This document shows, piece after piece, positions 1 to 64,000 of a DNA stretch of 64,000 bases. The position numbers and the translations under genes were made by a program. The DNA comes from an uncultured Planctomycetales bacterium (GTDB taxonomy: Bacteria; Planctomycetota; Planctomycetia; Isosphaerales; Isosphaeraceae): positions 1 to 64,000 of the forward strand of contig CAIYJE010000188.1 in the NCBI GenBank assembly GCA_903926465.1, written 5' to 3'. The stretch's first letter is position 1, and every line of letters starts with the position of its first letter. A model generated the notes under the pieces. That model made no database searches and was not told where the DNA came from. It saw only the letters and a program-made list of their open reading frames with translations.

Positions 1-58
1 CCGTTTGTAACTCAGCGCGTTCTTCATCCGACAATCGCACGATATACTTCTTCTGCAT
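1..58 (-). CDS. IS630-like transposase, N-terminal fragment (runs off the window)
   Basis: Only the first 19 codons lie in the window. They read MQKKYIVRLSDEERAELQT, which resembles the start of the helix-turn-helix region of IS630-family transposases (a lysine-rich start followed by a 'V-L-EER' motif). A near-perfect ribosome binding site, AAGGAGGT at 64-71, sits 5 bases before the ATG at 58, so the start is firm. The family assignment rests on very few residues and is tentative. Whether the rest of the gene is intact cannot be seen. Confidence 0.5.
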   Translation of the reverse strand, partial: MQKKYIVRLSDEERAELQT

Positions 59-88
59 GGTGCACCTCCTTGTGCAGAGCACCATGCA
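54..88 (-). promoter_or_regulatory. Hairpin covering the transposase start codon
   Basis: A perfect 10-bp inverted repeat (54-63 and 79-88, TGCATGGTGC / GCACCATGCA) encloses a 15-base loop. In the minus-strand mRNA the Shine-Dalgarno (64-71) falls in the loop and the ATG (56-58) falls in the stem. Such a fold could limit initiation, a common strategy for keeping transposase levels low. The repeat is seen directly; the regulatory role is inferred. Confidence 0.45.
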
Positions 89-580
89 CCAGCGACAAAA
101 AAAACACAACCCCAAACCCTAGCGGTGACTAAGCACTAGTGACAGATTCATTTTCACAAGATGTCTATTTTTGAATGATGCGACGTGCGGCCCTTCACCG
201 CGGGTTTAACTCCAGCCTTACGCGTACAACGACCGCGACGAACGTAAACACCAACCCCTGGGCCTGACAACGCGAGACCGTACCGACGCTCGGCATATCA
301 GCCGTGTGTAACTTGCGTTTCAACCAGGTAAGATTCAAAGCGCGAGACAGCTCGACAAGCAACCCCGTAACAAGGCACACCGATTACTTGTTTGATACCT
401 GTTGCTCAATAACGCAACTTATACTGGCCAGGTCACATTCACCCCAACCGAGCCCTTGGCGTTCACATAATCTTCATCGAATCTTTCCCAAACCTACACT
501 CGGCGATTGAGACAACTCGCTACGATAAACCCGCACTCAAACGGCAGGTATGACCGCCGGATGATCAGTGCATCGACCCC
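89..580. other. Non-coding stretch between transposase and next gene
   Basis: About 490 bases with no convincing gene. The short open frames lack a ribosome binding site and have no protein-like composition. It probably contains the transposase promoter and the outer end of the insertion element, but no terminal inverted repeat could be identified with only one side visible. Confidence 0.4.
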
Positions 581-1696
581 TTGGTTCGTCTGAACCACAC
601 TCACTTTTCACACTGCATTATTACCATGTTTCTATGCCTGGCGGTCTTCGCATGCGTGTTTCAGTTGCCTGAAACGTCATCAGGGTGGGATGTGGCCCCC
701 GTAGGTTCCCCACTCCCGTTTCTTCAGAAAGATCTCCAGGTCGAAACCGTCATCGAGTCGTCCGGTATTGAGCCGCTCGGAAATGGAACACACATCCTGG
801 TCGTCCATGACAAATCACCAGGGTTGCGGGTCTTTGATCGCGAATCTGGCCAAACCGTCGGCAACCCGTTGACATGCCCAGCATTCCCCGAAGGACTGGC
901 GGTTGGGCCCAAATGGGAAGGGTTGGCTCATGATAGTCACGGCGGGTATTACGTGATTGGTTCCCACTCTGGCAAAGATGACAATGAACGAACCCAGCGT
1001 GCGTACCTGTTCCGGTTCCAGGTGGTAGGAGACGGCAGCACCGAGCGTCCTTGGGCCATTCAGGCTGACAGTGTGAGACGATGGCATATCGCCGACAGCC
1101 TGCTGAAGAACCTCACGACCACAGGGCTGGCCACCGATCGAATTGATCGCCGTAAAATCGAGGGACTCGCCGTCCGGGAAACTTATGATCCTGCCGGGAA
1201 AGTTCAAGACAGGTATCTGGCGATCGGTCTCCGCGAACCGGATGAGCTGGTTCGCGTGTTCGAAGTCAATATTTCGTCCCTGCCGGAACCTGAGTCTCAG
1301 CTTGATCTTCGGCCGGCATTCACGTTCGCCGCGGGCCGATCTCCGGATGGCCAAGAGAATATGCAACTGACTTCGCTGGAACGAGTGAACGAGGGCACGA
1401 ATCGCGGCTACTTTGTGGTTACCGCCAGTGAAGATGCCGAGAACGTGTTCCATGGCAACCGGCTCTGGTTTGTGCCTGACCAGCAACTGGCCGACACCAA
1501 GGCTGGAGTCTCTGTGACTCCCGAACTCGTTTGGACCTTTGAAGCATCTCAGAAGGCCGAAGGCTTTGCCATCCTCAACAGCGGCCCCGACCACGCACTC
1601 ACCGCCATCGTCGTCTTTGATAACGATGCGCACAAAACCAGCACTCCCAGCCGGTTCCAGCGATTGACTCTGAAACATCGCACCAGAACTCCATAA
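581..1696 (+). CDS. Secreted beta-propeller-like protein, DUF3616-like (tentative)
   Basis: A 371-residue protein with an N-terminal signal peptide (hydrophobic stretch at about residues 13-28). The body has repeated short motifs, 'WEGLAHD' with 'YYVIGSH' (about residues 112-125) and 'IEGLAVRE' with 'YLAIGLREP' (about 190-215). These match the 'EGLA...Y.G.R' pattern of DUF3616/SdiA-regulated-like propellers and suggest an extracytoplasmic ligand or phosphate-ester binding propeller. The start is uncertain: TTG at 581 gives a better signal-peptide n-region, while ATG at 626 is in frame and would remove 15 residues. Neither has a clear ribosome binding site. The gene appears monocistronic. The function is unknown and the family call is moderate to weak. 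Confidence 0.7.
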   Translation: MVRLNHTHFSHCIITMFLCLAVFACVFQLPETSSGWDVAPVGSPLPFLQKDLQVETVIESSGIEPLGNGTHILVVHDKSPGLRVFDRESGQTVGNPLTCPAFPEGLAVGPKWEGLAHDSHGGYYVIGSHSGKDDNERTQRAYLFRFQVVGDGSTERPWAIQADSVRRWHIADSLLKNLTTTGLATDRIDRRKIEGLAVRETYDPAGKVQDRYLAIGLREPDELVRVFEVNISSLPEPESQLDLRPAFTFAAGRSPDGQENMQLTSLERVNEGTNRGYFVVTASEDAENVFHGNRLWFVPDQQLADTKAGVSVTPELVWTFEASQKAEGFAILNSGPDHALTAIVVFDNDAHKTSTPSRFQRLTLKHRTRTP

Positions 1697-1765
1697 CGCA
1701 CGGTCTCCTGACCCTGCCTGGGCACGTTCCAGATCTGGAGGTCGCAGACTTCCCATGTCTTGCAG

Positions 1766-1782
1766 GCCGCACAACGTGCGGC
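1766..1782 (+). terminator. Short hairpin upstream of the DUF1559 gene
   Basis: GCCGCAC / GTGCGGC form a perfect 7-bp stem with an AAC loop, 70 bases after the preceding stop codon. No U-run follows, so it may be a weak terminator of the upstream gene or a structure in the leader of the DUF1559 gene. Confidence 0.3.
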
Positions 1783-1852
1783 TCGTCCCTACCGCCAGAT
1801 TCTGTTCTCTTCGTTGATCTTCAAGTCCAGTTCCAGAAAGGCTGACTTTTCC

Positions 1853-2986
1853 ATGCGTCACATGCGTTCGATAACCAAACGTCGTGGATTCACCCTGATC
1901 GAACTCCTGGTGGTGATTTCGATCATCGGCGTGCTCGTCTCTCTGCTGTTGCCGGCTGTTCAGTCGGCCCGCGAGGCTGCCCGTCGCGCCCAGTGCACGA
2001 ACAATCTGAAACAGATCGGCCTGGCGTTCCACAATTACGAAAACTCCAATGGTGCGTTTCCACCCACGACCATTTTGATCCCAACACCCAGTGGTGCTCC
2101 TGGAACCTGGGCGTTCCAGTCATCCTGGAGTGCATTTGCGCGGTCGGCACCCTACATGGAACAGGGAAACCTCTACAACTCCATCAACTTCAGCCTGACC
2201 TACAGCGCGCCTCCAAACGTTACCGTTTCCAACACGCCGCTGAGCTTCCTGTACTGCCCCAGCGATCCAGGATCAAAGATTGATGATAGCTCACTGGGTG
2301 GTACCTTCTTCGCCACCACCAGCTACGGTGTTTGCGAAGGTGACTGGTATGTGTTTTCCATCAACTGGGGCACAAGGAACTCGGTCGGCCCCATGAATAA
2401 GTCGCTCTTCGGGCCCAATTACTCGCGCACCGTGGCCATGGTAAGAGATGGCCTGAGCAACACTCTGATGGCCTCCGAGGGGACCATTGGCCACGCCCAG
2501 ATGCGGAGCTGCATCAATACGCCACAAGGGCCGTCAGATTCAACCGCCGGCACCTGGACCCCGGATAACGTTCCGCTACCGGGACCAAACTCGGCTGCGG
2601 CTCTAACACAACTGATTAACAACTGCGGCACGGCGACCGGCAAGATCAAAGCGGGCGGCCCGATTGGGCACACCCGGTGGTGCAACGGCGGCGTGTACTA
2701 CTCAGGTTTCACCACGGCGATGGGCCCCAACTCGAACGTGAAGGCCATGACTCGCGTTTCGAAAACCGGTGGCTCAATGGTACCAATGGATTGGGATTCG
2801 ACCGATGAGAACGATGGCGGCCCCACCTACATGTCACTCTCGGCGAGCAGCAACCACCCCGGTGGGGTGAATACCGTGTTTGCCGACGGCAGCGTTCGAA
2901 GTATCAAAGATTCGGTCAGCCCGGTCACCTGGCGAGCGCTGGGCTCAATCGCCGGCCAAGAGGTGATTTCGGCCAGCGATTTCTGA
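1853..2986 (+). CDS. DUF1559 family pseudopilin-like protein
   Basis: A 377-residue protein with a type IV prepilin leader: basic residues, then [19 protein letters not shown], where cleavage would follow the Gly and Glu is at +5. The sequence '[30 protein letters not shown]' region marks the DUF1559 (SBP_bac_10) family, which is massively expanded in planctomycetes. The C-terminal '[15 protein letters not shown]' motif is the family's typical end. It is expected to be exported and processed like a pseudopilin; its role is unknown. ATG 1853 is chosen because it starts a normal prepilin leader; in-frame codons back to 1760 give no leader. A hairpin (3037-3067) separates it from the lipoprotein gene, its usual partner. 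Confidence 0.92.
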
Positions 2987-3036
2987 CCAACCACCTGTGA
3001 CGATTGTCGCTTGGGGATATTCCTATTCTCAGTTCG

Positions 3037-3067
3037 GACCGTGCCCGGTGATTCACTGGGCACGGTC
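3037..3067 (+). terminator. Intrinsic terminator/attenuator after the DUF1559 gene
   Basis: A perfect 10-bp stem GACCGTGCCC / GGGCACGGTC with an 11-base loop, followed by TCTTGATTT. It lies 50 bases after the DUF1559 stop and only 21 bases before the lipoprotein ATG, so it would act on read-through between the two genes. Confidence 0.7.
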
Positions 3068-3088
3068 TCTTGATTTCAAGAGCATTCC

Positions 3089-3484
3089 ATGATGCGTCGA
3101 ATTTTTGATTGCCGCTGGTGTTTGATTCTGGCGGGTGCGCTGACCAGTGCCGGTTGTGGTCATTCCGTGAGCGTGCCGCCCACCACGTTGCCGGTAACTG
3201 GAAAAGTGATCTACAAAGGCGATCCACTCGCCGGCGGTAAAATCCAGTTTGAGCCACAGGCGGCCGGACGCGAAGCCTTTGGAACGATTCAGCAGGACGG
3301 AACCTTCACGCTCTCGACCTACGGCGAGGGAGACGGCGCGGTTCCAGGTAGCCATCGCGTGCTGGTAACAGGCCTCTCCAAAGGGAGCAAAGCCGTTCCC
3401 AAGAAGTACCAGAATTATGAATCGTCCAAGCTGGAACTTGAGGTCAGCCCCGAGAAGTCCGAATACACGATCGTGCTGGAGTAA
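3089..3484 (+). CDS. Small lipoprotein with carboxypeptidase-regulatory-like fold
   Basis: A 131-residue protein with a signal peptide ending in a lipobox, LTSAGC, with the lipidated Cys at residue 23. The mature part 'LPVTGKVIYKGDPLAGGKIQFEP' (split here by the reader: V-x-G-x-V then a GG-x-I-x-F strand) is the start of the transthyretin/carboxypeptidase-regulatory-like sandwich. This is routinely found directly behind DUF1559 genes in planctomycetes. It is probably membrane-anchored outside the cytoplasmic membrane and functionally linked to the pseudopilin-like neighbour. The exact role is unknown. A tandem ATG ATG at 3089/3092 makes the start uncertain by one codon. Confidence 0.85.
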   Translation: MMRRIFDCRWCLILAGALTSAGCGHSVSVPPTTLPVTGKVIYKGDPLAGGKIQFEPQAAGREAFGTIQQDGTFTLSTYGEGDGAVPGSHRVLVTGLSKGSKAVPKKYQNYESSKLELEVSPEKSEYTIVLE

Positions 3485-3509
3485 CGCCGTCGCTCGGATT
3501 GGCATCTGG

Positions 3510-3530
3510 GCCCTACCGTCTGAGTAGGGC
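3510..3530 (+). terminator. Terminator of the lipoprotein gene
   Basis: GCCCTAC / GTAGGGC form a 7-bp stem 25 bases after the lipoprotein stop, followed by TTGATTC. The U-run is weak. The next gene is convergent, which favours a terminator reading. Confidence 0.5.
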
Positions 3531-3591
3531 TTGATTCAAAACCGACCAGACACCGAGCAGGATCAGGGCTGGATTTCAGGTACCAACGTTC

Positions 3592-5268
3592 TCACAGGTA
3601 CCCCAGATCGGCGAGCCGCTGCTGGATGATCGCCTCGTCTTCCTCGGAGTAGCCGCCAGACTCAGGCGTGTCGGAAGGGATCGGGGGTGCCTCTGCCATC
3701 GGGGCCGCCTCTCCGGCAACTGCCCAGGCAGGATCCAACGCCTCGGTCAGCACTCGTCCATCCATATCGGGAGGGACAGGCAGATCCAGCAACCGCAGCG
3801 ACGTGGGTGCAATGTCGAGTAAGTTGGCGTTCGCACCCAGTTTGCCCCCAGCGCGGAACCCGGGGCCCACTCCAATGAAAACTCCCTCCAGACGATGATC
3901 CCCGGTGGGACCAAACGCGGGTGAGATCACGCGATTGGTGGTAAAATCATAGAGCCCGATGGTGCGATACTTCCAGTCACCCAGAACCACCGTAAGGTCA
4001 GGCGCCTGGTCGGTATGGGGTCCTGAATAAAGGTCCTCTCGTTCATAAACCCGCTCCACCAGCGGCTCGCCAGTCTCCGGATGTTTCAGACTGGTCAGCT
4101 TCTGTTTAATCTCATCCAGTACGGCACGCGCATCCGAAGGCTCCACACAGCCCTGCGGCTGCCGCCCCTTCAGGTTCAGAAAGATCTGCCCGAAGTTCCC
4201 CTGCGCGTAAGCTTTGGTCTTGGACCAATCAATATGCTTACGGGAAAGGAACATGGTGTCCGCCAGCGCATCAATCTTACTGAGCTGTTTCCCCCGGAAC
4301 CGGCTCACACGCCCCTTGGCACCTCCGAACCTGGCCATCAGAGAGTAGAACCAGGACGGGGTCACGCCACGCTCATAAAACCACCGCTTCTGGCGGACAT
4401 AAAACGAATCATCAAGCTGAATAAGCCCCTGCTCCAGTAACCACACATTGAAGTTCACGTACCATTCAATACCACCAAACCCATGGTCGCTCATCATCAA
4501 CAGGTTGGTGTCGGCCGGTAGGTTGGCGGCAATTCTGCCAATGCCATCATCCAGCCGTTTCCAGAAATCAATAAAGCCTTGGCGAGCCGCCGTCAGATCT
4601 CGCCCATGTGCCGCCCGGTGCGAAGGATCCCACGCGTGCCAGAGTTCATGCTGCAAGCGATCTGTGGCCATCAGGTCATACATGAACAGATCCCAGTCGC
4701 AACGCTCCATCAAGAACTCAACCGCTCGCAGGTGATGATCCAGGAACGCCGTCAGGGTACGAACGGCCTCGACCTCACGTCCACCATCATGCACGGTGGT
4801 ATCCCACGGCTGGTAAGACGTTCCCAGATGGGCCTCAAGTTCCGCCAGTAACGCAGGGTCGCTGGCAAAGTCAGGCGCATTGGCCGGGCTCAGGAAGTCG
4901 CCCAGGAAGGCACCCGCGAATGGCCGAGGCGGATAGCTCATCGGGACCGCGCCGGCCACCGAGCGTTTGCCATACTGGCTGGCGATCTCCCAGAGCAGGG
5001 GAGCCTTGATTGAACGCGAGGTGTTGACACGTCCCTGGCCGGGGTTGTGATCAAACTCAAGGAACTCATAGATTCCGTGCTTCCCGGAATTCTTGCCTGT
5101 CATCACCCCGGTCCAGGCAACCGGGCTGAGTGGCGGGAAGATTGAGCTGAGAGTTCCCGAGGTCCCCTCACTCATAAGCCGCGCCAGATTTGGCATATCG
5201 CCAGACTGGGTCAGGGGGCCGAGAACATCCCATGTGGCTCCATCGAGCCCCAAGACGAACACCTTCAT
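3592..5268 (-). CDS. Alkaline phosphatase superfamily phosphodiesterase / nucleotide pyrophosphatase
   Basis: A 558-residue AP-superfamily hydrolase of the type I phosphodiesterase/nucleotide pyrophosphatase group. The N-terminus GLDGATWD holds the first metal-binding Asp, and SPVAWTGVMTGKNSGKHG carries the nucleophile Thr. MMSDHGFGG and GPTGDHRLEGV supply the later metal-binding Asp/His residues. No signal peptide is visible, so it is probably cytoplasmic. It likely cleaves a phosphate mono- or diester, but the substrate cannot be predicted. ATG 5268 is used because the protein fold starts immediately there; a longer frame to 5328 adds only a low-complexity leader. It is probably transcribed alone. 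Confidence 0.9.
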   Translation of the reverse strand: MKVFVLGLDGATWDVLGPLTQSGDMPNLARLMSEGTSGTLSSIFPPLSPVAWTGVMTGKNSGKHGIYEFLEFDHNPGQGRVNTSRSIKAPLLWEIASQYGKRSVAGAVPMSYPPRPFAGAFLGDFLSPANAPDFASDPALLAELEAHLGTSYQPWDTTVHDGGREVEAVRTLTAFLDHHLRAVEFLMERCDWDLFMYDLMATDRLQHELWHAWDPSHRAAHGRDLTAARQGFIDFWKRLDDGIGRIAANLPADTNLLMMSDHGFGGIEWYVNFNVWLLEQGLIQLDDSFYVRQKRWFYERGVTPSWFYSLMARFGGAKGRVSRFRGKQLSKIDALADTMFLSRKHIDWSKTKAYAQGNFGQIFLNLKGRQPQGCVEPSDARAVLDEIKQKLTSLKHPETGEPLVERVYEREDLYSGPHTDQAPDLTVVLGDWKYRTIGLYDFTTNRVISPAFGPTGDHRLEGVFIGVGPGFRAGGKLGANANLLDIAPTSLRLLDLPVPPDMDGRVLTEALDPAWAVAGEAAPMAEAPPIPSDTPESGGYSEEDEAIIQQRLADLGYL

Positions 5269-5468
5269 GCCTCGACCCTTCTCTGGCGTCCCTGAGCCGC
5301 ACCTGCTCAGAAGTTGCGGACTGATCAACCGGAGCCTACAAGCACCATCCCGTGTGTAGACGTGAGGTTAACATAGCAGAACGCCGTGGGCGAGTCGATC
5401 AGCGGCAAAAGGGCCAGCCCCTTGGGGTCAGGCTCAACCCCTGCACCGGGGAACCGCCAGGAGGCCGA

Positions 5469-5486
5469 GACCGACCTGGGTCGGTC
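5469..5486 (-). terminator. Palindrome downstream of the hydrolase gene
   Basis: GACCGACC and GGTCGGTC are a perfect 8-bp inverted repeat with a 2-base centre, 42 bases beyond the stop of the minus-strand hydrolase gene and about 200 bases upstream of the phosphodiesterase start. There is no U-run. It could be a terminator or a protein-binding palindrome. Confidence 0.3.
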
Positions 5487-5527
5487 CCGGGACCAGTATG
5501 GCCGAGCGTGCCGTGCCGGGTTGACAC

Positions 5528-6232
5528 TCAGAGACGAAGTTGAGGCTGGTCAAGCCGCTCCTCAGCCTGGGGATGGACGCCAAAATGGGTCAGAAACCAG
5601 TTGCCGGCAAGCCTGGCCACCTGATCCAGCGCGCCTGGCTCTGGGAACAGGTGCGTGGCATTGGGGATCACAACCAGTTCCCGGGGACCGTGCAGGCGAT
5701 CGAATGAGTCTCGATTAAGTTCGAGAACGAGATCATCGGCCCCCCCCACAATCAGCAGCGTCGGAACCGTGATCCTGGGCAGCAGGTCCCAAACCAGATC
5801 GGGACGTCCACCACGAGAGACCACGGCTCGAACTTGCTGTGGGCGGCGTGCGGCGGCCGCCAGGGCGGCGGCAGCGCCTGTACTGGCACCAAAGTACCCC
5901 AGCGGCAGCCCCTGCAGGTCGTTTTCCCGGGAGAGCCAGTCTCCCGCAGCCTCAAGCCGGTCCACCAGGCGAGGAATTTCAAAAACACAGTCCCGGTTTT
6001 CCGCCTCATCTTCCTCCAGCAAATCCATCAACAGGGTGGCCAGCCCCCGAGATTGCAAGATCTCGGCCACGTGCTGGTTCCTGGGACTGAACCGACCACT
6101 GCCGCTACCATGGGCAAACCCCACCACCCCGCGTGGCTTATCGGGGATCGTCAAATTCCCACGAACGCGTCGATTGCCGCAAACAATTACCACCTCACGC
6201 ACGTCGGTAGAGAGACTCGTCACCGGAGTCAT
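5528..6232 (-). CDS. Alpha/beta hydrolase, dienelactone-hydrolase-like
   Basis: A 234-residue alpha/beta hydrolase. FAHGSGSGRFSPRNQ forms the oxyanion-side loop, YFGASTGAAAAL is the nucleophile elbow (Ser in G-A-S-T-G, about residue 117), and LIVGGADDLVLEL provides the acid. The His is in 'NATHLFPEPGAL'. There is no signal peptide, so it is cytoplasmic. It starts 2 bases after the stop of the phosphoribosyltransferase gene, so the two form an operon. The same two domains are found fused in one protein in several other bacteria (established for PRTase/DLH fusions). The substrate is unknown. Confidence 0.88.
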   Translation of the reverse strand: MTPVTSLSTDVREVVIVCGNRRVRGNLTIPDKPRGVVGFAHGSGSGRFSPRNQHVAEILQSRGLATLLMDLLEEDEAENRDCVFEIPRLVDRLEAAGDWLSRENDLQGLPLGYFGASTGAAAALAAAARRPQQVRAVVSRGGRPDLVWDLLPRITVPTLLIVGGADDLVLELNRDSFDRLHGPRELVVIPNATHLFPEPGALDQVARLAGNWFLTHFGVHPQAEERLDQPQLRL

Positions 6233-6234
6233 GG

Positions 6235-6948
6235 TCAGGCTCCCTTCTGAGCTGTGGACATCGGCGAAGATTCGGAACGGTCATCAGAGGCGGGCGGGGC
6301 GGCTTCCACAGTTTGCGCCCTGAGAAGGGCACAGACCGTGGCGTCTTCAACCTGGCCAAAGTCTTGGTACCAGTAGCCCACGGCATGAAACGGCTCAGGT
6401 GTCTGGAGACAAATGCAGCGATCGGCCAACTGGGCCAGCTCCTCACAAGCCTCGGCAGATCCCACAGGGACGGCAACAATGATCTGTGCCGGATGGCGCT
6501 GCCTCAGCGACTGAACGGCCGCACGCATGGTTGAACCGGTGGCCAACCCATCGTCAATCAAGAGAATGGTTCGTCCAAAGACTTCGAGTGGCGGTCGACC
6601 GCCACGGAACAGCGATTGACGTGCCGCCAGTTCCTGCGCCTTGTGCTCTGCCAACGAACGCACCAGAGCCATTGACAGCCCCAGTGTCCGGATCACCGCC
6701 TCATTGCAAACCAAAACGTCACCATCGGCTACCGCTCCCATGGCCAGCTCTTCCTGGCCAGGTACACCCACCTTACGAACCACCAAGACATCAAGGGGCA
6801 ATCCCAACAACCGGGACACTTCGAACGCCACGGGAACACCGCCTCGGGGAAGACCCAGCACCAAAGTCTCGGGGCAGTGTGCAAACTCACCAAGTGCCGC
6901 AGCAAGCTGTTGACCCGCATCAAAGCGGTCGCGGTACGCCCCCACCAA
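6235..6948 (-). CDS. Type I phosphoribosyltransferase
   Basis: A 237-residue phosphoribosyltransferase-fold protein. VLGLPRGGVPVAFEVSRLL is the N-terminal flexible-loop region, and TILLIDDGLATGSTM is the PRPP-binding motif with two acidic residues. It is of the ComF/'putative PRTase' kind that accompanies dienelactone-hydrolase-like proteins, and the nucleobase substrate is unknown. The start is set by the ribosome binding site GGAGG at 6955-6959, which lies 6 bases before TTG 6948 and 9 bases before GTG 6945. A GTG at 6987 would be upstream of this site and is less likely. It is the first gene of the two-gene operon. Confidence 0.85.
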   Translation of the reverse strand: MVGAYRDRFDAGQQLAAALGEFAHCPETLVLGLPRGGVPVAFEVSRLLGLPLDVLVVRKVGVPGQEELAMGAVADGDVLVCNEAVIRTLGLSMALVRSLAEHKAQELAARQSLFRGGRPPLEVFGRTILLIDDGLATGSTMRAAVQSLRQRHPAQIIVAVPVGSAEACEELAQLADRCICLQTPEPFHAVGYWYQDFGQVEDATVCALLRAQTVEAAPPASDDRSESSPMSTAQKGA

Positions 6949-7850
6949 AGTACACCTCCGTTTCAGCCGGGACAGCCCAAGGAACACGCCTTAGAATCGC
7001 GTCCAATGGCCGCGGCAGGACTACCCCCAACGATAAATCGGGGATCTCCAAGACGGAACGCAAGCATCAAGCGCTCGGCAACAGTCCTGGATTCACCAAT
7101 TTTTAGCCGACCGAAATCTAAGCTTGCACATCCGGGGCCGAGTCAAAGCTCAGGCTGTCATCGGGCATCGCAGACGTAGCTACCAAGGAGACCCCATTCA
7201 TGATGCTTCGGTCGAACGTGACGTCAAGCACAGCCGTAAGACGCGTAAATCTCATGAAAAGATGTCAAGGATGAGCTGAGAGCGTAGGTGTGCACGTGCA
7301 GACCCTGGCGCTAACGCTTCAGGTGCGAGCAGGCATTAGAGAACCCGGTGAAGAGCATTTGGATCAGTAGCGAGAACATTCAATGCATGCAGAGCAAAAC
7401 CGGAACCCAAGGCCACTCACAAACCTGCAGCCATCCACGATTAGAACATTACACTGACATATGATTCATACCTGTTCTCCACTATATTCTACATATGATG
7501 ACTTTAATGAACTACCTCCCAGGGTATCAGATGACGAGGACCCAGAACCATATCACCCACGGCCATACTATCGCGCTCGGAGTGCTCGAATGCTCCAGAT
7601 TCAGTTGCATCACCAAATCTGGACCCCACTGCCAACCCGATCAACCGAGCCGTGACCTCGGGTATCGACCTGATCCAACGAAGAAAGCCAGGGAGAGAGA
7701 CCCTGACAGGTCAGAATGGACGAGCTAACGCGACCACGCCATCTCGACCCAGCGGACCCCGTGCAAGCACACGCACCAGGGCCCGATCTCGTGAGGCGAG
7801 CAATCAGAACCCCTGGGGAAGGAAACAGGAAAGTTTGCCGCCAAACAAAA
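6949..7850. other. Long non-coding region
   Basis: About 900 bases. The first part must hold the promoter of the phosphoribosyltransferase operon. No frame has codon usage, ribosome binding site or protein character to support a gene. The part around 7440-7510 is visibly AT-rich compared with its surroundings. It may be a decayed locus; nothing specific is recognisable apart from the terminator at its right end. Confidence 0.4.
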
Positions 7851-7886
7851 AAAGAGTCTGCTCCCTGACAAGGAAGCAGACTCTTT
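7851..7886 (-). terminator. Intrinsic terminator of the act-cta operon
   Basis: A perfect 12-bp stem AAAGAGTCTGCT / AGCAGACTCTTT with a 12-base loop. Read on the minus strand it is followed by a run of seven T (complement of the A-run at 7847-7853). It lies 50 bases after the ctaF stop and ends the respiratory operon. Confidence 0.9.
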
Positions 7887-7936
7887 GAATCGAGCAGAGG
7901 TCTAGCGAACCAGGAGGTCAATCAGACCTTCCGAGC

Positions 7937-8269
7937 TCACTTCCCATCAATCGATAGCCAACCTCTGGAAATGTAATCCAGCAGCGTGATGCCCAGCATG
8001 AGCGCCAGCCAGAAGAACGCGGAGATGGCAAAGAGCAACTGGAGCTTGCTACCGAACCGAACGTGCATGAAGTACGCAAGGATCAATGCAGCCTTGACCG
8101 TGGCGATAACCATGGCAACCAGGATGCCCCAGCCACCCGTAATGGTATAAGCCGCCACCACGGTGAGCACCAGCAGCACCATCAGGGCCGCAAAAATCAC
8201 AAGATTCATCTGAACCGACATCACATGCGGGTGATGATCGGAAGAATTGTGCGTGGCGTGGGTATTCAT
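7937..8269 (-). CDS. ctaF: Cytochrome c oxidase subunit IV (caa3-type)
   Basis: A 110-residue protein with three predicted membrane helices (about residues 22-44, 48-68 and 76-98) and an N-terminus rich in His. The motif 'AAYFMHVRFG' on the third-helix side (here LILAYFMHVRF) matches the prokaryotic COX4/CyoD-like small subunit IV. It stabilises the oxidase core in the cytoplasmic membrane. Its ATG shares one base with the stop of subunit III (TGATG at 8267-8271), giving translational coupling. It is the last gene of the operon. Confidence 0.9.
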   Translation of the reverse strand: MNTHATHNSSDHHPHVMSVQMNLVIFAALMVLLVLTVVAAYTITGGWGILVAMVIATVKAALILAYFMHVRFGSKLQLLFAISAFFWLALMLGITLLDYISRGWLSIDGK

Positions 8270-9046
8270 CAGTGATGGCCACCACCCCCGGTGATCGGGT
8301 GGATCAGGTACATGAGGGGATAGAGGAAAACCCAGACGATATCCACAAAGTGCCAGTAAAGACCGGTCACTTCCACGAGGTTGGAGTAGCTCTTGCCTGT
8401 CTGGGTACGCTTCTTGACCACATACATCACAATTCCAAACATCACCAGACCAATGATGACGTGGATCCCGTGAAGACCGGTCATGAAGAAGTAGAGAACC
8501 CAGAACAATTTAAACCGCCCGGCAGGAGTGGCGTTATGCGCCATCTCGTCAAGGTTGTGTTCAGGGATCTGGAAGTTCTTGGCAAACGGAATCAAACCTT
8601 CGTGATAATCCGTGGTCCACTCATACCCTTTGATGAGCAAGAACACAGCACCCAGCAAAATGGTGCCGAGCAAGTAGAGATTAACCCGCTTGCCATTGCC
8701 GAGCTGGGACTCACGTACCGCCAGTGCAATGAACAGTGAACTCACCAAGAGCACACCGGTATTGACCGCGCCCAGAATGACGTTCAGGTGCTGGCTCGCC
8801 AGAGTGAACGCCAGCGGAGACGTGGTGCGGTACACCAGGTAGGCGCAAAATAAACCACCAAAGAACAAAACTTCGGTCGCCAGAAACGACCACATACCAA
8901 GGAGGACCGATTCATGCTGCTGAGCAGCATCATCGAACTGGTGGGCCACGTTCGGATCATGACCGTGACCGGAGCCATGGTGCGAACCATGACTGGATTC
9001 GGCCCCGTGCCCGTGGACGATTGTGCCCACGGGCAGGGTGGCAGAC

Positions 9047-9057
<11 letters not shown>
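8269..9057 (-). CDS. ctaE: Cytochrome c oxidase subunit III
   Basis: A 262-residue integral membrane protein. The N-terminal 35 residues are rich in His/Gly/Ser. The COX3 fold follows, with '[20 protein letters not shown]' in the first helix and [16 protein letters not shown] with [17 protein letters not shown] in the last helices, all characteristic of subunit III. ATG 9057 is preferred; it overlaps the end of ctaD by 11 bases. A longer frame to 9087 lies fully inside ctaD. It stabilises the proton-pumping core. Confidence 0.93.
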
Positions 9058-10755
<1,698 letters not shown>

Positions 10756-10759
<4 letters not shown>

Positions 10760-11823
10760 TTTTTCTCACCTGCTTCCCTTCCGGGCTTCAGACCTTTATC
10801 CACGTCGTATTCGGCTTCGGAACCGCGGGCACCAGGCATGTCCTTGTCAACGTCGTACTCAGGAACATACGTCGGAAGAGCCTCGGACTTCAGAGCGAGC
10901 GACTTGATGTAAGCCGTGATCTTCAGAAGGTCTTCTTCATTGATCTGACCCTCGTAAGATGGCATCAGTGGCTGATAACCGGCCACCACTTGCGATTTCG
11001 GCAGCAAGATTGAATCACGAATATAACGGTCGTCGGCCTTCACGAATTCGACCTGTTCACCATGCTGAATCGGTACCGGCTTACCGTAAACTCCTTCGAG
11101 TCGAGGGGCCCGAACCGTAGCATTCTCGTTGTGGCAGCCAGCACAGTGATACTGAGTGAAGAGTTTCTTCCCTTCCTCGATCTGAGTCACTCCCGTGGTA
11201 CCAGACTCCAGCCAGCGCTCGTAATCAGCAGGAGACAAGACCTCCACATAACCACCCATGGCCGAATGGTCGGTACCACAATACTCAGTGCAGAAGATCC
11301 GAAACCGACCAACCTTGGTTGGACGAAACCACAACTCGGTGTAACGCCCAGGCAGAACGTCTTGCTTCACCCGGAAGGCCGGAATGAAGAAACTATGAAT
11401 CACATCCTGAGAGATCATGTGCAAACGAGTAGCTTGACCCAAAGGCACATGCAATTCGTTAATTTCTTTCTTGCCTGCAGAATGCTGAGCTTTCCACATC
11501 CATTGCTTGCCAACCACGTCAATGACTGCAGCATCAGCAGGAGAGGAGTACTGCTCAACAAAAAGCACGGCAGATACGGCAAACATCGCCATCAGAATGA
11601 CGAAAGGCACACCCGACCAGACCAATTCCAGAATGGTACTGTGAGTCGGAGGGTGTACGCGATTGACCTTGCTTCCGCGACGATAGCGGATAGCCAAAAC
11701 CACCGTAATCAGCGACACGAAAAACGTGAAGAACAGACAGATCGCAACTTCAAACCAAAAGGTGAAGTCATAACGACCCGCAAAGGAGGAAGCCTGTTCA
11801 GGGAAAAGACGGAAATTCCACAT
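10756..11823 (-). CDS. ctaC: Cytochrome c oxidase subunit II with fused cytochrome c domain
   Basis: A 355-residue caa3-type subunit II. It has two N-terminal membrane helices (about residues 20-45 and 65-87). The cupredoxin domain carries the CuA motif [15 protein letters not shown] (C-x3-C-x3-H-x2-M). A C-terminal monohaem cytochrome c domain has a CAGCH haem site and a distal Met in 'QPLMPSYEG'. It accepts electrons from a soluble or complex III-bound cytochrome and passes them to subunit I. The tail contains the pentapeptide YDVDK twice, 18 residues apart. ATG 11823 is chosen because it begins 4 bases after the SCO stop and starts a normal subunit II; the longer frame to 11898 would overlap SCO. 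Confidence 0.95.
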
Positions 11824-11827
11824 GGAG

Positions 11828-12802
11828 TCAAACGCCCCCCACTGATCTGGCGACGACACCCGGCTCACAGTGGGCCGGAGCGACAATCGAAGAATCACCT
11901 ATGTTAACTGGAGCACTCGCGGCAAACCGGCGGGTCCGACGCTCACGCCACAGCATGAGAGACACATAAGATCCCAGAAGCAGCGCCGTAGCTGTTCCCA
12001 GAACCTGAAGAATACGCACGACCGCAAGGGTGTATTTGCCCGTCGTGGGATCGTAGTCGTAACAAAGCATCAAAACCTGACCCACGGCCGCCCCAATCAG
12101 ACCGGCCTGAGCTTTCGCCAGACTGGACTGGATTTCCTTGGGTGGGTAGTCAATGTCTAAAAAGTAACGGGTGATCAAACCCTCAGGCGAAAGAATCACC
12201 AATCCAGCCGCATGTGCAAACTGACCGTTAGAACCGTTGTAGACATAGCGAAACCCGACAGACTGGGCCAGAGCGTCAATCGAAGCCTGATCACCTGTCA
12301 AGAAATGCCAACCTTTGTAGGCCCGCGGTCGGTCGTACTGTTCCAGAAACGCCTGCTTCTTGGCCTGAGCCAACTCAGGGGTTTCCTTGGCATCAAAGCT
12401 GACAGTCACAATCTCAAAGTCGTCTCCCACAGATTGACTCATCGCCCGAAGACTACGAGTGAGACTGACCAGAGATTGCCCACAAAGCATGGGACACCGA
12501 TAATAAACCAGCGTCAGGAGTACAGGCTTCTTTCCGAAGTAATCCGAAAGCTGAACCACAGAACCGCTCTCATCCCGAAACGGAAGATTGAGCGGAACCC
12601 TTTCACCAAGCCGTTGGTCGAAACCCGCTTTCTGAAGCATGGTTCCAGGACGTGGTGGTTGACCGGGGGAGCCCGCCTCTGACATCTGGGACCATGATGA
12701 GGCAGGAGTAACCAGGAACATGCCCCAAAAGAGCACTGCACCCAGACCTACGCTACAGCGTGATCGGAAACACAAGTTAAACCGCGTACGTAGAACGCTC
12801 AT
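11828..12802 (-). CDS. SCO1/SenC family copper chaperone for CuA assembly
   Basis: A 324-residue protein with an N-terminal signal sequence or anchor (about residues 12-38) and a thioredoxin-like SCO domain. The copper site is visible: YYRCPMLCGQ (C-x3-C) and the distal His in 'GQFAHAAGLVIL'. A C-terminal membrane helix ('LQVLGTATALLLGSYVSLML') follows, common in planctomycete and acidobacterial SCO proteins. It delivers copper to CuA of subunit II, encoded directly downstream. Its ATG overlaps the preceding stop (ATGA). Confidence 0.93.
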   Translation of the reverse strand: MSVLRTRFNLCFRSRCSVGLGAVLFWGMFLVTPASSWSQMSEAGSPGQPPRPGTMLQKAGFDQRLGERVPLNLPFRDESGSVVQLSDYFGKKPVLLTLVYYRCPMLCGQSLVSLTRSLRAMSQSVGDDFEIVTVSFDAKETPELAQAKKQAFLEQYDRPRAYKGWHFLTGDQASIDALAQSVGFRYVYNGSNGQFAHAAGLVILSPEGLITRYFLDIDYPPKEIQSSLAKAQAGLIGAAVGQVLMLCYDYDPTTGKYTLAVVRILQVLGTATALLLGSYVSLMLWRERRTRRFAASAPVNIGDSSIVAPAHCEPGVVARSVGGV

Positions 12803-13338
12803 TGACCTTTGGTCGAGGTTGGGACAGGCCGTTGAGGGGCTGGATTCTCAATAGCGCGTCGAACAGCATCGCTGGGAGTGAGATCAGTTGTGGAACTAGA
12901 ATTGGTGAACTGGGGCAAAGCATCCTTTTCAGCAAGGATTGAGATCGCACGGCTGACGGGTAAACGAGCAACCTTACCAGGTTCCACCCAACCATAAGCC
13001 GAATCCCCAACCGCCAGTTCAGAGTCACGCAACTCAGGGACCGAACCCGGGTCGCGACGATAATCACTGACGGGGTTCTCACCGCGAACAGCCGGACCCG
13101 CTTCGCCGTAAAGGCCTTTGGTTCGGTTGAGCAGGGCAGGACGATGAGCGAGTTCTCGGTCGTGCCCGACCTGAGCGTAAGACATCACGCCAGCAATAAA
13201 GCCAGCTGAGACCACGCACAAAATTCCAATCGCGGTAGCCACACCCAAGATCGAACCAAGAGAGACATCCGCGGAAGTCTCGTGCGATCCGGTGGCAAAC
13301 CGAGGCTGACTACCAGTCTGAGGAATCATGTCGGCCAT
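12799..13338 (-). CDS. Small unknown single-helix protein of the act-cta operon
   Basis: A 179-residue protein with one predicted membrane helix (about residues 28-52), a soluble Pro-rich C-terminus and no haem, copper or Fe-S motif. The segment 'AYGWVEPGKVARLPVSRAIS' (about residues 112-131) looks like the most constrained part. It sits between actF and SCO inside the operon, 7 bases after actF, and overlaps SCO by ATGA. It is therefore probably co-produced with both complexes. It could be an accessory subunit or assembly factor; no function can be assigned from sequence. Confidence 0.85.
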   Translation of the reverse strand: MADMIPQTGSQPRFATGSHETSADVSLGSILGVATAIGILCVVSAGFIAGVMSYAQVGHDRELAHRPALLNRTKGLYGEAGPAVRGENPVSDYRRDPGSVPELRDSELAVGDSAYGWVEPGKVARLPVSRAISILAEKDALPQFTNSSSTTDLTPSDAVRRAIENPAPQRPVPTSTKGQ

Positions 13339-13345
13339 GGCTGGA

Positions 13346-14638
13346 TTACCTTCCCGTTACGATAGGTGAGAAGTGGGCATCACCGAGGTCCAGATCGTCG
13401 TCATCAAACTCGCGTTCCATTTCTTCCTGGTGCCAGATCGCAGGGATACGATCCCAAGAAGGATCATTGACGGGCAGCAGCGGTTTGGAACGAAGGACGG
13501 TCAGGAAAGTCGCCAAGCAAATCCCGCCAATGGCTACGACCGCCAAAGGAATCAGGATGATGGTGAACCAGGGAATTTCGGTTGCGGTAATGCTCAGCGG
13601 CTCGCGAACTCGGGCAGGAACAATCAACCAGGTCAAATCGACCAGGTGAATGGTCAGCAGGCCGATCGCAATCAGCGAGAGACGTTCAGGACGCCGCTTC
13701 AAACCCCGCATCAACAGCAGGAAGAGCGGAACGAAGAAGTGGAAGATGATGAGCGCGGTCATCACATACCACCACTGTCCACGAGTCCGCCGAAGATACC
13801 AAGGAATTTCTTCGGTGAGGTTACCTGCCCAGATGATGAAGAACTGAATGAACGAGGTATACGCGTACAAGATCACAAACGCGAGCATCAGGTTACCCAG
13901 ATCATTGAAGATCCTGGGACGGGCAACCTGGTCTACAGGTGAAACGTCACGTAGAAACGTAGAAATCAGCACCATCATGCACCAGGTGCAAAGCCCCCAG
14001 CCTACCATGAGCATGGCGCCGTAAATCGACGAGTACCAGTCTGGCTCCATGGTCATCAGCCAATCCACAGCCGCGAAGGTTGCGGTCAGAAAGGCAAGCG
14101 CCAAACCAGGACCACTCATCAACGCCAGCCAGCGGGTGGGGGCGTGACTGGTGGTCTTGTCTTGACGAATCGAAGCCACATTTAGCAGAACGGCCAAGGT
14201 GATCCAGATGATGAAGAAGATCACGGTCCGTAGAATGAAGCCGGAGAGATTCAGGTAGGCCGTCTTCTCATGGATCAGATCCAGGTACGGATCCGCGGCA
14301 CGCGTCCACGGATAAAGAACCTGATGACCCACAAAGATGGGCACAATCAATATCGCCAGCGGGATCAAAGCCAGAGAAGCAGCTTCCAGCGGGCGGCGAA
14401 CCAGAATCCCCCAGGCACCTCCGGTCAAAAGGTGCACCATGGAAAGCATCAGCCCACCCAGGGCGATTCCAAACCAGAAGGTGTATCCAACCAGATAAGC
14501 GGGGAGCATGGACCCGCGCGTCGAGGGGATTAGCATCAACAAGATGCAGCCCACAAGCGCACCCAGACCAGCGATACCAGCTAGACGTGCCAGATGTGGC
14601 AATTGCGTGGCGCGGGCAGAAGACACAGGGTTACTCAC
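13346..14638 (-). CDS. actF: Alternative complex III quinol-binding membrane subunit ActF
   Basis: A 430-residue polytopic protein (about ten helices) of the NrfD/PsrC-like fold, the second quinone-binding membrane subunit of alternative complex III. Typical segments are 'LVGYTFWFGIALGGLMLSMV' near residues 50-70 and the charged 'PDWYSSIYGAML' loop. It works with ActC in the cytoplasmic membrane. Its ATG overlaps the actE stop (ATGA). Confidence 0.92.
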   Translation of the reverse strand: MSNPVSSARATQLPHLARLAGIAGLGALVGCILLMLIPSTRGSMLPAYLVGYTFWFGIALGGLMLSMVHLLTGGAWGILVRRPLEAASLALIPLAILIVPIFVGHQVLYPWTRAADPYLDLIHEKTAYLNLSGFILRTVIFFIIWITLAVLLNVASIRQDKTTSHAPTRWLALMSGPGLALAFLTATFAAVDWLMTMEPDWYSSIYGAMLMVGWGLCTWCMMVLISTFLRDVSPVDQVARPRIFNDLGNLMLAFVILYAYTSFIQFFIIWAGNLTEEIPWYLRRTRGQWWYVMTALIIFHFFVPLFLLLMRGLKRRPERLSLIAIGLLTIHLVDLTWLIVPARVREPLSITATEIPWFTIILIPLAVVAIGGICLATFLTVLRSKPLLPVNDPSWDRIPAIWHQEEMEREFDDDDLDLGDAHFSPIVTGR

Positions 14639-15375
14639 TTCACAACCTCCCGGACATGCCCAGCATCAGTGTGGGTCGTTGCCTGCGAGAGTGGTCCGGC
14701 GGACTGAAGCTGCTCTCGTTCCTCCCTGGGAAAACCAGGTACAAGCTCGGCTGGAGCGTTTTGGCTCAGCTGTAAGGCACGGAGATACGCAGCAATCGCC
14801 CAGCGATCTGCCGGGTTGTGAATGCGTGCGCCGTACCCGTACATGGCTCCATGACCATTGGTGATCACATCGAAATAGTATCCGAGGGGCTGATTGACCA
14901 CCTTGGGCTCATAAAGCTTGGGTGGAGGCGAGAAACCTCGCAAGACAATTGGACCGCGGCCGGCTCCATCAACACCGTGACAGGGAGCACAGTAAATGCC
15001 AAAGCGACCCTGACCACGCGTCAGAACCTCGGACAAATTCTTGCCTTGTGCCTCAGCGGGAAGCTCATTGACAAACGTCTTGTCTGAGGCTCGACCAGTC
15101 AGATAAACACTCGTGCCTTCCTGACCGACACCACCCGACTGAGCAACCGTTCCCTCGACCACAGGTCGAACCGAACTGTTATCAGAAAAGAACGATGTCG
15201 CCTTGTAAGGCTTAAATTTGGGCTGGTCATACATCTCACCATAGCGGCATCCGCTTGAGGCAAGCAGGAGGGCAAGCATCAGACCGGACCGAGTCCAGCC
15301 TGTGCGGGCCTGCCCCCGCAAAGACGCGGCACCGGTGGCCGAAACGTCCCAGATTTGGCTCTTATGTGGGATCAC
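14635..15375 (-). CDS. actE: Alternative complex III monohaem cytochrome c lipoprotein ActE
   Basis: A protein of about 246 residues with a lipoprotein signal (LLLASSGC) and a cytochrome c domain: haem motif CAPCH in 'FGIYCAPCHGVDGAG', and a distal Met in 'NGHGAMYGYGARI'. It is the membrane-anchored monohaem cytochrome of alternative complex III and may hand electrons to the oxidase. The start is uncertain: GTG 15375 lies just after the actD stop, while ATG 15279 would begin right at the signal peptide (MLALLLASSGC) with few basic residues. Confidence 0.88.
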   Translation of the reverse strand: MIPHKSQIWDVSATGAASLRGQARTGWTRSGLMLALLLASSGCRYGEMYDQPKFKPYKATSFFSDNSSVRPVVEGTVAQSGGVGQEGTSVYLTGRASDKTFVNELPAEAQGKNLSEVLTRGQGRFGIYCAPCHGVDGAGRGPIVLRGFSPPPKLYEPKVVNQPLGYYFDVITNGHGAMYGYGARIHNPADRWAIAAYLRALQLSQNAPAELVPGFPREEREQLQSAGPLSQATTHTDAGHVREVVK

Positions 15376-15388
15376 GTCAGATAGCCCA

Positions 15389-15976
15389 TCAGTGCTCGAC
15401 AACGGAAACAGTCCTGGCCCCAAGGCTCTCCAGGAATTCCCGCGTCTGGGTCAGATGAAATTTCGGATCTGTGGCTTCGATGCAAAGAAAAAACCGGTCT
15501 TGCGAGGCGAGGTCGAACCCCGGCGCGTTAAAAACCGGATGGTACAGTCGTGGCAATCCATTCAGGGCCAACATCCCGAACACCGCCGAGAATGCTGCAA
15601 ACAGAATTCCCAACTCGAACGTGATGGGCACGAATGAGGGCCAGCTGGCGTACGGCCGACCAGCGATGATCAAGGGATAGTGCACGGTCGAAGCAAACCA
15701 CTGCATGAACATGCCGCTGCAGGCGCCCGTCACTCCACCCAGCAGCACAATGGTGGCAACCCGGTTCTTCTTGAATCCGATCGCTTCAGCAAGGCCAACC
15801 ACGGGTAACGGGGAATAGCCGTCCATCTTGCGGAAGCCCGCTCGATAAGCACGTCTAGCTGCCCGGACCACATGGTCGGGTTCAATAAACTCAGCCATCA
15901 AGCCATAAACCTCGCCGGTCGAAACCCGGGAAGGGGTATGTACCGATTCCGCAAAGGTAGGGGCGGTGTCACTCAT
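15389..15976 (-). CDS. actD: Alternative complex III subunit ActD (DUF3341)
   Basis: A 195-residue protein with two membrane helices (about residues 75-97 and 110-135) and the DUF3341 signature ('GLMAEFIEPDHVVRAARRAY' at the N-terminus, then 'MDGYSPLPVVGLAEAIG'). It is a structural subunit of alternative complex III. ATG 15976 lies 1 base after the actC stop; the longer frame to 16024 is inside actC. Confidence 0.93.
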   Translation of the reverse strand: MSDTAPTFAESVHTPSRVSTGEVYGLMAEFIEPDHVVRAARRAYRAGFRKMDGYSPLPVVGLAEAIGFKKNRVATIVLLGGVTGACSGMFMQWFASTVHYPLIIAGRPYASWPSFVPITFELGILFAAFSAVFGMLALNGLPRLYHPVFNAPGFDLASQDRFFLCIEATDPKFHLTQTREFLESLGARTVSVVEH

Positions 15977-15977
15977 G

Positions 15978-17414
15978 TCAGACAGTCCTCGCCGCCGGGG
16001 GTGTCGCGTGCGTCTTCGCCTCATCCCGCTCGTGCAACTCGTGCACCAATTCTCGCATCTCGGCGATGGAGATCGCAGGGAGGACGCGGACGAACAAGAA
16101 CATCAGGGTCATGAACAATCCAATTGATCCGTAGAAGGTCATGTAGTCCCAAACCGTTCCGTGATACATGCCCCAAGAGCTGGGCAAGAAGTCGGAGTGA
16201 AGGCTGAGAACCACAATCACATAACGCTCCAGCCACATCCCTACGTTGATCACGATTGAGATCAACCAGAGCAGGATTACATTGTTTCTGATCGACTTGA
16301 ACCAGAGTAACTGGGTCATCACGCAGTTACACAAGATCAAGAGCCACCAGTCGTGCTTGTAAGCACCGAATGGGCGATCGACGAGCATCTGATAGCGTTC
16401 GTAGGTATTGGCACCGTACCAGGCCATGAAACCTTCGATCATGTAGCCGTAGGTGACAATGAGACCGGTGACCAACATGACCTTGGCCATGTTGTCCAGA
16501 TGCTTGTCGGTGATGTAATCCTTGAGGCCGAAGTAGCTTCTCAGTGGAATCGCCAGGGTGGCAACCATGGCAAAACCGGAGAAGATGGCACCAGCAACGA
16601 AGTAGGGTGGGAACACCGTCGTATGCCAGCCAGGAATGATACCGGTGGTGAAGTCCAGAGCCACGATCGTGTGCACAGACACCACCAGAGGCGTGGCGAT
16701 ACCAGCGAGTAGCAGGTAGGCCGTCCGGTAACGATGCCAGTGAATCGCACTTCCACGCCACCCCAGCGCAGGGATCGCGTAAAGCTTCTTGACGATGGGG
16801 TTAGTAGCCCGATCTCGCAAGGTTGCCAGGTCAGGGATCAGACCCACATACCAGAACAACAGTGAGACGGTGGCATACGTGGACACGGCAAACACGTCGA
16901 ATACCAGCGGGCTCCGGAACTGTGGCCAGAGTGCCATCGTATTCGGCATAGGAGCGAGCCAGTAAAACAACCAAGGCCGCCCCATGTGCATCAGCGGGTA
17001 AAGACCCGCACACGCCACCGCAAACAGTGTCATGGCTTCGGCAAACCGGTTGATGGAGGTTCGCCAGTCTTGCTTCAGCAGCAGGAGAATCGCGGAGATC
17101 AGCGTACCGGCATGACCGATACCGATCCACCAGACGAAGTTGACAATATCAAAGCCCCAGCCAACCGGGATGTTTACGCCCCAGATGCCGATACCACGAA
17201 CCAGCAGGTTCGTGATCGCGAACAGGAACATCATCAGCAGGGCAAATGCAATTGCGAAACCAAACAGCCACGCCTTGCCAAGCGGTCGCTTGAGCACCAC
17301 ATCGCTGATCGTGTCGGTCACCGTCGTATACGATTGGTGACCACCCAGGATCTCCGAGTGGGAATGCCCGTTGCCTTCGTGACTGTGTCCGTGAGTAGAA
17401 ACTACCTGCGCCAT
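15978..17414 (-). CDS. actC: Alternative complex III quinol-binding membrane subunit ActC (NrfD family)
   Basis: A 478-residue NrfD/PsrC-type membrane protein with about ten helices and a His-rich N-terminus. 'WWIGIGHAGTLISAILLLL' and 'FYWLAPMPNTMALWPQFRSP' are characteristic of the alternative complex III version. It provides the quinol oxidation site facing the periplasm together with the Fe-S subunit ActB. The gene starts 4 bases after the actB stop. Confidence 0.95.
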   Translation of the reverse strand: MAQVVSTHGHSHEGNGHSHSEILGGHQSYTTVTDTISDVVLKRPLGKAWLFGFAIAFALLMMFLFAITNLLVRGIGIWGVNIPVGWGFDIVNFVWWIGIGHAGTLISAILLLLKQDWRTSINRFAEAMTLFAVACAGLYPLMHMGRPWLFYWLAPMPNTMALWPQFRSPLVFDVFAVSTYATVSLLFWYVGLIPDLATLRDRATNPIVKKLYAIPALGWRGSAIHWHRYRTAYLLLAGIATPLVVSVHTIVALDFTTGIIPGWHTTVFPPYFVAGAIFSGFAMVATLAIPLRSYFGLKDYITDKHLDNMAKVMLVTGLIVTYGYMIEGFMAWYGANTYERYQMLVDRPFGAYKHDWWLLILCNCVMTQLLWFKSIRNNVILLWLISIVINVGMWLERYVIVVLSLHSDFLPSSWGMYHGTVWDYMTFYGSIGLFMTLMFLFVRVLPAISIAEMRELVHELHERDEAKTHATPPAARTV

Positions 17415-17418
17415 GACG

Positions 17419-20400
17419 TCAGGCCTCGATCGCCGTGTTGGGGTTAGTCAGCTTGGCCAGGTATGTTGTACGGGGCCGGGTATTGAGTTCCGCCAGCAAT
17501 GAATAGTTACGAGGATCGACCTTGGCCTTGGCCACGGCCGACTTCGGATCATTCATGTTGCCGAAGACAATGGCTCGCGTGGGGCAAGCTTGCTGACAAG
17601 CTGTGGCCACCGAGTCGCCCGAGACGAATTCGAAGCCGTCGGGACTCTTGATCTGTGCTTCGATGCGTGCCTTGGTGAGCCGCTGGACACAGTAGGTGCA
17701 CTTTTCCATGACACCACGGGTCCGGACCGACACATCGGGGTTCCGCTGCAACTTCAAGGATTCCGTGAGTTGATCGGAATACTGGAAGAAGTTGAAGCGG
17801 CGAACCTTGTAAGGGCAGTTGTTCGAGCAGTAGCGGGTACCGACACAGCGATTGTAAGTCATCTCATTGAGCCCCTCAGCCGAATGGCTGGTGGCTTCAA
17901 CGGGACAGACCATCTCGCACGGTGCGGTCTCGCAGTGCATACAGGGCACAGGTTGGAAGTGGGTCGCCGGATTGGCAGAGGGCTCGGCGTCTCGCGAGGC
18001 CGTGGCATAGTAGCGGTCAATCCGAAGCCAGTGCATCTCACGGCCACGACCGACCTGATCTTTGCCAACCACCGGAATGTTGTTTTCTGCCTGGCAAGCC
18101 ACCACGCAGGCCGCACACCCAATACAGGCGTTGAGGTTGATTGACATACCCCAGCGATTGCCAAAGCCGTCATTGCGGCGTTGCATCGGCTCTGGATATT
18201 CAAACCCGATCAGATTCTTCGGAGGATTCGCCCCGTGGGCGACAATGCCGGTCTCTTCCGACTGATCATGTGGTGATGCCGCTGCGTCATGCTCATTGCC
18301 AACAGCCGCCTCATGGCCAGCAGGGGCATGTCCAGCAGGACCAATGTGGGGATTATGGGCGTAATCCGTATGAGTGGCCGTTCGGATCAGGTCTCGGCCC
18401 ACCATGGTATTGTGACCCTGAGTCGAGTAGAGCGGGTAGGTTTCACCCGTCTTTTCGACCAGGACACCACGCCCAGCCCAGAAGTCATTCAGCGATCGCA
18501 GAGAGTAGGTGTTGAAACCAGCCCCAGCACCCACCCGACCGTGATAGCCAGCCTCTTCATTCCGGCCGTAACCGAGAGTCAGAGTGATGGCGTCTTCGGC
18601 ATGCCCAGGGTTAATCCAGACCGGGACCTTCAAGATCCGACCACCCATGGTCAGCTTGATAACGTCGCCATCTTTCACACCCTCGTTGTCGGCAGTCTTC
18701 TTGCTGATCAGGGCGGGGTTATCCCAGACGACCCGGGTCATCGGCTTGGGAAGTTCCTGCAACCAGCCGTTATTGCTGAACGATCCGTCCCAGATGGTTG
18801 GGTCGGGACGGAACAAGATCTCATATTTGCCGGTTCCAACCTTCGGCCAGGCCAGATCCGCTAGCGATTTCACGCTCACGTCTTTGGGTTTGGCTGCAGA
18901 TCCAGCCACCACACCATCGTGCAGTGTTTTGGACCAGAACGCAGAGAAATCGGCGTCTGACTGGTTAGCACGCCAGGTGGCTTCCACCAGAGATCGGCTT
19001 GGCAGCGGTGAGCCGTCGACGACGACCGACAGCAGTTCCGCCGCAGTACGACCACTGTAAAGCGGCGAGATCAGCGGCTGCATGATGCTGGCCGTACCAT
19101 CAAAGGCCCGTGCATCGCCCCAGCTCTCCAGGAAGTGAGCCTCGGGAATATGCCAGGTTGAAACCTGTCCGGTCTCATCGTTGTACAGACCCAGGTGCAC
19201 CACAGTGCGGACTTTGAGCAACAGTTCGGTGGAATCACTCCCCGAAGGAGCGAAGCCCAACTCGATCGGAGCGTCATAGACCGGGTTGGTGCCCAGGATA
19301 AACAGAGTCTCAACCCGACCAGCCCGAATATCATCAGCCAGATCCGCGATGGATCCCGACTGTCCAGCAGGGGCCGAAGCCGCAACCGGTTCGTGGTAGG
19401 TGACGGTATGGCCCACGTTGCCCAAGGCCGCGTTGATCGCGTGAGCCAGAGCATGAACGGCCGGTGCCTGGGTTTCGCCAGCAATCACCAGGCTCTTGCC
19501 CTTGGACTTTTGGAGATCAGCCACCAAGGTGGCTACCCAAGGAGCCTTGAGTTCGTCGGCCGCGGCAGGCAACCCATTCACGCCAACGGCACGAGCGAGC
19601 GTGGCAGCCAAGGACTGAATCTCTTCAGTCGAAAGCGGCCAGCGATGATCGGCCGTCGCACCCGTAATTGTGGGGCTTGGCTCCACAACATACAGACGGA
19701 TCGGGCTCTTATTGTCTGGACCTGGTTCACGTCGAGCGGTCAACTGGCGAGCATTCACCAGCTTGGCCGGCCCCCAGCCCAGGAAGTCGGCGTCGAGCGA
19801 GACCACGACATCGGCTTGGTCGATGTGATGAACAGCTTCCGCATCCACACCAGTCGCCAAGCGAACGCCTTCGCGACGATTGGCGTGACCCACCGGTTCA
19901 TACTGGTGCCAGCGTGCTTGTGGGAAGAATTTCGGGCCCAAAACCTGATCCATCAACCGGACTACGGTCGGGGAGGTCACGGTTCCGCTCAGGAACCGTA
20001 CACCCGCCCCTTTGCTGGCCAGTTGCGCAGTTCGAAGCTCGATCATTGCGTTCAGGAAGGCATCCCAGGAACTGACGCGACCGTTGTAGGTCACAGCCTG
20101 GGACCGATCCGGATCATAGAGATTCAGGATCGAAGCCTGCGTGAACAAGTCGCTGGCACCCAGACTTGCAGGATGGGTTGGATTTCCCTCAACCTTGGTG
20201 GGACGACCGAGGTGGCTTTCCACCAAGATTCCTGTTCCATACCCCTCGTGAACCGCCGTAGAGGCGTAAAACAAGGGTTTACCAGGAACGATTTGCTCTG
20301 GTGCCTTGACGTAAGGAACCAGTTTATCTTCAGGCCGCACCACACAACCGCTTACGCCGGCCAGCGCCAGGGACGCACCCATGAGCTGCAAAAATTGCCG

Positions 20401-20589
20401 ACGACCCACGGGGTCGTGCCATTCCGATGCCTGCTCAGGGAACTCACGGTGCAGGTATCGCTCGAACTCCTCGGTTCCGGCAAGCTCTTCAAGGCTTCGC
20501 CAGTATTGAGGGCCCGATGAACCTGCCAGCTTGCGGCGCAGTTCCGTGAGGTCCTGAGAGCCAAAATCCGAACGCGTACGATTGCTCAT
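17419..20589 (-). CDS. actB: Alternative complex III large Fe-S subunit ActB (molybdopterin-like + ferredoxin domains)
   Basis: A 1056-residue fused subunit. A twin-arginine-like signal (GRRQFLQLMGASLALAGVSGC, ending in Cys) lies near residues 60-85. It is followed by a large molybdopterin-oxidoreductase-like domain and a C-terminal ferredoxin-like domain with four cysteine groups (CIGCAACVVACQ, CMHCETAPCEMVCP, CVGTRYCSNNCP, CTYCVQ...ACQQACP). This fits three [4Fe-4S] and one [3Fe-4S] cluster. In known alternative complex III the first domain has lost the molybdenum cofactor, and nothing here contradicts that. ATG 20589 overlaps the actA stop by ATGA; ATG 20598 is an alternative. Confidence 0.95.
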   Translation of the reverse strand: MSNRTRSDFGSQDLTELRRKLAGSSGPQYWRSLEELAGTEEFERYLHREFPEQASEWHDPVGRRQFLQLMGASLALAGVSGCVVRPEDKLVPYVKAPEQIVPGKPLFYASTAVHEGYGTGILVESHLGRPTKVEGNPTHPASLGASDLFTQASILNLYDPDRSQAVTYNGRVSSWDAFLNAMIELRTAQLASKGAGVRFLSGTVTSPTVVRLMDQVLGPKFFPQARWHQYEPVGHANRREGVRLATGVDAEAVHHIDQADVVVSLDADFLGWGPAKLVNARQLTARREPGPDNKSPIRLYVVEPSPTITGATADHRWPLSTEEIQSLAATLARAVGVNGLPAAADELKAPWVATLVADLQKSKGKSLVIAGETQAPAVHALAHAINAALGNVGHTVTYHEPVAASAPAGQSGSIADLADDIRAGRVETLFILGTNPVYDAPIELGFAPSGSDSTELLLKVRTVVHLGLYNDETGQVSTWHIPEAHFLESWGDARAFDGTASIMQPLISPLYSGRTAAELLSVVVDGSPLPSRSLVEATWRANQSDADFSAFWSKTLHDGVVAGSAAKPKDVSVKSLADLAWPKVGTGKYEILFRPDPTIWDGSFSNNGWLQELPKPMTRVVWDNPALISKKTADNEGVKDGDVIKLTMGGRILKVPVWINPGHAEDAITLTLGYGRNEEAGYHGRVGAGAGFNTYSLRSLNDFWAGRGVLVEKTGETYPLYSTQGHNTMVGRDLIRTATHTDYAHNPHIGPAGHAPAGHEAAVGNEHDAAASPHDQSEETGIVAHGANPPKNLIGFEYPEPMQRRNDGFGNRWGMSINLNACIGCAACVVACQAENNIPVVGKDQVGRGREMHWLRIDRYYATASRDAEPSANPATHFQPVPCMHCETAPCEMVCPVEATSHSAEGLNEMTYNRCVGTRYCSNNCPYKVRRFNFFQYSDQLTESLKLQRNPDVSVRTRGVMEKCTYCVQRLTKARIEAQIKSPDGFEFVSGDSVATACQQACPTRAIVFGNMNDPKSAVAKAKVDPRNYSLLAELNTRPRTTYLAKLTNPNTAIEA

Positions 20590-21236
20590 CGATGACATAC
20601 CGAACAGTTGGTGAGTCGTTCGACGGGAATATTGTGGGTCTTCAGCAACTCCAGCCCTTCTTCGACTGGAAGTCGAGGCGAATCCATCTTGAAGACGTCT
20701 TCGGGCTTGCGGAGTCGCTCCTCTGGGTGGCGGTGGCATTCAAGACACCACGCCATGGTCATGCCTTCGGCTTTCCACATCAGCGGCATCTGATCGACTC
20801 GGCCATGACATTCCACACAGCCAACACCCTTTTGGATGTGAATACCGTGGTGGAAGTACGCGTAATCGGGTAGCTGATGGAGCCGGTTCCACTCAAGCGG
20901 CTTGTTCTGCTCCAGGCTGGCTCGCACTGGTGCGAGCATCGGTGCCTGATTCCAGACCTGCGAGTGGCAACTCATACAGGTGTAAGTCGGCGGCATACCG
21001 GCTGATGCGGAAGTCTCAACCGAAGTATGACAGTACCGGCAATCGATGCCGAGTCCAGCAACGTGGTGCTGGTGGCTGAAGGCAACGGGCTGCTCACGAA
21101 TGAGCGTCGCACCAGTTTGGTAGGGTGAACCTGCAAACAGGTACGCCAGACCAACACCACCAAAAACCAGGCTCAAACCACCAAGAATGGCGACTCGGGC
21201 GATTGTATTTGCAGAAGGTCGAAAAAGCTGGGCCAT
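20586..21236 (-). CDS. actA: Alternative complex III pentahaem cytochrome c ActA
   Basis: A 216-residue protein with an N-terminal membrane anchor (about residues 12-36) and five CxxCH haem sites (CRYCH, CMSCH, CVECH, CLECH, CSVCH). This matches the pentahaem ActA subunit of alternative complex III, which collects electrons from ActB. It is the first gene of the roughly 13-kb minus-strand respiratory operon. Confidence 0.95.
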   Translation of the reverse strand: MAQLFRPSANTIARVAILGGLSLVFGGVGLAYLFAGSPYQTGATLIREQPVAFSHQHHVAGLGIDCRYCHTSVETSASAGMPPTYTCMSCHSQVWNQAPMLAPVRASLEQNKPLEWNRLHQLPDYAYFHHGIHIQKGVGCVECHGRVDQMPLMWKAEGMTMAWCLECHRHPEERLRKPEDVFKMDSPRLPVEEGLELLKTHNIPVERLTNCSVCHR

Positions 21237-21859
21237 CGAGGTCCCTCGTCAGTGCCCCGGAAGGACGGATACCGTGGCACTTTAATGAGCCAGACAAAAC
21301 TGCTCAAGACCCTTGTACCAGGCGAAGTCGAAACCCGATCCCGGCAGGTTTCTAATGAACCACTTCGGCCCGAGTTGATCCTACCACGCAAAGGTCGTGC
21401 CTGATCCTTGTAACACCATCAAATAATCAACGAAACCACCATAAACTACCTGGAAATAGGTTTTTGCGCATAACCCACCAATCCTGTGGTAGCCAACTTT
21501 CCCGCCCACCCCCCCCGCCCAATTCTCGATTCTGAGAACCCGATTCCCGCTCGCTGGAATCTAGAAATTTGACGAAAAGTTGACCAAATGAATCATTGCC
21601 CAGCGCGAGTGCGAGTCCTCCTCTCGCTGGCAACACGGCCTATCACCACGTCAATCGTGCCGCTTAAACAGAATCCGACGCCTGTATTGTCTTTTCGCCC
21701 AAATCGCCCAGTCTTCCTCTGAATCTACTGACAGAACCGGGCGACAATTAGGGTTGAGATTGCTTTCGCGCTATATGGGTTGGCTTGTCCCCAGCTTGGC
21801 AATCCCGACCTTCCCGTTCGTCCTTTCGAACGATTCCCTGTTCAGGAACCACTGTTGCC
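21237..21859. other. Divergent intergenic region upstream of actA
   Basis: About 620 bases between the divergent actA and the secreted glycine-rich protein gene. It must contain the promoter of the respiratory operon. I found no convincing -35/-10 pair on either strand, no hairpin with a U-run and no gene; there is a C8-like tract near 21505-21515. Short frames here lack ribosome binding sites. Confidence 0.4.
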
Positions 21860-22543
21860 ATGAATCCCCTTCGTTTCGCTTTGATTCGCGCCACGTCTTG
21901 GCTGGCCTTGCCCAGCCTGCTTGCCGTTAGCGTTGCCAGTACTTCGCAGGCACAAACTGGCGGCTTTCTGACACCCGCCGATCAGGCCAGCCCCATGGCT
22001 GCCACCCAGACATCGGTGCAGGGGCTCTACACCGATGTTCAAAGCACGGGAACCCTGTTCCGATCTGGGAGCGGGCAGATGGCCAGTGGCGGCCAGTCGA
22101 TGCTTGGAGGCGGTCTGGGCCTTTTCAATCATCAGGCTGCGGCGGGTACCAGCGGTTTTCGTACGGGCGCGGGCCAGATGATGGTGGGTGGTGGCCAGCT
22201 CATGGGCGCGGGGGGCCAGGTTGCTGCGCTTCCGTTCAAGTTTATCGCCTTGGTTCCTCAGATGCTGTTGGCGGTACCCGGCCAGGCCATGGTCACGGCC
22301 GGTCAGGCCGTACAGGGGACCAATGGTGTTGCCATGGCCCCAGCCCCAACCTGGACGGCAGCGGCGCCGGCCGCCACTTTGCCGGCTGGTGCTATCACAC
22401 CCCCACCGGGCGTGGCCCCTGGCGAAGTGACCCCGGTCCAGGGTGGGCTCTTCCACGGAAATATCGTGGCCCGAGGGCCCAAGTACATCGTGACCGAGCC
22501 CCGGCAGAGCCTGTTCTCACGGTTCCACCGTCATCACCACTGA
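21860..22543 (+). CDS. Secreted glycine/alanine-rich protein of unknown function
   Basis: A 227-residue protein with a signal peptide (hydrophobic core at about residues 12-30, cleavage near 'SQAQ'). The middle has short Gly/Gln-rich degenerate repeats of the type G-[SA]-G-Q-M and G-G-Q-x-M (about residues 70-125). They are followed by a hydrophobic segment, a Pro/Ala-rich stretch and a His-rich end (HRHHH). ATG 21860 is chosen because it starts the signal peptide; an in-frame ATG at 21785 would add an unlikely leader. I do not recognise the family; it is probably envelope-associated. Confidence 0.7.
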   Translation: MNPLRFALIRATSWLALPSLLAVSVASTSQAQTGGFLTPADQASPMAATQTSVQGLYTDVQSTGTLFRSGSGQMASGGQSMLGGGLGLFNHQAAAGTSGFRTGAGQMMVGGGQLMGAGGQVAALPFKFIALVPQMLLAVPGQAMVTAGQAVQGTNGVAMAPAPTWTAAAPAATLPAGAITPPPGVAPGEVTPVQGGLFHGNIVARGPKYIVTEPRQSLFSRFHRHHH

Positions 22544-22577
22544 TGACCCTGACAGGCTTCGACTTTGGGAAACAGAT

Positions 22578-22620
22578 ACGCGTGTGGCCTCGGCGGGTTT
22601 TGCACCGGGGCAACACGCGT
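22578..22620. terminator. Bidirectional terminator between convergent genes
   Basis: ACGCGTGT (22578-22585) pairs with ACACGCGT (22613-22620), and inside it GCCTCGG can pair with CCGGGGC. The long hairpin lies between two convergent stop codons and is followed on the plus strand by GTTTATT. It probably ends both transcripts. Confidence 0.6.
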
Positions 22621-22630
22621 GTTTATTCGC

Positions 22631-24739
22631 TCACTTTGCGGATTGGCCCGAGGTTGGCACAACGGCAGGGTCTACCATCGGCTGGCGACCCAAGGCGGCC
22701 TCTTCCTGCTCGATCACGATGGGTCTGGGCGTGATCAGTACGAATTTGTCGATCGAGGCGTGTTCAGTGTCGAGCGCCGGGATACCGATGTACCGGAGGA
22801 GCCCGAGTGCCTTCCAGAAAACACTCTGGCGGGGGAGCGTCCGAGGATATGCGCCCAGATTGATCACAAGAGTCTGTCCGTTTTTGAGTTCTACGGGCGC
22901 CTCAAATGCCCGTTCGATGGGGTGTGGGATCTGAAAGGCCGCTCTGATCGTATGGTTGCCATCGGTCGCCTCCTGGGCCATGCTCTCAACGCGACCCAGT
23001 TCCAGATCGGTAAGCTGAACATTCAAACGAATGGCCGCGTCTGGATCTGGCAGACGGGCCGAGATTGCGAGCTGGATTCCAGTCAGGTATTTTTCCACAG
23101 TTGGCTTGAAGGCGATCCCCTGCTCGATGATCGGCTGAAGCCCTGTGACCAGGTATTGAGTTTGCTGGTTGCTGATCGTGGCCGTAATTCCTTCAAAGGC
23201 GGTGACCTTGGGTGCCTGAAGCACGATTGACCGTGGGGATGACTGAACTAACCTCATGAGCCGCTGGGTCGCCGCATCATCGAGAATCAACGTTTGGACG
23301 CCGCTCTTGTTGTTCACCGGCGTGAATAACAAGGCCTGCTCGTCGTCCTGGAACAGGGCGGGATCGACCTCAAGGAACCGCACTTCGAAAGCGATCTGTG
23401 AAAGTTTGGGGTTCCCCTTGGCGTCTACCTTTACTGGGGTCGGCATGGCGCCAGACGCCACCTTCAATTGAATACTTCGCACTTCGAAAACGCCCTGCGG
23501 CCCTCCTCCTTTTGTCGAAGCCCTTTTGCCGCCAGCCTCCGACCCGGTCTGGCTGGGGCCTGGTACAAACTCAAACTGGACGTTTTCCAGCACCGGCACG
23601 GTGGCCCTGCGAAGGTCCGGCGGCCGCTTGGCCTGAGGCTGGGCAGGGGGCGTAGGTTCCTGGGCAAGCCCCAGAGAACCGGCCAGCACGGCAAACCCGG
23701 CAGCGCAGGGCAGGGCGACCAAGGGCCAGAGACGCAACCGAGTGCGAGTGGGCTTCATGCCGAGCAGTTCCTGAATTCGGGGAAGGAGTGAGCTTTCGCC
23801 GCCACCAAGCGGGGCGGCCAGAGTGAGCTTTTGAGACGAGTTCCAGCGGGCACGGGCCAGGCTCTCAAGCGCCTGGGCCAGGGCTAAGGGATCGCCAGTC
23901 ACGGACACCGCCAGAACGTCCGTACAGCGTTCACGCTCAACCCGGACTCGGGCTGAGAGCCAGCGGAGCGCCGGATGAAAAAACAGTAAGGTCTCGGCGA
24001 CCCGCTGGATCAGGTTGACCGGCAAGTCAAGGCGGCGGATATGAGCCAGTTCGTGGGCGAGAATCGCTTCGAGCTGGGCAGGGGTCAGGGAATTGGCCCA
24101 GGCACTGGGCAGCAAGATGGTGGGCCAGATCAGGCCACCAACGATCGGCTCATCGAGGCGGTCGTGCACCAGAACCCGGCAAGCCGTTCTCAGTTTCAGC
24201 AGGTTGCCGAGCCGCGTGACCAGATTTTCCATCAATGCCGGCCCGGGACAAGCGGCAGCCCGCAACCTTTCAAAGCTGATTCCGGCCAGGGCCAGCCTCA
24301 GCATCAGCAGACCCACACCGGCAAGCCAACCCCTGAGCAGGTACGGTTGGATCCGTTCATAGCACCGAGCCCCGGCTATCAGTATCGCCAGACACCAGGA
24401 CCAAACCACCTGGATTGGTGTGGCGGGAGCGAGAGACCACGGCGCTGGCTTTTGAAAAGGTGCCGGCAGCAGACTGGAACCGGTGTTCGAAGATTCGGAG
24501 CGTTCGGAGACCGTGGCGATCATGTTCGAGGGCTCAAGGCCGGAAACGCTCTGAACACGCGGGAGGAAGTCTACCGCCCACGGGCCAATGACCACGGTCG
24601 CGAATGCCAGAAGCATTCCCCGGTATCGTATTTCAGGGGCCAAGCGATAGCGGCCGGGAAGGATCAGGGCCACAACCGCAGCCACCGCCAGACCCATCCA
24701 CACCGCGTGAACCAGCGCCAGGGTGATCTGTTGTCCCAT
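22631..24739 (-). CDS. M56-family (BlaR1-like) membrane metallopeptidase fused to a secretin-like domain
   Basis: A 702-residue protein. Residues 1-160 hold four likely membrane helices. The M56 zinc site HELAH is at residues 229-233, followed by a downstream Glu in 'RVERERCTD'. Another membrane helix lies at about 335-355. The C-terminal 300 residues are extracytoplasmic and resemble the secretin (type II/III secretion) core: 'APKVTAFEGITATISNQQTQ', a central beta-rich part, then 'PVELKNGQTLVINLGA' and 'KFVLITPRPIVIE'. In BlaR1 the outer domain is a beta-lactam sensor; here it is a different sensor or assembly domain. Its ATG shares one base with the blaI-like stop, so the pair is coupled. 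The ligand is unknown. Confidence 0.88.
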   Translation of the reverse strand: MGQQITLALVHAVWMGLAVAAVVALILPGRYRLAPEIRYRGMLLAFATVVIGPWAVDFLPRVQSVSGLEPSNMIATVSERSESSNTGSSLLPAPFQKPAPWSLAPATPIQVVWSWCLAILIAGARCYERIQPYLLRGWLAGVGLLMLRLALAGISFERLRAAACPGPALMENLVTRLGNLLKLRTACRVLVHDRLDEPIVGGLIWPTILLPSAWANSLTPAQLEAILAHELAHIRRLDLPVNLIQRVAETLLFFHPALRWLSARVRVERERCTDVLAVSVTGDPLALAQALESLARARWNSSQKLTLAAPLGGGESSLLPRIQELLGMKPTRTRLRLWPLVALPCAAGFAVLAGSLGLAQEPTPPAQPQAKRPPDLRRATVPVLENVQFEFVPGPSQTGSEAGGKRASTKGGGPQGVFEVRSIQLKVASGAMPTPVKVDAKGNPKLSQIAFEVRFLEVDPALFQDDEQALLFTPVNNKSGVQTLILDDAATQRLMRLVQSSPRSIVLQAPKVTAFEGITATISNQQTQYLVTGLQPIIEQGIAFKPTVEKYLTGIQLAISARLPDPDAAIRLNVQLTDLELGRVESMAQEATDGNHTIRAAFQIPHPIERAFEAPVELKNGQTLVINLGAYPRTLPRQSVFWKALGLLRYIGIPALDTEHASIDKFVLITPRPIVIEQEEAALGRQPMVDPAVVPTSGQSAK

Positions 24740-25194
24740 CAATCCGTCAACTTCGAGGGGCCGCATCCGGGGCCGTCCTTTCGGTTCGAGCCGGAATTGG
24801 GCTGAGCCGCCCGATAAGCGTTCAGCATGTCCTGAATCTGGTCCAGTTCCGCAACGTCAGGGTGAGACTGGTCCAGCAAGTGGGCCACCAGCAGGCTGGC
24901 CGAACCGTCATAGACCCTCGTGAGCGTTTGACCAAGCAATGACCGCAGCGTGTTCTCACGCGGTTTGACCGGCACATACAAATACGCACGCCCCTGGGGC
25001 GTCCGCTTGAGCAACCCCTTTTCCGCCATCACATTGAGCAAACTCATGACCGTGGTGTAGGCACGCGGCTCAGGCTTTTCCTGGTTCAGCGACGCCATTA
25101 CCTCACGCACCGACGCCGGCCGGCCAAAATTCCAGAGCAGCTTCAGAAGTTCCAGTTCCGCAGGGGTCGGCTGCTCATACCGGGGACGGACCAT
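24739..25194 (-). CDS. BlaI/MecI/CopY-family transcriptional repressor
   Basis: A 151-residue repressor with a winged-helix N-terminus: 'PTPAELELLKLLWNFGRPAS' followed by 'AYTTVMSLLNVMAEKGLLKR' is the classic BlaI signature. The C-terminus is a dimerisation region. BlaI proteins are inactivated by cleavage triggered by the M56 partner, encoded directly downstream with a 1-base overlap. It probably autoregulates through the inverted repeats at 25259-25299. The open frame continues far upstream antisense to glgC, but the BlaI fold begins at ATG 25194. Confidence 0.9.
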   Translation of the reverse strand: MVRPRYEQPTPAELELLKLLWNFGRPASVREVMASLNQEKPEPRAYTTVMSLLNVMAEKGLLKRTPQGRAYLYVPVKPRENTLRSLLGQTLTRVYDGSASLLVAHLLDQSHPDVAELDQIQDMLNAYRAAQPNSGSNRKDGPGCGPSKLTD

Positions 25195-25258
25195 GCGTGA
25201 AAAGCCTCCACGGCTTGAACTTGACTGAACGGTTCTCCAACCCCCACGGCTGAACAAT

Positions 25259-25299
25259 CTACGGTTTATCCCGTAGTCGTCAACTACAAAACCCGTAGT
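25259..25299. promoter_or_regulatory. Two inverted repeats, candidate BlaI operators in the blaI-glgC divergent region
   Basis: CTACGG tttatc CCGTAG (25259-25276) and ACTAC aaaaccc GTAGT (25283-25299) both carry the motif CTACGG or its complement around an AT-rich centre. They lie 65-105 bases upstream of the BlaI start. BlaI operators are known to be TAC/GTA dyads of this length. The position also covers the region upstream of glgC, so both promoters could be affected. The repeats are seen directly; the binding protein is inferred. Confidence 0.55.
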
Positions 25300-25470
25300 C
25301 CGCTCCCCAGGCTGGTGTTCAAGGCAGGGCTGGTACGTGGAATACGGGAAATTCAGGTGCTGTGCCCGGTTGGCTTCGTCTCGGCACTGGGTGACAATAC
25401 AAGGGGGTGTGGCATGGGTGGCTGCCGGCTGGAGAGTCGGCCGGGCCGGCAATTCGGAAGGAGAAGCTTT

Positions 25471-26706
25471 GTGCTCCGAAACGTGCTGGCAATTGTTCTG
25501 GCTGGCGGCCGGGGGACCCGGCTCGATCCTTTGACGCGTGATCGTGCAAAGCCGGCCGTGCCCTTTGGTGGCATCTATCGCATCATTGACTTCACGCTCT
25601 CCAACTGCATCAACAGCCAGATCCGCAAGATCCTGATTCTGACCCAGTACAAGGCGGCAAGCCTGGCGCGCCATATTGACCTGGGCTGGCGGTTTCTTTG
25701 CCGCGAACTCGATGAGTACATCGAGGTCATTCCGCCCCAGCAACGGATTGACGAAAGCTGGTACCTGGGCACTGCGGATGCCATCTATCAAAATGTGTAC
25801 ACCATTGAACGCGCGGCCCCCGCAGACACGCTGATCTTGGCCGGTGATCATATATACAAAATGGACTACTCGGCGATGATCGCCGAACACCGGCAGAATC
25901 AGGCCGACCTGACCATTGCCTGCCTGCCGGTACCGCTGGCCGAAGGGCGTGAATTTGGCATCATGGAAATTACTGCGGATCGTCGGGTGATTGGCTTCGT
26001 GGAAAAGCCCCAAGATCCCTCCGCCATGCCCGGACATCCAGACATGGCTCTGGCTTCGATGGGCATTTATGTGTTCAAAACCGAAGCGCTGTTTGAACTC
26101 TTGTTCCAAGACGCTGCACGCCAAGAAAACAGCCGACACGATTTTGGCAAAGATATTATCCCACGCATGCTGGCCAGCTCTCGCGTGTTTGCCTACCCGT
26201 TCCGAGACGCCAACAAAAACACGGCGGCTTACTGGCGAGACGTGGGAACCATGGACTCCTACTACCAGACAAACATGGACCTGATTGCGCTCGACCCGGT
26301 TTTGAATCTGTATGACAAGGAATGGCCAATCCATACGTACCAGAACCCGTTGCCGCCGCCCAAGTTTGTTCACGACGCTCCCGGCCGGCAAGGTGTGGCG
26401 CTCAATTCGATTGTGTGCCAGGGCTCCATTATCTCGGGAGGGGAGGTGCGGCGGAGCATTCTGTCTCCCTCGGTTCGGGTCAACAGCTTCGCCGTGGTCG
26501 AAGACTCCATTCTGTTCGACGGGGTCGAGGTTGGTCGTCAGGCCCAGATCCGCCGCGCCATCATTGATAAGTGGGTCCGGATCCCCGAACGGTTCCAGAT
26601 TGGCCATGATCATGACCTGGATCGGGCACGTGGATTCACGGTCACCGATGGGGGGCTCACCATCGTTGCCAAGGGAGAAGACCTGCAACGGTTCAGCACC
26701 GACTGA
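25471..26706 (+). CDS. glgC: Glucose-1-phosphate adenylyltransferase (ADP-glucose pyrophosphorylase)
   Basis: A 411-residue enzyme that makes ADP-glucose from glucose-1-phosphate and ATP for glycogen synthesis. The N-terminal nucleotidyltransferase motifs GGRGTRLDPLTRDRAKPAVP and 'GIYRIIDFTLSNCINS' are intact, and the C-terminal left-handed beta-helix region is present ('GSIISGGEVRRSIL', 'SILFDGVEVGRQAQIRRAII'). The start is GTG 25471, set by GGAAGGAG at 25456-25463, 7 bases upstream. The open frame back to 25315 lacks such a site. It is divergent from blaI. Confidence 0.96.
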   Translation: MLRNVLAIVLAGGRGTRLDPLTRDRAKPAVPFGGIYRIIDFTLSNCINSQIRKILILTQYKAASLARHIDLGWRFLCRELDEYIEVIPPQQRIDESWYLGTADAIYQNVYTIERAAPADTLILAGDHIYKMDYSAMIAEHRQNQADLTIACLPVPLAEGREFGIMEITADRRVIGFVEKPQDPSAMPGHPDMALASMGIYVFKTEALFELLFQDAARQENSRHDFGKDIIPRMLASSRVFAYPFRDANKNTAAYWRDVGTMDSYYQTNMDLIALDPVLNLYDKEWPIHTYQNPLPPPKFVHDAPGRQGVALNSIVCQGSIISGGEVRRSILSPSVRVNSFAVVEDSILFDGVEVGRQAQIRRAIIDKWVRIPERFQIGHDHDLDRARGFTVTDGGLTIVAKGEDLQRFSTD

Positions 26707-26731
26707 GGCGGGTTCGCCCAGTCTGCACGAA

Positions 26732-27853
26732 TCAGACCAGGCGGCCCTTGGCTCGGGCGAGATCTTCGTACAGCCTGACATGTTCCTGGATCATCGTATC
26801 CAGACCAAACTGCGGTCTGAGGTGCGCTCGGCCACCGGCCCCCAGCGTCTGCCGACGCTCGGGATCACGCACCAGATCTCGCAGTGCCTTGGCCAGCGCT
26901 TTGGGCTGCCCCATGGGAACAAGCAGACCCGTCTCGTTGTCCACCACCAGTTCATTGGTACCCGGCGCGTTGGTGGCCACCACCGGCTTCGCTTGGCTCA
27001 TGGCCTCAAGCACAACGTTGGGAAGCCCTTCATAAAGGCTAGGCAACACCAACATATCCGCAGCGGCAAGCAATGCCGGCACATCCTCGCGGTGCCCAAG
27101 GAACCGAACCCGACCGGTCTGGAGCAACTCAAACGACCGGGCCCGGCCCTCCAGCGCGGCCCTCAGTGGCCCATCACCGGCAATCAGTGTGACCGTACCC
27201 GGCTGAACGTGCTGCAGCAGATCGAGGGCGTCGATCAGGTCTTTCAGCCCTTTCTGGGGTGCCAGCCGACCAGCGAAAAGGATCACGGGTGCTTCAGGCG
27301 TAATCCCCAGCGACTGTCGGGTCTGGGACGGGGCAATCTCGGGCGGCCGCTCATCACCAATCCCCGAGTAGATCCTGACCAGTTTCTCGGTCGGAAGACC
27401 CGCATCTCGATAAAAATCAACGACCGCCTGGGAGTTGCCAATAATCCGGTCCGTCCAGCGGGCCAGCCAGCGGTCAATCCGCAGATGGGCAGACGTTTTC
27501 CAGAGATCCACGGCCATCTCGGAGGTCACCACCACGGGCACCCCGGCCAGGTGGGCGGCAATTCGCCCATACGTATTGGCCGCGAAGATCCAGGTGTGAA
27601 CAACGTCATATTTCCGGCTCTTCAGCAAGCGAGCCAGCCGTCGCAACGCCCAAGGATCCAGCTTCCAGCTCTTACTAATTTGGAGCACCGGCACAGCGGC
27701 GGCCCGGAGTTCTTCTTCAAGCGGCCCAAGCCGGGTGAGGGTGGCCACCTCCACCTGGAATCGATCACGTGGTAGTTCGGCCGCCAGCAGCGCCATCTGC
27801 TTCTCAGCACCCGAACGGTCGAGAGTTGGTATCAGTTGCAGGATCTTGAGCAT
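26732..27853 (-). CDS. Glycosyltransferase family 4
   Basis: A 373-residue GT-B glycosyltransferase. The N-terminal 'IPTLDRSGAEKQMALLAAEL' is the acceptor-side Rossmann start. The donor-binding half has 'VILFAGRLAPQKGLKDLIDA' and 'VLPSLYEGLPNVVLEAMSQA', the E-x7-E motif of GT4. It transfers a sugar from a nucleotide-sugar donor, probably for lipopolysaccharide or capsule. ATG 27853 starts the fold; the longer frame adds an unstructured leader. It is transcribed in the same direction as the next glycosyltransferase and hpt. Confidence 0.9.
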   Translation of the reverse strand: MLKILQLIPTLDRSGAEKQMALLAAELPRDRFQVEVATLTRLGPLEEELRAAAVPVLQISKSWKLDPWALRRLARLLKSRKYDVVHTWIFAANTYGRIAAHLAGVPVVVTSEMAVDLWKTSAHLRIDRWLARWTDRIIGNSQAVVDFYRDAGLPTEKLVRIYSGIGDERPPEIAPSQTRQSLGITPEAPVILFAGRLAPQKGLKDLIDALDLLQHVQPGTVTLIAGDGPLRAALEGRARSFELLQTGRVRFLGHREDVPALLAAADMLVLPSLYEGLPNVVLEAMSQAKPVVATNAPGTNELVVDNETGLLVPMGQPKALAKALRDLVRDPERRQTLGAGGRAHLRPQFGLDTMIQEHVRLYEDLARAKGRLV

Positions 27854-28067
27854 GGTCGGTGGTTCGTCCCGGGTCCTCGAAACAACCGACGCATTCTGAC
27901 CCATTGGAGAGCCAGAGAGAAGGGCGTTGCATCAAGATGAGTCTGCCCAGGCTTGCCCAGGAATGTTTGAGAGTCGATTCCAAAACCTGAATCAGACGCC
28001 TCGTGAAACTCATCACCCAGGCTGGGTTGGAATCCACCGGCACGCTGCTCCTGCCGGGGCGAACGCT

Positions 28068-29252
28068 TCACTGGGTCCGAGGCCCTGCGATTAGCCGATC
28101 AAAGAGCAGCAGATGCTGCCGCGCGACGGCATGAATCGAGAAATTCTTCTGGACGAGCATCCGAGCCGCGCGGCCCATATGAATGGCCCGGTCGGCGTCG
28201 GCCCATTGCTCAAGGATGGTCCTGGCCAGGGATTCCGGATCATCCACCCGGCAAAGCCGACCATTTTTGAAGTCGGCCATCAGCTTGCGGTTGCCGGGAA
28301 TGGCGGTCGCCACCACCGGCATCCCCAACGCCATCGCTTCCAGGAGAGCGACACTCATTCCCTCTTCATGCGAAGGAAGCACGAACAGGTCGGCCTCCCT
28401 GAGAAACGGCTCGACCTTGGCCTGGGTGCCAGCCAGGCGTACCGAACCGCTCAGATCGAGCATTCTGATCAACTCTTCAAGACGTGGCCGCTCGGGCCCG
28501 TCTCCCACCAGGATCAACCGGGCCCGTGACTTGTGGTGACGCACCAACCGCCAGGCTTCCAGCAGGTTCGCGTGTCCTTTTTCGGGTGAGAGCCGACCCA
28601 CCGAAACCGCCACGGGTGCATCGGTCCACCCCACGCGCCGGGTCCAGGGCACTTCAGGCACCGGGACACCGTTAGGGATTTTCACCACCCTCGCGGGTTC
28701 GTACCCGGCGGTCAGCAGTTCCTCATGAATCGCCTGGCTGATCGCCACGACCTGGTCGGCCTGCCGACAACTTGCCGCAATCTTCAGCCCGAACCGGCCC
28801 CAGGCCTGCCATGCCAGATCACCGGTGGCACCTGCCCCTTCAGGCCGGAGCACCACCGGAAAGCCAAGCCGACGGCCAGCCTTCACCGCTGTAAACGCAT
28901 CATGCTTGAGCATCGAGACATAGGCCAGATCGGGCGGGTGGGAAGTGAGCCAGCGACGCAGATTTCGCATGTAGAGCCAGGTACCCAGGAACCGTATGCG
29001 GCTGGTGGGCAGGCGAATAATCGTGAGCGAACCGCCCCGGGTCAAGAACTCCTCGCGGGCCGGGCAAGCCTCGGCCTCACCCAAGCGCGAGGTAAGCACC
29101 GTAACCTCGGCCCCTTCCTCCGCCAGAGCCAGGGCCAGGTAGCGGATCATGGTCTCGGCACCACCGATCAGCGGCGGATACCGCCGTGTGATCAGGGTCA
29201 ACCTGGGCGATTGCCGGGCTAGGCGTGCGCTCGAGCCTGAATGTGGGGGCAC
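28068..29252 (-). CDS. Glycosyltransferase family 4
   Basis: A GT-B enzyme of about 394 residues. The N-terminal 'RYPPLIGGAETMIRYLALAL' is the donor/acceptor loop typical of GT4. The C-terminal half has 'VSVGRLSPEKGHANLLEAW' and 'VLPSHEEGMSVALLEAMALG' (E-x7-E). It is likely involved in envelope polysaccharide synthesis. The start is probably GTG 29252, preceded by GAGGAG with 9-base spacing; TTG 29285 upstream would precede that site. It lies 85 bases after the hpt stop and 214 bases before the second glycosyltransferase. Confidence 0.88.
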   Translation of the reverse strand: MPPHSGSSARLARQSPRLTLITRRYPPLIGGAETMIRYLALALAEEGAEVTVLTSRLGEAEACPAREEFLTRGGSLTIIRLPTSRIRFLGTWLYMRNLRRWLTSHPPDLAYVSMLKHDAFTAVKAGRRLGFPVVLRPEGAGATGDLAWQAWGRFGLKIAASCRQADQVVAISQAIHEELLTAGYEPARVVKIPNGVPVPEVPWTRRVGWTDAPVAVSVGRLSPEKGHANLLEAWRLVRHHKSRARLILVGDGPERPRLEELIRMLDLSGSVRLAGTQAKVEPFLREADLFVLPSHEEGMSVALLEAMALGMPVVATAIPGNRKLMADFKNGRLCRVDDPESLARTILEQWADADRAIHMGRAARMLVQKNFSIHAVARQHLLLFDRLIAGPRTQ

Positions 29253-29337
29253 TGCCAATTGCTCCTCGCTAACGCTCGGGTTCAAGCAGGCTCAGGTTCA
29301 TGAAACGTGCCAGGCGTTGGGGCCAGGCCAGTCTCAG

Positions 29338-29877
29338 CTAGGGTAGGGGATCGGCGGCTGGAAGCGGGTCCGTCAGCACGCCAATATAGGGGATATGCCG
29401 ATAATCGTCATTGAAGTCCAGGCCGTAGCCCACCACAAATCGATCGGGGATGGAGAAGCCCGTATAGTCGGGCTCGAAGGGAACCGCCTGGCGACCGATT
29501 TTCCTCAGCAAAACCGCCGTGCGAACGCGGGCCGCGCCTCGCTCACGCATCCGTTGCGCCAGCGCGGAGATCGTGAGGCCGGTATCCAGAATATCATCGA
29601 GCAACAGAACATCGCGTCCGGCCACATCCGGCGCGAACGATTCATTGATCAGCAAGGTCCCGGTGGAGACCGTGCTCGCGCCACGATAGCTGCTGGCCTG
29701 CAGCAAACCCACCCGCAGCGGGAGCCGGATATTACGAATCAGGTCCGCCAGAAAAACCAAGCTACCGGTCAGCACGGCCACCACGGTCAGAGGTCGCCCT
29801 TGGTAGTCCACCTCAATTTGATGGGCGAGTTCGGTCACCCGTCGCTGAATTTCGGATTCGCTGATCAGGACATCCAT
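29338..29877 (-). CDS. hpt: Hypoxanthine phosphoribosyltransferase
   Basis: A 179-residue purine salvage enzyme, converting hypoxanthine or guanine plus PRPP to the nucleotide. The N-terminal 'VAVLTGSLVFLADLIRNI' loop, the PRPP-binding motif VLLLDDILDTGLT with its acidic pair, and the C-terminal base-binding 'DRFVVGYGLDFNDDYRHIPY' are all as in the family. The length is normal. It leads a minus-strand run with two glycosyltransferases, probably not functionally related. Confidence 0.95.
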   Translation of the reverse strand: MDVLISESEIQRRVTELAHQIEVDYQGRPLTVVAVLTGSLVFLADLIRNIRLPLRVGLLQASSYRGASTVSTGTLLINESFAPDVAGRDVLLLDDILDTGLTISALAQRMRERGAARVRTAVLLRKIGRQAVPFEPDYTGFSIPDRFVVGYGLDFNDDYRHIPYIGVLTDPLPAADPLP

Positions 29878-29916
29878 AGGTAAGTTGCCGCTTCAAACCA
29901 GACGCAAACGAAAAAA

Positions 29917-29937
29917 GGCCGCGGCAATGCCACGGCC
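29917..29937 (-). terminator. Intrinsic terminator of the PEP-CTERM gene
   Basis: GGCCGCGGC / GCCACGGCC form a 9-bp stem with one mismatch and a 3-base loop. On the minus strand it is followed by six T (A-run at 29911-29916). It lies 82 bases after the stop of the PEP-CTERM gene and just before hpt. Confidence 0.85.
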
Positions 29938-30018
29938 TTGAATACTCAATGATGATCCAAGATTACGCCCTTGCCAAGCCCACCCCGCCTGAGGGCTTGC
30001 CTGAGTATAGGGGGGGGG

Positions 30019-30729
30019 TCAGACAGTTGCCGACTTGCGGAAAAGTCGGGCACGGGTCAAGCCCAGGCCCACCAGACCGCCCCAAACCAGTACGGACATC
30101 GGCTCAGGTACTTGGTGAGGAGGGGTAGTGGTGGTCGTGGTCCCAGCGCCCGAGGTAGGCGTGGTAGTCGAGGCAACCACCGTGTCGCTCACCGGCAACT
30201 GGTTCAGGGTCAGCCCTGGCGTATTGGAGGCGATCTGGAGCCGAAACTGATCGCGAGTGGTTGGGTCCACGCTGACGGCAAAATTCAGGTTGCCGCCCGG
30301 CTGAAACCCACCGATCGGATTGCCATTCGAATCGAGGATGGACGAAAACGTGACGTTTCCGTTGGCATCCACGGTCTGGGCCTGCCCGAAGAGGAGCCGA
30401 AGAATCTGGGCGCCTGGCTTGTTACCCAGGGCAACCGAGAAATAGTTAGGGTCGAAACCGGTCGAGTTTGGCAACAGGGTCAGCGGGCTGCCTGTGACAT
30501 TGGCGCCGGTGGTAGGGTCGGTTGCAACCACGGGTGGTACAACGGAACCGGGCGAGAGCACGTTAAAATCAATCCGTGAAACAGTGCTGGGTCCCTGGTT
30601 GGACAGCTTGTAATTCAGCAGGGTGGTCGGCACGGACGAGGTCGAGGAAGCCTGTACGCTAGCGGCAGAGGCCAGCAGAAACAGGGTCGCGGCGGTCGAA
30701 AGGATGCGGGTATGCAAGCGGCACAGCAC
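30019..30729 (-). CDS. PEP-CTERM domain protein
   Basis: A 236-residue exported protein. It has a signal peptide (about residues 8-27, ending 'ASVQA') and a beta-rich Thr/Ser-rich body. A C-terminal sorting signal follows: the tripeptide PEP in VPEPMSVLV, then a membrane helix (VLVWGGLVGLGL) and a basic end (RARLFRKS). This is the PEP-CTERM signal processed by exosortase (EpsH/XrtA-type); no exosortase is in the window. The start is GTG 30729, set by AGGAGG at 30739-30744 with 9-base spacing, not the longer frame to 30756. A nine-G run (30010-30018) abuts the stop codon. Confidence 0.85.
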   Translation of the reverse strand: MLCRLHTRILSTAATLFLLASAASVQASSTSSVPTTLLNYKLSNQGPSTVSRIDFNVLSPGSVVPPVVATDPTTGANVTGSPLTLLPNSTGFDPNYFSVALGNKPGAQILRLLFGQAQTVDANGNVTFSSILDSNGNPIGGFQPGGNLNFAVSVDPTTRDQFRLQIASNTPGLTLNQLPVSDTVVASTTTPTSGAGTTTTTTPPHQVPEPMSVLVWGGLVGLGLTRARLFRKSATV

Positions 30730-31430
30730 GGCGAAATTCCTCCTGGTAGTTGCCAACCCAAGGCTGGCCCACGGGTCCCCGAAACGCGGTCTACCGCGAG
30801 ATCAAAGACCCGTTTCATCAACGAGTATCAAAGGGGGAGCGCTCGAGGTGCAGAGCCTGGCGATGTTCCTTGCAGAACGGTTGGCATCTTGCCGGTGGCT
30901 CAAAATTTGGTCAAGTGCAAGTTATCAGGTGCCGACAACCGGTTTCAACGTGCGAACCCCGGGCGCTTGCGACCCAGGAAGCCTTCCCGTCTTGATACCG
31001 GACCTGGTATGCCCGCAGACTGAAAGCAAGTCCAATCAATACCAGGCGTTACAGCGTCCACTAGAAGGCAAACGAACGTGGGCTGGCCGATCTCAGGGAC
31101 AACCTCAGTAAGAGCCGGCCAGGCCTTCCGTGCGCCGCTTTCAGGACCAGCAAAGGCACAATGGGGACTGGGCTCGGTCATGGAATTCCAGAAGCTGCCG
31201 GGCAAAATTCTAGTCGCGAACCCACCCGCGGATCGGCCAAGCCTACGAGAGACCACCGACTGCAGTGGTACGCGATTCGCCACAACCCTCTGACTGGACC
31301 AAACGAAGGACCGATTCTTGTTCCCCAGAACCGAGCCACGTGCCAAGCGAGAGCCAGAGATTACGCAGGTTTGAGGAAAAAGCCTCGAATAGATTGCACC
31401 CGTCCTGCGTCTACTAAATCCGGGGAGTTC
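30730..31430. other. Intergenic region between PEP-CTERM gene and sigma factor
   Basis: About 700 bases between divergent genes. It should hold promoters for both. The long plus-strand frame reading into the sigma-factor gene has no protein-like character before 31431. I see no strong hairpin or other feature. Confidence 0.4.
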
Positions 31431-32033
31431 ATGCTCGATCAGCAAACTGGCGTGATGACAACGCCCGATGAGGCACTGGTGGCACTGGCCTGCGGGGGTA
31501 ACCTCGCAGCCCGTGAGGAACTTTTCCGCCGCCATTTTGCGGTAGCCTACCGGGTTGCACATCGTTTGCTGGGCCATGAGCAAGACGCCCTCGATGCCCT
31601 GCAGGATGGATTCCTCAAGGCCGTTTCACACTTACCGGAGTTTGACGGACGAAGCGGATTCCGCACCTGGCTGCTACGGGTGGTCACCAACGCGGCGCTT
31701 GATGTGGGACGGCGAAGACGTCGAAGGGTGAGTGTCTCACTGGATCAGACCGGCCCAGCCTCCAGCGGCCCAACCGCCGACCAGCTTGAGGCTGCGGCAA
31801 CCGACCCCTCGGCCGGGCTGGAACGGAGCGACCTGAGGGCCCAGCTGGATCTGGCCCTCGACCAGTTGACCCCCAGTATCCGAGCCACCTTCGTACTGTT
31901 CGCCGAGGCTGAACTGAGTTACAAGGAAATTGCCGATTGCCAGAATGTGCCAATTGGTACCGTCATGAGCCGGATCCACTATGCTCGCCAAAAATTGCAA
32001 GCCAAACTCCGCGAACTGGACGTGATGACCTGA
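31431..32033 (+). CDS. ECF-type RNA polymerase sigma factor
   Basis: A 200-residue sigma-70-family factor. Region 2 is 'LFRRHFAVAYRVAHRLLGHE' through 'DALQDGFLKAV' and 'FRTWLLRVVTNAALDVGRR'. Region 4 is 'SYKEIADCQNVPIGTVMSRI' followed by the family's terminal helix. It directs RNA polymerase to a stress- or envelope-related regulon. ATG 31431 has GGGGAG close upstream (3 bases), so a slightly later ATG (31455) is possible. It is followed by its anti-sigma factor, the usual regulatory arrangement. Confidence 0.93.
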   Translation: MLDQQTGVMTTPDEALVALACGGNLAAREELFRRHFAVAYRVAHRLLGHEQDALDALQDGFLKAVSHLPEFDGRSGFRTWLLRVVTNAALDVGRRRRRRVSVSLDQTGPASSGPTADQLEAAATDPSAGLERSDLRAQLDLALDQLTPSIRATFVLFAEAELSYKEIADCQNVPIGTVMSRIHYARQKLQAKLRELDVMT

Positions 32034-32087
32034 TTCTTGATCCCGGTTCTGGCCAGGCCGGCAAAATGATTGTGAGGAGTTTTTCTC

Positions 32088-32717
32088 ATGCGTTGCCCTG
32101 AAGTCATGCAGGAACTTTCGGCGCCAGGAGCCAGGCCCAATGCCTCCCTGGCTCGGCATCTGGTTCATTGCCCCGCCTGCACCCGCTGGGCGGCCGAAGT
32201 TACTCGGCTCGATCAAATCTGGGACGAAACCCGGCCCACCACTCCGGATTCCGCTCAGTTCTCCCAGCTCTGGAACCAGGTTTGCCTGGCGACCGAGCCC
32301 ACAGCCCAAACGGTTGCCATGCCCGCCCCAGTCGCGGCAAGCCGATTGATGGCGAACATCGTCGATTCGCCCACCGTCACTGAACGCATACCGTTTCTGC
32401 CCCGAACCTGGCGGCACGGGCTTGAACTCGGCCTGGTTCTGACCGGCCTGGCCGCGGCAGCCCTGCTGTTCTTCGCTCTGATTCCGCCAAAGCCTGAGTA
32501 CCACTCCCCCAGCCCCGTACCTGAGGTTGTGGCGGAAGCGCCCGTGGCACTTGAGAATTACGAGAGTGAGCCAGGCCAAACGCTGTTTATCCAGATTTCT
32601 GGGGCCAACGTGATCGCCGAAAGTCGCCCTGCCACCGACGTTTCGGAAACCATCACGGTTGCCGCCGAACTCGATATCCTGAACTTCATGGAATCTCAGT
32701 CTCAAGGCGCCCTGTGA
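32088..32717 (+). CDS. Anti-sigma factor with zinc-binding (ZAS-like) motif
   Basis: A 209-residue protein. The N-terminus has HLVHCPACTRW (H-x3-C-x2-C), the zinc-binding anti-sigma domain core. A single membrane helix (about residues 113-131, 'GLVLTGLAAAALLFFALIP') separates a cytoplasmic domain from an extracytoplasmic Pro-rich C-terminus. It would hold the upstream sigma factor inactive at the membrane until a signal is received. It lies 54 bases after the sigma factor gene and overlaps the next gene by GTGA. Confidence 0.85.
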   Translation: MRCPEVMQELSAPGARPNASLARHLVHCPACTRWAAEVTRLDQIWDETRPTTPDSAQFSQLWNQVCLATEPTAQTVAMPAPVAASRLMANIVDSPTVTERIPFLPRTWRHGLELGLVLTGLAAAALLFFALIPPKPEYHSPSPVPEVVAEAPVALENYESEPGQTLFIQISGANVIAESRPATDVSETITVAAELDILNFMESQSQGAL

Positions 32718-33238
32718 ACGTCTCCCAAACCCAGACACCACTGAGCCTGTGGCCCACCCGCTCGGGATGCTCCCGAGTGGCCTGGCTCCCGACGGCGCTC
32801 GGACTGGTGATCATGCTGGGATCTGTCAGCCTGGCGGTTGCCCAGTTCGAGAACCCCGACAGTTCGCGGCAGGTGACCCTGTTTGGAATCCTGGCCACGC
32901 CGCAAGATAACAGCTTGGACCCAAAGCTCCAGCCGATTGGACCCCAGTTGCAACGGCTTTTTCCCAACCACGGGTTCAAGCTCCTGGGTGTGAACACCCA
33001 GCGCGTGGGAATGGGGCAATCTTTACCCGTCCAGCTCGGATCCAATTACACGGCCCAGGCACAACTGGTGAACCCACTCGATATTAACGGCAAGGCCCAG
33101 CTTCGTCTTCAGCTCGATCATGATGCCGTACTGGAGTTCGCAACCCTGGTCAACACACCGCTCAACCAGCTATTCTTCGTCGATAAGCGGTTCCCGGACG
33201 GCAGCCGACTGGTCCTGGGAATTGGCGTTCGGCCCTGA
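32714..33238 (+). CDS. Secreted protein of the sigma/anti-sigma operon
   Basis: A 174-residue protein with a signal peptide (hydrophobic core at about residues 26-41, cleavage near 'AVAQ'). The rest is rich in Gln/Leu with 'LFGILATPQDNSLDP' and a C-terminal beta-like region. GTG 32714 overlaps the anti-sigma stop, so it is translationally coupled. I do not recognise a family; the context suggests a periplasmic sensor or effector for the sigma system. Confidence 0.8.
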   Translation: MNVSQTQTPLSLWPTRSGCSRVAWLPTALGLVIMLGSVSLAVAQFENPDSSRQVTLFGILATPQDNSLDPKLQPIGPQLQRLFPNHGFKLLGVNTQRVGMGQSLPVQLGSNYTAQAQLVNPLDINGKAQLRLQLDHDAVLEFATLVNTPLNQLFFVDKRFPDGSRLVLGIGVRP

Positions 33239-33276
33239 GACCGGCCAATCTTGGCCCAATCACTTTCTCTAGGCGC

Positions 33277-33338
33277 AAAAAAGAACCGGCCGACCGTTTA
33301 TTCAGGGGACAAGCCCCCAAATAATCCGGTCGACCGGC
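33277..33338 (-). terminator. Minus-strand terminator with no minus-strand gene upstream
   Basis: CCGGCCGACCG (33286-33296) pairs with CGGTCGACCGG (33327-33337) with one mismatch, and a second GGGG/CCCC stem lies inside. On the minus strand this is followed by a run of six T (A-run at 33277-33282). No U-run follows on the plus strand. Its orientation therefore implies a minus-strand transcript starting to the right, where no gene is seen. Confidence 0.6.
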
Positions 33339-33341
33339 CTT

Positions 33342-34081
33342 GGAAACCGATGGCCCGTCTTGCACGGACTTGACAGTGCCTTTTCAAGCTCTGTCGTCGC
33401 GAGTCCCCTTCTCGCGTTCGGATTCCGGAGGAAAAGCGGGTCAGCCCGGAACGCGCCCTTGGCGAGCTACGATTTCGGCGGAACCTTCCTTGGTCCCGCC
33501 AACGTTACGTATCTCGCGGATCCATCCCTGGCCCAGCGAAGTCGTCCGTCTGACACCCTTCTCATCGGCGGGTATCCATCGGCGCTTGAGCCGTTCTCTT
33601 GGCTCACCTCCCCCCCGGGCCGTCTGATCGAGCGATTGCACCCTCTGGGAAAATGACGCAAGTCTAAGCGCAAAGCCGTACAAAGCCGGATCACCCCAGG
33701 CAAAACCAAGGATCGCTGAAAATCGGTTTCTGGTCCAAAATTCCAGCAACTCGATTCCCGAACGTCCAAACCGGCAGGGAGAGACCAACCTCACTCCAGT
33801 CATCTCGATGCAACGAACTCACACAGTCTGAATGTTTTCCCCAAGCTGCCAACTCAGCCAAGCCGATAAAATCTTCAGACCTGGTCAGGCTTATGCTCAT
33901 CAATGCGCTCGCGGGATCCGTGGATCCAGGCCGCGTTGACGAACCCAGGGCATTGGGCTATGGTTCGGCCGAATCCCGTTCTTTGAACATTGCCGTGTGC
34001 TGATCCCGTTCTGACCTTTGGAATGGCTCGGCCCATGGCTTCCGTCAGCTCTTGCCGAGCTCTCGGGCCCGTCGTCGTGCA
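33342..34081. other. Non-coding region with no recognised gene
   Basis: About 740 bases. Short frames on both strands (for example 33441-33803 minus and 33360-33656 plus) lack ribosome binding sites and protein-like composition. Given the minus-oriented terminator to the left, a small minus-strand RNA could be transcribed here; the promoter of the kdsD operon must also be here. Confidence 0.35.
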
Positions 34082-34093
34082 GGGAGGCACTCG

Positions 34094-35131
34094 ATGGCCA
34101 CGCTTGCCAGTTCCCCATTGATGACCGAGTCCGATACCGAAGCGCTTCGGTTTGTCCGGACCGTACTCCGGGTCGAGGCTGAGGCGTTGGAGCGGGTTCG
34201 TGAACGGCTGGATGGGGCCATTGTTCGGGTGGCCGAACTGGTCTTACACTGCAAGGGCAGCGTGATTGTGACCGGTATGGGCAAGGCCGGCCTGGTGGGG
34301 CAGAAGCTCGCCGCCACCCTGGCCTCCACCGGCACTCGCGCATTTCCCATGCACCCGGCGGAAGCCGTGCACGGCGACCTTGGTCGAATTCGCCACGGTG
34401 ATATTGTGCTCGCCTTGTCTCAAAGTGGCGAGACCGAGGAAGTGGTTCGCCTGATCCCCGCGCTCAGGCGTTTGGGTGCCACCTTGGTGGCCATCACGGA
34501 ACGACCAACCAGCCTGCTCGGTCGGCAGGCCGACCTCTCAATCATACTAGGACCGATCGAAGAAGCCTGCCCACTCGGGCTGGCCCCCTCGGCCAGCACC
34601 ACCGCGCTCATGGCCGTGGGTGATGCCCTGGCCCTGCTGGTGGCCCGGTTAAGGGACTTCCGGGCCGAAGACTTCGCCCTCTACCACCCGGCCGGTAGCC
34701 TCGGCCGCAAGCTAGCCCGGGTCGAAGATCTGATGCGAACCGGCAAGCACATTCGCCTGGCGCACCGTGACGAGTCGATTCGTGCGGTATTCGTTCGGCT
34801 GGGCGGGGCCCGGCGCCGAACCGGGGCCATCATGGTCATTGATGACGAGGAGCGACTTGTTGGGGTCTTCACCGATGCCGACCTTGCTCGGCTCTTTGAG
34901 AACCACCGCGAGAATCTTCTCGATGAACCGATCAGCAACGCTATGTCACGCGACCCGGTCAAGGTCGTAGTTGGCTGCGGAGTGGTTGAAGCCGTAGACG
35001 CTCTCAAGAGGCGTAAGATTAGCGAACTCCCGGTGGTTGATCGTGGTGGGCGGCCGGTTGGCCTGATCGATCTGACTGACCTCATCGGCTTGGTGCCCGC
35101 CGACGTGCTCGAGCATGAGGACGCCGCCTGA
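34094..35131 (+). CDS. kdsD: Arabinose-5-phosphate isomerase (KpsF/GutQ family)
   Basis: A 345-residue enzyme that converts ribulose-5-phosphate to arabinose-5-phosphate, the first step of Kdo synthesis. An SIS domain (about residues 35-170) carries 'SVIVTGMGKAGLVGQKLAAT' and 'LALSQSGETEEV'. Two CBS domains follow (about 205-270 and 280-335), as in KdsD. ATG 34094 has GGGAGG at 34082-34087, 6 bases upstream. Its stop overlaps the kdsC start (TGATG). Confidence 0.93.
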   Translation: MATLASSPLMTESDTEALRFVRTVLRVEAEALERVRERLDGAIVRVAELVLHCKGSVIVTGMGKAGLVGQKLAATLASTGTRAFPMHPAEAVHGDLGRIRHGDIVLALSQSGETEEVVRLIPALRRLGATLVAITERPTSLLGRQADLSIILGPIEEACPLGLAPSASTTALMAVGDALALLVARLRDFRAEDFALYHPAGSLGRKLARVEDLMRTGKHIRLAHRDESIRAVFVRLGGARRRTGAIMVIDDEERLVGVFTDADLARLFENHRENLLDEPISNAMSRDPVKVVVGCGVVEAVDALKRRKISELPVVDRGGRPVGLIDLTDLIGLVPADVLEHEDAA

Positions 35132-35778
35132 TGTCGCACCGACTCCACCAACTCGATCATCAAGAATTGGCCCAGCGGGCGCGGGAGATCCGCCTCCTGC
35201 TGCTGGACGTTGATGGGGTGCTGACCGATGGTCGCATCATCCTGAACGACCAGGGGGTCGAATCCAAACATTTCTCCGTGCGTGATGGCAGCGGAATCTC
35301 GTTCTGGAGACAGACCGGAAGACAAGTTGGCATCCTTTCCGGTCGGTCGGCACCGGTGGTTGACAGACGCGCCAACGAACTGGGAATCTCGCCGGTGGTG
35401 CAGGGGGCCAGCGACAAGCGGGCCGCCTTCATCCAGATCCTGCAGCAACTGGGTCTCCAGAAGCACCAAATCTGCTTCATGGGCGATGACCTGGCCGACC
35501 TCCCCGTGCTGTCCGCCGGTGTGGGACTGGCAGCCTGTCCGGTAGATGCGGCTCCGGAAGTGCTCACCCAGGCCAACCTGGTGACCACAGCCCGCGGAGG
35601 CCACGGGGCTGTTCGCGAACTGATTGAAACTTTGCTCAAGGCCGTGGGTGAGTGGGAGCCGATGGTCTCTGCCCTCCTGGGCCACCCTCAGAAGTCTGCC
35701 GCCTTCCCCATCCACCCTGAAGCCCAAATTGGGGAACGTGCGCAGTCACTGGTCACCCCCCAGGGCCTGGGAAAATGA
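35131..35778 (+). CDS. kdsC: 3-deoxy-D-manno-octulosonate 8-phosphate phosphatase (HAD superfamily)
   Basis: A 215-residue C0-type HAD phosphatase. Motif I is LLLDVDGVLTDGR (nucleophile Asp), motif III includes 'ASDKRAAFIQIL' and motif IV is GDDLADLP. It removes phosphate from Kdo-8-phosphate. The length is a little longer than the usual 180 residues through a C-terminal tail. It is translationally coupled to kdsD. Confidence 0.92.
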   Translation: MSHRLHQLDHQELAQRAREIRLLLLDVDGVLTDGRIILNDQGVESKHFSVRDGSGISFWRQTGRQVGILSGRSAPVVDRRANELGISPVVQGASDKRAAFIQILQQLGLQKHQICFMGDDLADLPVLSAGVGLAACPVDAAPEVLTQANLVTTARGGHGAVRELIETLLKAVGEWEPMVSALLGHPQKSAAFPIHPEAQIGERAQSLVTPQGLGK

Positions 35779-35867
35779 CCTGATACTGTTTTGAGTGAAA
35801 TGGATTGGCGAAGGGAACCGGACAAACCATCGGAGCCTGGACTCCGAGAGAAAGGTCAGTCGGAAAC

Positions 35868-38800
35868 GTGCTCAAAAAGCTCATGCGGATTGTGACAACG
35901 TGCGGATTCCTGGTAGCCGGCTATTTCGGCTATACCCAGGCCTTTGCGCTTTTGTCTCAGCATGTGGCCACGCCTCCGAACGTCCCCCGACTGCCGTATG
36001 ACCCGTCTCCCTCTCGGTCGGCCAAGGAAGCTAGCCAGCTCGCCCTGGATGCCTTCGGGCCAGGCCACTGGGCCTCCAAGGCCAAGATCCGGTTCTATGA
36101 GAGCGAACGCGGGTTCTGGATCTACGCCGATGATTACAAGCGGCGGGATAACGGCAAACGATACGATTTCGTCCCCTTCGCCCTGATCTGGCGCGACCGA
36201 AACGGCAAGGCCGTGAAAACGGTCACCAGCCGGGAAGCCACGGTCGTTTTCAACAACGCCCCAGACATGGTGCGCGGCAACAAGAACAGCGAACAGTCTC
36301 GCGTGGTTGAAGCCACGCTCACTGGAGACGTGCGCATTCGGGACGACAAGGGAACCCCCAGCCAGCTAGGCGACGACCTGACAATTGCCATTGACGACCT
36401 GCACTACGATGGCAAGCAAGACACGATTTCCAGCGAAAAACGCCTGGTCTTGGAAGAACGAGACACGCTGGCCACGGGTGAGGGACTGTCCATCGAGCTC
36501 CTGCCCGGCGAAAATACGTCCCAGGGAATGACCAACGGCTACAACGGGGCACGCACCATTCGCTTGCTCCGCGACGTGCGGATTGCCATCCAGGATGTGG
36601 GTCAGAGCGGCATTGTGCCTGGTGGCACGGCCGAGAAAGCTAGTCAGCGTAGGGAACCACGCCCTGGCGAAGTGACCTGCGATGGTGAGATGCGAATTGA
36701 CCTGCCTCTGGCCAAGCACCAGGCTGCCGTGGGTCCGCCCGCGCCGACCGCGCCCACCTTTGCCAATTTCGCCCGCAACGTGCGGGTGCGCCAGGGAGAC
36801 GCTCAGGCTCCCGAGCAGATTGACTGCGACCGGCTCCAGCTCACGCTCATACCCGCGCCCCGACCACAGGCCGCCACCGCCACTCCTGAATTCGTGGTCG
36901 CCTCGGCCGAAACCAGTCAGGCCAACGAAGTGCCCGTGCTTGCCGATCAGGCAACCACCGCCGCCTCAGCGACGGCAGAGACCGAACAGACTGGCCCTAA
37001 AGGGCCGGTTTCCAAAATGGTCCTGGACCGCGCCCGAGCCACCGGACATGCGGTCTGGCTGCAGTCCAAGGTCTACGGCCTGGTGGCTCGCGGTAACGAA
37101 CTGACCTACCACCGCGGTGACGCCGACGAGAACGACGTCACCTACTTCCGGGGCGATCGCGGGACCGAGACCCACCACAAGAACGCCGCGGATGGCACGG
37201 AAGACATCATCCAGACCGTGGATGTGACCATCCACAAGAACAAACAAGACCAGGGGAGCATGTCAGTGGTGGCGCGGGGGCCAGGCTGGCTGGAGACCCG
37301 GCGCATCTCTGACCAGGTCTTGCTCCGCTCTGGTAAGTGGAAAGAACAACTGGTGATCCAGCCAGTTGAAGGGGACCCCACCCGTCGATTGCTCACACTC
37401 GACGGCTCGCCTGAACTGGAAGACACCCTCCAGGGAACGCTGGACGCCACCCGCAAGATTGTCGCCACCCTGGTTTCCACCCCCAAACCCGAAGCCGAGA
37501 GCACCGCCGCCTCGCCCGCACCAGCCACCACAACTCCCAAAACAAGCGGCGCATTTCGGATTGAGCAGATGCAGGCCTGGGGAACAGTTCACCTGGTCTC
37601 AAACGGGCCAGTGCCCACCACCGAGACCGACTCTGGCCCGGCCGGTATTGGATCGGCCTCAAGGCGCACCATCACCGCTCGTGAATGGCTGGGCGTTGTG
37701 TTTGAGGCCCCACAAGGCCAAGGGACCACCACCAGCACAACGGTGGCCGCTAGTTCCAAAACACCTGAGACGCCTGAGAAACCGAAAACCGCGGCCACCG
37801 CAACTCCTAGCCAACCACCTGGCCCCACCGATCCTGCCATCAACGTGGAATCGGACCGGATCTGGGCCTGGCTGGCCAGCACACCCCCCACGACCAGCGA
37901 ATCCAGCAATCCCACCCCCAAGCCGGCTGAAACCGGCGCCGCTGATCCAGGAGAGACCGCCAAAGGTGGCAAGTGGGATCTCCGCGAGGTTCGACTTCGC
38001 GGCCGCGTACTGGTTCACCAAGATGCCCCACCCGGGAAGTCCCGGGGCATGGACGTGGAAGGCGAAAGTATCGACGTCCTGAATCTGGGCACCAAGCTCT
38101 ACGAAGTGCGAGCCTACGGCACCCCAGCCCGGGTGGCCCGCGCCACCACCGACGAATTCCTGATCGAGGGACCCGTGATCGGGCTCGATCAGCTCCGTAA
38201 CACCGCCTGCGTGATTGGTGCCGGCAAGCTGGTCCAAAACAATGTGGGAACCGGGGTCCTGGGAAATGCGATGACCGATCCCGGGGTGGTTCCCACCGCG
38301 TTCCAGGCCGATGCCGAGAACGGTGCCCAGGTCCAGAAACCTGGGTCAGCATCTCGCGGCCCGCTGAGCATCGCCTGGGGCCGAGATGCCAACGGCCAAC
38401 CCCTACTGAACGCCGATGGGGCACCCGCCGAATCCTGGATGAAGTTCTACGGCAAGCCGACTTCGGACCGGGGCGGAACCGAGCCAGCCCGCGTCCAGTT
38501 CCACAACGGTGTTCGCGCCTGGACGCGAGAGTCTGTGCTTCGCTCACGCGAAATGTGGGCCTACTTCGATGGCCCAATTGACTTCTCCAAGTCGACCAAG
38601 CTCGCTCGCACGGCCGCTCCGAACGCTGGGCAGCCTGCCGCCGCCGATGGCACGCCCCCCACTCAGATCTCACGCGTGGTTTGCGACGGCGGCGCCGATG
38701 TGGAAACCCGCAAGTTCAATGATCTTGGCGTGCTGACCGAGAAGCGCCACATTGTTGGCGAACGCTTGGTCTACGAACGAAACAACAACCGTTTCCATGT

Positions 38801-39659
38801 CGATTCCGCTGGAATGGTTGAACTCTGGGATATCAACAAAAAGAACAAGCAGGCTGGCGATAACCCCAGGCGTCCTGATGTCCCCATGGCATCGCCTGGT
38901 CGCCCCCGGATTCGCCCCGTCAAAGACAACCAGCGCAGGCAGGGCATGATTCGACCCGCCGCCGGCCGTACCCGCCTGGTGTCCGATTCCAGCCAGGCGC
39001 CCGTGGGTGCCCTGCGGCTGACACGGATCTGGTTTGAAGATCAGATGGTTGGCCAGGTGGATACCACACGCAAGGGCAGCAAGCGGTACCCAGGGCAGGC
39101 GGAGTTCTTTGGTAACGTGCGGGTAATCTCGGCCGAAGTGCCTGATGAAAACACCACGCTCGACCCCGATAGCCCACCCATCGACTACATCTACACCGTT
39201 TCCGAAACCCTGCGCGTGATCAGCGAACCGCCCCTCCCTGGCACACCTCAAGACGCCCCCGATCGGATCCTGGTGCAGTCTTGGCACGATGTGTACGGCC
39301 TCACGGGTCGCCAAGGCCGGAACACCTCAATTTATACCACCGACCATGTGGACTATAACTCCGAGACCGGCGTCTCGTTCGTCTACGGTGGCGAGTCCGG
39401 CGTTCGGATTGTCGATCAGGCTGGGGCCGGCAAGCAGGCCAGCTACGGCGGCGGTTCGGTGGTCATGTACAACCATCTCACGGGCGAACACCACATCAGT
39501 GACGTCAAGGGGCTCCAACTCGTGGATCCCAACTCCGGCTTACGGACCGGGATTCCCCCCACGCCTCCAGAAACCAAAAAGCCCAAACCCAAGCGAACTC
39601 TGCCTCGGATTGGACCAGGCGACAAGGAACGCCGCGGCTTCAACGGCGGGACTCGCTAA
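35868..39659 (+). CDS. Very large LptC/OstA-like envelope protein
   Basis: A protein of about 1263 residues with an N-terminal membrane anchor (about residues 6-28). Repeated OstA/LptC-type segments describe 'A..V.F.NAPDMVRG' with 'VEATLTGDVRIRDDKG', later 'IEQMQAWGTVHLV', 'LREVRLRGRVLVHQD' and 'PGQAEFFGNVRVIS'. Long Pro/Thr/Ala-rich linkers lie between them. LptC itself is about 190 residues. The context behind kdsD-kdsC points to lipopolysaccharide transport. It is probably a planctomycete form of the Lpt periplasmic bridge, but the similarity is to short segments and is moderate. GTG 35868 is chosen; TTG 35805 and ATG 35883 are alternatives. Confidence 0.8.
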   Translation: MLKKLMRIVTTCGFLVAGYFGYTQAFALLSQHVATPPNVPRLPYDPSPSRSAKEASQLALDAFGPGHWASKAKIRFYESERGFWIYADDYKRRDNGKRYDFVPFALIWRDRNGKAVKTVTSREATVVFNNAPDMVRGNKNSEQSRVVEATLTGDVRIRDDKGTPSQLGDDLTIAIDDLHYDGKQDTISSEKRLVLEERDTLATGEGLSIELLPGENTSQGMTNGYNGARTIRLLRDVRIAIQDVGQSGIVPGGTAEKASQRREPRPGEVTCDGEMRIDLPLAKHQAAVGPPAPTAPTFANFARNVRVRQGDAQAPEQIDCDRLQLTLIPAPRPQAATATPEFVVASAETSQANEVPVLADQATTAASATAETEQTGPKGPVSKMVLDRARATGHAVWLQSKVYGLVARGNELTYHRGDADENDVTYFRGDRGTETHHKNAADGTEDIIQTVDVTIHKNKQDQGSMSVVARGPGWLETRRISDQVLLRSGKWKEQLVIQPVEGDPTRRLLTLDGSPELEDTLQGTLDATRKIVATLVSTPKPEAESTAASPAPATTTPKTSGAFRIEQMQAWGTVHLVSNGPVPTTETDSGPAGIGSASRRTITAREWLGVVFEAPQGQGTTTSTTVAASSKTPETPEKPKTAATATPSQPPGPTDPAINVESDRIWAWLASTPPTTSESSNPTPKPAETGAADPGETAKGGKWDLREVRLRGRVLVHQDAPPGKSRGMDVEGESIDVLNLGTKLYEVRAYGTPARVARATTDEFLIEGPVIGLDQLRNTACVIGAGKLVQNNVGTGVLGNAMTDPGVVPTAFQADAENGAQVQKPGSASRGPLSIAWGRDANGQPLLNADGAPAESWMKFYGKPTSDRGGTEPARVQFHNGVRAWTRESVLRSREMWAYFDGPIDFSKSTKLARTAAPNAGQPAAADGTPPTQISRVVCDGGADVETRKFNDLGVLTEKRHIVGERLVYERNNNRFHVDSAGMVELWDINKKNKQAGDNPRRPDVPMASPGRPRIRPVKDNQRRQGMIRPAAGRTRLVSDSSQAPVGALRLTRIWFEDQMVGQVDTTRKGSKRYPGQAEFFGNVRVISAEVPDENTTLDPDSPPIDYIYTVSETLRVISEPPLPGTPQDAPDRILVQSWHDVYGLTGRQGRNTSIYTTDHVDYNSETGVSFVYGGESGVRIVDQAGAGKQASYGGGSVVMYNHLTGEHHISDVKGLQLVDPNSGLRTGIPPTPPETKKPKPKRTLPRIGPGDKERRGFNGGTR

Positions 39660-39782
39660 GCCAACTGGGCTGGCTGACCACGACCTCACACCCTGAACAC
39701 GTTCTTCGGTGCCGCCGAGCCAACGAGCCACGTTCGATGCCTTTCGCCTGAATACTGTCACGCGGTGGAGGCCAGCACGCGG

Positions 39783-40067
39783 ATGTCGATCATTATCTTC
39801 AACGTGCAGGTCATCGCCATGGTTGCGATCGCCTTTGCGGTCACCTTCGGGGTCGGACATCTGGCGGGTATCTCGGCAGAAGGCCCACTGATGATGGTCG
39901 CAGGGCCGCTGTGCATGGCGCTTGATCTGGTCTATCGCCTCAAGCTGGCCGATCGCCGTTGGTTTTCTCCCGGAGCGGGAGGCTCTTTGTTCTTCATCCC
40001 GGTGTGGATACTCGGGGTCCTCTGGCTGATACTCGGGATCTTCGATACGTTGCAAACTCGCGTCTGA
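39783..40067 (+). CDS. Small membrane protein of unknown function
   Basis: A 94-residue protein with three predicted membrane helices (about residues 5-25, 33-50 and 68-88) and a basic loop 'YRLKLADRRW'. ATG 39783 follows GGAGG (39767-39771) by 11 bases; GTG 39765 is upstream. No family is recognised. It may be co-transcribed with the large upstream gene. Confidence 0.6.
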   Translation: MSIIIFNVQVIAMVAIAFAVTFGVGHLAGISAEGPLMMVAGPLCMALDLVYRLKLADRRWFSPGAGGSLFFIPVWILGVLWLILGIFDTLQTRV

Positions 40068-40417
40068 CCGGGCGATGAAGGATACCGAGCACGGCTGTTC
40101 GCGCAGCTTGGCAGGTTCACAAGCCGGCACATCCCCAACCAGTCGGGGCAGCAGCGGCTCGTAACTGTTCACGGCTGGCCGCAGAGCACCGGCCCAGCAG
40201 GCGACAGCCGCTCAGCCTGGTCATCCACTTTTGCCAGGCCCAACCGTTGCTTTCCAACGGCTCAACGGTCTTACAAACACTGCCATCTTGCGGCCGACCC
40301 CGGCACGCGTGAATCTGGTTCGGTATGCAAGTGGTATGAACGGGGTACAAGCCCCGTCTGGAACGACCACCGCCACATCCTACTTGAGCCTCCCTCCCCC
40401 GAAAGTGAACGGTCCCC
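40068..40417. other. Intergenic region
   Basis: About 350 bases with no gene, no clear promoter and no U-run hairpin. It precedes the secreted protein gene at 40418 and should contain its promoter. Confidence 0.35.
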
Positions 40418-41668
40418 ATGCGCCACCCGCGTCGCATATTCACGCCAGCCATCCTGGCAGCGTTCAGCTTCACGTTTGCAACCACCGCCCCAGCGTATGC
40501 GCAGGCCCCCGCCGAGCGGACCATCCACGCGCAACCCAGCCTGATTGTTCAGACACCACAGGTTGAACTGGCCGTGACCAAACTGGGTGGCATGCTCGCC
40601 CCGGTCACGTTCTATCGAGACACCCCACAACCGGTTCAGCCGTATCACATCTCGCCCTGGCAAGACGAGCCCTCCAAGCCGATGCCGGCCCCGGTGCTGG
40701 TCCCTCTGCGGGGCGACTTCTTCTGTATGCCGTTTGGCGGCAATCAGGATGCTGTGAACGGTGAGAAGCACATTCCGCATGGTGAGGTGTCCAGCAGCCC
40801 CTGGCTGGGGGGTTCACTCACGCGCCGGGGGCCCGTGCAAACTCTGAAGATGACCCTGGACACCCAGGCCCGCAAGGGACGCGTGACCAAGGAACTCTCG
40901 CTCGTTGATGGTCAGAATGTCGTTTACTCCCGCCATACCATCGAAGGGTTCACCGGAGCAGCCCCGCTAGGCCACCATGCCACGCTGGCCATGCCCGATA
41001 ACGAGGGGACGGTGCGAATTGCATCCAGCCCGATCAAGTTCGGGATGACGTACCCGGGTGTGTTCAGTGATCCCAAACAGGGGGAATATCAGTATTTGTT
41101 ACCAGGTGCGCGCTGGAATGATCTCACGAAGGTGCCGGTCGCCTGGAAGGGCCAACCAGACGCCGACCTCTCTCGGCTCCCTGCGCGGGTTGGCTTTGCC
41201 GATCTCGTGCAGATCTTCAACGAGCCTGCCGACAAGAACGCCGACCCCGCCTGGATCACCGCGACGTTCACGGACCAAGGATATGTCTGGTTCGCGTTCA
41301 AGAATCCGGCGGTGCTCAACAGCACGGTGTTCTGGATTGAGAACCATGGCCGGCACGCCCACCCCTGGAACGGCCGAAATAATTGCCTGGGTCTGGAAGA
41401 CGTGACCGCGTACTTCGCAGACGGACTGGCCGCATCAGCGCATGAAAATATTCTCAATAAAGAGGGGATCGTCACGGCCGTCACCCTCAAGGCCGACCAA
41501 CCGACGGTGGTCAATTATCTTGAGGGGGTCGTAAAGGTACCGGCCGGGTTTGACATCGTGAAGTCGGTAGATTTCACACCGGGCCACACCACCTTCACCT
41601 CTGCCAGTGGCCAGAAGGTCACCTTCCCGGTGGCCCATGAGTTCATCAAGACTGGGCAGTTGCCGTGA
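40418..41668 (+). CDS. Secreted protein, aldose-1-epimerase/mutarotase-like fold (tentative)
   Basis: A 416-residue protein with a signal peptide (cleavage near 'APAYAQA', about residue 28). The body is beta-rich with 'QVELAVTKLGGMLAPVTFYR' near the start and 'FWIENHGRHAHPWNGRNNCL' with an invariant-looking His in the C-terminal half. This resembles the galactose mutarotase/aldose epimerase superfamily. The substrate and reaction are unknown. ATG 40418 begins the signal peptide directly. It stands alone, convergent with the PIN-domain gene. Confidence 0.7.
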   Translation: MRHPRRIFTPAILAAFSFTFATTAPAYAQAPAERTIHAQPSLIVQTPQVELAVTKLGGMLAPVTFYRDTPQPVQPYHISPWQDEPSKPMPAPVLVPLRGDFFCMPFGGNQDAVNGEKHIPHGEVSSSPWLGGSLTRRGPVQTLKMTLDTQARKGRVTKELSLVDGQNVVYSRHTIEGFTGAAPLGHHATLAMPDNEGTVRIASSPIKFGMTYPGVFSDPKQGEYQYLLPGARWNDLTKVPVAWKGQPDADLSRLPARVGFADLVQIFNEPADKNADPAWITATFTDQGYVWFAFKNPAVLNSTVFWIENHGRHAHPWNGRNNCLGLEDVTAYFADGLAASAHENILNKEGIVTAVTLKADQPTVVNYLEGVVKVPAGFDIVKSVDFTPGHTTFTSASGQKVTFPVAHEFIKTGQLP

Positions 41669-41715
41669 GCGTTTTTTGCGATAGGCTTTACGTATTCAGG
41701 GGCTTCGCAAGACGA

Positions 41716-41750
41716 GCCCTGCGGCCAGGGCCCCGATCTGGCCGCAGGGC
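41716..41750. terminator. U-less hairpin between convergent genes
   Basis: GCCCTGCGGCCAG (41716-41728) and CTGGCCGCAGGGC (41738-41750) form a perfect 13-bp stem with a 9-base loop between the convergent genes ending at 41668 and 41802. No T-run follows on either strand, so it is either a U-less terminator or another structure. Confidence 0.5.
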
Positions 41751-41801
41751 ACGTGCATGCACCGTCTCACATAGAATTCGGACTAATCAGCGCCGTTTCA
41801 C

Positions 41802-42497
41802 TCAGGCGATATCACCGGCCACCCGAAGCTCGGCAATGGCCGCCTCCAGTGAGATGGCATACCCCAGCCCGGCGACGGCGGCATCGCGGGCAATGTCCGG
41901 ATGAAACACCGTGGAGTTTGGGGCGGCAAAGTCCGAACGGTTAGAACTGACCAGAACCCGGGATTTTGGATATCCCCGCCCCAGCAGCGTGCTGACTTGG
42001 ATGGCATGGCCGAGTATATGACAGTCTTTTACAGTCCCATTCTTTGACGACGGCTTAAGCTTGGCTGCCACGCGGTCGAGTGCCAACGACATACCATCGT
42101 AATCCCGGTCAAGCGTGTCCGATGCCTGCAAGAGGTCACGGGACAACCTCTCCAGCTCATCGATCAGGCTACCGGGTGGAAGTGCTGGAAGGGGCGGGGC
42201 CGGAAGCCCGAGATCAGCGGCAATTTCCCAGGTAGTTGTAAACGCCTGGACACCCAAATCACCGTCCCGCCGAGCAGCAGCCAGATTATCGGACCACTCT
42301 TGTGGAACGATATCTTGTACAAAGAGCTGAACAGTGCCGACCGTCGCCAGCGCCTTGAGCTCAAGGCTTGCTCTGACCGTTCCGATCGAGCCGCGGTATG
42401 GCGCCCGAACGATATCGAGCAATGCACAGGTATCCAGGAAAAGGATGGGTCGAGGGGACGCGATTAAGCTTGTCGCGGCCCGAGCAACGGTTGTCAT
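41802..42497 (-). CDS. PIN-domain protein
   Basis: A 231-residue protein. The start 'PRPILFLDTCALLDIV' is the first PIN strand with its catalytic Asp. A middle acidic region, 'DTLDRDYDGMSLALDRV', is followed by 'VKDCHILGHAIQ' and 'VLVSSNRSDFAAP', which fit the later acidic metal-binding positions. PIN proteins are usually metal-dependent RNases, and many are toxins (VapC-like) or defence effectors. It is coupled by an ATGA overlap to the upstream gene, its likely partner. The ATG is at 42497. The RNA target is unknown. Confidence 0.78.
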   Translation of the reverse strand: MTTVARAATSLIASPRPILFLDTCALLDIVRAPYRGSIGTVRASLELKALATVGTVQLFVQDIVPQEWSDNLAAARRDGDLGVQAFTTTWEIAADLGLPAPPLPALPPGSLIDELERLSRDLLQASDTLDRDYDGMSLALDRVAAKLKPSSKNGTVKDCHILGHAIQVSTLLGRGYPKSRVLVSSNRSDFAAPNSTVFHPDIARDAAVAGLGYAISLEAAIAELRVAGDIA

Positions 42498-43153
42498 GGC
42501 GCCAAGACGGCTAATTGCTGGGCCAGCCACTCCGAGTCCTTGAAAAAATGGTCGGTCAGAACTTTCGATGTATCGGGAGTCCAGCCGCTCTCCGCGAACC
42601 AGCGGCATAACTCAGCCCCGTCGATGGCGACATGTTCGGCCAAGCAGCCGGATACGAGTTCGTCCCACGCTTTTTTGGCTTGATCATCGAGCGGCCAGCT
42701 TCCATCAGCGATGTCGGCCAACCGATTAAACAACATTTCTGTGTTGGGGGTACAAACGCTTCGTGGCCCGAACGTGGGCCGTGTGTACCGGATACCGTTT
42801 ACGCTAGCCGCGGGCATCACACAGCCAGACACAAGCTCAGCAACTAAACGACCAATCTGCCCCGTGTCACCCGTGAGCGAATGGCGGAGCACCTGGACTG
42901 GCCCACCTCGGACTCGCGTTGGAGTCACCTGCTGAAGACACACCCGGACCGCCGCATCCCCCTTTTGGTCATACGTATAGAAGCGCAAACGCACCGGCCG
43001 CAAACGGGACCGCTCATATTCCAGATCGCGAGCCCAGCCCGGCAAAAGACCTGTGTCGATCCCATCGAGAAACCGACTGATGGCAAGCGAAGCTCCACAG
43101 TAAAGCGACAAACGCCATTGCTGAATCGAGACGAAGGGGTCGACCCTAGGCAT
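42494..43153 (-). CDS. Unknown protein paired with the PIN-domain protein
   Basis: A 219-residue protein with no membrane helix and no recognised domain. The N-terminal half is Arg-rich ('RSRLRPVRLRFYTYDQKG'), and the C-terminal half carries Trp/Phe-containing helices ('CRWFAESGWTPDTSKVLTDH'). The start is taken as ATG 43153, with GGAG 8 bases upstream; the open frame continues through the arfB-like repeat but reads it out of frame. It overlaps the PIN gene by 4 bases, as toxin-antitoxin or defence pairs do. The role is inferred from this context only. Confidence 0.7.
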   Translation of the reverse strand: MPRVDPFVSIQQWRLSLYCGASLAISRFLDGIDTGLLPGWARDLEYERSRLRPVRLRFYTYDQKGDAAVRVCLQQVTPTRVRGGPVQVLRHSLTGDTGQIGRLVAELVSGCVMPAASVNGIRYTRPTFGPRSVCTPNTEMLFNRLADIADGSWPLDDQAKKAWDELVSGCLAEHVAIDGAELCRWFAESGWTPDTSKVLTDHFFKDSEWLAQQLAVLAP

Positions 43154-43211
43154 GGAACGAACTCCGGCCATGTGTGTTGTGAGCAGTATGAAATTATACC
43201 TTTCGGCCAAC

Positions 43212-43370
43212 CGGTCCTCGTCTAGCCTTCTCCGAACCCGCTCGACCGGCGGCCTTCCTTGGTGGCCGAGCGTTTCTTCTTCGATTCTAAACGCCGTTGC
43301 TGAGATGCCTTGGACGGTTTGGTGGAGAACCTGAGCTTGGGCCGAACGGCCGCCTGGCGGATGATTTCCA
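43212..43370. repeat. Direct repeat copy A, partial arfB 3' end
   Basis: 159 bases matching 43759-43920 (copy B). Apart from an 18/21-base variable stretch near the coding end, there are 8 mismatches in about 140 aligned bases. The copy runs from the ArfB glutamine/isoleucine region to 10 bases past the stop codon. Confidence 0.9.
43222..43370 (-). pseudogene. 3' fragment of arfB (no start)
   Basis: In the arfB frame the fragment encodes 48 residues, from 'EIIRQAAVRPKLRFSTKP' to 'GFGEG' and a TAG stop. It has only one substitution (Thr to Ser) and one Gly deletion against the intact copy, while most base differences are synonymous. There is no start codon or 5' part, so it is a displaced 3' end. 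It lies directly after the stop codon of the 92-codon orphan gene. Confidence 0.85.
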
Positions 43371-43371
43371 C

Positions 43372-43650
43372 TTACCACCCATAGCTGAAGCGCGATACTG
43401 AACCAATTGATTCACTCAATTTAGGGCAAAAACACGGATCACTCAGGTAAAATCTAGACTTCTGGCCATGCTTGAAAACGATTACCTCAGCGCCTTCAAA
43501 AAAAAGATGGGGGTTTGGAGTACCTCGACTGCCCGGACCCGAATCTAGCTTGCAATCGCGGTGTGCTCCATCCCCCAACCTGATCGTTTGTGCGTTTTTC
43601 TCGCCTTCGAGGTGTTTTACGATAGCTTGGTAGGTTTCAGGAGCAGTCAT
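43372..43650 (-). CDS. AT-rich orphan gene between the two arfB ends
   Basis: A 92-residue protein, acidic-basic mixed, with a short N-terminal helix 'TYQAIVKHLEG' and a beta-like C-terminal half ('HLFFEGAEVIVFKHGQK'). The ATG at 43650 has GAGG 12 bases upstream, which is weak. The region is visibly more AT-rich than the neighbours (26 of the first 60 bases are G or C), suggesting foreign origin. No family is recognised. Its stop codon is 1 base from the end of repeat copy A. Confidence 0.55.
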   Translation of the reverse strand: MTAPETYQAIVKHLEGEKNAQTIRLGDGAHRDCKLDSGPGSRGTPNPHLFFEGAEVIVFKHGQKSRFYLSDPCFCPKLSESIGSVSRFSYGW

Positions 43651-43758
43651 AAACTTCAATTTCCTCGTGAGAATGTGCTTGATGGAGTGACGACTTCTAA
43701 TTCCTCGATGAAAACTATTTGATGGAACCGATTTCACGCCCGCTTTAACTTCTTGCTT

Positions 43759-43920
43759 CGGTCCTCGTCTAGCCTTCTCCGAATCCGCCGCTGGAGCGGC
43801 GGCCTTCCTTGGTGGCCGAGCGTTTCTTCTTCGATTCCAGGCGCCGTTGCTGAGAGGCCTTGGTCGGTTTGGTAGAGAACCTGAGCTTGGGCCGAACGGC
43901 CGCTTGGCGAATGATTTCCA
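43759..43920. repeat. Direct repeat copy B, 3' end of intact arfB
   Basis: 162 bases including the last 49 codons of the intact arfB gene, its stop and 10 bases beyond. It matches copy A (43212-43370) in the same orientation. The repeats begin at the same base downstream of the stop (CGGTCC) and end at the same codon (TTTCCA on the plus strand). Confidence 0.9.
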
Positions 43921-44197
43921 CCAATCGCTGCACCACCGCCCGTCGATTCCCTTCCTGGGTTCTCTCGGCCCGGGCCACCACCACCAGCCGGCCATCGGCA
44001 TCAAGCCGGTTGGCCGCCTGGGTCAATAACCGGGCCCGCACATCTTCAGGTAGGCTGGGCGATCGGGTCGCGTCGAACCGGAGCCGGACCGCCGTCTCCA
44101 CCTTGTTCACATTCTGACCGCCCGGCCCCGACGACCTCAGGAACTCAAACTCGAGTTCCTGCTCGTCGATGGCAATGCGGTGGTTAACCTCAATCAT
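43769..44197 (-). CDS. arfB: Alternative ribosome-rescue factor B (peptidyl-tRNA hydrolase)
   Basis: A 142-residue protein with the GGQ motif in SSGPGGQNVNKVETAVRLRF and a basic C-terminal tail (KKKRSATKEGRR) that enters the mRNA channel. It frees ribosomes stalled on non-stop messages by hydrolysing the peptidyl-tRNA. ATG 44197 starts the fold. Its 3' end is duplicated 550 bases downstream, which implies insertion or recombination at this gene. The protein itself appears complete and functional. Confidence 0.93.
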   Translation of the reverse strand: MIEVNHRIAIDEQELEFEFLRSSGPGGQNVNKVETAVRLRFDATRSPSLPEDVRARLLTQAANRLDADGRLVVVARAERTQEGNRRAVVQRLVEIIRQAAVRPKLRFSTKPTKASQQRRLESKKKRSATKEGRRSSGGFGEG

Positions 44198-44243
44198 GGT
44201 GCGACCTGGGCGGGTTGAAGGTTGGACGTCAGACAATAGCGGT

Positions 44244-44570
44244 TTAGCGCCAGCCCCGGAACCAGCGACGATTCGCGTTCGGTCGGTAGACCCGCTGCGG
44301 CTGAGGATGAACGGCCCCGGTCCGGGGCAAATCATAATTCACCGAGTACGCGCCCATTCCCCGGGTGTTTCCCAGAAACGGAGTGGTTCCAATGCCACCC
44401 TGCCGTGAAAAGCCCGGCAACACAGCGCCTGGCGCTTGCCGGGTTGGCACGCGGACAGCCGCCGGGACCGGTGCTTGCACCGGTACCTGGGCCTGGCTCC
44501 AGGAACCGCCGGCAATCAGCAGTGCCAATGCTCCGGACCCAGCGAACGTAAGTCTGGTTCGCAAGACCAT
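44244..44570 (-). CDS. Small secreted Pro/Arg-rich protein
   Basis: A 108-residue protein with a signal peptide (hydrophobic core at about residues 10-22, cleavage near 'SWSQAQ'). It then has a Val/Pro/Ala-rich stretch and a basic C-terminus ('YRPNANRRWFRGW'). The ribosome binding site GAGGAGG lies 8 bases before ATG 44570, which supports a real gene. The family is unknown. Confidence 0.7.
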   Translation of the reverse strand: MVLRTRLTFAGSGALALLIAGGSWSQAQVPVQAPVPAAVRVPTRQAPGAVLPGFSRQGGIGTTPFLGNTRGMGAYSVNYDLPRTGAVHPQPQRVYRPNANRRWFRGWR

Positions 44571-44672
44571 GACAAGTTCCTCCTCAATCTGTCTACGAAG
44601 GCAATCCGCACGAACCGACCCCGAATGCGCGCGGATTGCAACTTCCAGCCTGATCAGGGTATGGCCTGGCGG

Positions 44673-45812
44673 TCAATAGGCCTCGCCCGGTCGATAGGTG
44701 GGCAAGCCGGTTTCATACCCAGGCGCGCTCCGGGCATGGGGGGCGTACCGGGCGTGCCAGCCCTCGGCCACCTGAACCCCGGCCATTTCTTCCAGGGTAA
44801 GCCCGTACCGCGCAAACCAGGGAGTGGCGTGCTCCCGAACAATGGCATCAATCTCAGCCACGCGCGCCCGGGCCAAGGTTGCGGCAAACTCGGAGCGGGC
44901 CGCAAGATCGACCTGCAGGAAATACTCTTTCCAGAAGGCACGACCTCCCAGGATACCGGAGCAGCCGGACTCCATGGCCATCTGCACCTGTTCAAAGTAC
45001 TGGGGATAATCAACCCCTGCGGAGAGCAGGACCCAGGGCCGCTCGCTGCACTCCGAGAGCGCCAGCAGGTTGTCCATCAACTGCTCGTCGCTCTCCAGAT
45101 CGAGCGTGCCGGGAAACTCGGCCTTGAACACATCACAGTAGCGGCTGAGCTGGCGGGCCGATTCAATCACCGTGTCGGCCTTGCGGGCCAGAAACCTGGG
45201 GTCAGACTTGGTTTCACCGGCCAACGGGTACGAGATTGGCTCCAGGAGCATGAGCAGGTCAAGCTTCTTGCATTCCTCGTACACTTGCTGCACGAACGCC
45301 AGTTGATACTCTGCGCTGTGGGGTTCCCAGGGTGAGAACTGGGCCAGCAACTTGAGGGCATCCGCCCCCATCAGCTTGACCTTTTCGACCGACCAACCGG
45401 GCTCAACCTTGCCAAGCAAGCCGCCGGCCGGGTTTTTGGGCGCGCCCGACATTTCCAGCCGAACCAGCATGCCGCGATCGCGCGGAATGGAGCCACTGGC
45501 GATGGCCGGCCAGGCCCCATAGTAGGCGTCAATCAGCACACCCGAGGCTGCCGGGCTGATCTGGCGGCAGAGGTCCAGCTTGGCGTGAACAATTTCGGCG
45601 TAGGTGGGTGGTCGGTCTTCCCCCTTGGCCTTGAGTGCCTTGGTGGCCATCTCAATCATGGAGGCGTTCTGGTCGAGCGCCAGGATGTTGAGGGTGCCAT
45701 TGGGATTACAGATGCGCTGGAGGCCGCGCAACTTGCCGGGGGTGAGCCCGCGAGAGAGCAGGGCGGTGGCTCCCAGAGGACGAGACGTCTCGGCAGGCAA
45801 TTCGGTGGACAT
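44673..45812 (-). CDS. Tagatose-1,6-bisphosphate aldolase-like protein (LacD family)
   Basis: A 379-residue class I aldolase-like TIM barrel. The N-terminal 'TLNILALDQNASM' barrel strand is followed by 'VLIDAYYGAWPAI'. 'CDVFKAEFPGTL' contains the Schiff-base-type Lys at the expected place, and 'VLLSAGVDYPQYFEQV' and 'GCSGILGGRAFWKEY' follow. It is longer than LacD (about 325 residues). It probably cleaves a ketose-1,6-bisphosphate; the substrate is uncertain. ATG 45812 is chosen. It lies near fbaB in the same direction but is separated by a terminator. Confidence 0.82.
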   Translation of the reverse strand: MSTELPAETSRPLGATALLSRGLTPGKLRGLQRICNPNGTLNILALDQNASMIEMATKALKAKGEDRPPTYAEIVHAKLDLCRQISPAASGVLIDAYYGAWPAIASGSIPRDRGMLVRLEMSGAPKNPAGGLLGKVEPGWSVEKVKLMGADALKLLAQFSPWEPHSAEYQLAFVQQVYEECKKLDLLMLLEPISYPLAGETKSDPRFLARKADTVIESARQLSRYCDVFKAEFPGTLDLESDEQLMDNLLALSECSERPWVLLSAGVDYPQYFEQVQMAMESGCSGILGGRAFWKEYFLQVDLAARSEFAATLARARVAEIDAIVREHATPWFARYGLTLEEMAGVQVAEGWHARYAPHARSAPGYETGLPTYRPGEAY

Positions 45813-45957
45813 CACAAAGCTCCAGGGCCGGGGGGGAGGGCAGATAATCATTCCCAAGTCATCATACCAAGGTCGAGAGCTTCAAGACGCAAGCCGGAGT
45901 CTGGCAACCGGGCAACAAGGAGCTGGTGCGGGTTTTGCAACGACCGGTAAATGCAAA

Positions 45958-45993
45958 TCGACCTGGAGCCTCCGGGGGGAAGCTCCAGGTCGA
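45958..45993 (-). terminator. Terminator of fbaB
   Basis: A perfect 12-bp stem TCGACCTGGAGC / GCTCCAGGTCGA with a 12-base loop, 28 bases after the fbaB stop. On the minus strand it is followed by ATTTGCATTT, a moderate U-run. Confidence 0.75.
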
Positions 45994-46021
45994 GTGTTCG
46001 GGCATTGCCGGTGCGCGGAAC

Positions 46022-47089
46022 TCAGGCGATGGTCACGGTCTTGTCGAGATAGACATCCTGGATGGCGTGGAGCAGCTTGACCCCTTCGGCGAGGGGGCGC
46101 TGGAACGCCTTGCGGCCGGAGATGAGGCCCATGCCGCCGGCCCGCTTGTTGATCACAGCCGTGGCGACGGCTTCTTGCATGTCATTGGCACCGCTGGCGC
46201 CACCGCTGTTGATCAGCCCTGCGCGGCCGTTGTAGCAGTTCAGGATCTGGTAACGGCAGAGGTCGATCGGGTGATCGCTGGCCAGGTCTGTGTACATCCG
46301 CTCGTCCAGCTTGCCGTAGCTGGAGCCGCCCATGTTCAGGGCCTTGAAGCCGCCGTTGTTCTCAGGCAGCTTCTGCTTGATGATGTCGGCTTCAATGGTC
46401 ACGCCCAGGTGGTTGGCCTGGCCCGTGAGGTCGGCGGCCACGTGGTAATCCACGCCGTCTTTCTTGAAGGCGTTGTTACGGATGTAGCACCAGAGCACCG
46501 TGGCCATCCCCAGCTCGTGGGCCAGGGCAAAGGCGTGGGCAATCTCCACGATCTGGCGACCGGACTCGGGCGAACCGAAGTAAACGGTGGCACCAATGGC
46601 GGCGGCACCCAACTCATAAGCCTCTTTGACGGAACCGAACAGGATCTGGTCGTGCTTGTTCGGGTAGGTCATCAGCTCGTTATGGTTGATCGTCACCATG
46701 AACGGAATTTTGTGAGCGTACTTGCGGGCGGTCATGCCCAGTACGCCGAAGGTGCTGGCCACGGCGTTGCAGCCGCCGTCGATGGCCAGCTTGACGATGT
46801 TCTCGGGGTCGAAGTAGGCAGGATTCTTGGCAAAGCTGGCACCAGCGGAGTGCTCGATCCCCTGGTCCACGGGCAGGATCGACAGGTAGCCGGTGTTGGC
46901 AAGCCGGCCGGTGCCAAACATGCGCTCCAGGTTCACGAGTACGCGGGGGTTGCGGTCGCTCTGGACGAAGATTCGATCGACAAAGTCAGGGCCTGGCAGG
47001 TGCAGGGTTTCTTTGGGAACGGCTTTACAGGTGTGGCCGAGCAGGCTATCGGCTTGGGAACCAAGCAGGTCCTTGATCGAGGTCTTCAT
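46022..47089 (-). CDS. fbaB: Class I fructose-bisphosphate aldolase
   Basis: A 355-residue DhnA/FbaB-type aldolase. '[20 protein letters not shown]' is the first barrel strand, '[20 protein letters not shown]' and '[20 protein letters not shown]' the middle, and '[20 protein letters not shown]' the phosphate-binding loop. It interconverts fructose-1,6-bisphosphate and triose phosphates. The ATG at 47089 is clear, and the length is normal. It is transcribed alone. Confidence 0.93.
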
Positions 47090-47592
47090 CGAGTTTGAGC
47101 CCTTTCTCTGGAAGGCTTTGAACGGGAACCATTCGCGAAGTTATGACGCCAGGCGGCCAGACTGAGGGCCGCCATCAGCCAAACACGGGAAACAGGACGC
47201 ACAGCCACCGTGGTGAAATTGTTCGTCGGTGCAACCGGCGAACAGGAACGCCGGCAATGCAGTGTCTGGCGGAAGGGAGAAGTGTCGCCAGACCGGCCAT
47301 GCGTCGTCGGAGGATGGTGCTAGGGCTTCAAAGGGCCACGGTAAGAGATATGGCCCTCGTCGCCCCGATCGGCCGCGCTTGGCACGGACCGGATCGTTAC
47401 CTGGACGGAGAGTTTACGGCAAATCGACCACTTGACGCAACCGCGACCGAACAGCAACTCGGCCTGGACCAGAGAGACTTCACCAAAGGTTCATGCCGAT
47501 CCCGCCTCGTAACTGTTATCATCGTAAGCGGCAAGGAACCCTGGGCACCCAACTGCCCCTGGGGATCAAGTTGAGGATGGGGAGTTCTGGAC
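47090..47592. other. Divergent promoter region of fbaB and the alkaline phosphatase gene
   Basis: About 500 bases with no gene. It must contain promoters for both divergent genes. I found no convincing -35/-10 pair, repeat or pho-box-like direct repeat by eye. Confidence 0.35.
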
Positions 47593-49320
47593 GTGCGAAG
47601 CTATAGCTTGCGGATGGTACTTCTGGGGATCGTGACTTGCTCGCAGCCCGGACTGGGACTGGCCCAGACACCGGTGGACCGGATGCAGCAAATGCAGGCC
47701 GAGGCGGTGTACAGCAACAGCCAGTATCGCCCCAGGCCCTACCATTTTGGTGCGCAGCCGCCCGGAACCGTTTTTTCCAACCACACCAGCCATTCCAATC
47801 GGTTGGTTCCGGTCTACGTAATTGGCGACAAAGCCAACCTGGGCGCGGTGACCGGCGCCAACAGCAAATATCGCGATGCTGAGCGTCTCAAGGCCCTGTA
47901 TGGCCGTCTACCAGAGCACACCCTGAACCCCAATGCCGAGTACGCCGACCAGAGCGACCTCTACCAGGTGCAGGCTGACGCGGTTCAGCGGGGTGCTCGG
48001 CACCTGTTCATTGTTTGGTTCGACGGCATGGACTGGGAGCCATTGCGGGCCTCGGTGCTGGCCCGAACCGGAAAAGACCTGGAGCCGGGGCCAGCCTCCG
48101 GGCCCCAGTGGCTGGGCCCCCTGGGCCTGGACGGGGTGCCTATCCAGTTCGCTTCCGTGGTGACCAGCCCAACCCATGGCGATCCACCGGCAGAGAACCA
48201 GGATCTGGATCACCAGGTTCGCCGAGATCTGGATACGCTGTTACCAGGCGGATATGACCCGCGATTCGGCGGCCCCAACGCCTGGACCCCTGGCCCTCTG
48301 CTGGCCATGGCACGAGGCTACCTGAAAGGTCAATCGGCAACCGCCGAGGAACAGGCCCAAATCGTGGCGGCCGGCGGCGTGGTTCACGCATACACCGATA
48401 GCGCACCAAGCGCGTGTGAGTTTGCCTCCGGTCACAAAATGACCAACGATGCAATCAATGTCCTGGACGATGATACCCCCGCCAAGACCCTGTTCCAGTC
48501 CTTGCAGGAGCAAGGCTGGGGCGTGGGAACGGTGACCAGCGTGCCGTTTTCGCATGCCTCACCGGCCGCCATGTACGCGCACAACGTGAGCCGAGACGAT
48601 TACCAAGACCTCTCCCGCGATATGCTCGGTCTGTTCTCGATCATGCACCAGGTTGGCAAACATCCCCAGCTTCCCGGGCTGGACGTGGTGCTTGGCTGCG
48701 GCTGGGGCGCAACCCTGGCGCTCGAAGATTCCCGGAAGCAAGGACGCAATGGTGAAGTGGGCCCGACCTACGTGACCCAGGAAGACCTGCATACCATTGA
48801 TGCCGACCGAGGCGGCCCGTACATCGTGGCCCAGCGCATCCCTGGACAGCCAGGATCCGACTTGCTTCAGACCGCCGCGGCCCGCGCGGCCCAGGAGCAA
48901 AAGCGGCTGTTCGGGTTGTTTGGCACCCGGTATGGCCATCTCCCGTTCCGGTCCGCCAACGGCGACTACCGACCCACCGTGGGGATCAAGGGAACCGCCG
49001 AGCTTTATTCCGCCGACGACCTGATCGAAAATCCCACCCTGGCCGACATGACCCGCGCGGCCCTGAGTGTCTTGTCAGCTCAGCCGCATCGGCCGTTCGC
49101 GCTGTTTACGGAAGCCGGTGACGTCGATTTCGGGCTCCATGACAATAACCTCGACAACGCCATTGGCGCCATTGCCAGTGGCGAGGAAGCCATCAAAACC
49201 ATTGTCCAGTGGGTCAACCAGCACTCAAACTGGGATGAGTCGGTACTCATCATCACGGCCGACCACGGCCATTACCTGGTGATTGATGACCCCAAGGCGG
49301 TGGCCGGAGCCGCCCGCTGA
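47593..49320 (+). CDS. Alkaline phosphatase
   Basis: A 575-residue exported phosphatase. A signal peptide spans about residues 1-25 ('GIVTCSQPGLGLAQ'). The catalytic Ser is in 'YTDSAPSACEFASGHKM', which matches the T-D-S-A-x-S-A core of PhoA-type enzymes. Metal ligands include FDGMDW near residue 143, FTEAGDVDFGLHDN and TADHGHYL. It hydrolyses phosphomonoesters in the periplasm. The start is GTG 47593 with GGGGAG 8 bases upstream. The C-terminus ends soon after the last metal-binding His, shorter than in some relatives. Confidence 0.9.
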   Translation: MRSYSLRMVLLGIVTCSQPGLGLAQTPVDRMQQMQAEAVYSNSQYRPRPYHFGAQPPGTVFSNHTSHSNRLVPVYVIGDKANLGAVTGANSKYRDAERLKALYGRLPEHTLNPNAEYADQSDLYQVQADAVQRGARHLFIVWFDGMDWEPLRASVLARTGKDLEPGPASGPQWLGPLGLDGVPIQFASVVTSPTHGDPPAENQDLDHQVRRDLDTLLPGGYDPRFGGPNAWTPGPLLAMARGYLKGQSATAEEQAQIVAAGGVVHAYTDSAPSACEFASGHKMTNDAINVLDDDTPAKTLFQSLQEQGWGVGTVTSVPFSHASPAAMYAHNVSRDDYQDLSRDMLGLFSIMHQVGKHPQLPGLDVVLGCGWGATLALEDSRKQGRNGEVGPTYVTQEDLHTIDADRGGPYIVAQRIPGQPGSDLLQTAAARAAQEQKRLFGLFGTRYGHLPFRSANGDYRPTVGIKGTAELYSADDLIENPTLADMTRAALSVLSAQPHRPFALFTEAGDVDFGLHDNNLDNAIGAIASGEEAIKTIVQWVNQHSNWDESVLIITADHGHYLVIDDPKAVAGAAR

Positions 49321-49363
49321 CGCCTGCGGCGGCCACCATCCGCTGCGGTGGGGGGCGTTGCCG

Positions 49364-49663
49364 TTACCTCAGCAATGTGGCCTGGCTATGGGAGCCCGCC
49401 TCCCGTGAGGCCCGGACCGCTTGCTCCGTGAGTTGGGTCAGCATTTCAAGTCGCTCGTCATACTGATGGGGATTCTCGGCCGAGAAGAGCCGGGCATTAT
49501 CAGCAAGCTCACGCACCTGACGTGCCAACCAGTGGCACCGCGCCGTCCCGAATGACTCCACCGTATCGGCCCAACCCTCAAGCCATTCCGCCAGCGGCTT
49601 GCTGGAATCTGCCTCAGTGGTATCACTCACAAACCGATCCGAAGTCTCACGAATCGCACTCAT
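49364..49663 (-). CDS. Small unknown helical protein
   Basis: A 99-residue, mostly helical cytoplasmic protein ('KPLAEWLEGWADTVESFGTA', 'LERLEMLTQLTEQAVRASRE'-like heptads). ATG 49663 has GGGAG 6 bases upstream. No family is recognised. It lies 64 bases after the MpsC-like gene and may be co-transcribed with it. Confidence 0.6.
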   Translation of the reverse strand: MSAIRETSDRFVSDTTEADSSKPLAEWLEGWADTVESFGTARCHWLARQVRELADNARLFSAENPHQYDERLEMLTQLTEQAVRASREAGSHSQATLLR

Positions 49664-49727
49664 CCGTCGCTCCCGTGGTAAGTCCATGAGCCGGGTGGCC
49701 CAGTGACGTATCGCCGTTCCTTAGATA

Positions 49728-50129
49728 TTAGTACTTGCAGTTATCAGGCCAACCTTTGGACTCCCCCAGTAAAAAAACTTGAACCAAGGTTCCAGATGAG
49801 AAGGCGTGGATCACGCTTCCCGATTTGGGCTCAACCTCGGCAATGGCCTCGGTGACAGGCCGCCCAATGATTTCCTTGATCTGGTCTCGCAACTGCTGGG
49901 AAGAATGCGCAAACATTTCCCGGTGGAATTCCTGAACTCGGCGAGCACCCTCCGGTGATTGCGCCAGTGATCGTTCGGCATCCGAGAGCGCACCATGAAG
50001 CGTGACAACGAGCACATCCTCGCTGATGACCACGGACACGGCGGATGCGGCATGGCCTGTCACCTGCAACTGGTACGTGGCCGCCACGTCGGCTACTCGC
50101 TCGGCCACCGAGAGTTTGGGATCAACCAT
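49728..50129 (-). CDS. MpsC/DUF2294-domain protein
   Basis: A 133-residue single-domain protein. 'VSVVISEDVLVVTLHGALSD' followed by 'AERSLAQSPEGARRVQEFHR' and 'LRDQIKEIIGRPVTEAIAEV' follows the DUF2294 (PF10057, MpsC) pattern. MpsC is named after a Na+-translocating system in Staphylococcus; the domain's biochemical role is unclear. ATG 50129 is used because the fold begins there. It is divergent from a second MpsC-domain gene at 50940. Confidence 0.75.
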   Translation of the reverse strand: MVDPKLSVAERVADVAATYQLQVTGHAASAVSVVISEDVLVVTLHGALSDAERSLAQSPEGARRVQEFHREMFAHSSQQLRDQIKEIIGRPVTEAIAEVEPKSGSVIHAFSSGTLVQVFLLGESKGWPDNCKY

Positions 50130-50939
50130 GGAACACCTCGACCGCAAAGTGGCTTGCAGGCACGCACAGAAGAGGCCACCCGACATCCGGGGACCCGGTT
50201 TCCTGTCCAAGCAGACCGATTGAAGACTGAGCTAAGGGGCGCAATCTCCACGCCCGACGGCTGGAATCGGATTCGCACCCATCCCAGCCGCGAGCGTGAA
50301 GCGGGGGGGGACCGATCAGGTTGATCCGCAGGATTTTCAGCCCCACGGCCAGCCCCGACATTCGCGGCAAATGGGCGAGACCCGGAAGGACTCCCGTTGA
50401 AGAATCCTGGTGGCGTGTTCCCAGGACTCGTTGCTCGTGTGATCGGCGCTCCTGCGTCACGGACTTCCTCCCCTTGGGTGGCATCTTGCCCAGCGCATCC
50501 TGATTCAGAAATCCCCGGAAAGATGGCGGATGGAACGCCTCCTGGTTATCGAGCCGATTGCACAGGCACGGCGATCCATCATCAGGAGGTTAGGATCCAG
50601 ATCGAGGCTCGCCCAAAAAAAGAACAACCGGTTGACCCGAATCCCCAGGCGGCGTCTTCAAGCAAACCAGTTCACGTTGTGACAGGCCGTCCGGAATCGC
50701 CCCTGGCGTCGGTTCGGAATGCCGTCCCCCGCGTTGACCAAGATGTCTGGTTCCCTATCGGTCAGCCTAGGACCCGAATTGCACACGCCAACACCGATGG
50801 CCACAAGCCAACCCACTCCACATCTCCAGAGCATCCACAACCATCAGGCATGCGATTCGCTCATTTGCATCGGGTCGGGTTTTCAATCCTATAACGCTCT
50901 TGCGTTGCATCCCTGGATCTTGAAGAGCCAGCCAACCTC
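50130..50939. other. Region between the two divergent MpsC-domain genes
   Basis: About 810 bases with a G8 run (50303-50310) and no frame that looks like a gene. It probably contains two divergent promoters. No hairpin with a U-run was seen. Confidence 0.35.
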
Positions 50940-51551
50940 ATGCATACGAAAACAGACCCCGCCTTGTACCCAATCTCCTCAAGGGTTGACTCTGTGAAAC
51001 CCAGTCCTGCGAATGCCGACCATCAGGAGCAGACCTCTCTCCAAATAGAGACCAGGTACCAAGGGGTGAATCTGGGATCAAGCCAAGCCAATGCAACCCG
51101 AACGCCGGCGTACGAGTCTCCTGGTACAGATGATCGGCAGCCAACGCCTGCCTCTGGCTCGGCCCTGACGGTGAAGACCCAGGGAGAGATCGAGGCCGAG
51201 ATCTCGCAAGAGATAAAACGATTCCAGATTGAATACCTGGGGCGCGGCCCCGACGATGTCCGAGTCTTCACACTGGGCAACCTGATTCTGGTTCGGCTTC
51301 TGGGCGTGCTCACCGCCGCGGAAAAACATCTGGTCACCGAGATTGGCGGCGCACAGGGCCGAAACCTTGTCAAGCAAATCCGAACGCAACTGATCGAAGG
51401 CTCACGCACCCGGATAGACGCCATGATCCTCAAGATCACAGGCGTGAAGGTGGTAAGCTTGCATCACGATATCAGCACGGTCACCGGGGAAGAAATCCTC
51501 GTGTTCACGCTCGCGGAATCTCCAGTGTTCCGTAACGGAAAAAAACGCTAA
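50940..51551 (+). CDS. MpsC/DUF2294-domain protein with long disordered N-terminus
   Basis: A 203-residue protein. Residues 1-75 are polar and low-complexity. The DUF2294/MpsC domain follows: 'EYLGRGPDDVRVFTLGNLIL', 'LLGVLTAAEKHLVTEIGG' and 'ITGVKVVSLHHDISTVTGEE'. This copy is the better match to the family's core, including the G-R-G-P start. A shorter start inside the disordered part is possible. It converges tightly with asnB (15 bases). Confidence 0.82.
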   Translation: MHTKTDPALYPISSRVDSVKPSPANADHQEQTSLQIETRYQGVNLGSSQANATRTPAYESPGTDDRQPTPASGSALTVKTQGEIEAEISQEIKRFQIEYLGRGPDDVRVFTLGNLILVRLLGVLTAAEKHLVTEIGGAQGRNLVKQIRTQLIEGSRTRIDAMILKITGVKVVSLHHDISTVTGEEILVFTLAESPVFRNGKKR

Positions 51552-51566
51552 CCCAGCCATGGCCTC

Positions 51567-53498
51567 TCAGCCGACCACAACCTTTGTACCCCAGCGCTGG
51601 AACCAGAGCTCAAGCATGAGTAGCGACCAGAGCCGGTAAGCGTGGTCGCGGTGGCCACGCGTGTGTTCGTCAATCAACCGCGTAATCGTATCCATTTGAA
51701 AGAGTTCGTGGATTCTACAACCAGGATCCAGCAACACGGCGCGCAACTCACCGGCCAGTGGCCCCCGAAACCAGCGATCCAGCGGCACCGCGAAGCCCAT
51801 TTTACCACGCTTCTGGATGGCGGGCGGCATCAGATCGGCAAACGCCTGCTTCAAGATCAGCTTGGTCTGCCCCTTACGGAGTTTGAACTTGCGGTTGCGT
51901 GGCAACGCCAGCGCCAGCTCAACCACTCGATGATCCAGAAACGGACTCCGGCACTCAAGCGCATGGGCCATACTGGCCATATCCACCTTATGCAGCAAAT
52001 CACCAGGCAGGTAGGTGAGCAGGTCGGTGATCATGGCCCGGGTGGCGGGATCACGCTGGGGGCTAAGGTTCCAGGCCTGCGCAAACACCGAGGCGGGATC
52101 GGCGTCCTCTGGAACCTGACGGGCGTGAGCCGTCAGTTGCTCCAGGAATGACTCGGTATACAACGCCATCCGGTCGGGCTCGGGCCACGAGGTCATCCAG
52201 CTCAGGTACCGAGCCTGGGCGGGCAGATCCAGCTTCTCCACAAGACGTCGGAAAGTGCGGAGTGGGGTTTTCGCCTGGGCGGAAGTCGGTAATCCTCGGG
52301 TGAGCATCGAAGAAATGCGGCGTCGGACCGGGGCCGACCAGAATTCCATGGCACAGGTAATTCCCAAGGCCTGATACCGATGATAACCACCGAACAGTTC
52401 GTCGCCGGCATCACCGGTGAGCGCCACCGTGACATGTGCCCGCGTTTGCCGTGATACGAACCAAGTCGGCAGCGCCGAGCTATCGGCAAACGGCTCATCG
52501 AACGTTTCGGCCAGCGCGGGCAGGGTGTCCCAGGCCTGAGCCTCAAGCCGAAAGGTATGATGCTCTGTCCCGAGATGGCGGGCCGCCAGTTCCGCATAGC
52601 TGGTTTCATCGAACGCCGGATCATCGAAGCCAATCGAGAAGGTTTTCACGGGCCGACGTGCGGCCTGCTGCATCAAGCCCACAATGATGGTGGAATCCAC
52701 TCCGCCCGAGAGGAACGCCCCCAGCGGCACTTCGGACACCATCTGCTCACGCACCGCATCGGTCAAGGTTTCACGAAGGGCGGCAACGTCGGCTTCTGGC
52801 GACTGCACCCGCTCGGCGTTCCAGTCTGGGGTCCAGTACCGCTCCTGCCTGAGCTGACCCTCTTTCCAGACCGCATAGTGCGCAGGCGGCAGCTTGTGGA
52901 TACCCTGGAGAATGGTGCGGGGGTGGGGCACGTAACCATAGGTCAGATACTGATCCAACGCCAGAGGATCTAGCCGGAACGGGGTGGCAGTGGGTGTGGC
53001 AAGCAAACTCTTGAGTTCACTGGCAAAACTGATCCGGCCAGCCTCAAGCCTGTAGAGCAGGGGCTTCTGACCCAGCCGATCTCGGCCCAGCAATAAGGTC
53101 TGGCGACGGGTGTCCCAGATCGCAATTGCGAACATGCCGCGCAACAGTGAGAACAGGTTCTCTCGCTCATCCTCATAAAGATGAACGAGCACTTCGCTAT
53201 CACCCGAAGACCGCAAAACATGGCCTCGCGCCTCAAGCCGGTGCCTCAGTGCGGCGAAGTTGTAAATCTCGCCATTGAACGCCACCCAGACGGTGCCATC
53301 TTCGTTTGAAAGTGGCTGATGACCGCCGGCCAGGTCCAGAATTGAGAGCCGGCGGAACCCGAGCGCGGCCTGAGCATCTCGATAAAACCCGGAATCGTCG
53401 GGGCCACGATGGTGCAATCGCTCAACCATCAACGCGAATTCGGATTCAGAGGGTCCGGCCGAGCTGGTCGTCCAGGCGGCGCCACAAATGCCACACAT
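51567..53498 (-). CDS. asnB: Glutamine-hydrolysing asparagine synthase
   Basis: A 643-residue two-domain enzyme. The N-terminal class II glutaminase starts with the catalytic Cys (MCGICGA) and contains 'VWVAFNGEIYNFAALRHRLE'. The C-terminal synthetase has the PP-loop LSGGVDST and 'FSIGFDDPAFDETSYAELAA'. It makes asparagine, or amidates another substrate such as an exopolysaccharide sugar, which many AsnB homologues in glycan clusters do. The length is normal. It stands alone. Confidence 0.95.
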   Translation of the reverse strand: MCGICGAAWTTSSAGPSESEFALMVERLHHRGPDDSGFYRDAQAALGFRRLSILDLAGGHQPLSNEDGTVWVAFNGEIYNFAALRHRLEARGHVLRSSGDSEVLVHLYEDERENLFSLLRGMFAIAIWDTRRQTLLLGRDRLGQKPLLYRLEAGRISFASELKSLLATPTATPFRLDPLALDQYLTYGYVPHPRTILQGIHKLPPAHYAVWKEGQLRQERYWTPDWNAERVQSPEADVAALRETLTDAVREQMVSEVPLGAFLSGGVDSTIIVGLMQQAARRPVKTFSIGFDDPAFDETSYAELAARHLGTEHHTFRLEAQAWDTLPALAETFDEPFADSSALPTWFVSRQTRAHVTVALTGDAGDELFGGYHRYQALGITCAMEFWSAPVRRRISSMLTRGLPTSAQAKTPLRTFRRLVEKLDLPAQARYLSWMTSWPEPDRMALYTESFLEQLTAHARQVPEDADPASVFAQAWNLSPQRDPATRAMITDLLTYLPGDLLHKVDMASMAHALECRSPFLDHRVVELALALPRNRKFKLRKGQTKLILKQAFADLMPPAIQKRGKMGFAVPLDRWFRGPLAGELRAVLLDPGCRIHELFQMDTITRLIDEHTRGHRDHAYRLWSLLMLELWFQRWGTKVVVG

Positions 53499-53798
53499 TA
53501 AGCAAGCAGGACCTCACTCCAGTGCCGTTCCCAATCACAATCCACCCCCTGCATTGGAACCGCGGCCACCGATTTCTGCAACTCAGCAGAGTCAACCGAG
53601 GGGCAGATTTACCCCGAGCCGAATGACATAACCGAAGAACGAGCCGGGCCAGCCACATTCGGGCCAGCACCCGTCCGATCCAAGCCCAGGAGTTGCAAAC
53701 CCAAGGGACTTCGCGGCGTGATCGCCATCGATTAGCCTGGTCAGTTTGACCCGAGGTCCGGGCCGGTTCCAGACATCCCACAGGCTTGAGTTCCCCCC
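53499..53798. other. Divergent region between asnB and the LarA-like gene
   Basis: 300 bases, presumably with both promoters. Nothing specific is recognised. Confidence 0.3.
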
Positions 53799-55148
53799 AT
53801 GTCATCCAGCAAACGGACACCGCTTGAGGTCCCCTGGGGCAAGGCCGCCACCCTTCCGCTCATCTTCCCATCGCACTGGCCAGAGCCGGTGGTTGATCAA
53901 CCCAATCTGGCAGGTGCGGTCCACGGATACGATCAGGAACTCAAAGCCGCGCTCAATTCCCCCCAGGACAGCCCGGCGCTCGAACAACTGATCCAACCGG
54001 GGACCCGGGTGGCCATTGTGGTCGATGACCCGTCACGCTGGACTCCAATCCGCCAGGCGCTCCCGGTCATTCTGACGCGACTTCTGGCGGCTAGTGCGAA
54101 CCGAGAGAACATCTCGATCAGCGTGGGAGTTGGGCGACATCATGCCGTGGACGCCAAGGCCATGGGCCTGCGAGTGGGAGAAGAGATCGCCAACGCCTAC
54201 CCATGTTACAGCCCACCGCTGGATGATGAGTCTCAGTACGTGAATTTAGGCACAACTCCCGAGGGGGTGCCGGTCAAGGTGTTCCGCCCGGTGGCCGAGG
54301 CCGATCTCAGGATCTTGATCGGCTCTGTGCTTCCCCACCTCCAGGCCGGCTTCGGTGGCGGCTACAAGCTGATCTTTCCAGGCTGTAGCCACCGCCAAAC
54401 GCTGGGCGCGTTGCACCGCCAGGGGCTGGGTCAGAACGCGGAACAGGCTGCGGCGCTGCTGGGGAGTTCAGTGGCCTCCAACCCAATGCGCAAGGCGATC
54501 ACCCAGGCCGCCAGTCTGCTGCCCGGCCGTTGCGTCTCTGTGAGCCACCTACTGGGGGCACCAGGACAAATCTTCAAGATTCTGTACGGTGACGTCAGCC
54601 GGGTTCAGGAACTTCTTTCCAGTCAGGCAGTCCAGCGGCTTGAACTCCCCGATCGTACGCCGGTGGATATTGCCATTGCCGGCAACTTTCCCTGGCCGGG
54701 CGACCCGATGATGAGCTTCAAGGCCCTGATCCACCATCGCGAAGCCTGCCGACGAGGCGGGGTGCTGGTCGGCCTGTTCTGGACCGACCCCACGGAAATC
54801 GATCGCTCGTTTCCCATGGGCGCCCTCAAAGCGATCGCCCGTTCTGGAGCCGCCGGTGGCTGGTTCATCCAGCGCGGGCTACGAATGGCCGACCGGGTCG
54901 TCTCCCACCTCGACCTCCCCAGCCGGTTCATGCTGCACTGGGCACGCGAACTGGTGGCCGAGCGCTCCGTCTTGGTCTACTCGCCAGCTCTCAAAGACCG
55001 GCTCGGCCCCCGGCTCGGCCCAGTTCAACTCTTCTCAGAACTTCCGCCCCTGTGGAAGGCCGCCGAAGCCGCGCTCAAACGCCCGCCCACGGCCCTGAGA
55101 GTGTTCCCCGAAGGCGGACTCTCTTACGTACCACACCACCAATTCTGA
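53799..55148 (+). CDS. Lactate-racemase-like protein (LarA/DUF2088 family)
   Basis: A 449-residue LarA-family protein. The residues that hold the nickel-pincer cofactor in LarA have counterparts: His in 'GVGRHHAVD', and His and Lys in 'LPHLQAGFGGGYKLIFPGC', followed by His in CSHRQT. The family racemises or epimerises 2-hydroxy acids. Pincer synthesis genes (larB, larC, larE) are not in the window. The substrate cannot be predicted. The ATG at 53799 is reasonable. Confidence 0.85.
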   Translation: MSSSKRTPLEVPWGKAATLPLIFPSHWPEPVVDQPNLAGAVHGYDQELKAALNSPQDSPALEQLIQPGTRVAIVVDDPSRWTPIRQALPVILTRLLAASANRENISISVGVGRHHAVDAKAMGLRVGEEIANAYPCYSPPLDDESQYVNLGTTPEGVPVKVFRPVAEADLRILIGSVLPHLQAGFGGGYKLIFPGCSHRQTLGALHRQGLGQNAEQAAALLGSSVASNPMRKAITQAASLLPGRCVSVSHLLGAPGQIFKILYGDVSRVQELLSSQAVQRLELPDRTPVDIAIAGNFPWPGDPMMSFKALIHHREACRRGGVLVGLFWTDPTEIDRSFPMGALKAIARSGAAGGWFIQRGLRMADRVVSHLDLPSRFMLHWARELVAERSVLVYSPALKDRLGPRLGPVQLFSELPPLWKAAEAALKRPPTALRVFPEGGLSYVPHHQF

Positions 55149-55298
55149 ACGCCCGTTCAAGTCCAGGCTGACAATCTCACCAGCCTCATGCTTTCGTGAG
55201 CAGAATTTCGTTTTGCCACCAGCACCAGCAGTACGACCGTCATGCCCAGCACAAGCCAATTAACGCAAACAGAAACCCAAAAGAACTCATGTTTCGCG

Positions 55299-55327
55299 TT
55301 TTACTCATCTTATCTGGCTTCTATAAT
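55299..55327 (+). promoter_or_regulatory. Candidate sigma-70-like promoter of the YTV gene
   Basis: A perfect TATAAT box at 55322-55327 stands 17 bases after a poor -35 (TTTTAC at 55299-55304). Transcription would start near 55334 and give an 80-base leader containing a hairpin and T-run. Confidence 0.45.
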
Positions 55328-55344
55328 CGTGTGAGTAAACCCAA

Positions 55345-55387
55345 GCGTTACCATTTCGCAACTGGAAGCTGAATGGTCGCTTTTTTT
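55345..55387 (+). terminator. Leader hairpin with T-run before the YTV gene (attenuator-like)
   Basis: GCG..ACCATT (55345-55355) pairs with AATGGT.CGC (55372-55380), with a TT bulge. It is followed at once by seven T (55381-55387). It lies between the candidate promoter and the ATG, so it would act either as the terminator for upstream transcripts or as an attenuator of this gene. Confidence 0.5.
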
Positions 55388-55417
55388 CTTTTGTTCAGAC
55401 GTCCTGGAGAAGCAACG

Positions 55418-56398
55418 ATGCGAACCAGAGTGGGATCGATGTTGGCGGCGGCAGTGGGAATTCTCTGGGGGCAGGGGGCTTCGGCCTGCCATACCTGCCA
55501 GAAAAACCCCTGTGTGGTCGAACAGCCACGCTACGAATGTGTGACTGATCTCGTGCCCTACACGGTCATGAAGACCCGAACACGCATTGATTATCAGCCT
55601 GAGCAGAAGACGGTGATGACGCGTGAGCCGATCATGCAGACCGTGGAAAAACAGCGCGTGGTCTGCCGCAAGGTTTATGACACCACCTACGTCGAACAGC
55701 GTTACCAGGTGAATCGGAACGTCACCGAAACCAGCTACGTTGATCAACAGGTCACCGTTTGCCGGCCAGTGAGCACCACCCGCCAGGTTGCCGTCACCTG
55801 CATGCAGCCGGTCTCTCGCGTGGTCACCATGCCGGCTCCGGCCAAGCACAAGGGTTGTGGACTTGGTCTGCTGTGTGGCAAACACCAGGGCAACCCCTGC
55901 GGTGGCATGACCAATAACGGTTGTGTCAGCGTGGTTGAAACCTGCTACCAGCCCACCACGGTCATGCGTGATGTGGTAGAAACCCAGATGGTGAGCGAAA
56001 TCCAGACCCGTCAGGTGCCCGTCACCACCACCCGCTGCGTGACTGAAGAACGCGTTCGCCAGGTTCCTATCCGTTCGTGCCGAATGGTGCAGGAAGTGGT
56101 CGTCGATCGTCGCCAGGTGTGTGTGGGATACCAGTGTGTGCCCAAGACCGTGACCAAGATGATTCCCGTCAAGACTTGCGAAACCGTTCCGGTTACCAAG
56201 TACAAGAAGGTCAAGCGAATGGTGGCCGTTTGCCCACCCACGACTTTCTCACCTGTGCTGGCAGCCACAGCTCTGATGGGCCTGCCGACCGCTCAGTCCG
56301 CAGTTCCCAGCGGCCAAAACGTAAGCATTTCGGCCCCAGCCGCTCAGATGATCGTTCCTGCCGCAACTCCAGCCGCAATCACCAAGAGCGGTATCTGA
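55418..56398 (+). CDS. Cysteine-rich YTV-type envelope protein
   Basis: A 326-residue protein with a signal peptide (about residues 1-23, then CHTC). The body is built from short repeats of the form Tyr/Val-x-V with Arg/Thr/Gln. Examples are 'YTVMKTRTRIDYQPE', 'RVVCRKVYDTTYVEQRYQV' and a second array after residue 180 ('RQVPVTTTRCVTEERVRQVP'). Many Cys residues could form disulfides. YTV-domain proteins are planctomycete-specific and are linked to the proteinaceous cell wall. ATG 55418 follows GGAGA with 7-base spacing. A structural role is inferred from family. Confidence 0.8.
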   Translation: MRTRVGSMLAAAVGILWGQGASACHTCQKNPCVVEQPRYECVTDLVPYTVMKTRTRIDYQPEQKTVMTREPIMQTVEKQRVVCRKVYDTTYVEQRYQVNRNVTETSYVDQQVTVCRPVSTTRQVAVTCMQPVSRVVTMPAPAKHKGCGLGLLCGKHQGNPCGGMTNNGCVSVVETCYQPTTVMRDVVETQMVSEIQTRQVPVTTTRCVTEERVRQVPIRSCRMVQEVVVDRRQVCVGYQCVPKTVTKMIPVKTCETVPVTKYKKVKRMVAVCPPTTFSPVLAATALMGLPTAQSAVPSGQNVSISAPAAQMIVPAATPAAITKSGI

Positions 56399-56434
56399 GT
56401 ACCGCTCGTACGGCCTGACGACCTTGAAAAAACC

Positions 56435-56483
56435 CAAGCGGCGCGAACCGGCCCCCCCTCCCGGTCTCGCGTCGCTTGTTTTT
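56435..56483. terminator. Bidirectional terminator between the YTV and DUF1810 genes
   Basis: The 5' half CAAGCGGCGCGAACCGG pairs with the 3' half CCGGTCTCGCGTCGCTTG with small mismatches. On the plus strand five T follow (56479-56483), and on the minus strand a T-run follows (A-run at 56427-56432). Both flanking genes converge on it. Confidence 0.85.
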
Positions 56484-56510
56484 ATGACATCGCGGGAACC
56501 GCAGCCATGC

Positions 56511-56966
56511 TCATGCCAGCGCTTTGAGAATCTGAAGCGTGCGAGGATCAGGTGCCCCCGGAAAGTATTGGGAGAGCACCTGTTCAAACAGAGAGCCCGC
56601 ACCCGCCACCTGTGCAAAAAGAGTCAAGGAGGATCGGAGCTTGAGATCATCGGGCGAGCCAAAGATTTCCAGCGCCGATCGACCGTGCTTTGCCAGAAGC
56701 GCACCGGCAACCTCGTTCAACCGAGGCCCCAGTACGGGATGAGCCAAGTACTGCCGGGCTTCTTCCAGACTCTTGATTGCATATTGCCGGGCCATCGGAC
56801 TGGAACCAAGCCCGTCGATCTGCGGAAAAATGAACCACATCCAGTGCGTTCGTTTCTGGCCACTCTGAATTTCAGCCAGCGCTGAAGCATAAACGTCCTT
56901 CTGCGCACTCACGAATCTGGACAACTGGAACGGATCCCCACTAGCCGTTATGCGGTCTGAACTCAT
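56511..56966 (-). CDS. DUF1810 family protein
   Basis: A 151-residue soluble protein. 'FVSAQKDVYASALAEIQSGQ', 'HWMWFIFPQIDGLG' and 'YAIKSLEEARQYLAHPVLG' are the DUF1810 signature in order. The family is widespread and of unknown function, and the length is typical. It ends against a bidirectional terminator. Its context gives no clue. Confidence 0.88.
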   Translation of the reverse strand: MSSDRITASGDPFQLSRFVSAQKDVYASALAEIQSGQKRTHWMWFIFPQIDGLGSSPMARQYAIKSLEEARQYLAHPVLGPRLNEVAGALLAKHGRSALEIFGSPDDLKLRSSLTLFAQVAGAGSLFEQVLSQYFPGAPDPRTLQILKALA

Positions 56967-57107
56967 CGATCAAGCCTCGAAGGTTTGCAACTCTGAATCG
57001 GCGATTTCCAACCAAGGGTGGCTCCAGACTCACGAGAAGACGGGCCCCGGTTTTGAGATCGGCGGCCAAATATAACCCGCGATCGCACGAGAATTGGCCC
57101 TGATGGT

Positions 57108-57842
57108 TCAAGACAGATCCAAGGATCGGCCTGGGTAAACACAAACCTCCGAACCTTCGGCCACAAAGACTGAGGTGGGAGGCTGGCGAAGGGTCTCTAC
57201 GAAGGGTGCACCATAATGCGCCGGGAGTTCGCGATCAAGTTCCAGACTGGTGGGCTGCCATACCCGCCAGGGGGGATGCTCAACCTCATATTCCACGGTT
57301 GAACCATCACGCTGCTGCGCATATCCCCAATAATGCTCGGTTATGAACCAGGGTTCAGAGTCTGGAACGGCGAGACTCGGTTCGCCGGCAACTCCGGCCT
57401 TGAGCGTATGCCATCGTCCGCCCGACTTCCACTCATAGGAAACGGAACCAGGAGCCCAGTCAGTTGGCTGTGGAGCTTGAACCCCGGCCCGCATCGGCAC
57501 AGCTCGATACTTCTCGTTGTAAACCCAGCGGGCCACCAGCGCTATCGCGGGCCGCGGAACCAGCTCCTGGATAAAGGCCACGCCCCGGCGTATCCCCCGG
57601 GAGTCTTCTCGTTTGAGATAGAAACGCAGGTTCACCTCAGGAAAATTCTGGTGGCCGGGTATCGCCAACCCACGCACACGGGTGTGCAGGAACTGAAACC
57701 CGACCACACTCACGAACGTACGGCCGTTCCAAAGATCGAGCTCGGTTCCGCGCGGCACATACGGCCGGAGCAGGGCCGGATCGACCTCATAGTTGATCAT
57801 CAAAAGGTGACGCCAGGTGGCAGTCAGGAACGGTCGTCGCAT
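57108..57842 (-). CDS. DUF2071 (YqjF-like) family protein
   Basis: A 244-residue protein. 'ATWRHLLMINYEVDPALLRP' followed by 'YVPRGTELDLWNGRTFVSVV' and 'NFPEVNLRFYLKREDSRG' match the DUF2071/YqjF family (acetoacetate-decarboxylase-like fold). The function is unknown. The ATG at 57842 begins the conserved region. It is probably transcribed alone. Confidence 0.85.
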   Translation of the reverse strand: MRRPFLTATWRHLLMINYEVDPALLRPYVPRGTELDLWNGRTFVSVVGFQFLHTRVRGLAIPGHQNFPEVNLRFYLKREDSRGIRRGVAFIQELVPRPAIALVARWVYNEKYRAVPMRAGVQAPQPTDWAPGSVSYEWKSGGRWHTLKAGVAGEPSLAVPDSEPWFITEHYWGYAQQRDGSTVEYEVEHPPWRVWQPTSLELDRELPAHYGAPFVETLRQPPTSVFVAEGSEVCVYPGRSLDLS

Positions 57843-57911
57843 GGCGTCTCCAAGGCAATACCATCCGAAAAGTCGGGTCGACCAAGACTTGGCTCGTCCA
57901 GCCCCGGCGGA

Positions 57912-58826
57912 CTATCGCGCATCCACGCCAAAGAACGGGAACAAACGCTTCAATTGCTCGGGGCTGGGCTGACTCCCGTATTCACACAATTCGAAGGCTT
58001 CCGCGTACTTCACCGTATTGCCGCGTTCAGGACCCAGTTCCTGGACCAGTTTAGCCCGAAAGAGATCCGCAGTCGGCTGGTGGCGTTCGGCCATTTTCTG
58101 GCGTGCAAATTCAAGACGACCTGCCTCATCACTGGGGACCTGCTTCAGATAACTAAAGAGCCAGGGATTCCACTCATAGAATTGACTCTCCAGTGCGCGA
58201 TAACAGGCCGCTTTTTGATCGAGCACGGAATCAATGGGCACAACCACATCGGCCTCAAACGGATTGGGCTTCTTGAAGGAGTCTTCGCTGTAGAAGAACA
58301 CCGGGTTCGACCGAAGGGCAGGAACATCAGGACAGAAACTGGGAACGATCACCATGAAGGCGGCGTCTTGCACCAGTTGAGCCGTATAGCGATGGTCAGG
58401 GTGGTAATCGTTGGGGCGATGAGCAATGACGATGTCGGCCTTCCACTCACGAATCTTGCGTGTGAAGGTACGGCGATTCTCCAGGGTTGGCAGGAGTTCG
58501 CCATCGTGGATATCAAGAACTTCGGTCTCGATACCAAGGATCTGGGCGCACTTCTGAACCTCAGCAGTTCGACGTCTCGCCAGTATGGCACCAGCTTGCT
58601 CATGGTGGCCAATATCACCATTGGTCGCACTCACGAACTTCACCTTGTGGCCGAGCTTAGCCCATCGAGCCGCGCTACCACCCGCGTCCAATTCGCAGTC
58701 GTCAGGATGGGCACCAAATACAATAATTCGAAGGGGATCAGCTGGTTCTTCGCCATAGACGGTAAACGCAAAAGGCTGTGAAAAGACCACAGCCGTTAAG
58801 GAAGCTAAGACGAGATGGATACGCAT
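57912..58826 (-). CDS. PIG-L/LmbE family deacetylase
   Basis: A 304-residue protein with a signal-like N-terminus (about residues 3-24) and the metal site 'FGAHPDDCELDAGGSAARWA'. It also has 'HRPNDYHPDHRYTAQLVQDA', the second half of the site. The family removes N-acetyl groups from sugar conjugates such as N-acetylglucosaminyl-inositol derivatives; the substrate is unknown here. The signal suggests export, unusual for the family but seen in planctomycetes. Confidence 0.87.
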   Translation of the reverse strand: MRIHLVLASLTAVVFSQPFAFTVYGEEPADPLRIIVFGAHPDDCELDAGGSAARWAKLGHKVKFVSATNGDIGHHEQAGAILARRRTAEVQKCAQILGIETEVLDIHDGELLPTLENRRTFTRKIREWKADIVIAHRPNDYHPDHRYTAQLVQDAAFMVIVPSFCPDVPALRSNPVFFYSEDSFKKPNPFEADVVVPIDSVLDQKAACYRALESQFYEWNPWLFSYLKQVPSDEAGRLEFARQKMAERHQPTADLFRAKLVQELGPERGNTVKYAEAFELCEYGSQPSPEQLKRLFPFFGVDAR

Positions 58827-58945
58827 GAAGGAATCCCTGAGTGCCAGGTTTCAAAACGATCGACTGAGACTGAACATCGTGAACGATCAGACGATGGCCA
58901 GCAACACAGTACCGCTGAGGAACACTTCAGAGAAGCAAGCGAAGG

Positions 58946-59767
58946 TCAGTCGACCCGTTGTGGGCCAGGAAGAGTGTCGTCGGGGACACCATCAGGCAAA
59001 GTCAAGATGCGGGGACCGTCGGGAGTCATGGCAACGGTGTGTTCAAAGTGGGCACTGGGGCGACGATCACGAGTTTCCACCGTCCAGGTGTCTCCCAGAA
59101 CCCGAACATCCTTGGTCCCGACGCTGACCATCGGCTCAATAGCGAGCACAAGACCGGGTTCGAGTACAAAATCCTGCCGCTTCAGTTCCTTGCTAACGAA
59201 ATTAGGAACCTGAGGATCTTCGTGAAGTTGCTGACCGATCCCATGACCGACGAATTTCTCGACAACATGAAAGCCTTGGGAATGTACAAATCGCTCCATC
59301 AAGGAAGCGACCTCAGACCAAGTGCGACAACGGGCCATGGCACGAATGGCCAGATTGAGAGTCTCTTCGGTAACGTCCAGGAGTTTGCGAGCCACGGGAT
59401 CGACTTCACCGATAGCAAGCGTCACGGCACTATCACCACACCAACCGTTGAGCCGGCACCCGGTGTCTACGGAAAGTATATCCCCTTCTTTAAGCGGGCG
59501 ACGATTGGGAATCCCGTGAACAACTTGCTCATTCAGGCTGGTACAGATAACGGCCGGGAACGCGGGCTTGCCGTGCGCTGCATTAGGGTAATCGAGAAAC
59601 AGAGGTGTTGCCCCAGCATCCTTGAAGATGGAGGCAACCACTTCGTTCATCTCAGCAGTAGTACCGCCCGGTTGAGCGAGCGGTTTGACTGCATCTAGAG
59701 CACGAGCAACCAGCTTACCAGCCTCACGCATGAGCCCGATCTCGCGAGGGCTCTTCAACTTGATCAT
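58946..59767 (-). CDS. map: Type I methionine aminopeptidase
   Basis: A 273-residue enzyme that removes the initiator Met. The metal ligands are in order: Asp in 'LSVDTGCRLNGW', Asp in 'CGDSAVTL', His in GHGIGQQLHEDP, Glu in 'AIEPMVSVG' and Glu in the last strand. ATG 59767 gives the usual 'MIKLKSPREIGLMREAGKL' start; GTG 59794 is an alternative. It follows secY in the spc operon, as is common. Confidence 0.95.
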   Translation of the reverse strand: MIKLKSPREIGLMREAGKLVARALDAVKPLAQPGGTTAEMNEVVASIFKDAGATPLFLDYPNAAHGKPAFPAVICTSLNEQVVHGIPNRRPLKEGDILSVDTGCRLNGWCGDSAVTLAIGEVDPVARKLLDVTEETLNLAIRAMARCRTWSEVASLMERFVHSQGFHVVEKFVGHGIGQQLHEDPQVPNFVSKELKRQDFVLEPGLVLAIEPMVSVGTKDVRVLGDTWTVETRDRRPSAHFEHTVAMTPDGPRILTLPDGVPDDTLPGPQRVD

Positions 59768-59845
59768 GCGAGGCGGTGGCGTAGGTCGCAACACGACGAA
59801 AGCTCCAGTACCGGCCAGGAAGACCAGAAAGCAGGTCGAACAAAC

Positions 59846-61216
59846 TTACTTCTTGCTCATCAAGCCGGGATAGTTCCTCATGATGAGGTGGCTATCAATC
59901 TTCTGAACCAGATCCAGGCACACACTGACCACGATGAGTAGACCGGTACCACCAAGGAACGATGCTACGGCCCAATCCACCTGGAACTGATTTTGAACCA
60001 CGGTGGGAATCACCGCGATAATGGCCAGGAACGCAGCACCAACATAGGTGATTCGGAGCATCACCTTCTCAAGGTATTCCGAGGTGCGCTTCCCAGGGCG
60101 ATAGCCCGGGATGAAGCTACCATAATCTTTGAGATTGTCAGCCATATCCTTGGGATTGAAGGTGATGGCGGTCCAAAAGTAACAGAAGAAGTAAATCAGG
60201 ATAATATAAAACAGATTGTAAACGTAACCATGGGCCCGGAACGCTTCAGCCGTGGTCCGGAAGAACCCGGAGATGGCGGACAGGACAGGGCTACCTTCAC
60301 GCCAGCCAAGAGTCAGAGATTCCAGAGCACCAAACAGGAAAGCTGGGAACATCAGCAGGCTCGACGCGAAGATGATCGGCATCACGCCTGCCTGGTTCAC
60401 CTTCAGGGGGAGATACTGACGAGTTCCACCGTAAACTCGGCGGCCACGAACATGCTTGGCAGACTGGGTGGGAATACGCCGCTGGCTCTCGGTCATGGCG
60501 ATCACACCTATAACAACTGCAATGAAGAGCAGCGCCAGGAAGATCAAGCCAGCCAAGCCCAAACGACCGGTCTCACCAACCAGTGAATTGGAAGAATTTT
60601 GATACATGGCCATGAGGGCTTGGGGAGCACGGGCCAGGATGCCAGCCATGATCAGAAGGCTGATCCCGTTCCCGATACCAAACTCATCAATCTGTTCGCC
60701 AATCCACATCAGGAAGATGGTGCCAGCCGTCATAATCAGGACGCAGACCAAGCCATGCCAGAAATCGCGATAGGCAGGGGGAACAACGTCCATGCTGGTC
60801 ATCATGTAACGAATCCACATGGCGCTTTGACCAAGGCACAATAGCACCGTGGCATAACGGGTGTATTCGTTGATCTTCTTGCGACCAGTTTCCCCTTCTT
60901 TCTGGAGAGCTTCCAGGGAGGGGAGAACGCTAGCAAGTAGCTGAAAGATGATAGACGCCGAAATATAGGGCATGATCCCCAGTCCGAAGATCGTGCTCAT
61001 ACCGACCTGCGTACCACCAAACATGGCCACCGTACCGAACAGACGACCGGAGGCGGTTCGACTCATCCCCTCGATCCAGCTATTAAGCCGGGACTGATCG
61101 ACGATCGGCAGGGGAATATAGAATCCGATCCGGTAGATGGCCAGAAACATGGCCGTCATCAGGATCTTCCGTTGCAGCTCGGGGACCTTGAACAGGATCG
61201 TCAGGAGTTTCTGCAC
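59846..61216 (-). CDS. secY: Sec translocase channel subunit SecY
   Basis: A 456-residue protein with ten membrane helices. Typical segments are 'ALQKEGETGRKKINEYTRYA' (cytoplasmic loop), 'MWIGEQIDEFGIGNGISLLI' and 'MADNLKDYGSFIPGYRPGKR' near the C-terminus. It forms the protein-conducting channel with SecE. The start is GTG 61216, with GAGG 7 bases upstream. It is separated from rplO by a hairpin with a U-run. Confidence 0.96.
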   Translation of the reverse strand: MQKLLTILFKVPELQRKILMTAMFLAIYRIGFYIPLPIVDQSRLNSWIEGMSRTASGRLFGTVAMFGGTQVGMSTIFGLGIMPYISASIIFQLLASVLPSLEALQKEGETGRKKINEYTRYATVLLCLGQSAMWIRYMMTSMDVVPPAYRDFWHGLVCVLIMTAGTIFLMWIGEQIDEFGIGNGISLLIMAGILARAPQALMAMYQNSSNSLVGETGRLGLAGLIFLALLFIAVVIGVIAMTESQRRIPTQSAKHVRGRRVYGGTRQYLPLKVNQAGVMPIIFASSLLMFPAFLFGALESLTLGWREGSPVLSAISGFFRTTAEAFRAHGYVYNLFYIILIYFFCYFWTAITFNPKDMADNLKDYGSFIPGYRPGKRTSEYLEKVMLRITYVGAAFLAIIAVIPTVVQNQFQVDWAVASFLGGTGLLIVVSVCLDLVQKIDSHLIMRNYPGLMSKK

Positions 61217-61259
61217 TGGATGACCTCGGTCGTCGAGACTGCAAATAGAACAATGTAGT

Positions 61260-61304
61260 AAAAAACAATCGCAGAGTAAGCTGGGAATGCCAGCTCACTC
61301 TGCG
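61260..61304 (-). terminator. Intrinsic terminator/attenuator between rplO and secY
   Basis: CGCAGAGT..AGCTGG (61270-61284) pairs with CCAGCT..ACTCTGCG (61290-61304), with 14 paired bases and single mismatches between the two stems. On the minus strand it is followed by six T (A-run at 61260-61265). It would limit transcription from the ribosomal genes into secY-map. Confidence 0.8.
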
Positions 61305-61317
61305 ACATATTATCAAA

Positions 61318-61872
61318 TTAGCTCTTGAGAGCGGCGAGTTTACGCAGGGCACCACGAGGCTTCTTGCGAGAAACTTGCTTGGCCTCGGCCTCGGTCAGCA
61401 CCTGAACGAGTGGCCGTGGTGAAGGAACGACCACAGCCTGACCACCGGCCGCCTTGATCTTCTCAACAGCCTGTTCGCTAAACTTCACAGCTTTGATGAT
61501 CAAAGGCTTGGTGAGCTCACCATCGCCAAGGATCTTCAGGCCATCGTCATGACGGCCCTTGACCAGCCCAGTGGCTGCCAGAACCTCAGCATCGATCACC
61601 GTACCAGCAGCAAAGGCAGCATCAAGAACACCAATATTGAGGATGGCGTAATCTTTGCGGAATGCCCCATTATTGAAGCCACGCTTCGGCACGCGGCGAA
61701 TGATGGGCATCTGACCACCTTCCATCAGTGGGTGCTGTTTGTACCCCTGACGTGAAGAGTGGCCTTTATGGCCCTTGCTAGAGGTCTTACCGTGTCCCGA
61801 ACCGGTACCACGGCCAACCCGCTTGACTTTTTTGCGGGCGTTAATGCCTTGATGGACGTCGTGCAGTTCCAT
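61318..61872 (-). CDS. rplO: 50S ribosomal protein L15 (uL15)
   Basis: A 184-residue protein. '[20 protein letters not shown]' and the Gly-rich 'RGTGSGHGKTSSKGHKGHSS' form the N-terminus that enters 23S rRNA. 'VPKRGFNNGAFRKDYAILNI' is the core. It is longer than E. coli L15 by a basic C-terminal tail. Its ATG overlaps the rpsE stop by one base (TAATG). No rpmD lies between them. Confidence 0.95.
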   Translation of the reverse strand: MELHDVHQGINARKKVKRVGRGTGSGHGKTSSKGHKGHSSRQGYKQHPLMEGGQMPIIRRVPKRGFNNGAFRKDYAILNIGVLDAAFAAGTVIDAEVLAATGLVKGRHDDGLKILGDGELTKPLIIKAVKFSEQAVEKIKAAGGQAVVVPSPRPLVQVLTEAEAKQVSRKKPRGALRKLAALKS

Positions 61873-62366
61873 TAGAGGGTCACTCCCCGCAGTCGGGCCA
61901 CATCTTCTTTGGTCCGAAGCTGTTTAAGGCCTTCGATAGCAGCTTTAACAAGATTGAGCTTGTTGGTTGAACCGAAGCTCTTGGTCAGAATGTCGGTCAC
62001 ACCGGCAGCCTGACAAACAGCACGAACGGCACCACCGGCGATAACACCCGTACCTGGACTCGCAGGCATCATCAGAACCCGTGCGGCTCCAAATTTACCC
62101 ACGATCGGATGAGGGATCGTGCCACGCTGAATGGGAACACGATTCATTTGCTTGTGAGCGTCTTTGACACCCTTTTCAACGGCTGGGGGAACTTCATTGG
62201 CTTTGCCGTAGCCCCAGGCCACGCGGCCACGGCCGTCACCCACGACGACCAAGGCATTGAAGCTGAAACGACGTCCACCCTTGACAACTGCGGCGCAGCG
62301 TCTAATAGACACCACACTTTCGGTCCAGTCGCCACCGCGGTCTCGATCTCGATTGTCGCTCGACAC
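61872..62366 (-). CDS. rpsE: 30S ribosomal protein S5 (uS5)
   Basis: A 164-residue protein. '[20 protein letters not shown]' and '[20 protein letters not shown]' are the S5 double-stranded RNA-binding part. '[20 protein letters not shown]' and '[20 protein letters not shown]' form the C-terminal domain. The GTG start at 62366 has GGGAG 6 bases upstream. It is normal for the family. Confidence 0.96.
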
Positions 62367-62538
62367 TGCTCGCTCCCTAACTGATCAGTACCCGCGGTTC
62401 GAACAGGAAGGTCCAGGAAGTCGTTGCGGGAACTCAGACCAATCTACTCGTGCGGTTCGTATGGTTTGCTACAATAGGACGAAAATGAAGCAAAACTCGC
62501 TGCCTTCATCAACTGAGGCAACGAGTCTTGGTGGGACG
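62367..62538. other. 172-base gap between rplR and rpsE
   Basis: An unusually long gap for a ribosomal operon. It holds no frame with ribosomal-protein character. It could contain a promoter or structured RNA, but no clear hairpin with U-run is seen. Confidence 0.35.
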
Positions 62539-62919
62539 TCAGAACTGAAGGCCACCTTCGCGAGCGGCATCAGCAAGAGCCTGAATACGTCCGTGATATT
62601 TGTAGCTTCGACGGTCGAAGCAAACCTTGTCAATACCGGCCTGTTTGGCACGCTCTGCGACAACTTTACCCACAGCACTGGCTGCAGACTTGTTCCCGCC
62701 GGAAGCACCAGCCAGGTGGGCCTTGACTTCGGGGTCAAGGGTCGAGGCCGAAATCAACGTGCGGTTCACCACGTCGTTGATAATCTGAACGTAGATATTC
62801 TTGGAACTACGGAAAACGGCAAGTCGAGGACGAATGTCAGTTCCGGCGAGTTTCTTACGAACTCGCAACTGACGACGGGTACGACGACTTTGAATGATCG
62901 ACTGCTGATTGCGATTCAC
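62539..62919 (-). CDS. rplR: 50S ribosomal protein L18 (uL18)
   Basis: A 126-residue 5S rRNA-binding protein. The basic N-terminus '[20 protein letters not shown]' and the core '[20 protein letters not shown]' and '[20 protein letters not shown]' are typical. GTG 62919 is preferred over the longer frame to 62988. It is separated from rpsE by a 172-base gap. Confidence 0.94.
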
Positions 62920-63025
62920 GTGATGATCCTGCCCTTCGGGGCGGCTGAGGCGCCGATTTCCGGCCGGACACCAAGCCCGTGGAGCCAACGAACCCAGGGT
63001 TCAAGCAAAGAGAACACGAGTGAGA

Positions 63026-63577
63026 TTACTTTGCGCCGAATGCTTTACCACTCTTGCGCCGTACAACTTCGCCTTCGTAGCGAATACCTTTGCCCTTGTA
63101 GGGCTCAGGTGGACGAACCTTGCGAATTTCGGCAGCGAACTGGCCAACTTTTTGTTTGTCGGCACCGCTGATCGTGATGTGGGTTGGATCGGGTGCGATC
63201 ACGGTGACACCCTCGGGGGCTTCCATGACGACCTGGTTGGCATACCCGACCTGGAGGGCGATGGTGTTCGCCTTCTTGATCTGAGCCTGGTAACCAACAC
63301 CTTGAATCTCAAGCTTCTTCACGAAACCTTCGGAGACGCCTTTGACCATGTTCGCAATCAGACTGCGGGTCAACCCATGAAGAGCACGGCTGAGCCGTTC
63401 ATCATCTTTGCGTTCAACCAAAATCTCGCGACCGGCTTCGTTGTAAGAGACCAACATCTCACCACGGTAAGGGAACGAAAGCGTACCCTTGGGTCCCTCG
63501 ACCCGAATCGCGGTATCTGCCAATGAAATCGTCACGTTCGCCGGTACAGGGACAGGCTTACGACCAATACGGGACAT
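63026..63577 (-). CDS. rplF: 50S ribosomal protein L6 (uL6)
   Basis: A 183-residue protein. 'MSRIGRKPVPVPANVTISLA' is the conserved N-terminus. 'GLTRSLIANMVKGVSEGFVK' and 'GADKQKVGQFAAEIRKVRPP' with 'PYKGKGIRYEGE' complete both L6 repeats. The ATG at 63577 is clear. It lies 83 bases after rpsH. Confidence 0.96.
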   Translation of the reverse strand: MSRIGRKPVPVPANVTISLADTAIRVEGPKGTLSFPYRGEMLVSYNEAGREILVERKDDERLSRALHGLTRSLIANMVKGVSEGFVKKLEIQGVGYQAQIKKANTIALQVGYANQVVMEAPEGVTVIAPDPTHITISGADKQKVGQFAAEIRKVRPPEPYKGKGIRYEGEVVRRKSGKAFGAK

Positions 63578-63660
63578 GAGAACTACCTCGGATCTGCTGG
63601 CGACAGCATGCTGGTTCAGGGGATCGCACCGGAGCACGCAAGAACGGCTCCGCCAATAGA

Positions 63661-64000
63661 TCAATGGATCAGGGCCAGGACCTCACCGCCGACCTTTTCG
63701 GTACGGGCGCGGCGATCACTGAGAATACCCTTGGGAGTGCTAAGAACCCGGATCCCCATGCCACCGAGCACCGGTTTGAGTTCTTTATAGCCGCAATATT
63801 TGCGGCAGCCGGGCTTGCTCACGCGATCGATCCTCGTGATCAAACGCTCGCCATTCGGCCCGTACTTGAGTTCCAGACGCAGGGTGGGTGCAGGAACGGT
63901 CTCGATCACCTCAAAACCCCAGAGGTAGCCTTCTTCCTTCAGGACCAGAGCGACCCCCACACGGACCTTGGAGGAGGGCATGTCGACATAAGGCTTTTCC
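63661..64000 (-). CDS. rpsH: 30S ribosomal protein S8 (uS8), 5' end beyond the window
   Basis: About 112 C-terminal residues are visible. 'MPSSKVRVGVALVLKEEGYL' is an internal conserved segment and not the true start; the frame continues to the window edge. 'KPVLGGMGIRVLSTPKGILS' and 'ARTEKVGGEVLALIH' are the S8 C-terminal signature. It is the first visible gene of the spc operon. Confidence 0.94.
   Translation of the reverse strand, partial: EKPYVDMPSSKVRVGVALVLKEEGYLWGFEVIETVPAPTLRLELKYGPNGERLITRIDRVSKPGCRKYCGYKELKPVLGGMGIRVLSTPKGILSDRRARTEKVGGEVLALIH

Follow-up and report, generated by a model that had tools for sequence, protein, structure and literature searches.

A mobile PIN-domain gene pair with a large partner of no known family, a candidate toxin-antitoxin-like module

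Introduction

What kind of system is encoded when a PIN-domain gene is coupled to an upstream gene that belongs to no known family? The question is raised by a locus in an uncultured Planctomycetales bacterium (Isosphaeraceae; assembly GCA_903926465.1, 6.9 Mb), within the 64,000-nucleotide stretch that was analyzed here (contig CAIYJE010000188.1, positions 1–64,000, forward strand; hereafter the window). An earlier note on this DNA had described the two genes as a coupled pair next to a displaced arfB 3´ end, proposed a toxin-antitoxin or RNase-based defense module, and suggested that the first gene could encode a new type of PIN partner. Here, the pair is characterized by family searches, structural models, and comparison with related loci, which suggest a toxin-antitoxin or infection-response module as its most likely role.

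Results

The pair and the adjoining arfB tail

Both open reading frames and the ATGA overlap described in the earlier note were verified, and their coordinates are summarized in Table 1. An in-frame ATG further upstream, at 43171, would give a partner of 225 residues, and thus the exact start of the partner is not fixed. A consensus scan returned no full promoter 5´ of the partner gene. The G+C content of the pair is 58–59% and its GC3 is 61–63%, which is lower than the GC3 of the flanking genes (72–83%) and agrees with acquisition of the pair.

Table 1. Coordinates of the gene pair and of adjoining features in the window
Feature	Position	Strand	Basis or remark
Partner gene, 219 aa, no known family	42494..43153	-	ORF and translation, family searches, model
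PIN-domain gene, 231 aa, PIN_12-like	41802..42497	-	ORF and translation, Pfam, model, alignment
ATGA stop/start overlap (partner stop and PIN start)	42494..42497	-	Both ORFs
TATAAT, possible -10 element 5´ of partner	43193..43198	-	By eye
Displaced arfB 3´ tail, duplicate of 43760-43921	43213..43371	-	Adjoins pair, functionally separate

The pair lies directly past the displaced arfB 3´ end, as had been noted, with the partner start about 60 bp beyond the duplicated tail. The interval between the partner gene and arfB consists of the displaced tail, which encodes the last 51 residues of arfB (96% identity), and a spacer. The two tail copies share 91% DNA identity, and a third copy was found nowhere else in the genome. 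Each about 160 bp long, they flank (43213–43921) a spacer of about 390 bp with a low G+C content (48%), which contains a 92-codon ORF (43372–43650) of no known family. The duplicated tail and spacer are probably a small insertion into the 3´ end of arfB; no integrase was noticed beside the duplication. The arfB neighborhood of the pair is particular to this one genome. In relatives with both the pair and arfB, the two are located on different contigs or megabases apart, and none of the arfB loci fetched from relatives has either gene of the pair in its flanks of about 1.5 kb. A functional tie between the pair and the arfB scar was therefore rejected, because the two are unlinked in relatives and the tail duplication is local.

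Distribution and conservation

The partner-first pair occurs in Planctomycetota, Cyanobacteria, alpha-, beta- and gammaproteobacteria, and Geobacter. Among 148 relatives, a single-sequence search found 8 genomes with the partner and 12 with the PIN gene, and a profile search revealed the partner or its remnant directly upstream of all 12 PIN genes. The pair is present in 1–2 of 392 genomes of a phylum sample, in 7 of 194 of a cyanobacterial class, and in 5 of 5,426 E. coli genomes (nucleotide search); its distribution is patchy in every sampled group. A scan of prokaryotic contigs with the PIN alignment returned 18 loci, including planctomycetes, cyanobacteria, Geobacter, Nitrosomonas, and Crenothrix, at which the upstream partner is intact (16 loci), broken (1), or reduced to a remnant (1). 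Searches of plasmids contributed two further pairs, both in Sinorhizobium, and one Fischerella partner that stands alone; a phage collection gave no match.

The gene order is constant, and the intergenic gap ranges from -20 to +6 bp in all 18 pairs measured. The two genes are conserved together across several phyla, and the pairing is far above chance. A dN/dS of about 0.2–0.4 for both genes indicates purifying selection. The distance matrices of partner and PIN protein correlate over 21 loci (r = 0.87, Mantel p = 1e-4), a value to which shared ancestry contributes.

The PIN protein

Structure prediction, which the earlier note had proposed, gave models for both proteins. The PIN protein model has a pLDDT of 93.5. 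Foldseek returned no match at E ≤ 0.001, with VapC chains ranked first, and a second structural aligner placed PAE2754 (Z 11.2 and 11.1) and many VapC toxins (Z 9–10) nearest. All 21 aligned PIN homologues share nine residues (D22, T23, C24, D28, E67, R142, P149, D158, and N186), and the conserved acidic active site on a PIN fold, which is a feature of VapC-type toxins, is present. The window protein matches PIN_12 (PF16289) with 23.3 bits, below the curated Pfam cut-off of 32 bits; 14 of 15 homologues match the family at E ≤ 0.1 (best 3e-12), and the E. coli and Sinorhizobium relatives exceed the cut-off with 47–56 bits. The model, its structural neighbors, and the residue identity show that the protein has a PIN fold with its acidic, metal-binding residues in place, and it is a probable RNase.

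PIN proteins that stand without the partner (in G408 and G657, the second copy in G500, and those of Rhizobium and Agrobacterium plasmids) are distant PIN_12 types and lack the N-terminal helix. A sister PIN_12 group of 343 residues, likewise partner-less, is found on Rhizobium and Agrobacterium plasmids (L136, L137, L138) and at L036. It has its own conserved C-terminal extension (RQVWYNRHxNLR ... GPWxDFEWGMINGKLSA), and Shedu-like or Abi genes are located nearby in two of the three plasmids; this group is possibly a single-gene system.

The partner protein

None of Pfam, PADLOC, NCBIfam, and PHROGs returned a match for the window partner, and a profile search of the PDB was likewise negative. 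Searches with homologues gave scattered single matches at chance level (17 proteins against Pfam) or nothing convincing (8 proteins against NCBIfam). With 219 residues (210–220 in the family), the partner is larger than VapB, and no RHH, AbrB, Phd, or HTH match was obtained from Pfam or NCBIfam, which agrees with the absence of a visible DNA-binding motif in the earlier note and rules against the partner as a classical VapB. A housekeeping partner is disfavored by the patchy distribution and the absence of any family match. DUF5830 (PF19148) was not detected in the partner homologues at thresholds up to E = 1 or 10, nor in two host records, with a model that matched its control. AcrIF4 is not among the 50 fold matches listed for the partner, although an AcrIF4-like domain may still be present, and the partner has no sequence match in the PDB.

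The partner model (pLDDT 87, pTM 0.80) divides into two domains, alpha/beta at the N terminus and helical at the C terminus, and six of the eight most conserved positions are located in the C-terminal one (W163, L182, G190, W191, L199, and L210). The N-terminal domain (about residues 4–124) aligns with KA1, adaptin-appendage, and SRPBCC-type alpha/beta folds at Z 6–8, values that are common between unrelated proteins, and homology to these folds is not claimed; the C-terminal domain is barely covered by this comparison. No match at E ≤ 0.001 was obtained from a viral structure library. By sequence and profile comparison, the partner family is new relative to Pfam, NCBIfam, PADLOC, PHROGs, and the PDB, and its novelty is limited to these libraries. 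The idea of a new PIN partner type is upheld to the extent that no known family was matched, yet the pairing with the PIN gene is conserved. Of the two outcomes that the earlier note had named as refuting it, a partner from a known housekeeping family and a pair that is not conserved, neither was observed.

Decay of the pair and solitary partners

Both genes are intact at 21 of 39 distinct loci. The partner is intact next to a broken PIN gene at five (the finished S. acidiphila genome, L054, L081, L086, and L092) and without a PIN gene at four (the Fischerella plasmid, two viral contigs, and G596). At seven loci a broken partner is accompanied by a broken or absent PIN gene, and two are cut by contig ends. 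None of the 39 loci, which were counted before the E. coli islands described below, combines an intact PIN gene with a partner that is broken or missing. With the E. coli exception added, the tally of losses is 9:1 (one-sided sign test, about 0.011 by our own arithmetic), a count that is biased by the partner-based searches from which the solitary partners came and in which some gene breaks of metagenome assemblies may be assembly errors. Among the loci found through the PIN gene, an intact partner with a broken PIN gene occurs in four (L038, L054, L086, and L092) and the reverse in none.

The two viral contigs (IMG/VR; L059 1303–2681 and L058 10001–11362) encode an intact partner without PIN gene. 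In one, the partner adjoins Abi_alpha (5e-15); in the other, it lies just upstream of a distal tail gene, where phages typically carry extra genes. At a cyanobacterial locus (G561; L082 8650–10812), an insertion of about 1.5 kb splits the partner, and a PIN gene was not detected nearby.

Genomic neighbors

The E. coli island around the pair contains a RepL-type gene, an H-NS-like gene, and a DotA/TraY gene, with an integrase in strain E7476, and adjoins a Pycsar operon of PycC and PycTM (PADLOC 1e-11 and 2e-12). On S. meliloti pRRI128_3, the pair directly follows a type II CBASS operon with cyclase (7e-138), ThiF/E1-E2, JAB, and SAVED with a 2TM effector. On an S. chiapasense plasmid, the pair adjoins an MkoB-like operon. 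That operon (L055 13417–20237; AAA/MkoB-like/PP2C/DUF3800) has by itself the appearance of a candidate defense system. In planctomycetes and most cyanobacteria, ordinary genes surround the pair. The 131 neighbor genes gave only scattered defense matches, from which enrichment is claimed in neither direction. Defense or candidate defense genes thus adjoin the pair in E. coli and on the two Sinorhizobium plasmids, but a consistent defense-island location is not supported, since the neighbors are ordinary at most chromosomal loci.

A nonsense allele in E. coli

The five E. coli islands (L139–L143) offer a natural comparison of intact and nonsense alleles on nearly identical DNA, which bears on whether the partner is an antitoxin or an activator. 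Over 9,460 bp, the islands of strains E7476 (pair at about 1470605–1471948 of NZ_CP035817.1) and 4/1-1 are identical except for two positions, and one of these differences creates a stop at partner codon 83 in 4/1-1. The stop is present in four of the five strains, and the PIN gene is identical and intact. Full-length partner is thus not strictly required for survival in E. coli, unless the C-terminal half suffices, for which residues 104–210 remain open from a TTG codon with no evident ribosome site, or lost translational coupling silences the PIN gene.

Discussion

We favor, with a probability of roughly 0.55, the reading that the two genes form a mobile, toxin-antitoxin-like module whose large PIN partner is new. 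It fits best a conserved, mobile, and often decaying pair in which decay almost always strikes the PIN gene first and the partner is found alone; partners that persist by themselves, as on the Fischerella plasmid and two viral contigs, are what an antitoxin would predict, whereas a mere cofactor would not. The earlier proposal of a toxin-antitoxin or RNase defense module thus leads, based on the indirect evidence of the asymmetric decay, the solitary partners, and the proteobacterial neighbors. In such a module, the two-domain product of the first gene would bind and restrain the PIN ribonuclease. Loss, degradation, or displacement of the partner, for example in a phage infection or when the element itself disappears, would free the PIN protein to cleave RNA, probably tRNA, rRNA, or mRNA, and growth would stop. 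Of the two partner domains, the conserved, helical C-terminal one may be the better candidate for binding PIN, and the more variable N-terminal one for sensing. Two observations speak against this reading: the stop at partner codon 83 beside an intact PIN gene in four of the five E. coli islands, and the lack of a recognized DNA-binding domain in the partner.

The strongest rival, which we consider possible and nevertheless rather unlikely, is an anti-phage system resembling DS-5, in which both proteins would be needed and the partner would sense infection or activate and target the PIN protein and would not be an antitoxin. The tolerated E. coli allele, with a nonsense partner and an intact PIN gene, fits this explanation as well or better, as partner deletion is also non-toxic in the validated two-protein PIN system of E. 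coli (PMC13092281), and the locations beside Pycsar, CBASS, and MkoB-like genes are in line with it. However, the partner has no DUF5830 match, the majority of loci lie away from defense genes, and a pure cofactor would not explain why 9 of 10 losses struck the PIN gene or why partners stand alone on mobile DNA.

A more tentative variant, to which we give less weight again, is an undescribed anti-phage module in which a two-domain sensor and inhibitor would restrain a PIN_12 RNase until infection, and prophages or plasmids would carry the partner alone to disarm the host copy. Partner-only copies, found on two viral contigs and one plasmid, hint at a possible counter-defense use of this kind.

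That the pair is a classical VapBC toxin-antitoxin system whose VapB is unusually large is improbable: the antitoxin-first overlapping operon and the VapC-type nearest solved folds are as expected, but the partner matches no VapB family in Pfam or NCBIfam and the PIN_12-type protein is about 100 residues longer than the aligned VapC chains. Least probable of all is a housekeeping or stress RNA-processing pair, neither toxic nor immune, which would suit the purifying selection on both genes and the ordinary planctomycete neighbors but not the patchy occurrence (8–12/148, 1–2/392, 7/194, and 5/5,426), the frequent decay, or the plasmid and viral-contig copies.

Comparison with known systems

In the literature searched, which covered neither supplements nor most subscription papers, no record of the pair was found; PF16289 is unmentioned there, and the one paper that names DUF4935 is an unrelated genome paper. 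The main text of the NetFlax toxin-antitoxin network names PIN clusters in general terms only (PMC10440598).

Like VapBC, the pair is a two-gene operon that encodes a putative restraining protein first, followed by a PIN-fold protein with conserved acidic residues, and the first gene overlaps or abuts the second. In contrast to VapBC, the partner belongs to no VapB family, and the PIN protein is of PIN_12 type and measures about 230–250 residues. DS-5 (DefensePredictor), in which deletion of the partner ablates defense without unleashing toxicity, also occurs in E. coli; its partner carries DUF5830 and an AcrIF4-like domain (PMC13092281). The comparison with DS-5 covers the partner, and the present pair is not filed as DS-5 because its partner has no DUF5830 match. 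Makarova et al. (2009) regarded a small conserved gene beside a PIN gene as probably an antitoxin and listed PIN-associated families such as COG2442 (70–80 aa), COG2886, DUF104, DUF217, and MerR-like families with DNA-binding folds (PMC2701414). The present pair shares with these the conserved gene beside a PIN gene in a two-gene operon, but the listed families are smaller or DNA-binding, and the partner exceeds them in size and gave no Pfam match to any. A partner family that is missing from the curated libraries searched, yet accompanies a single group of PIN nucleases in several phyla, would add a new class of PIN regulators.
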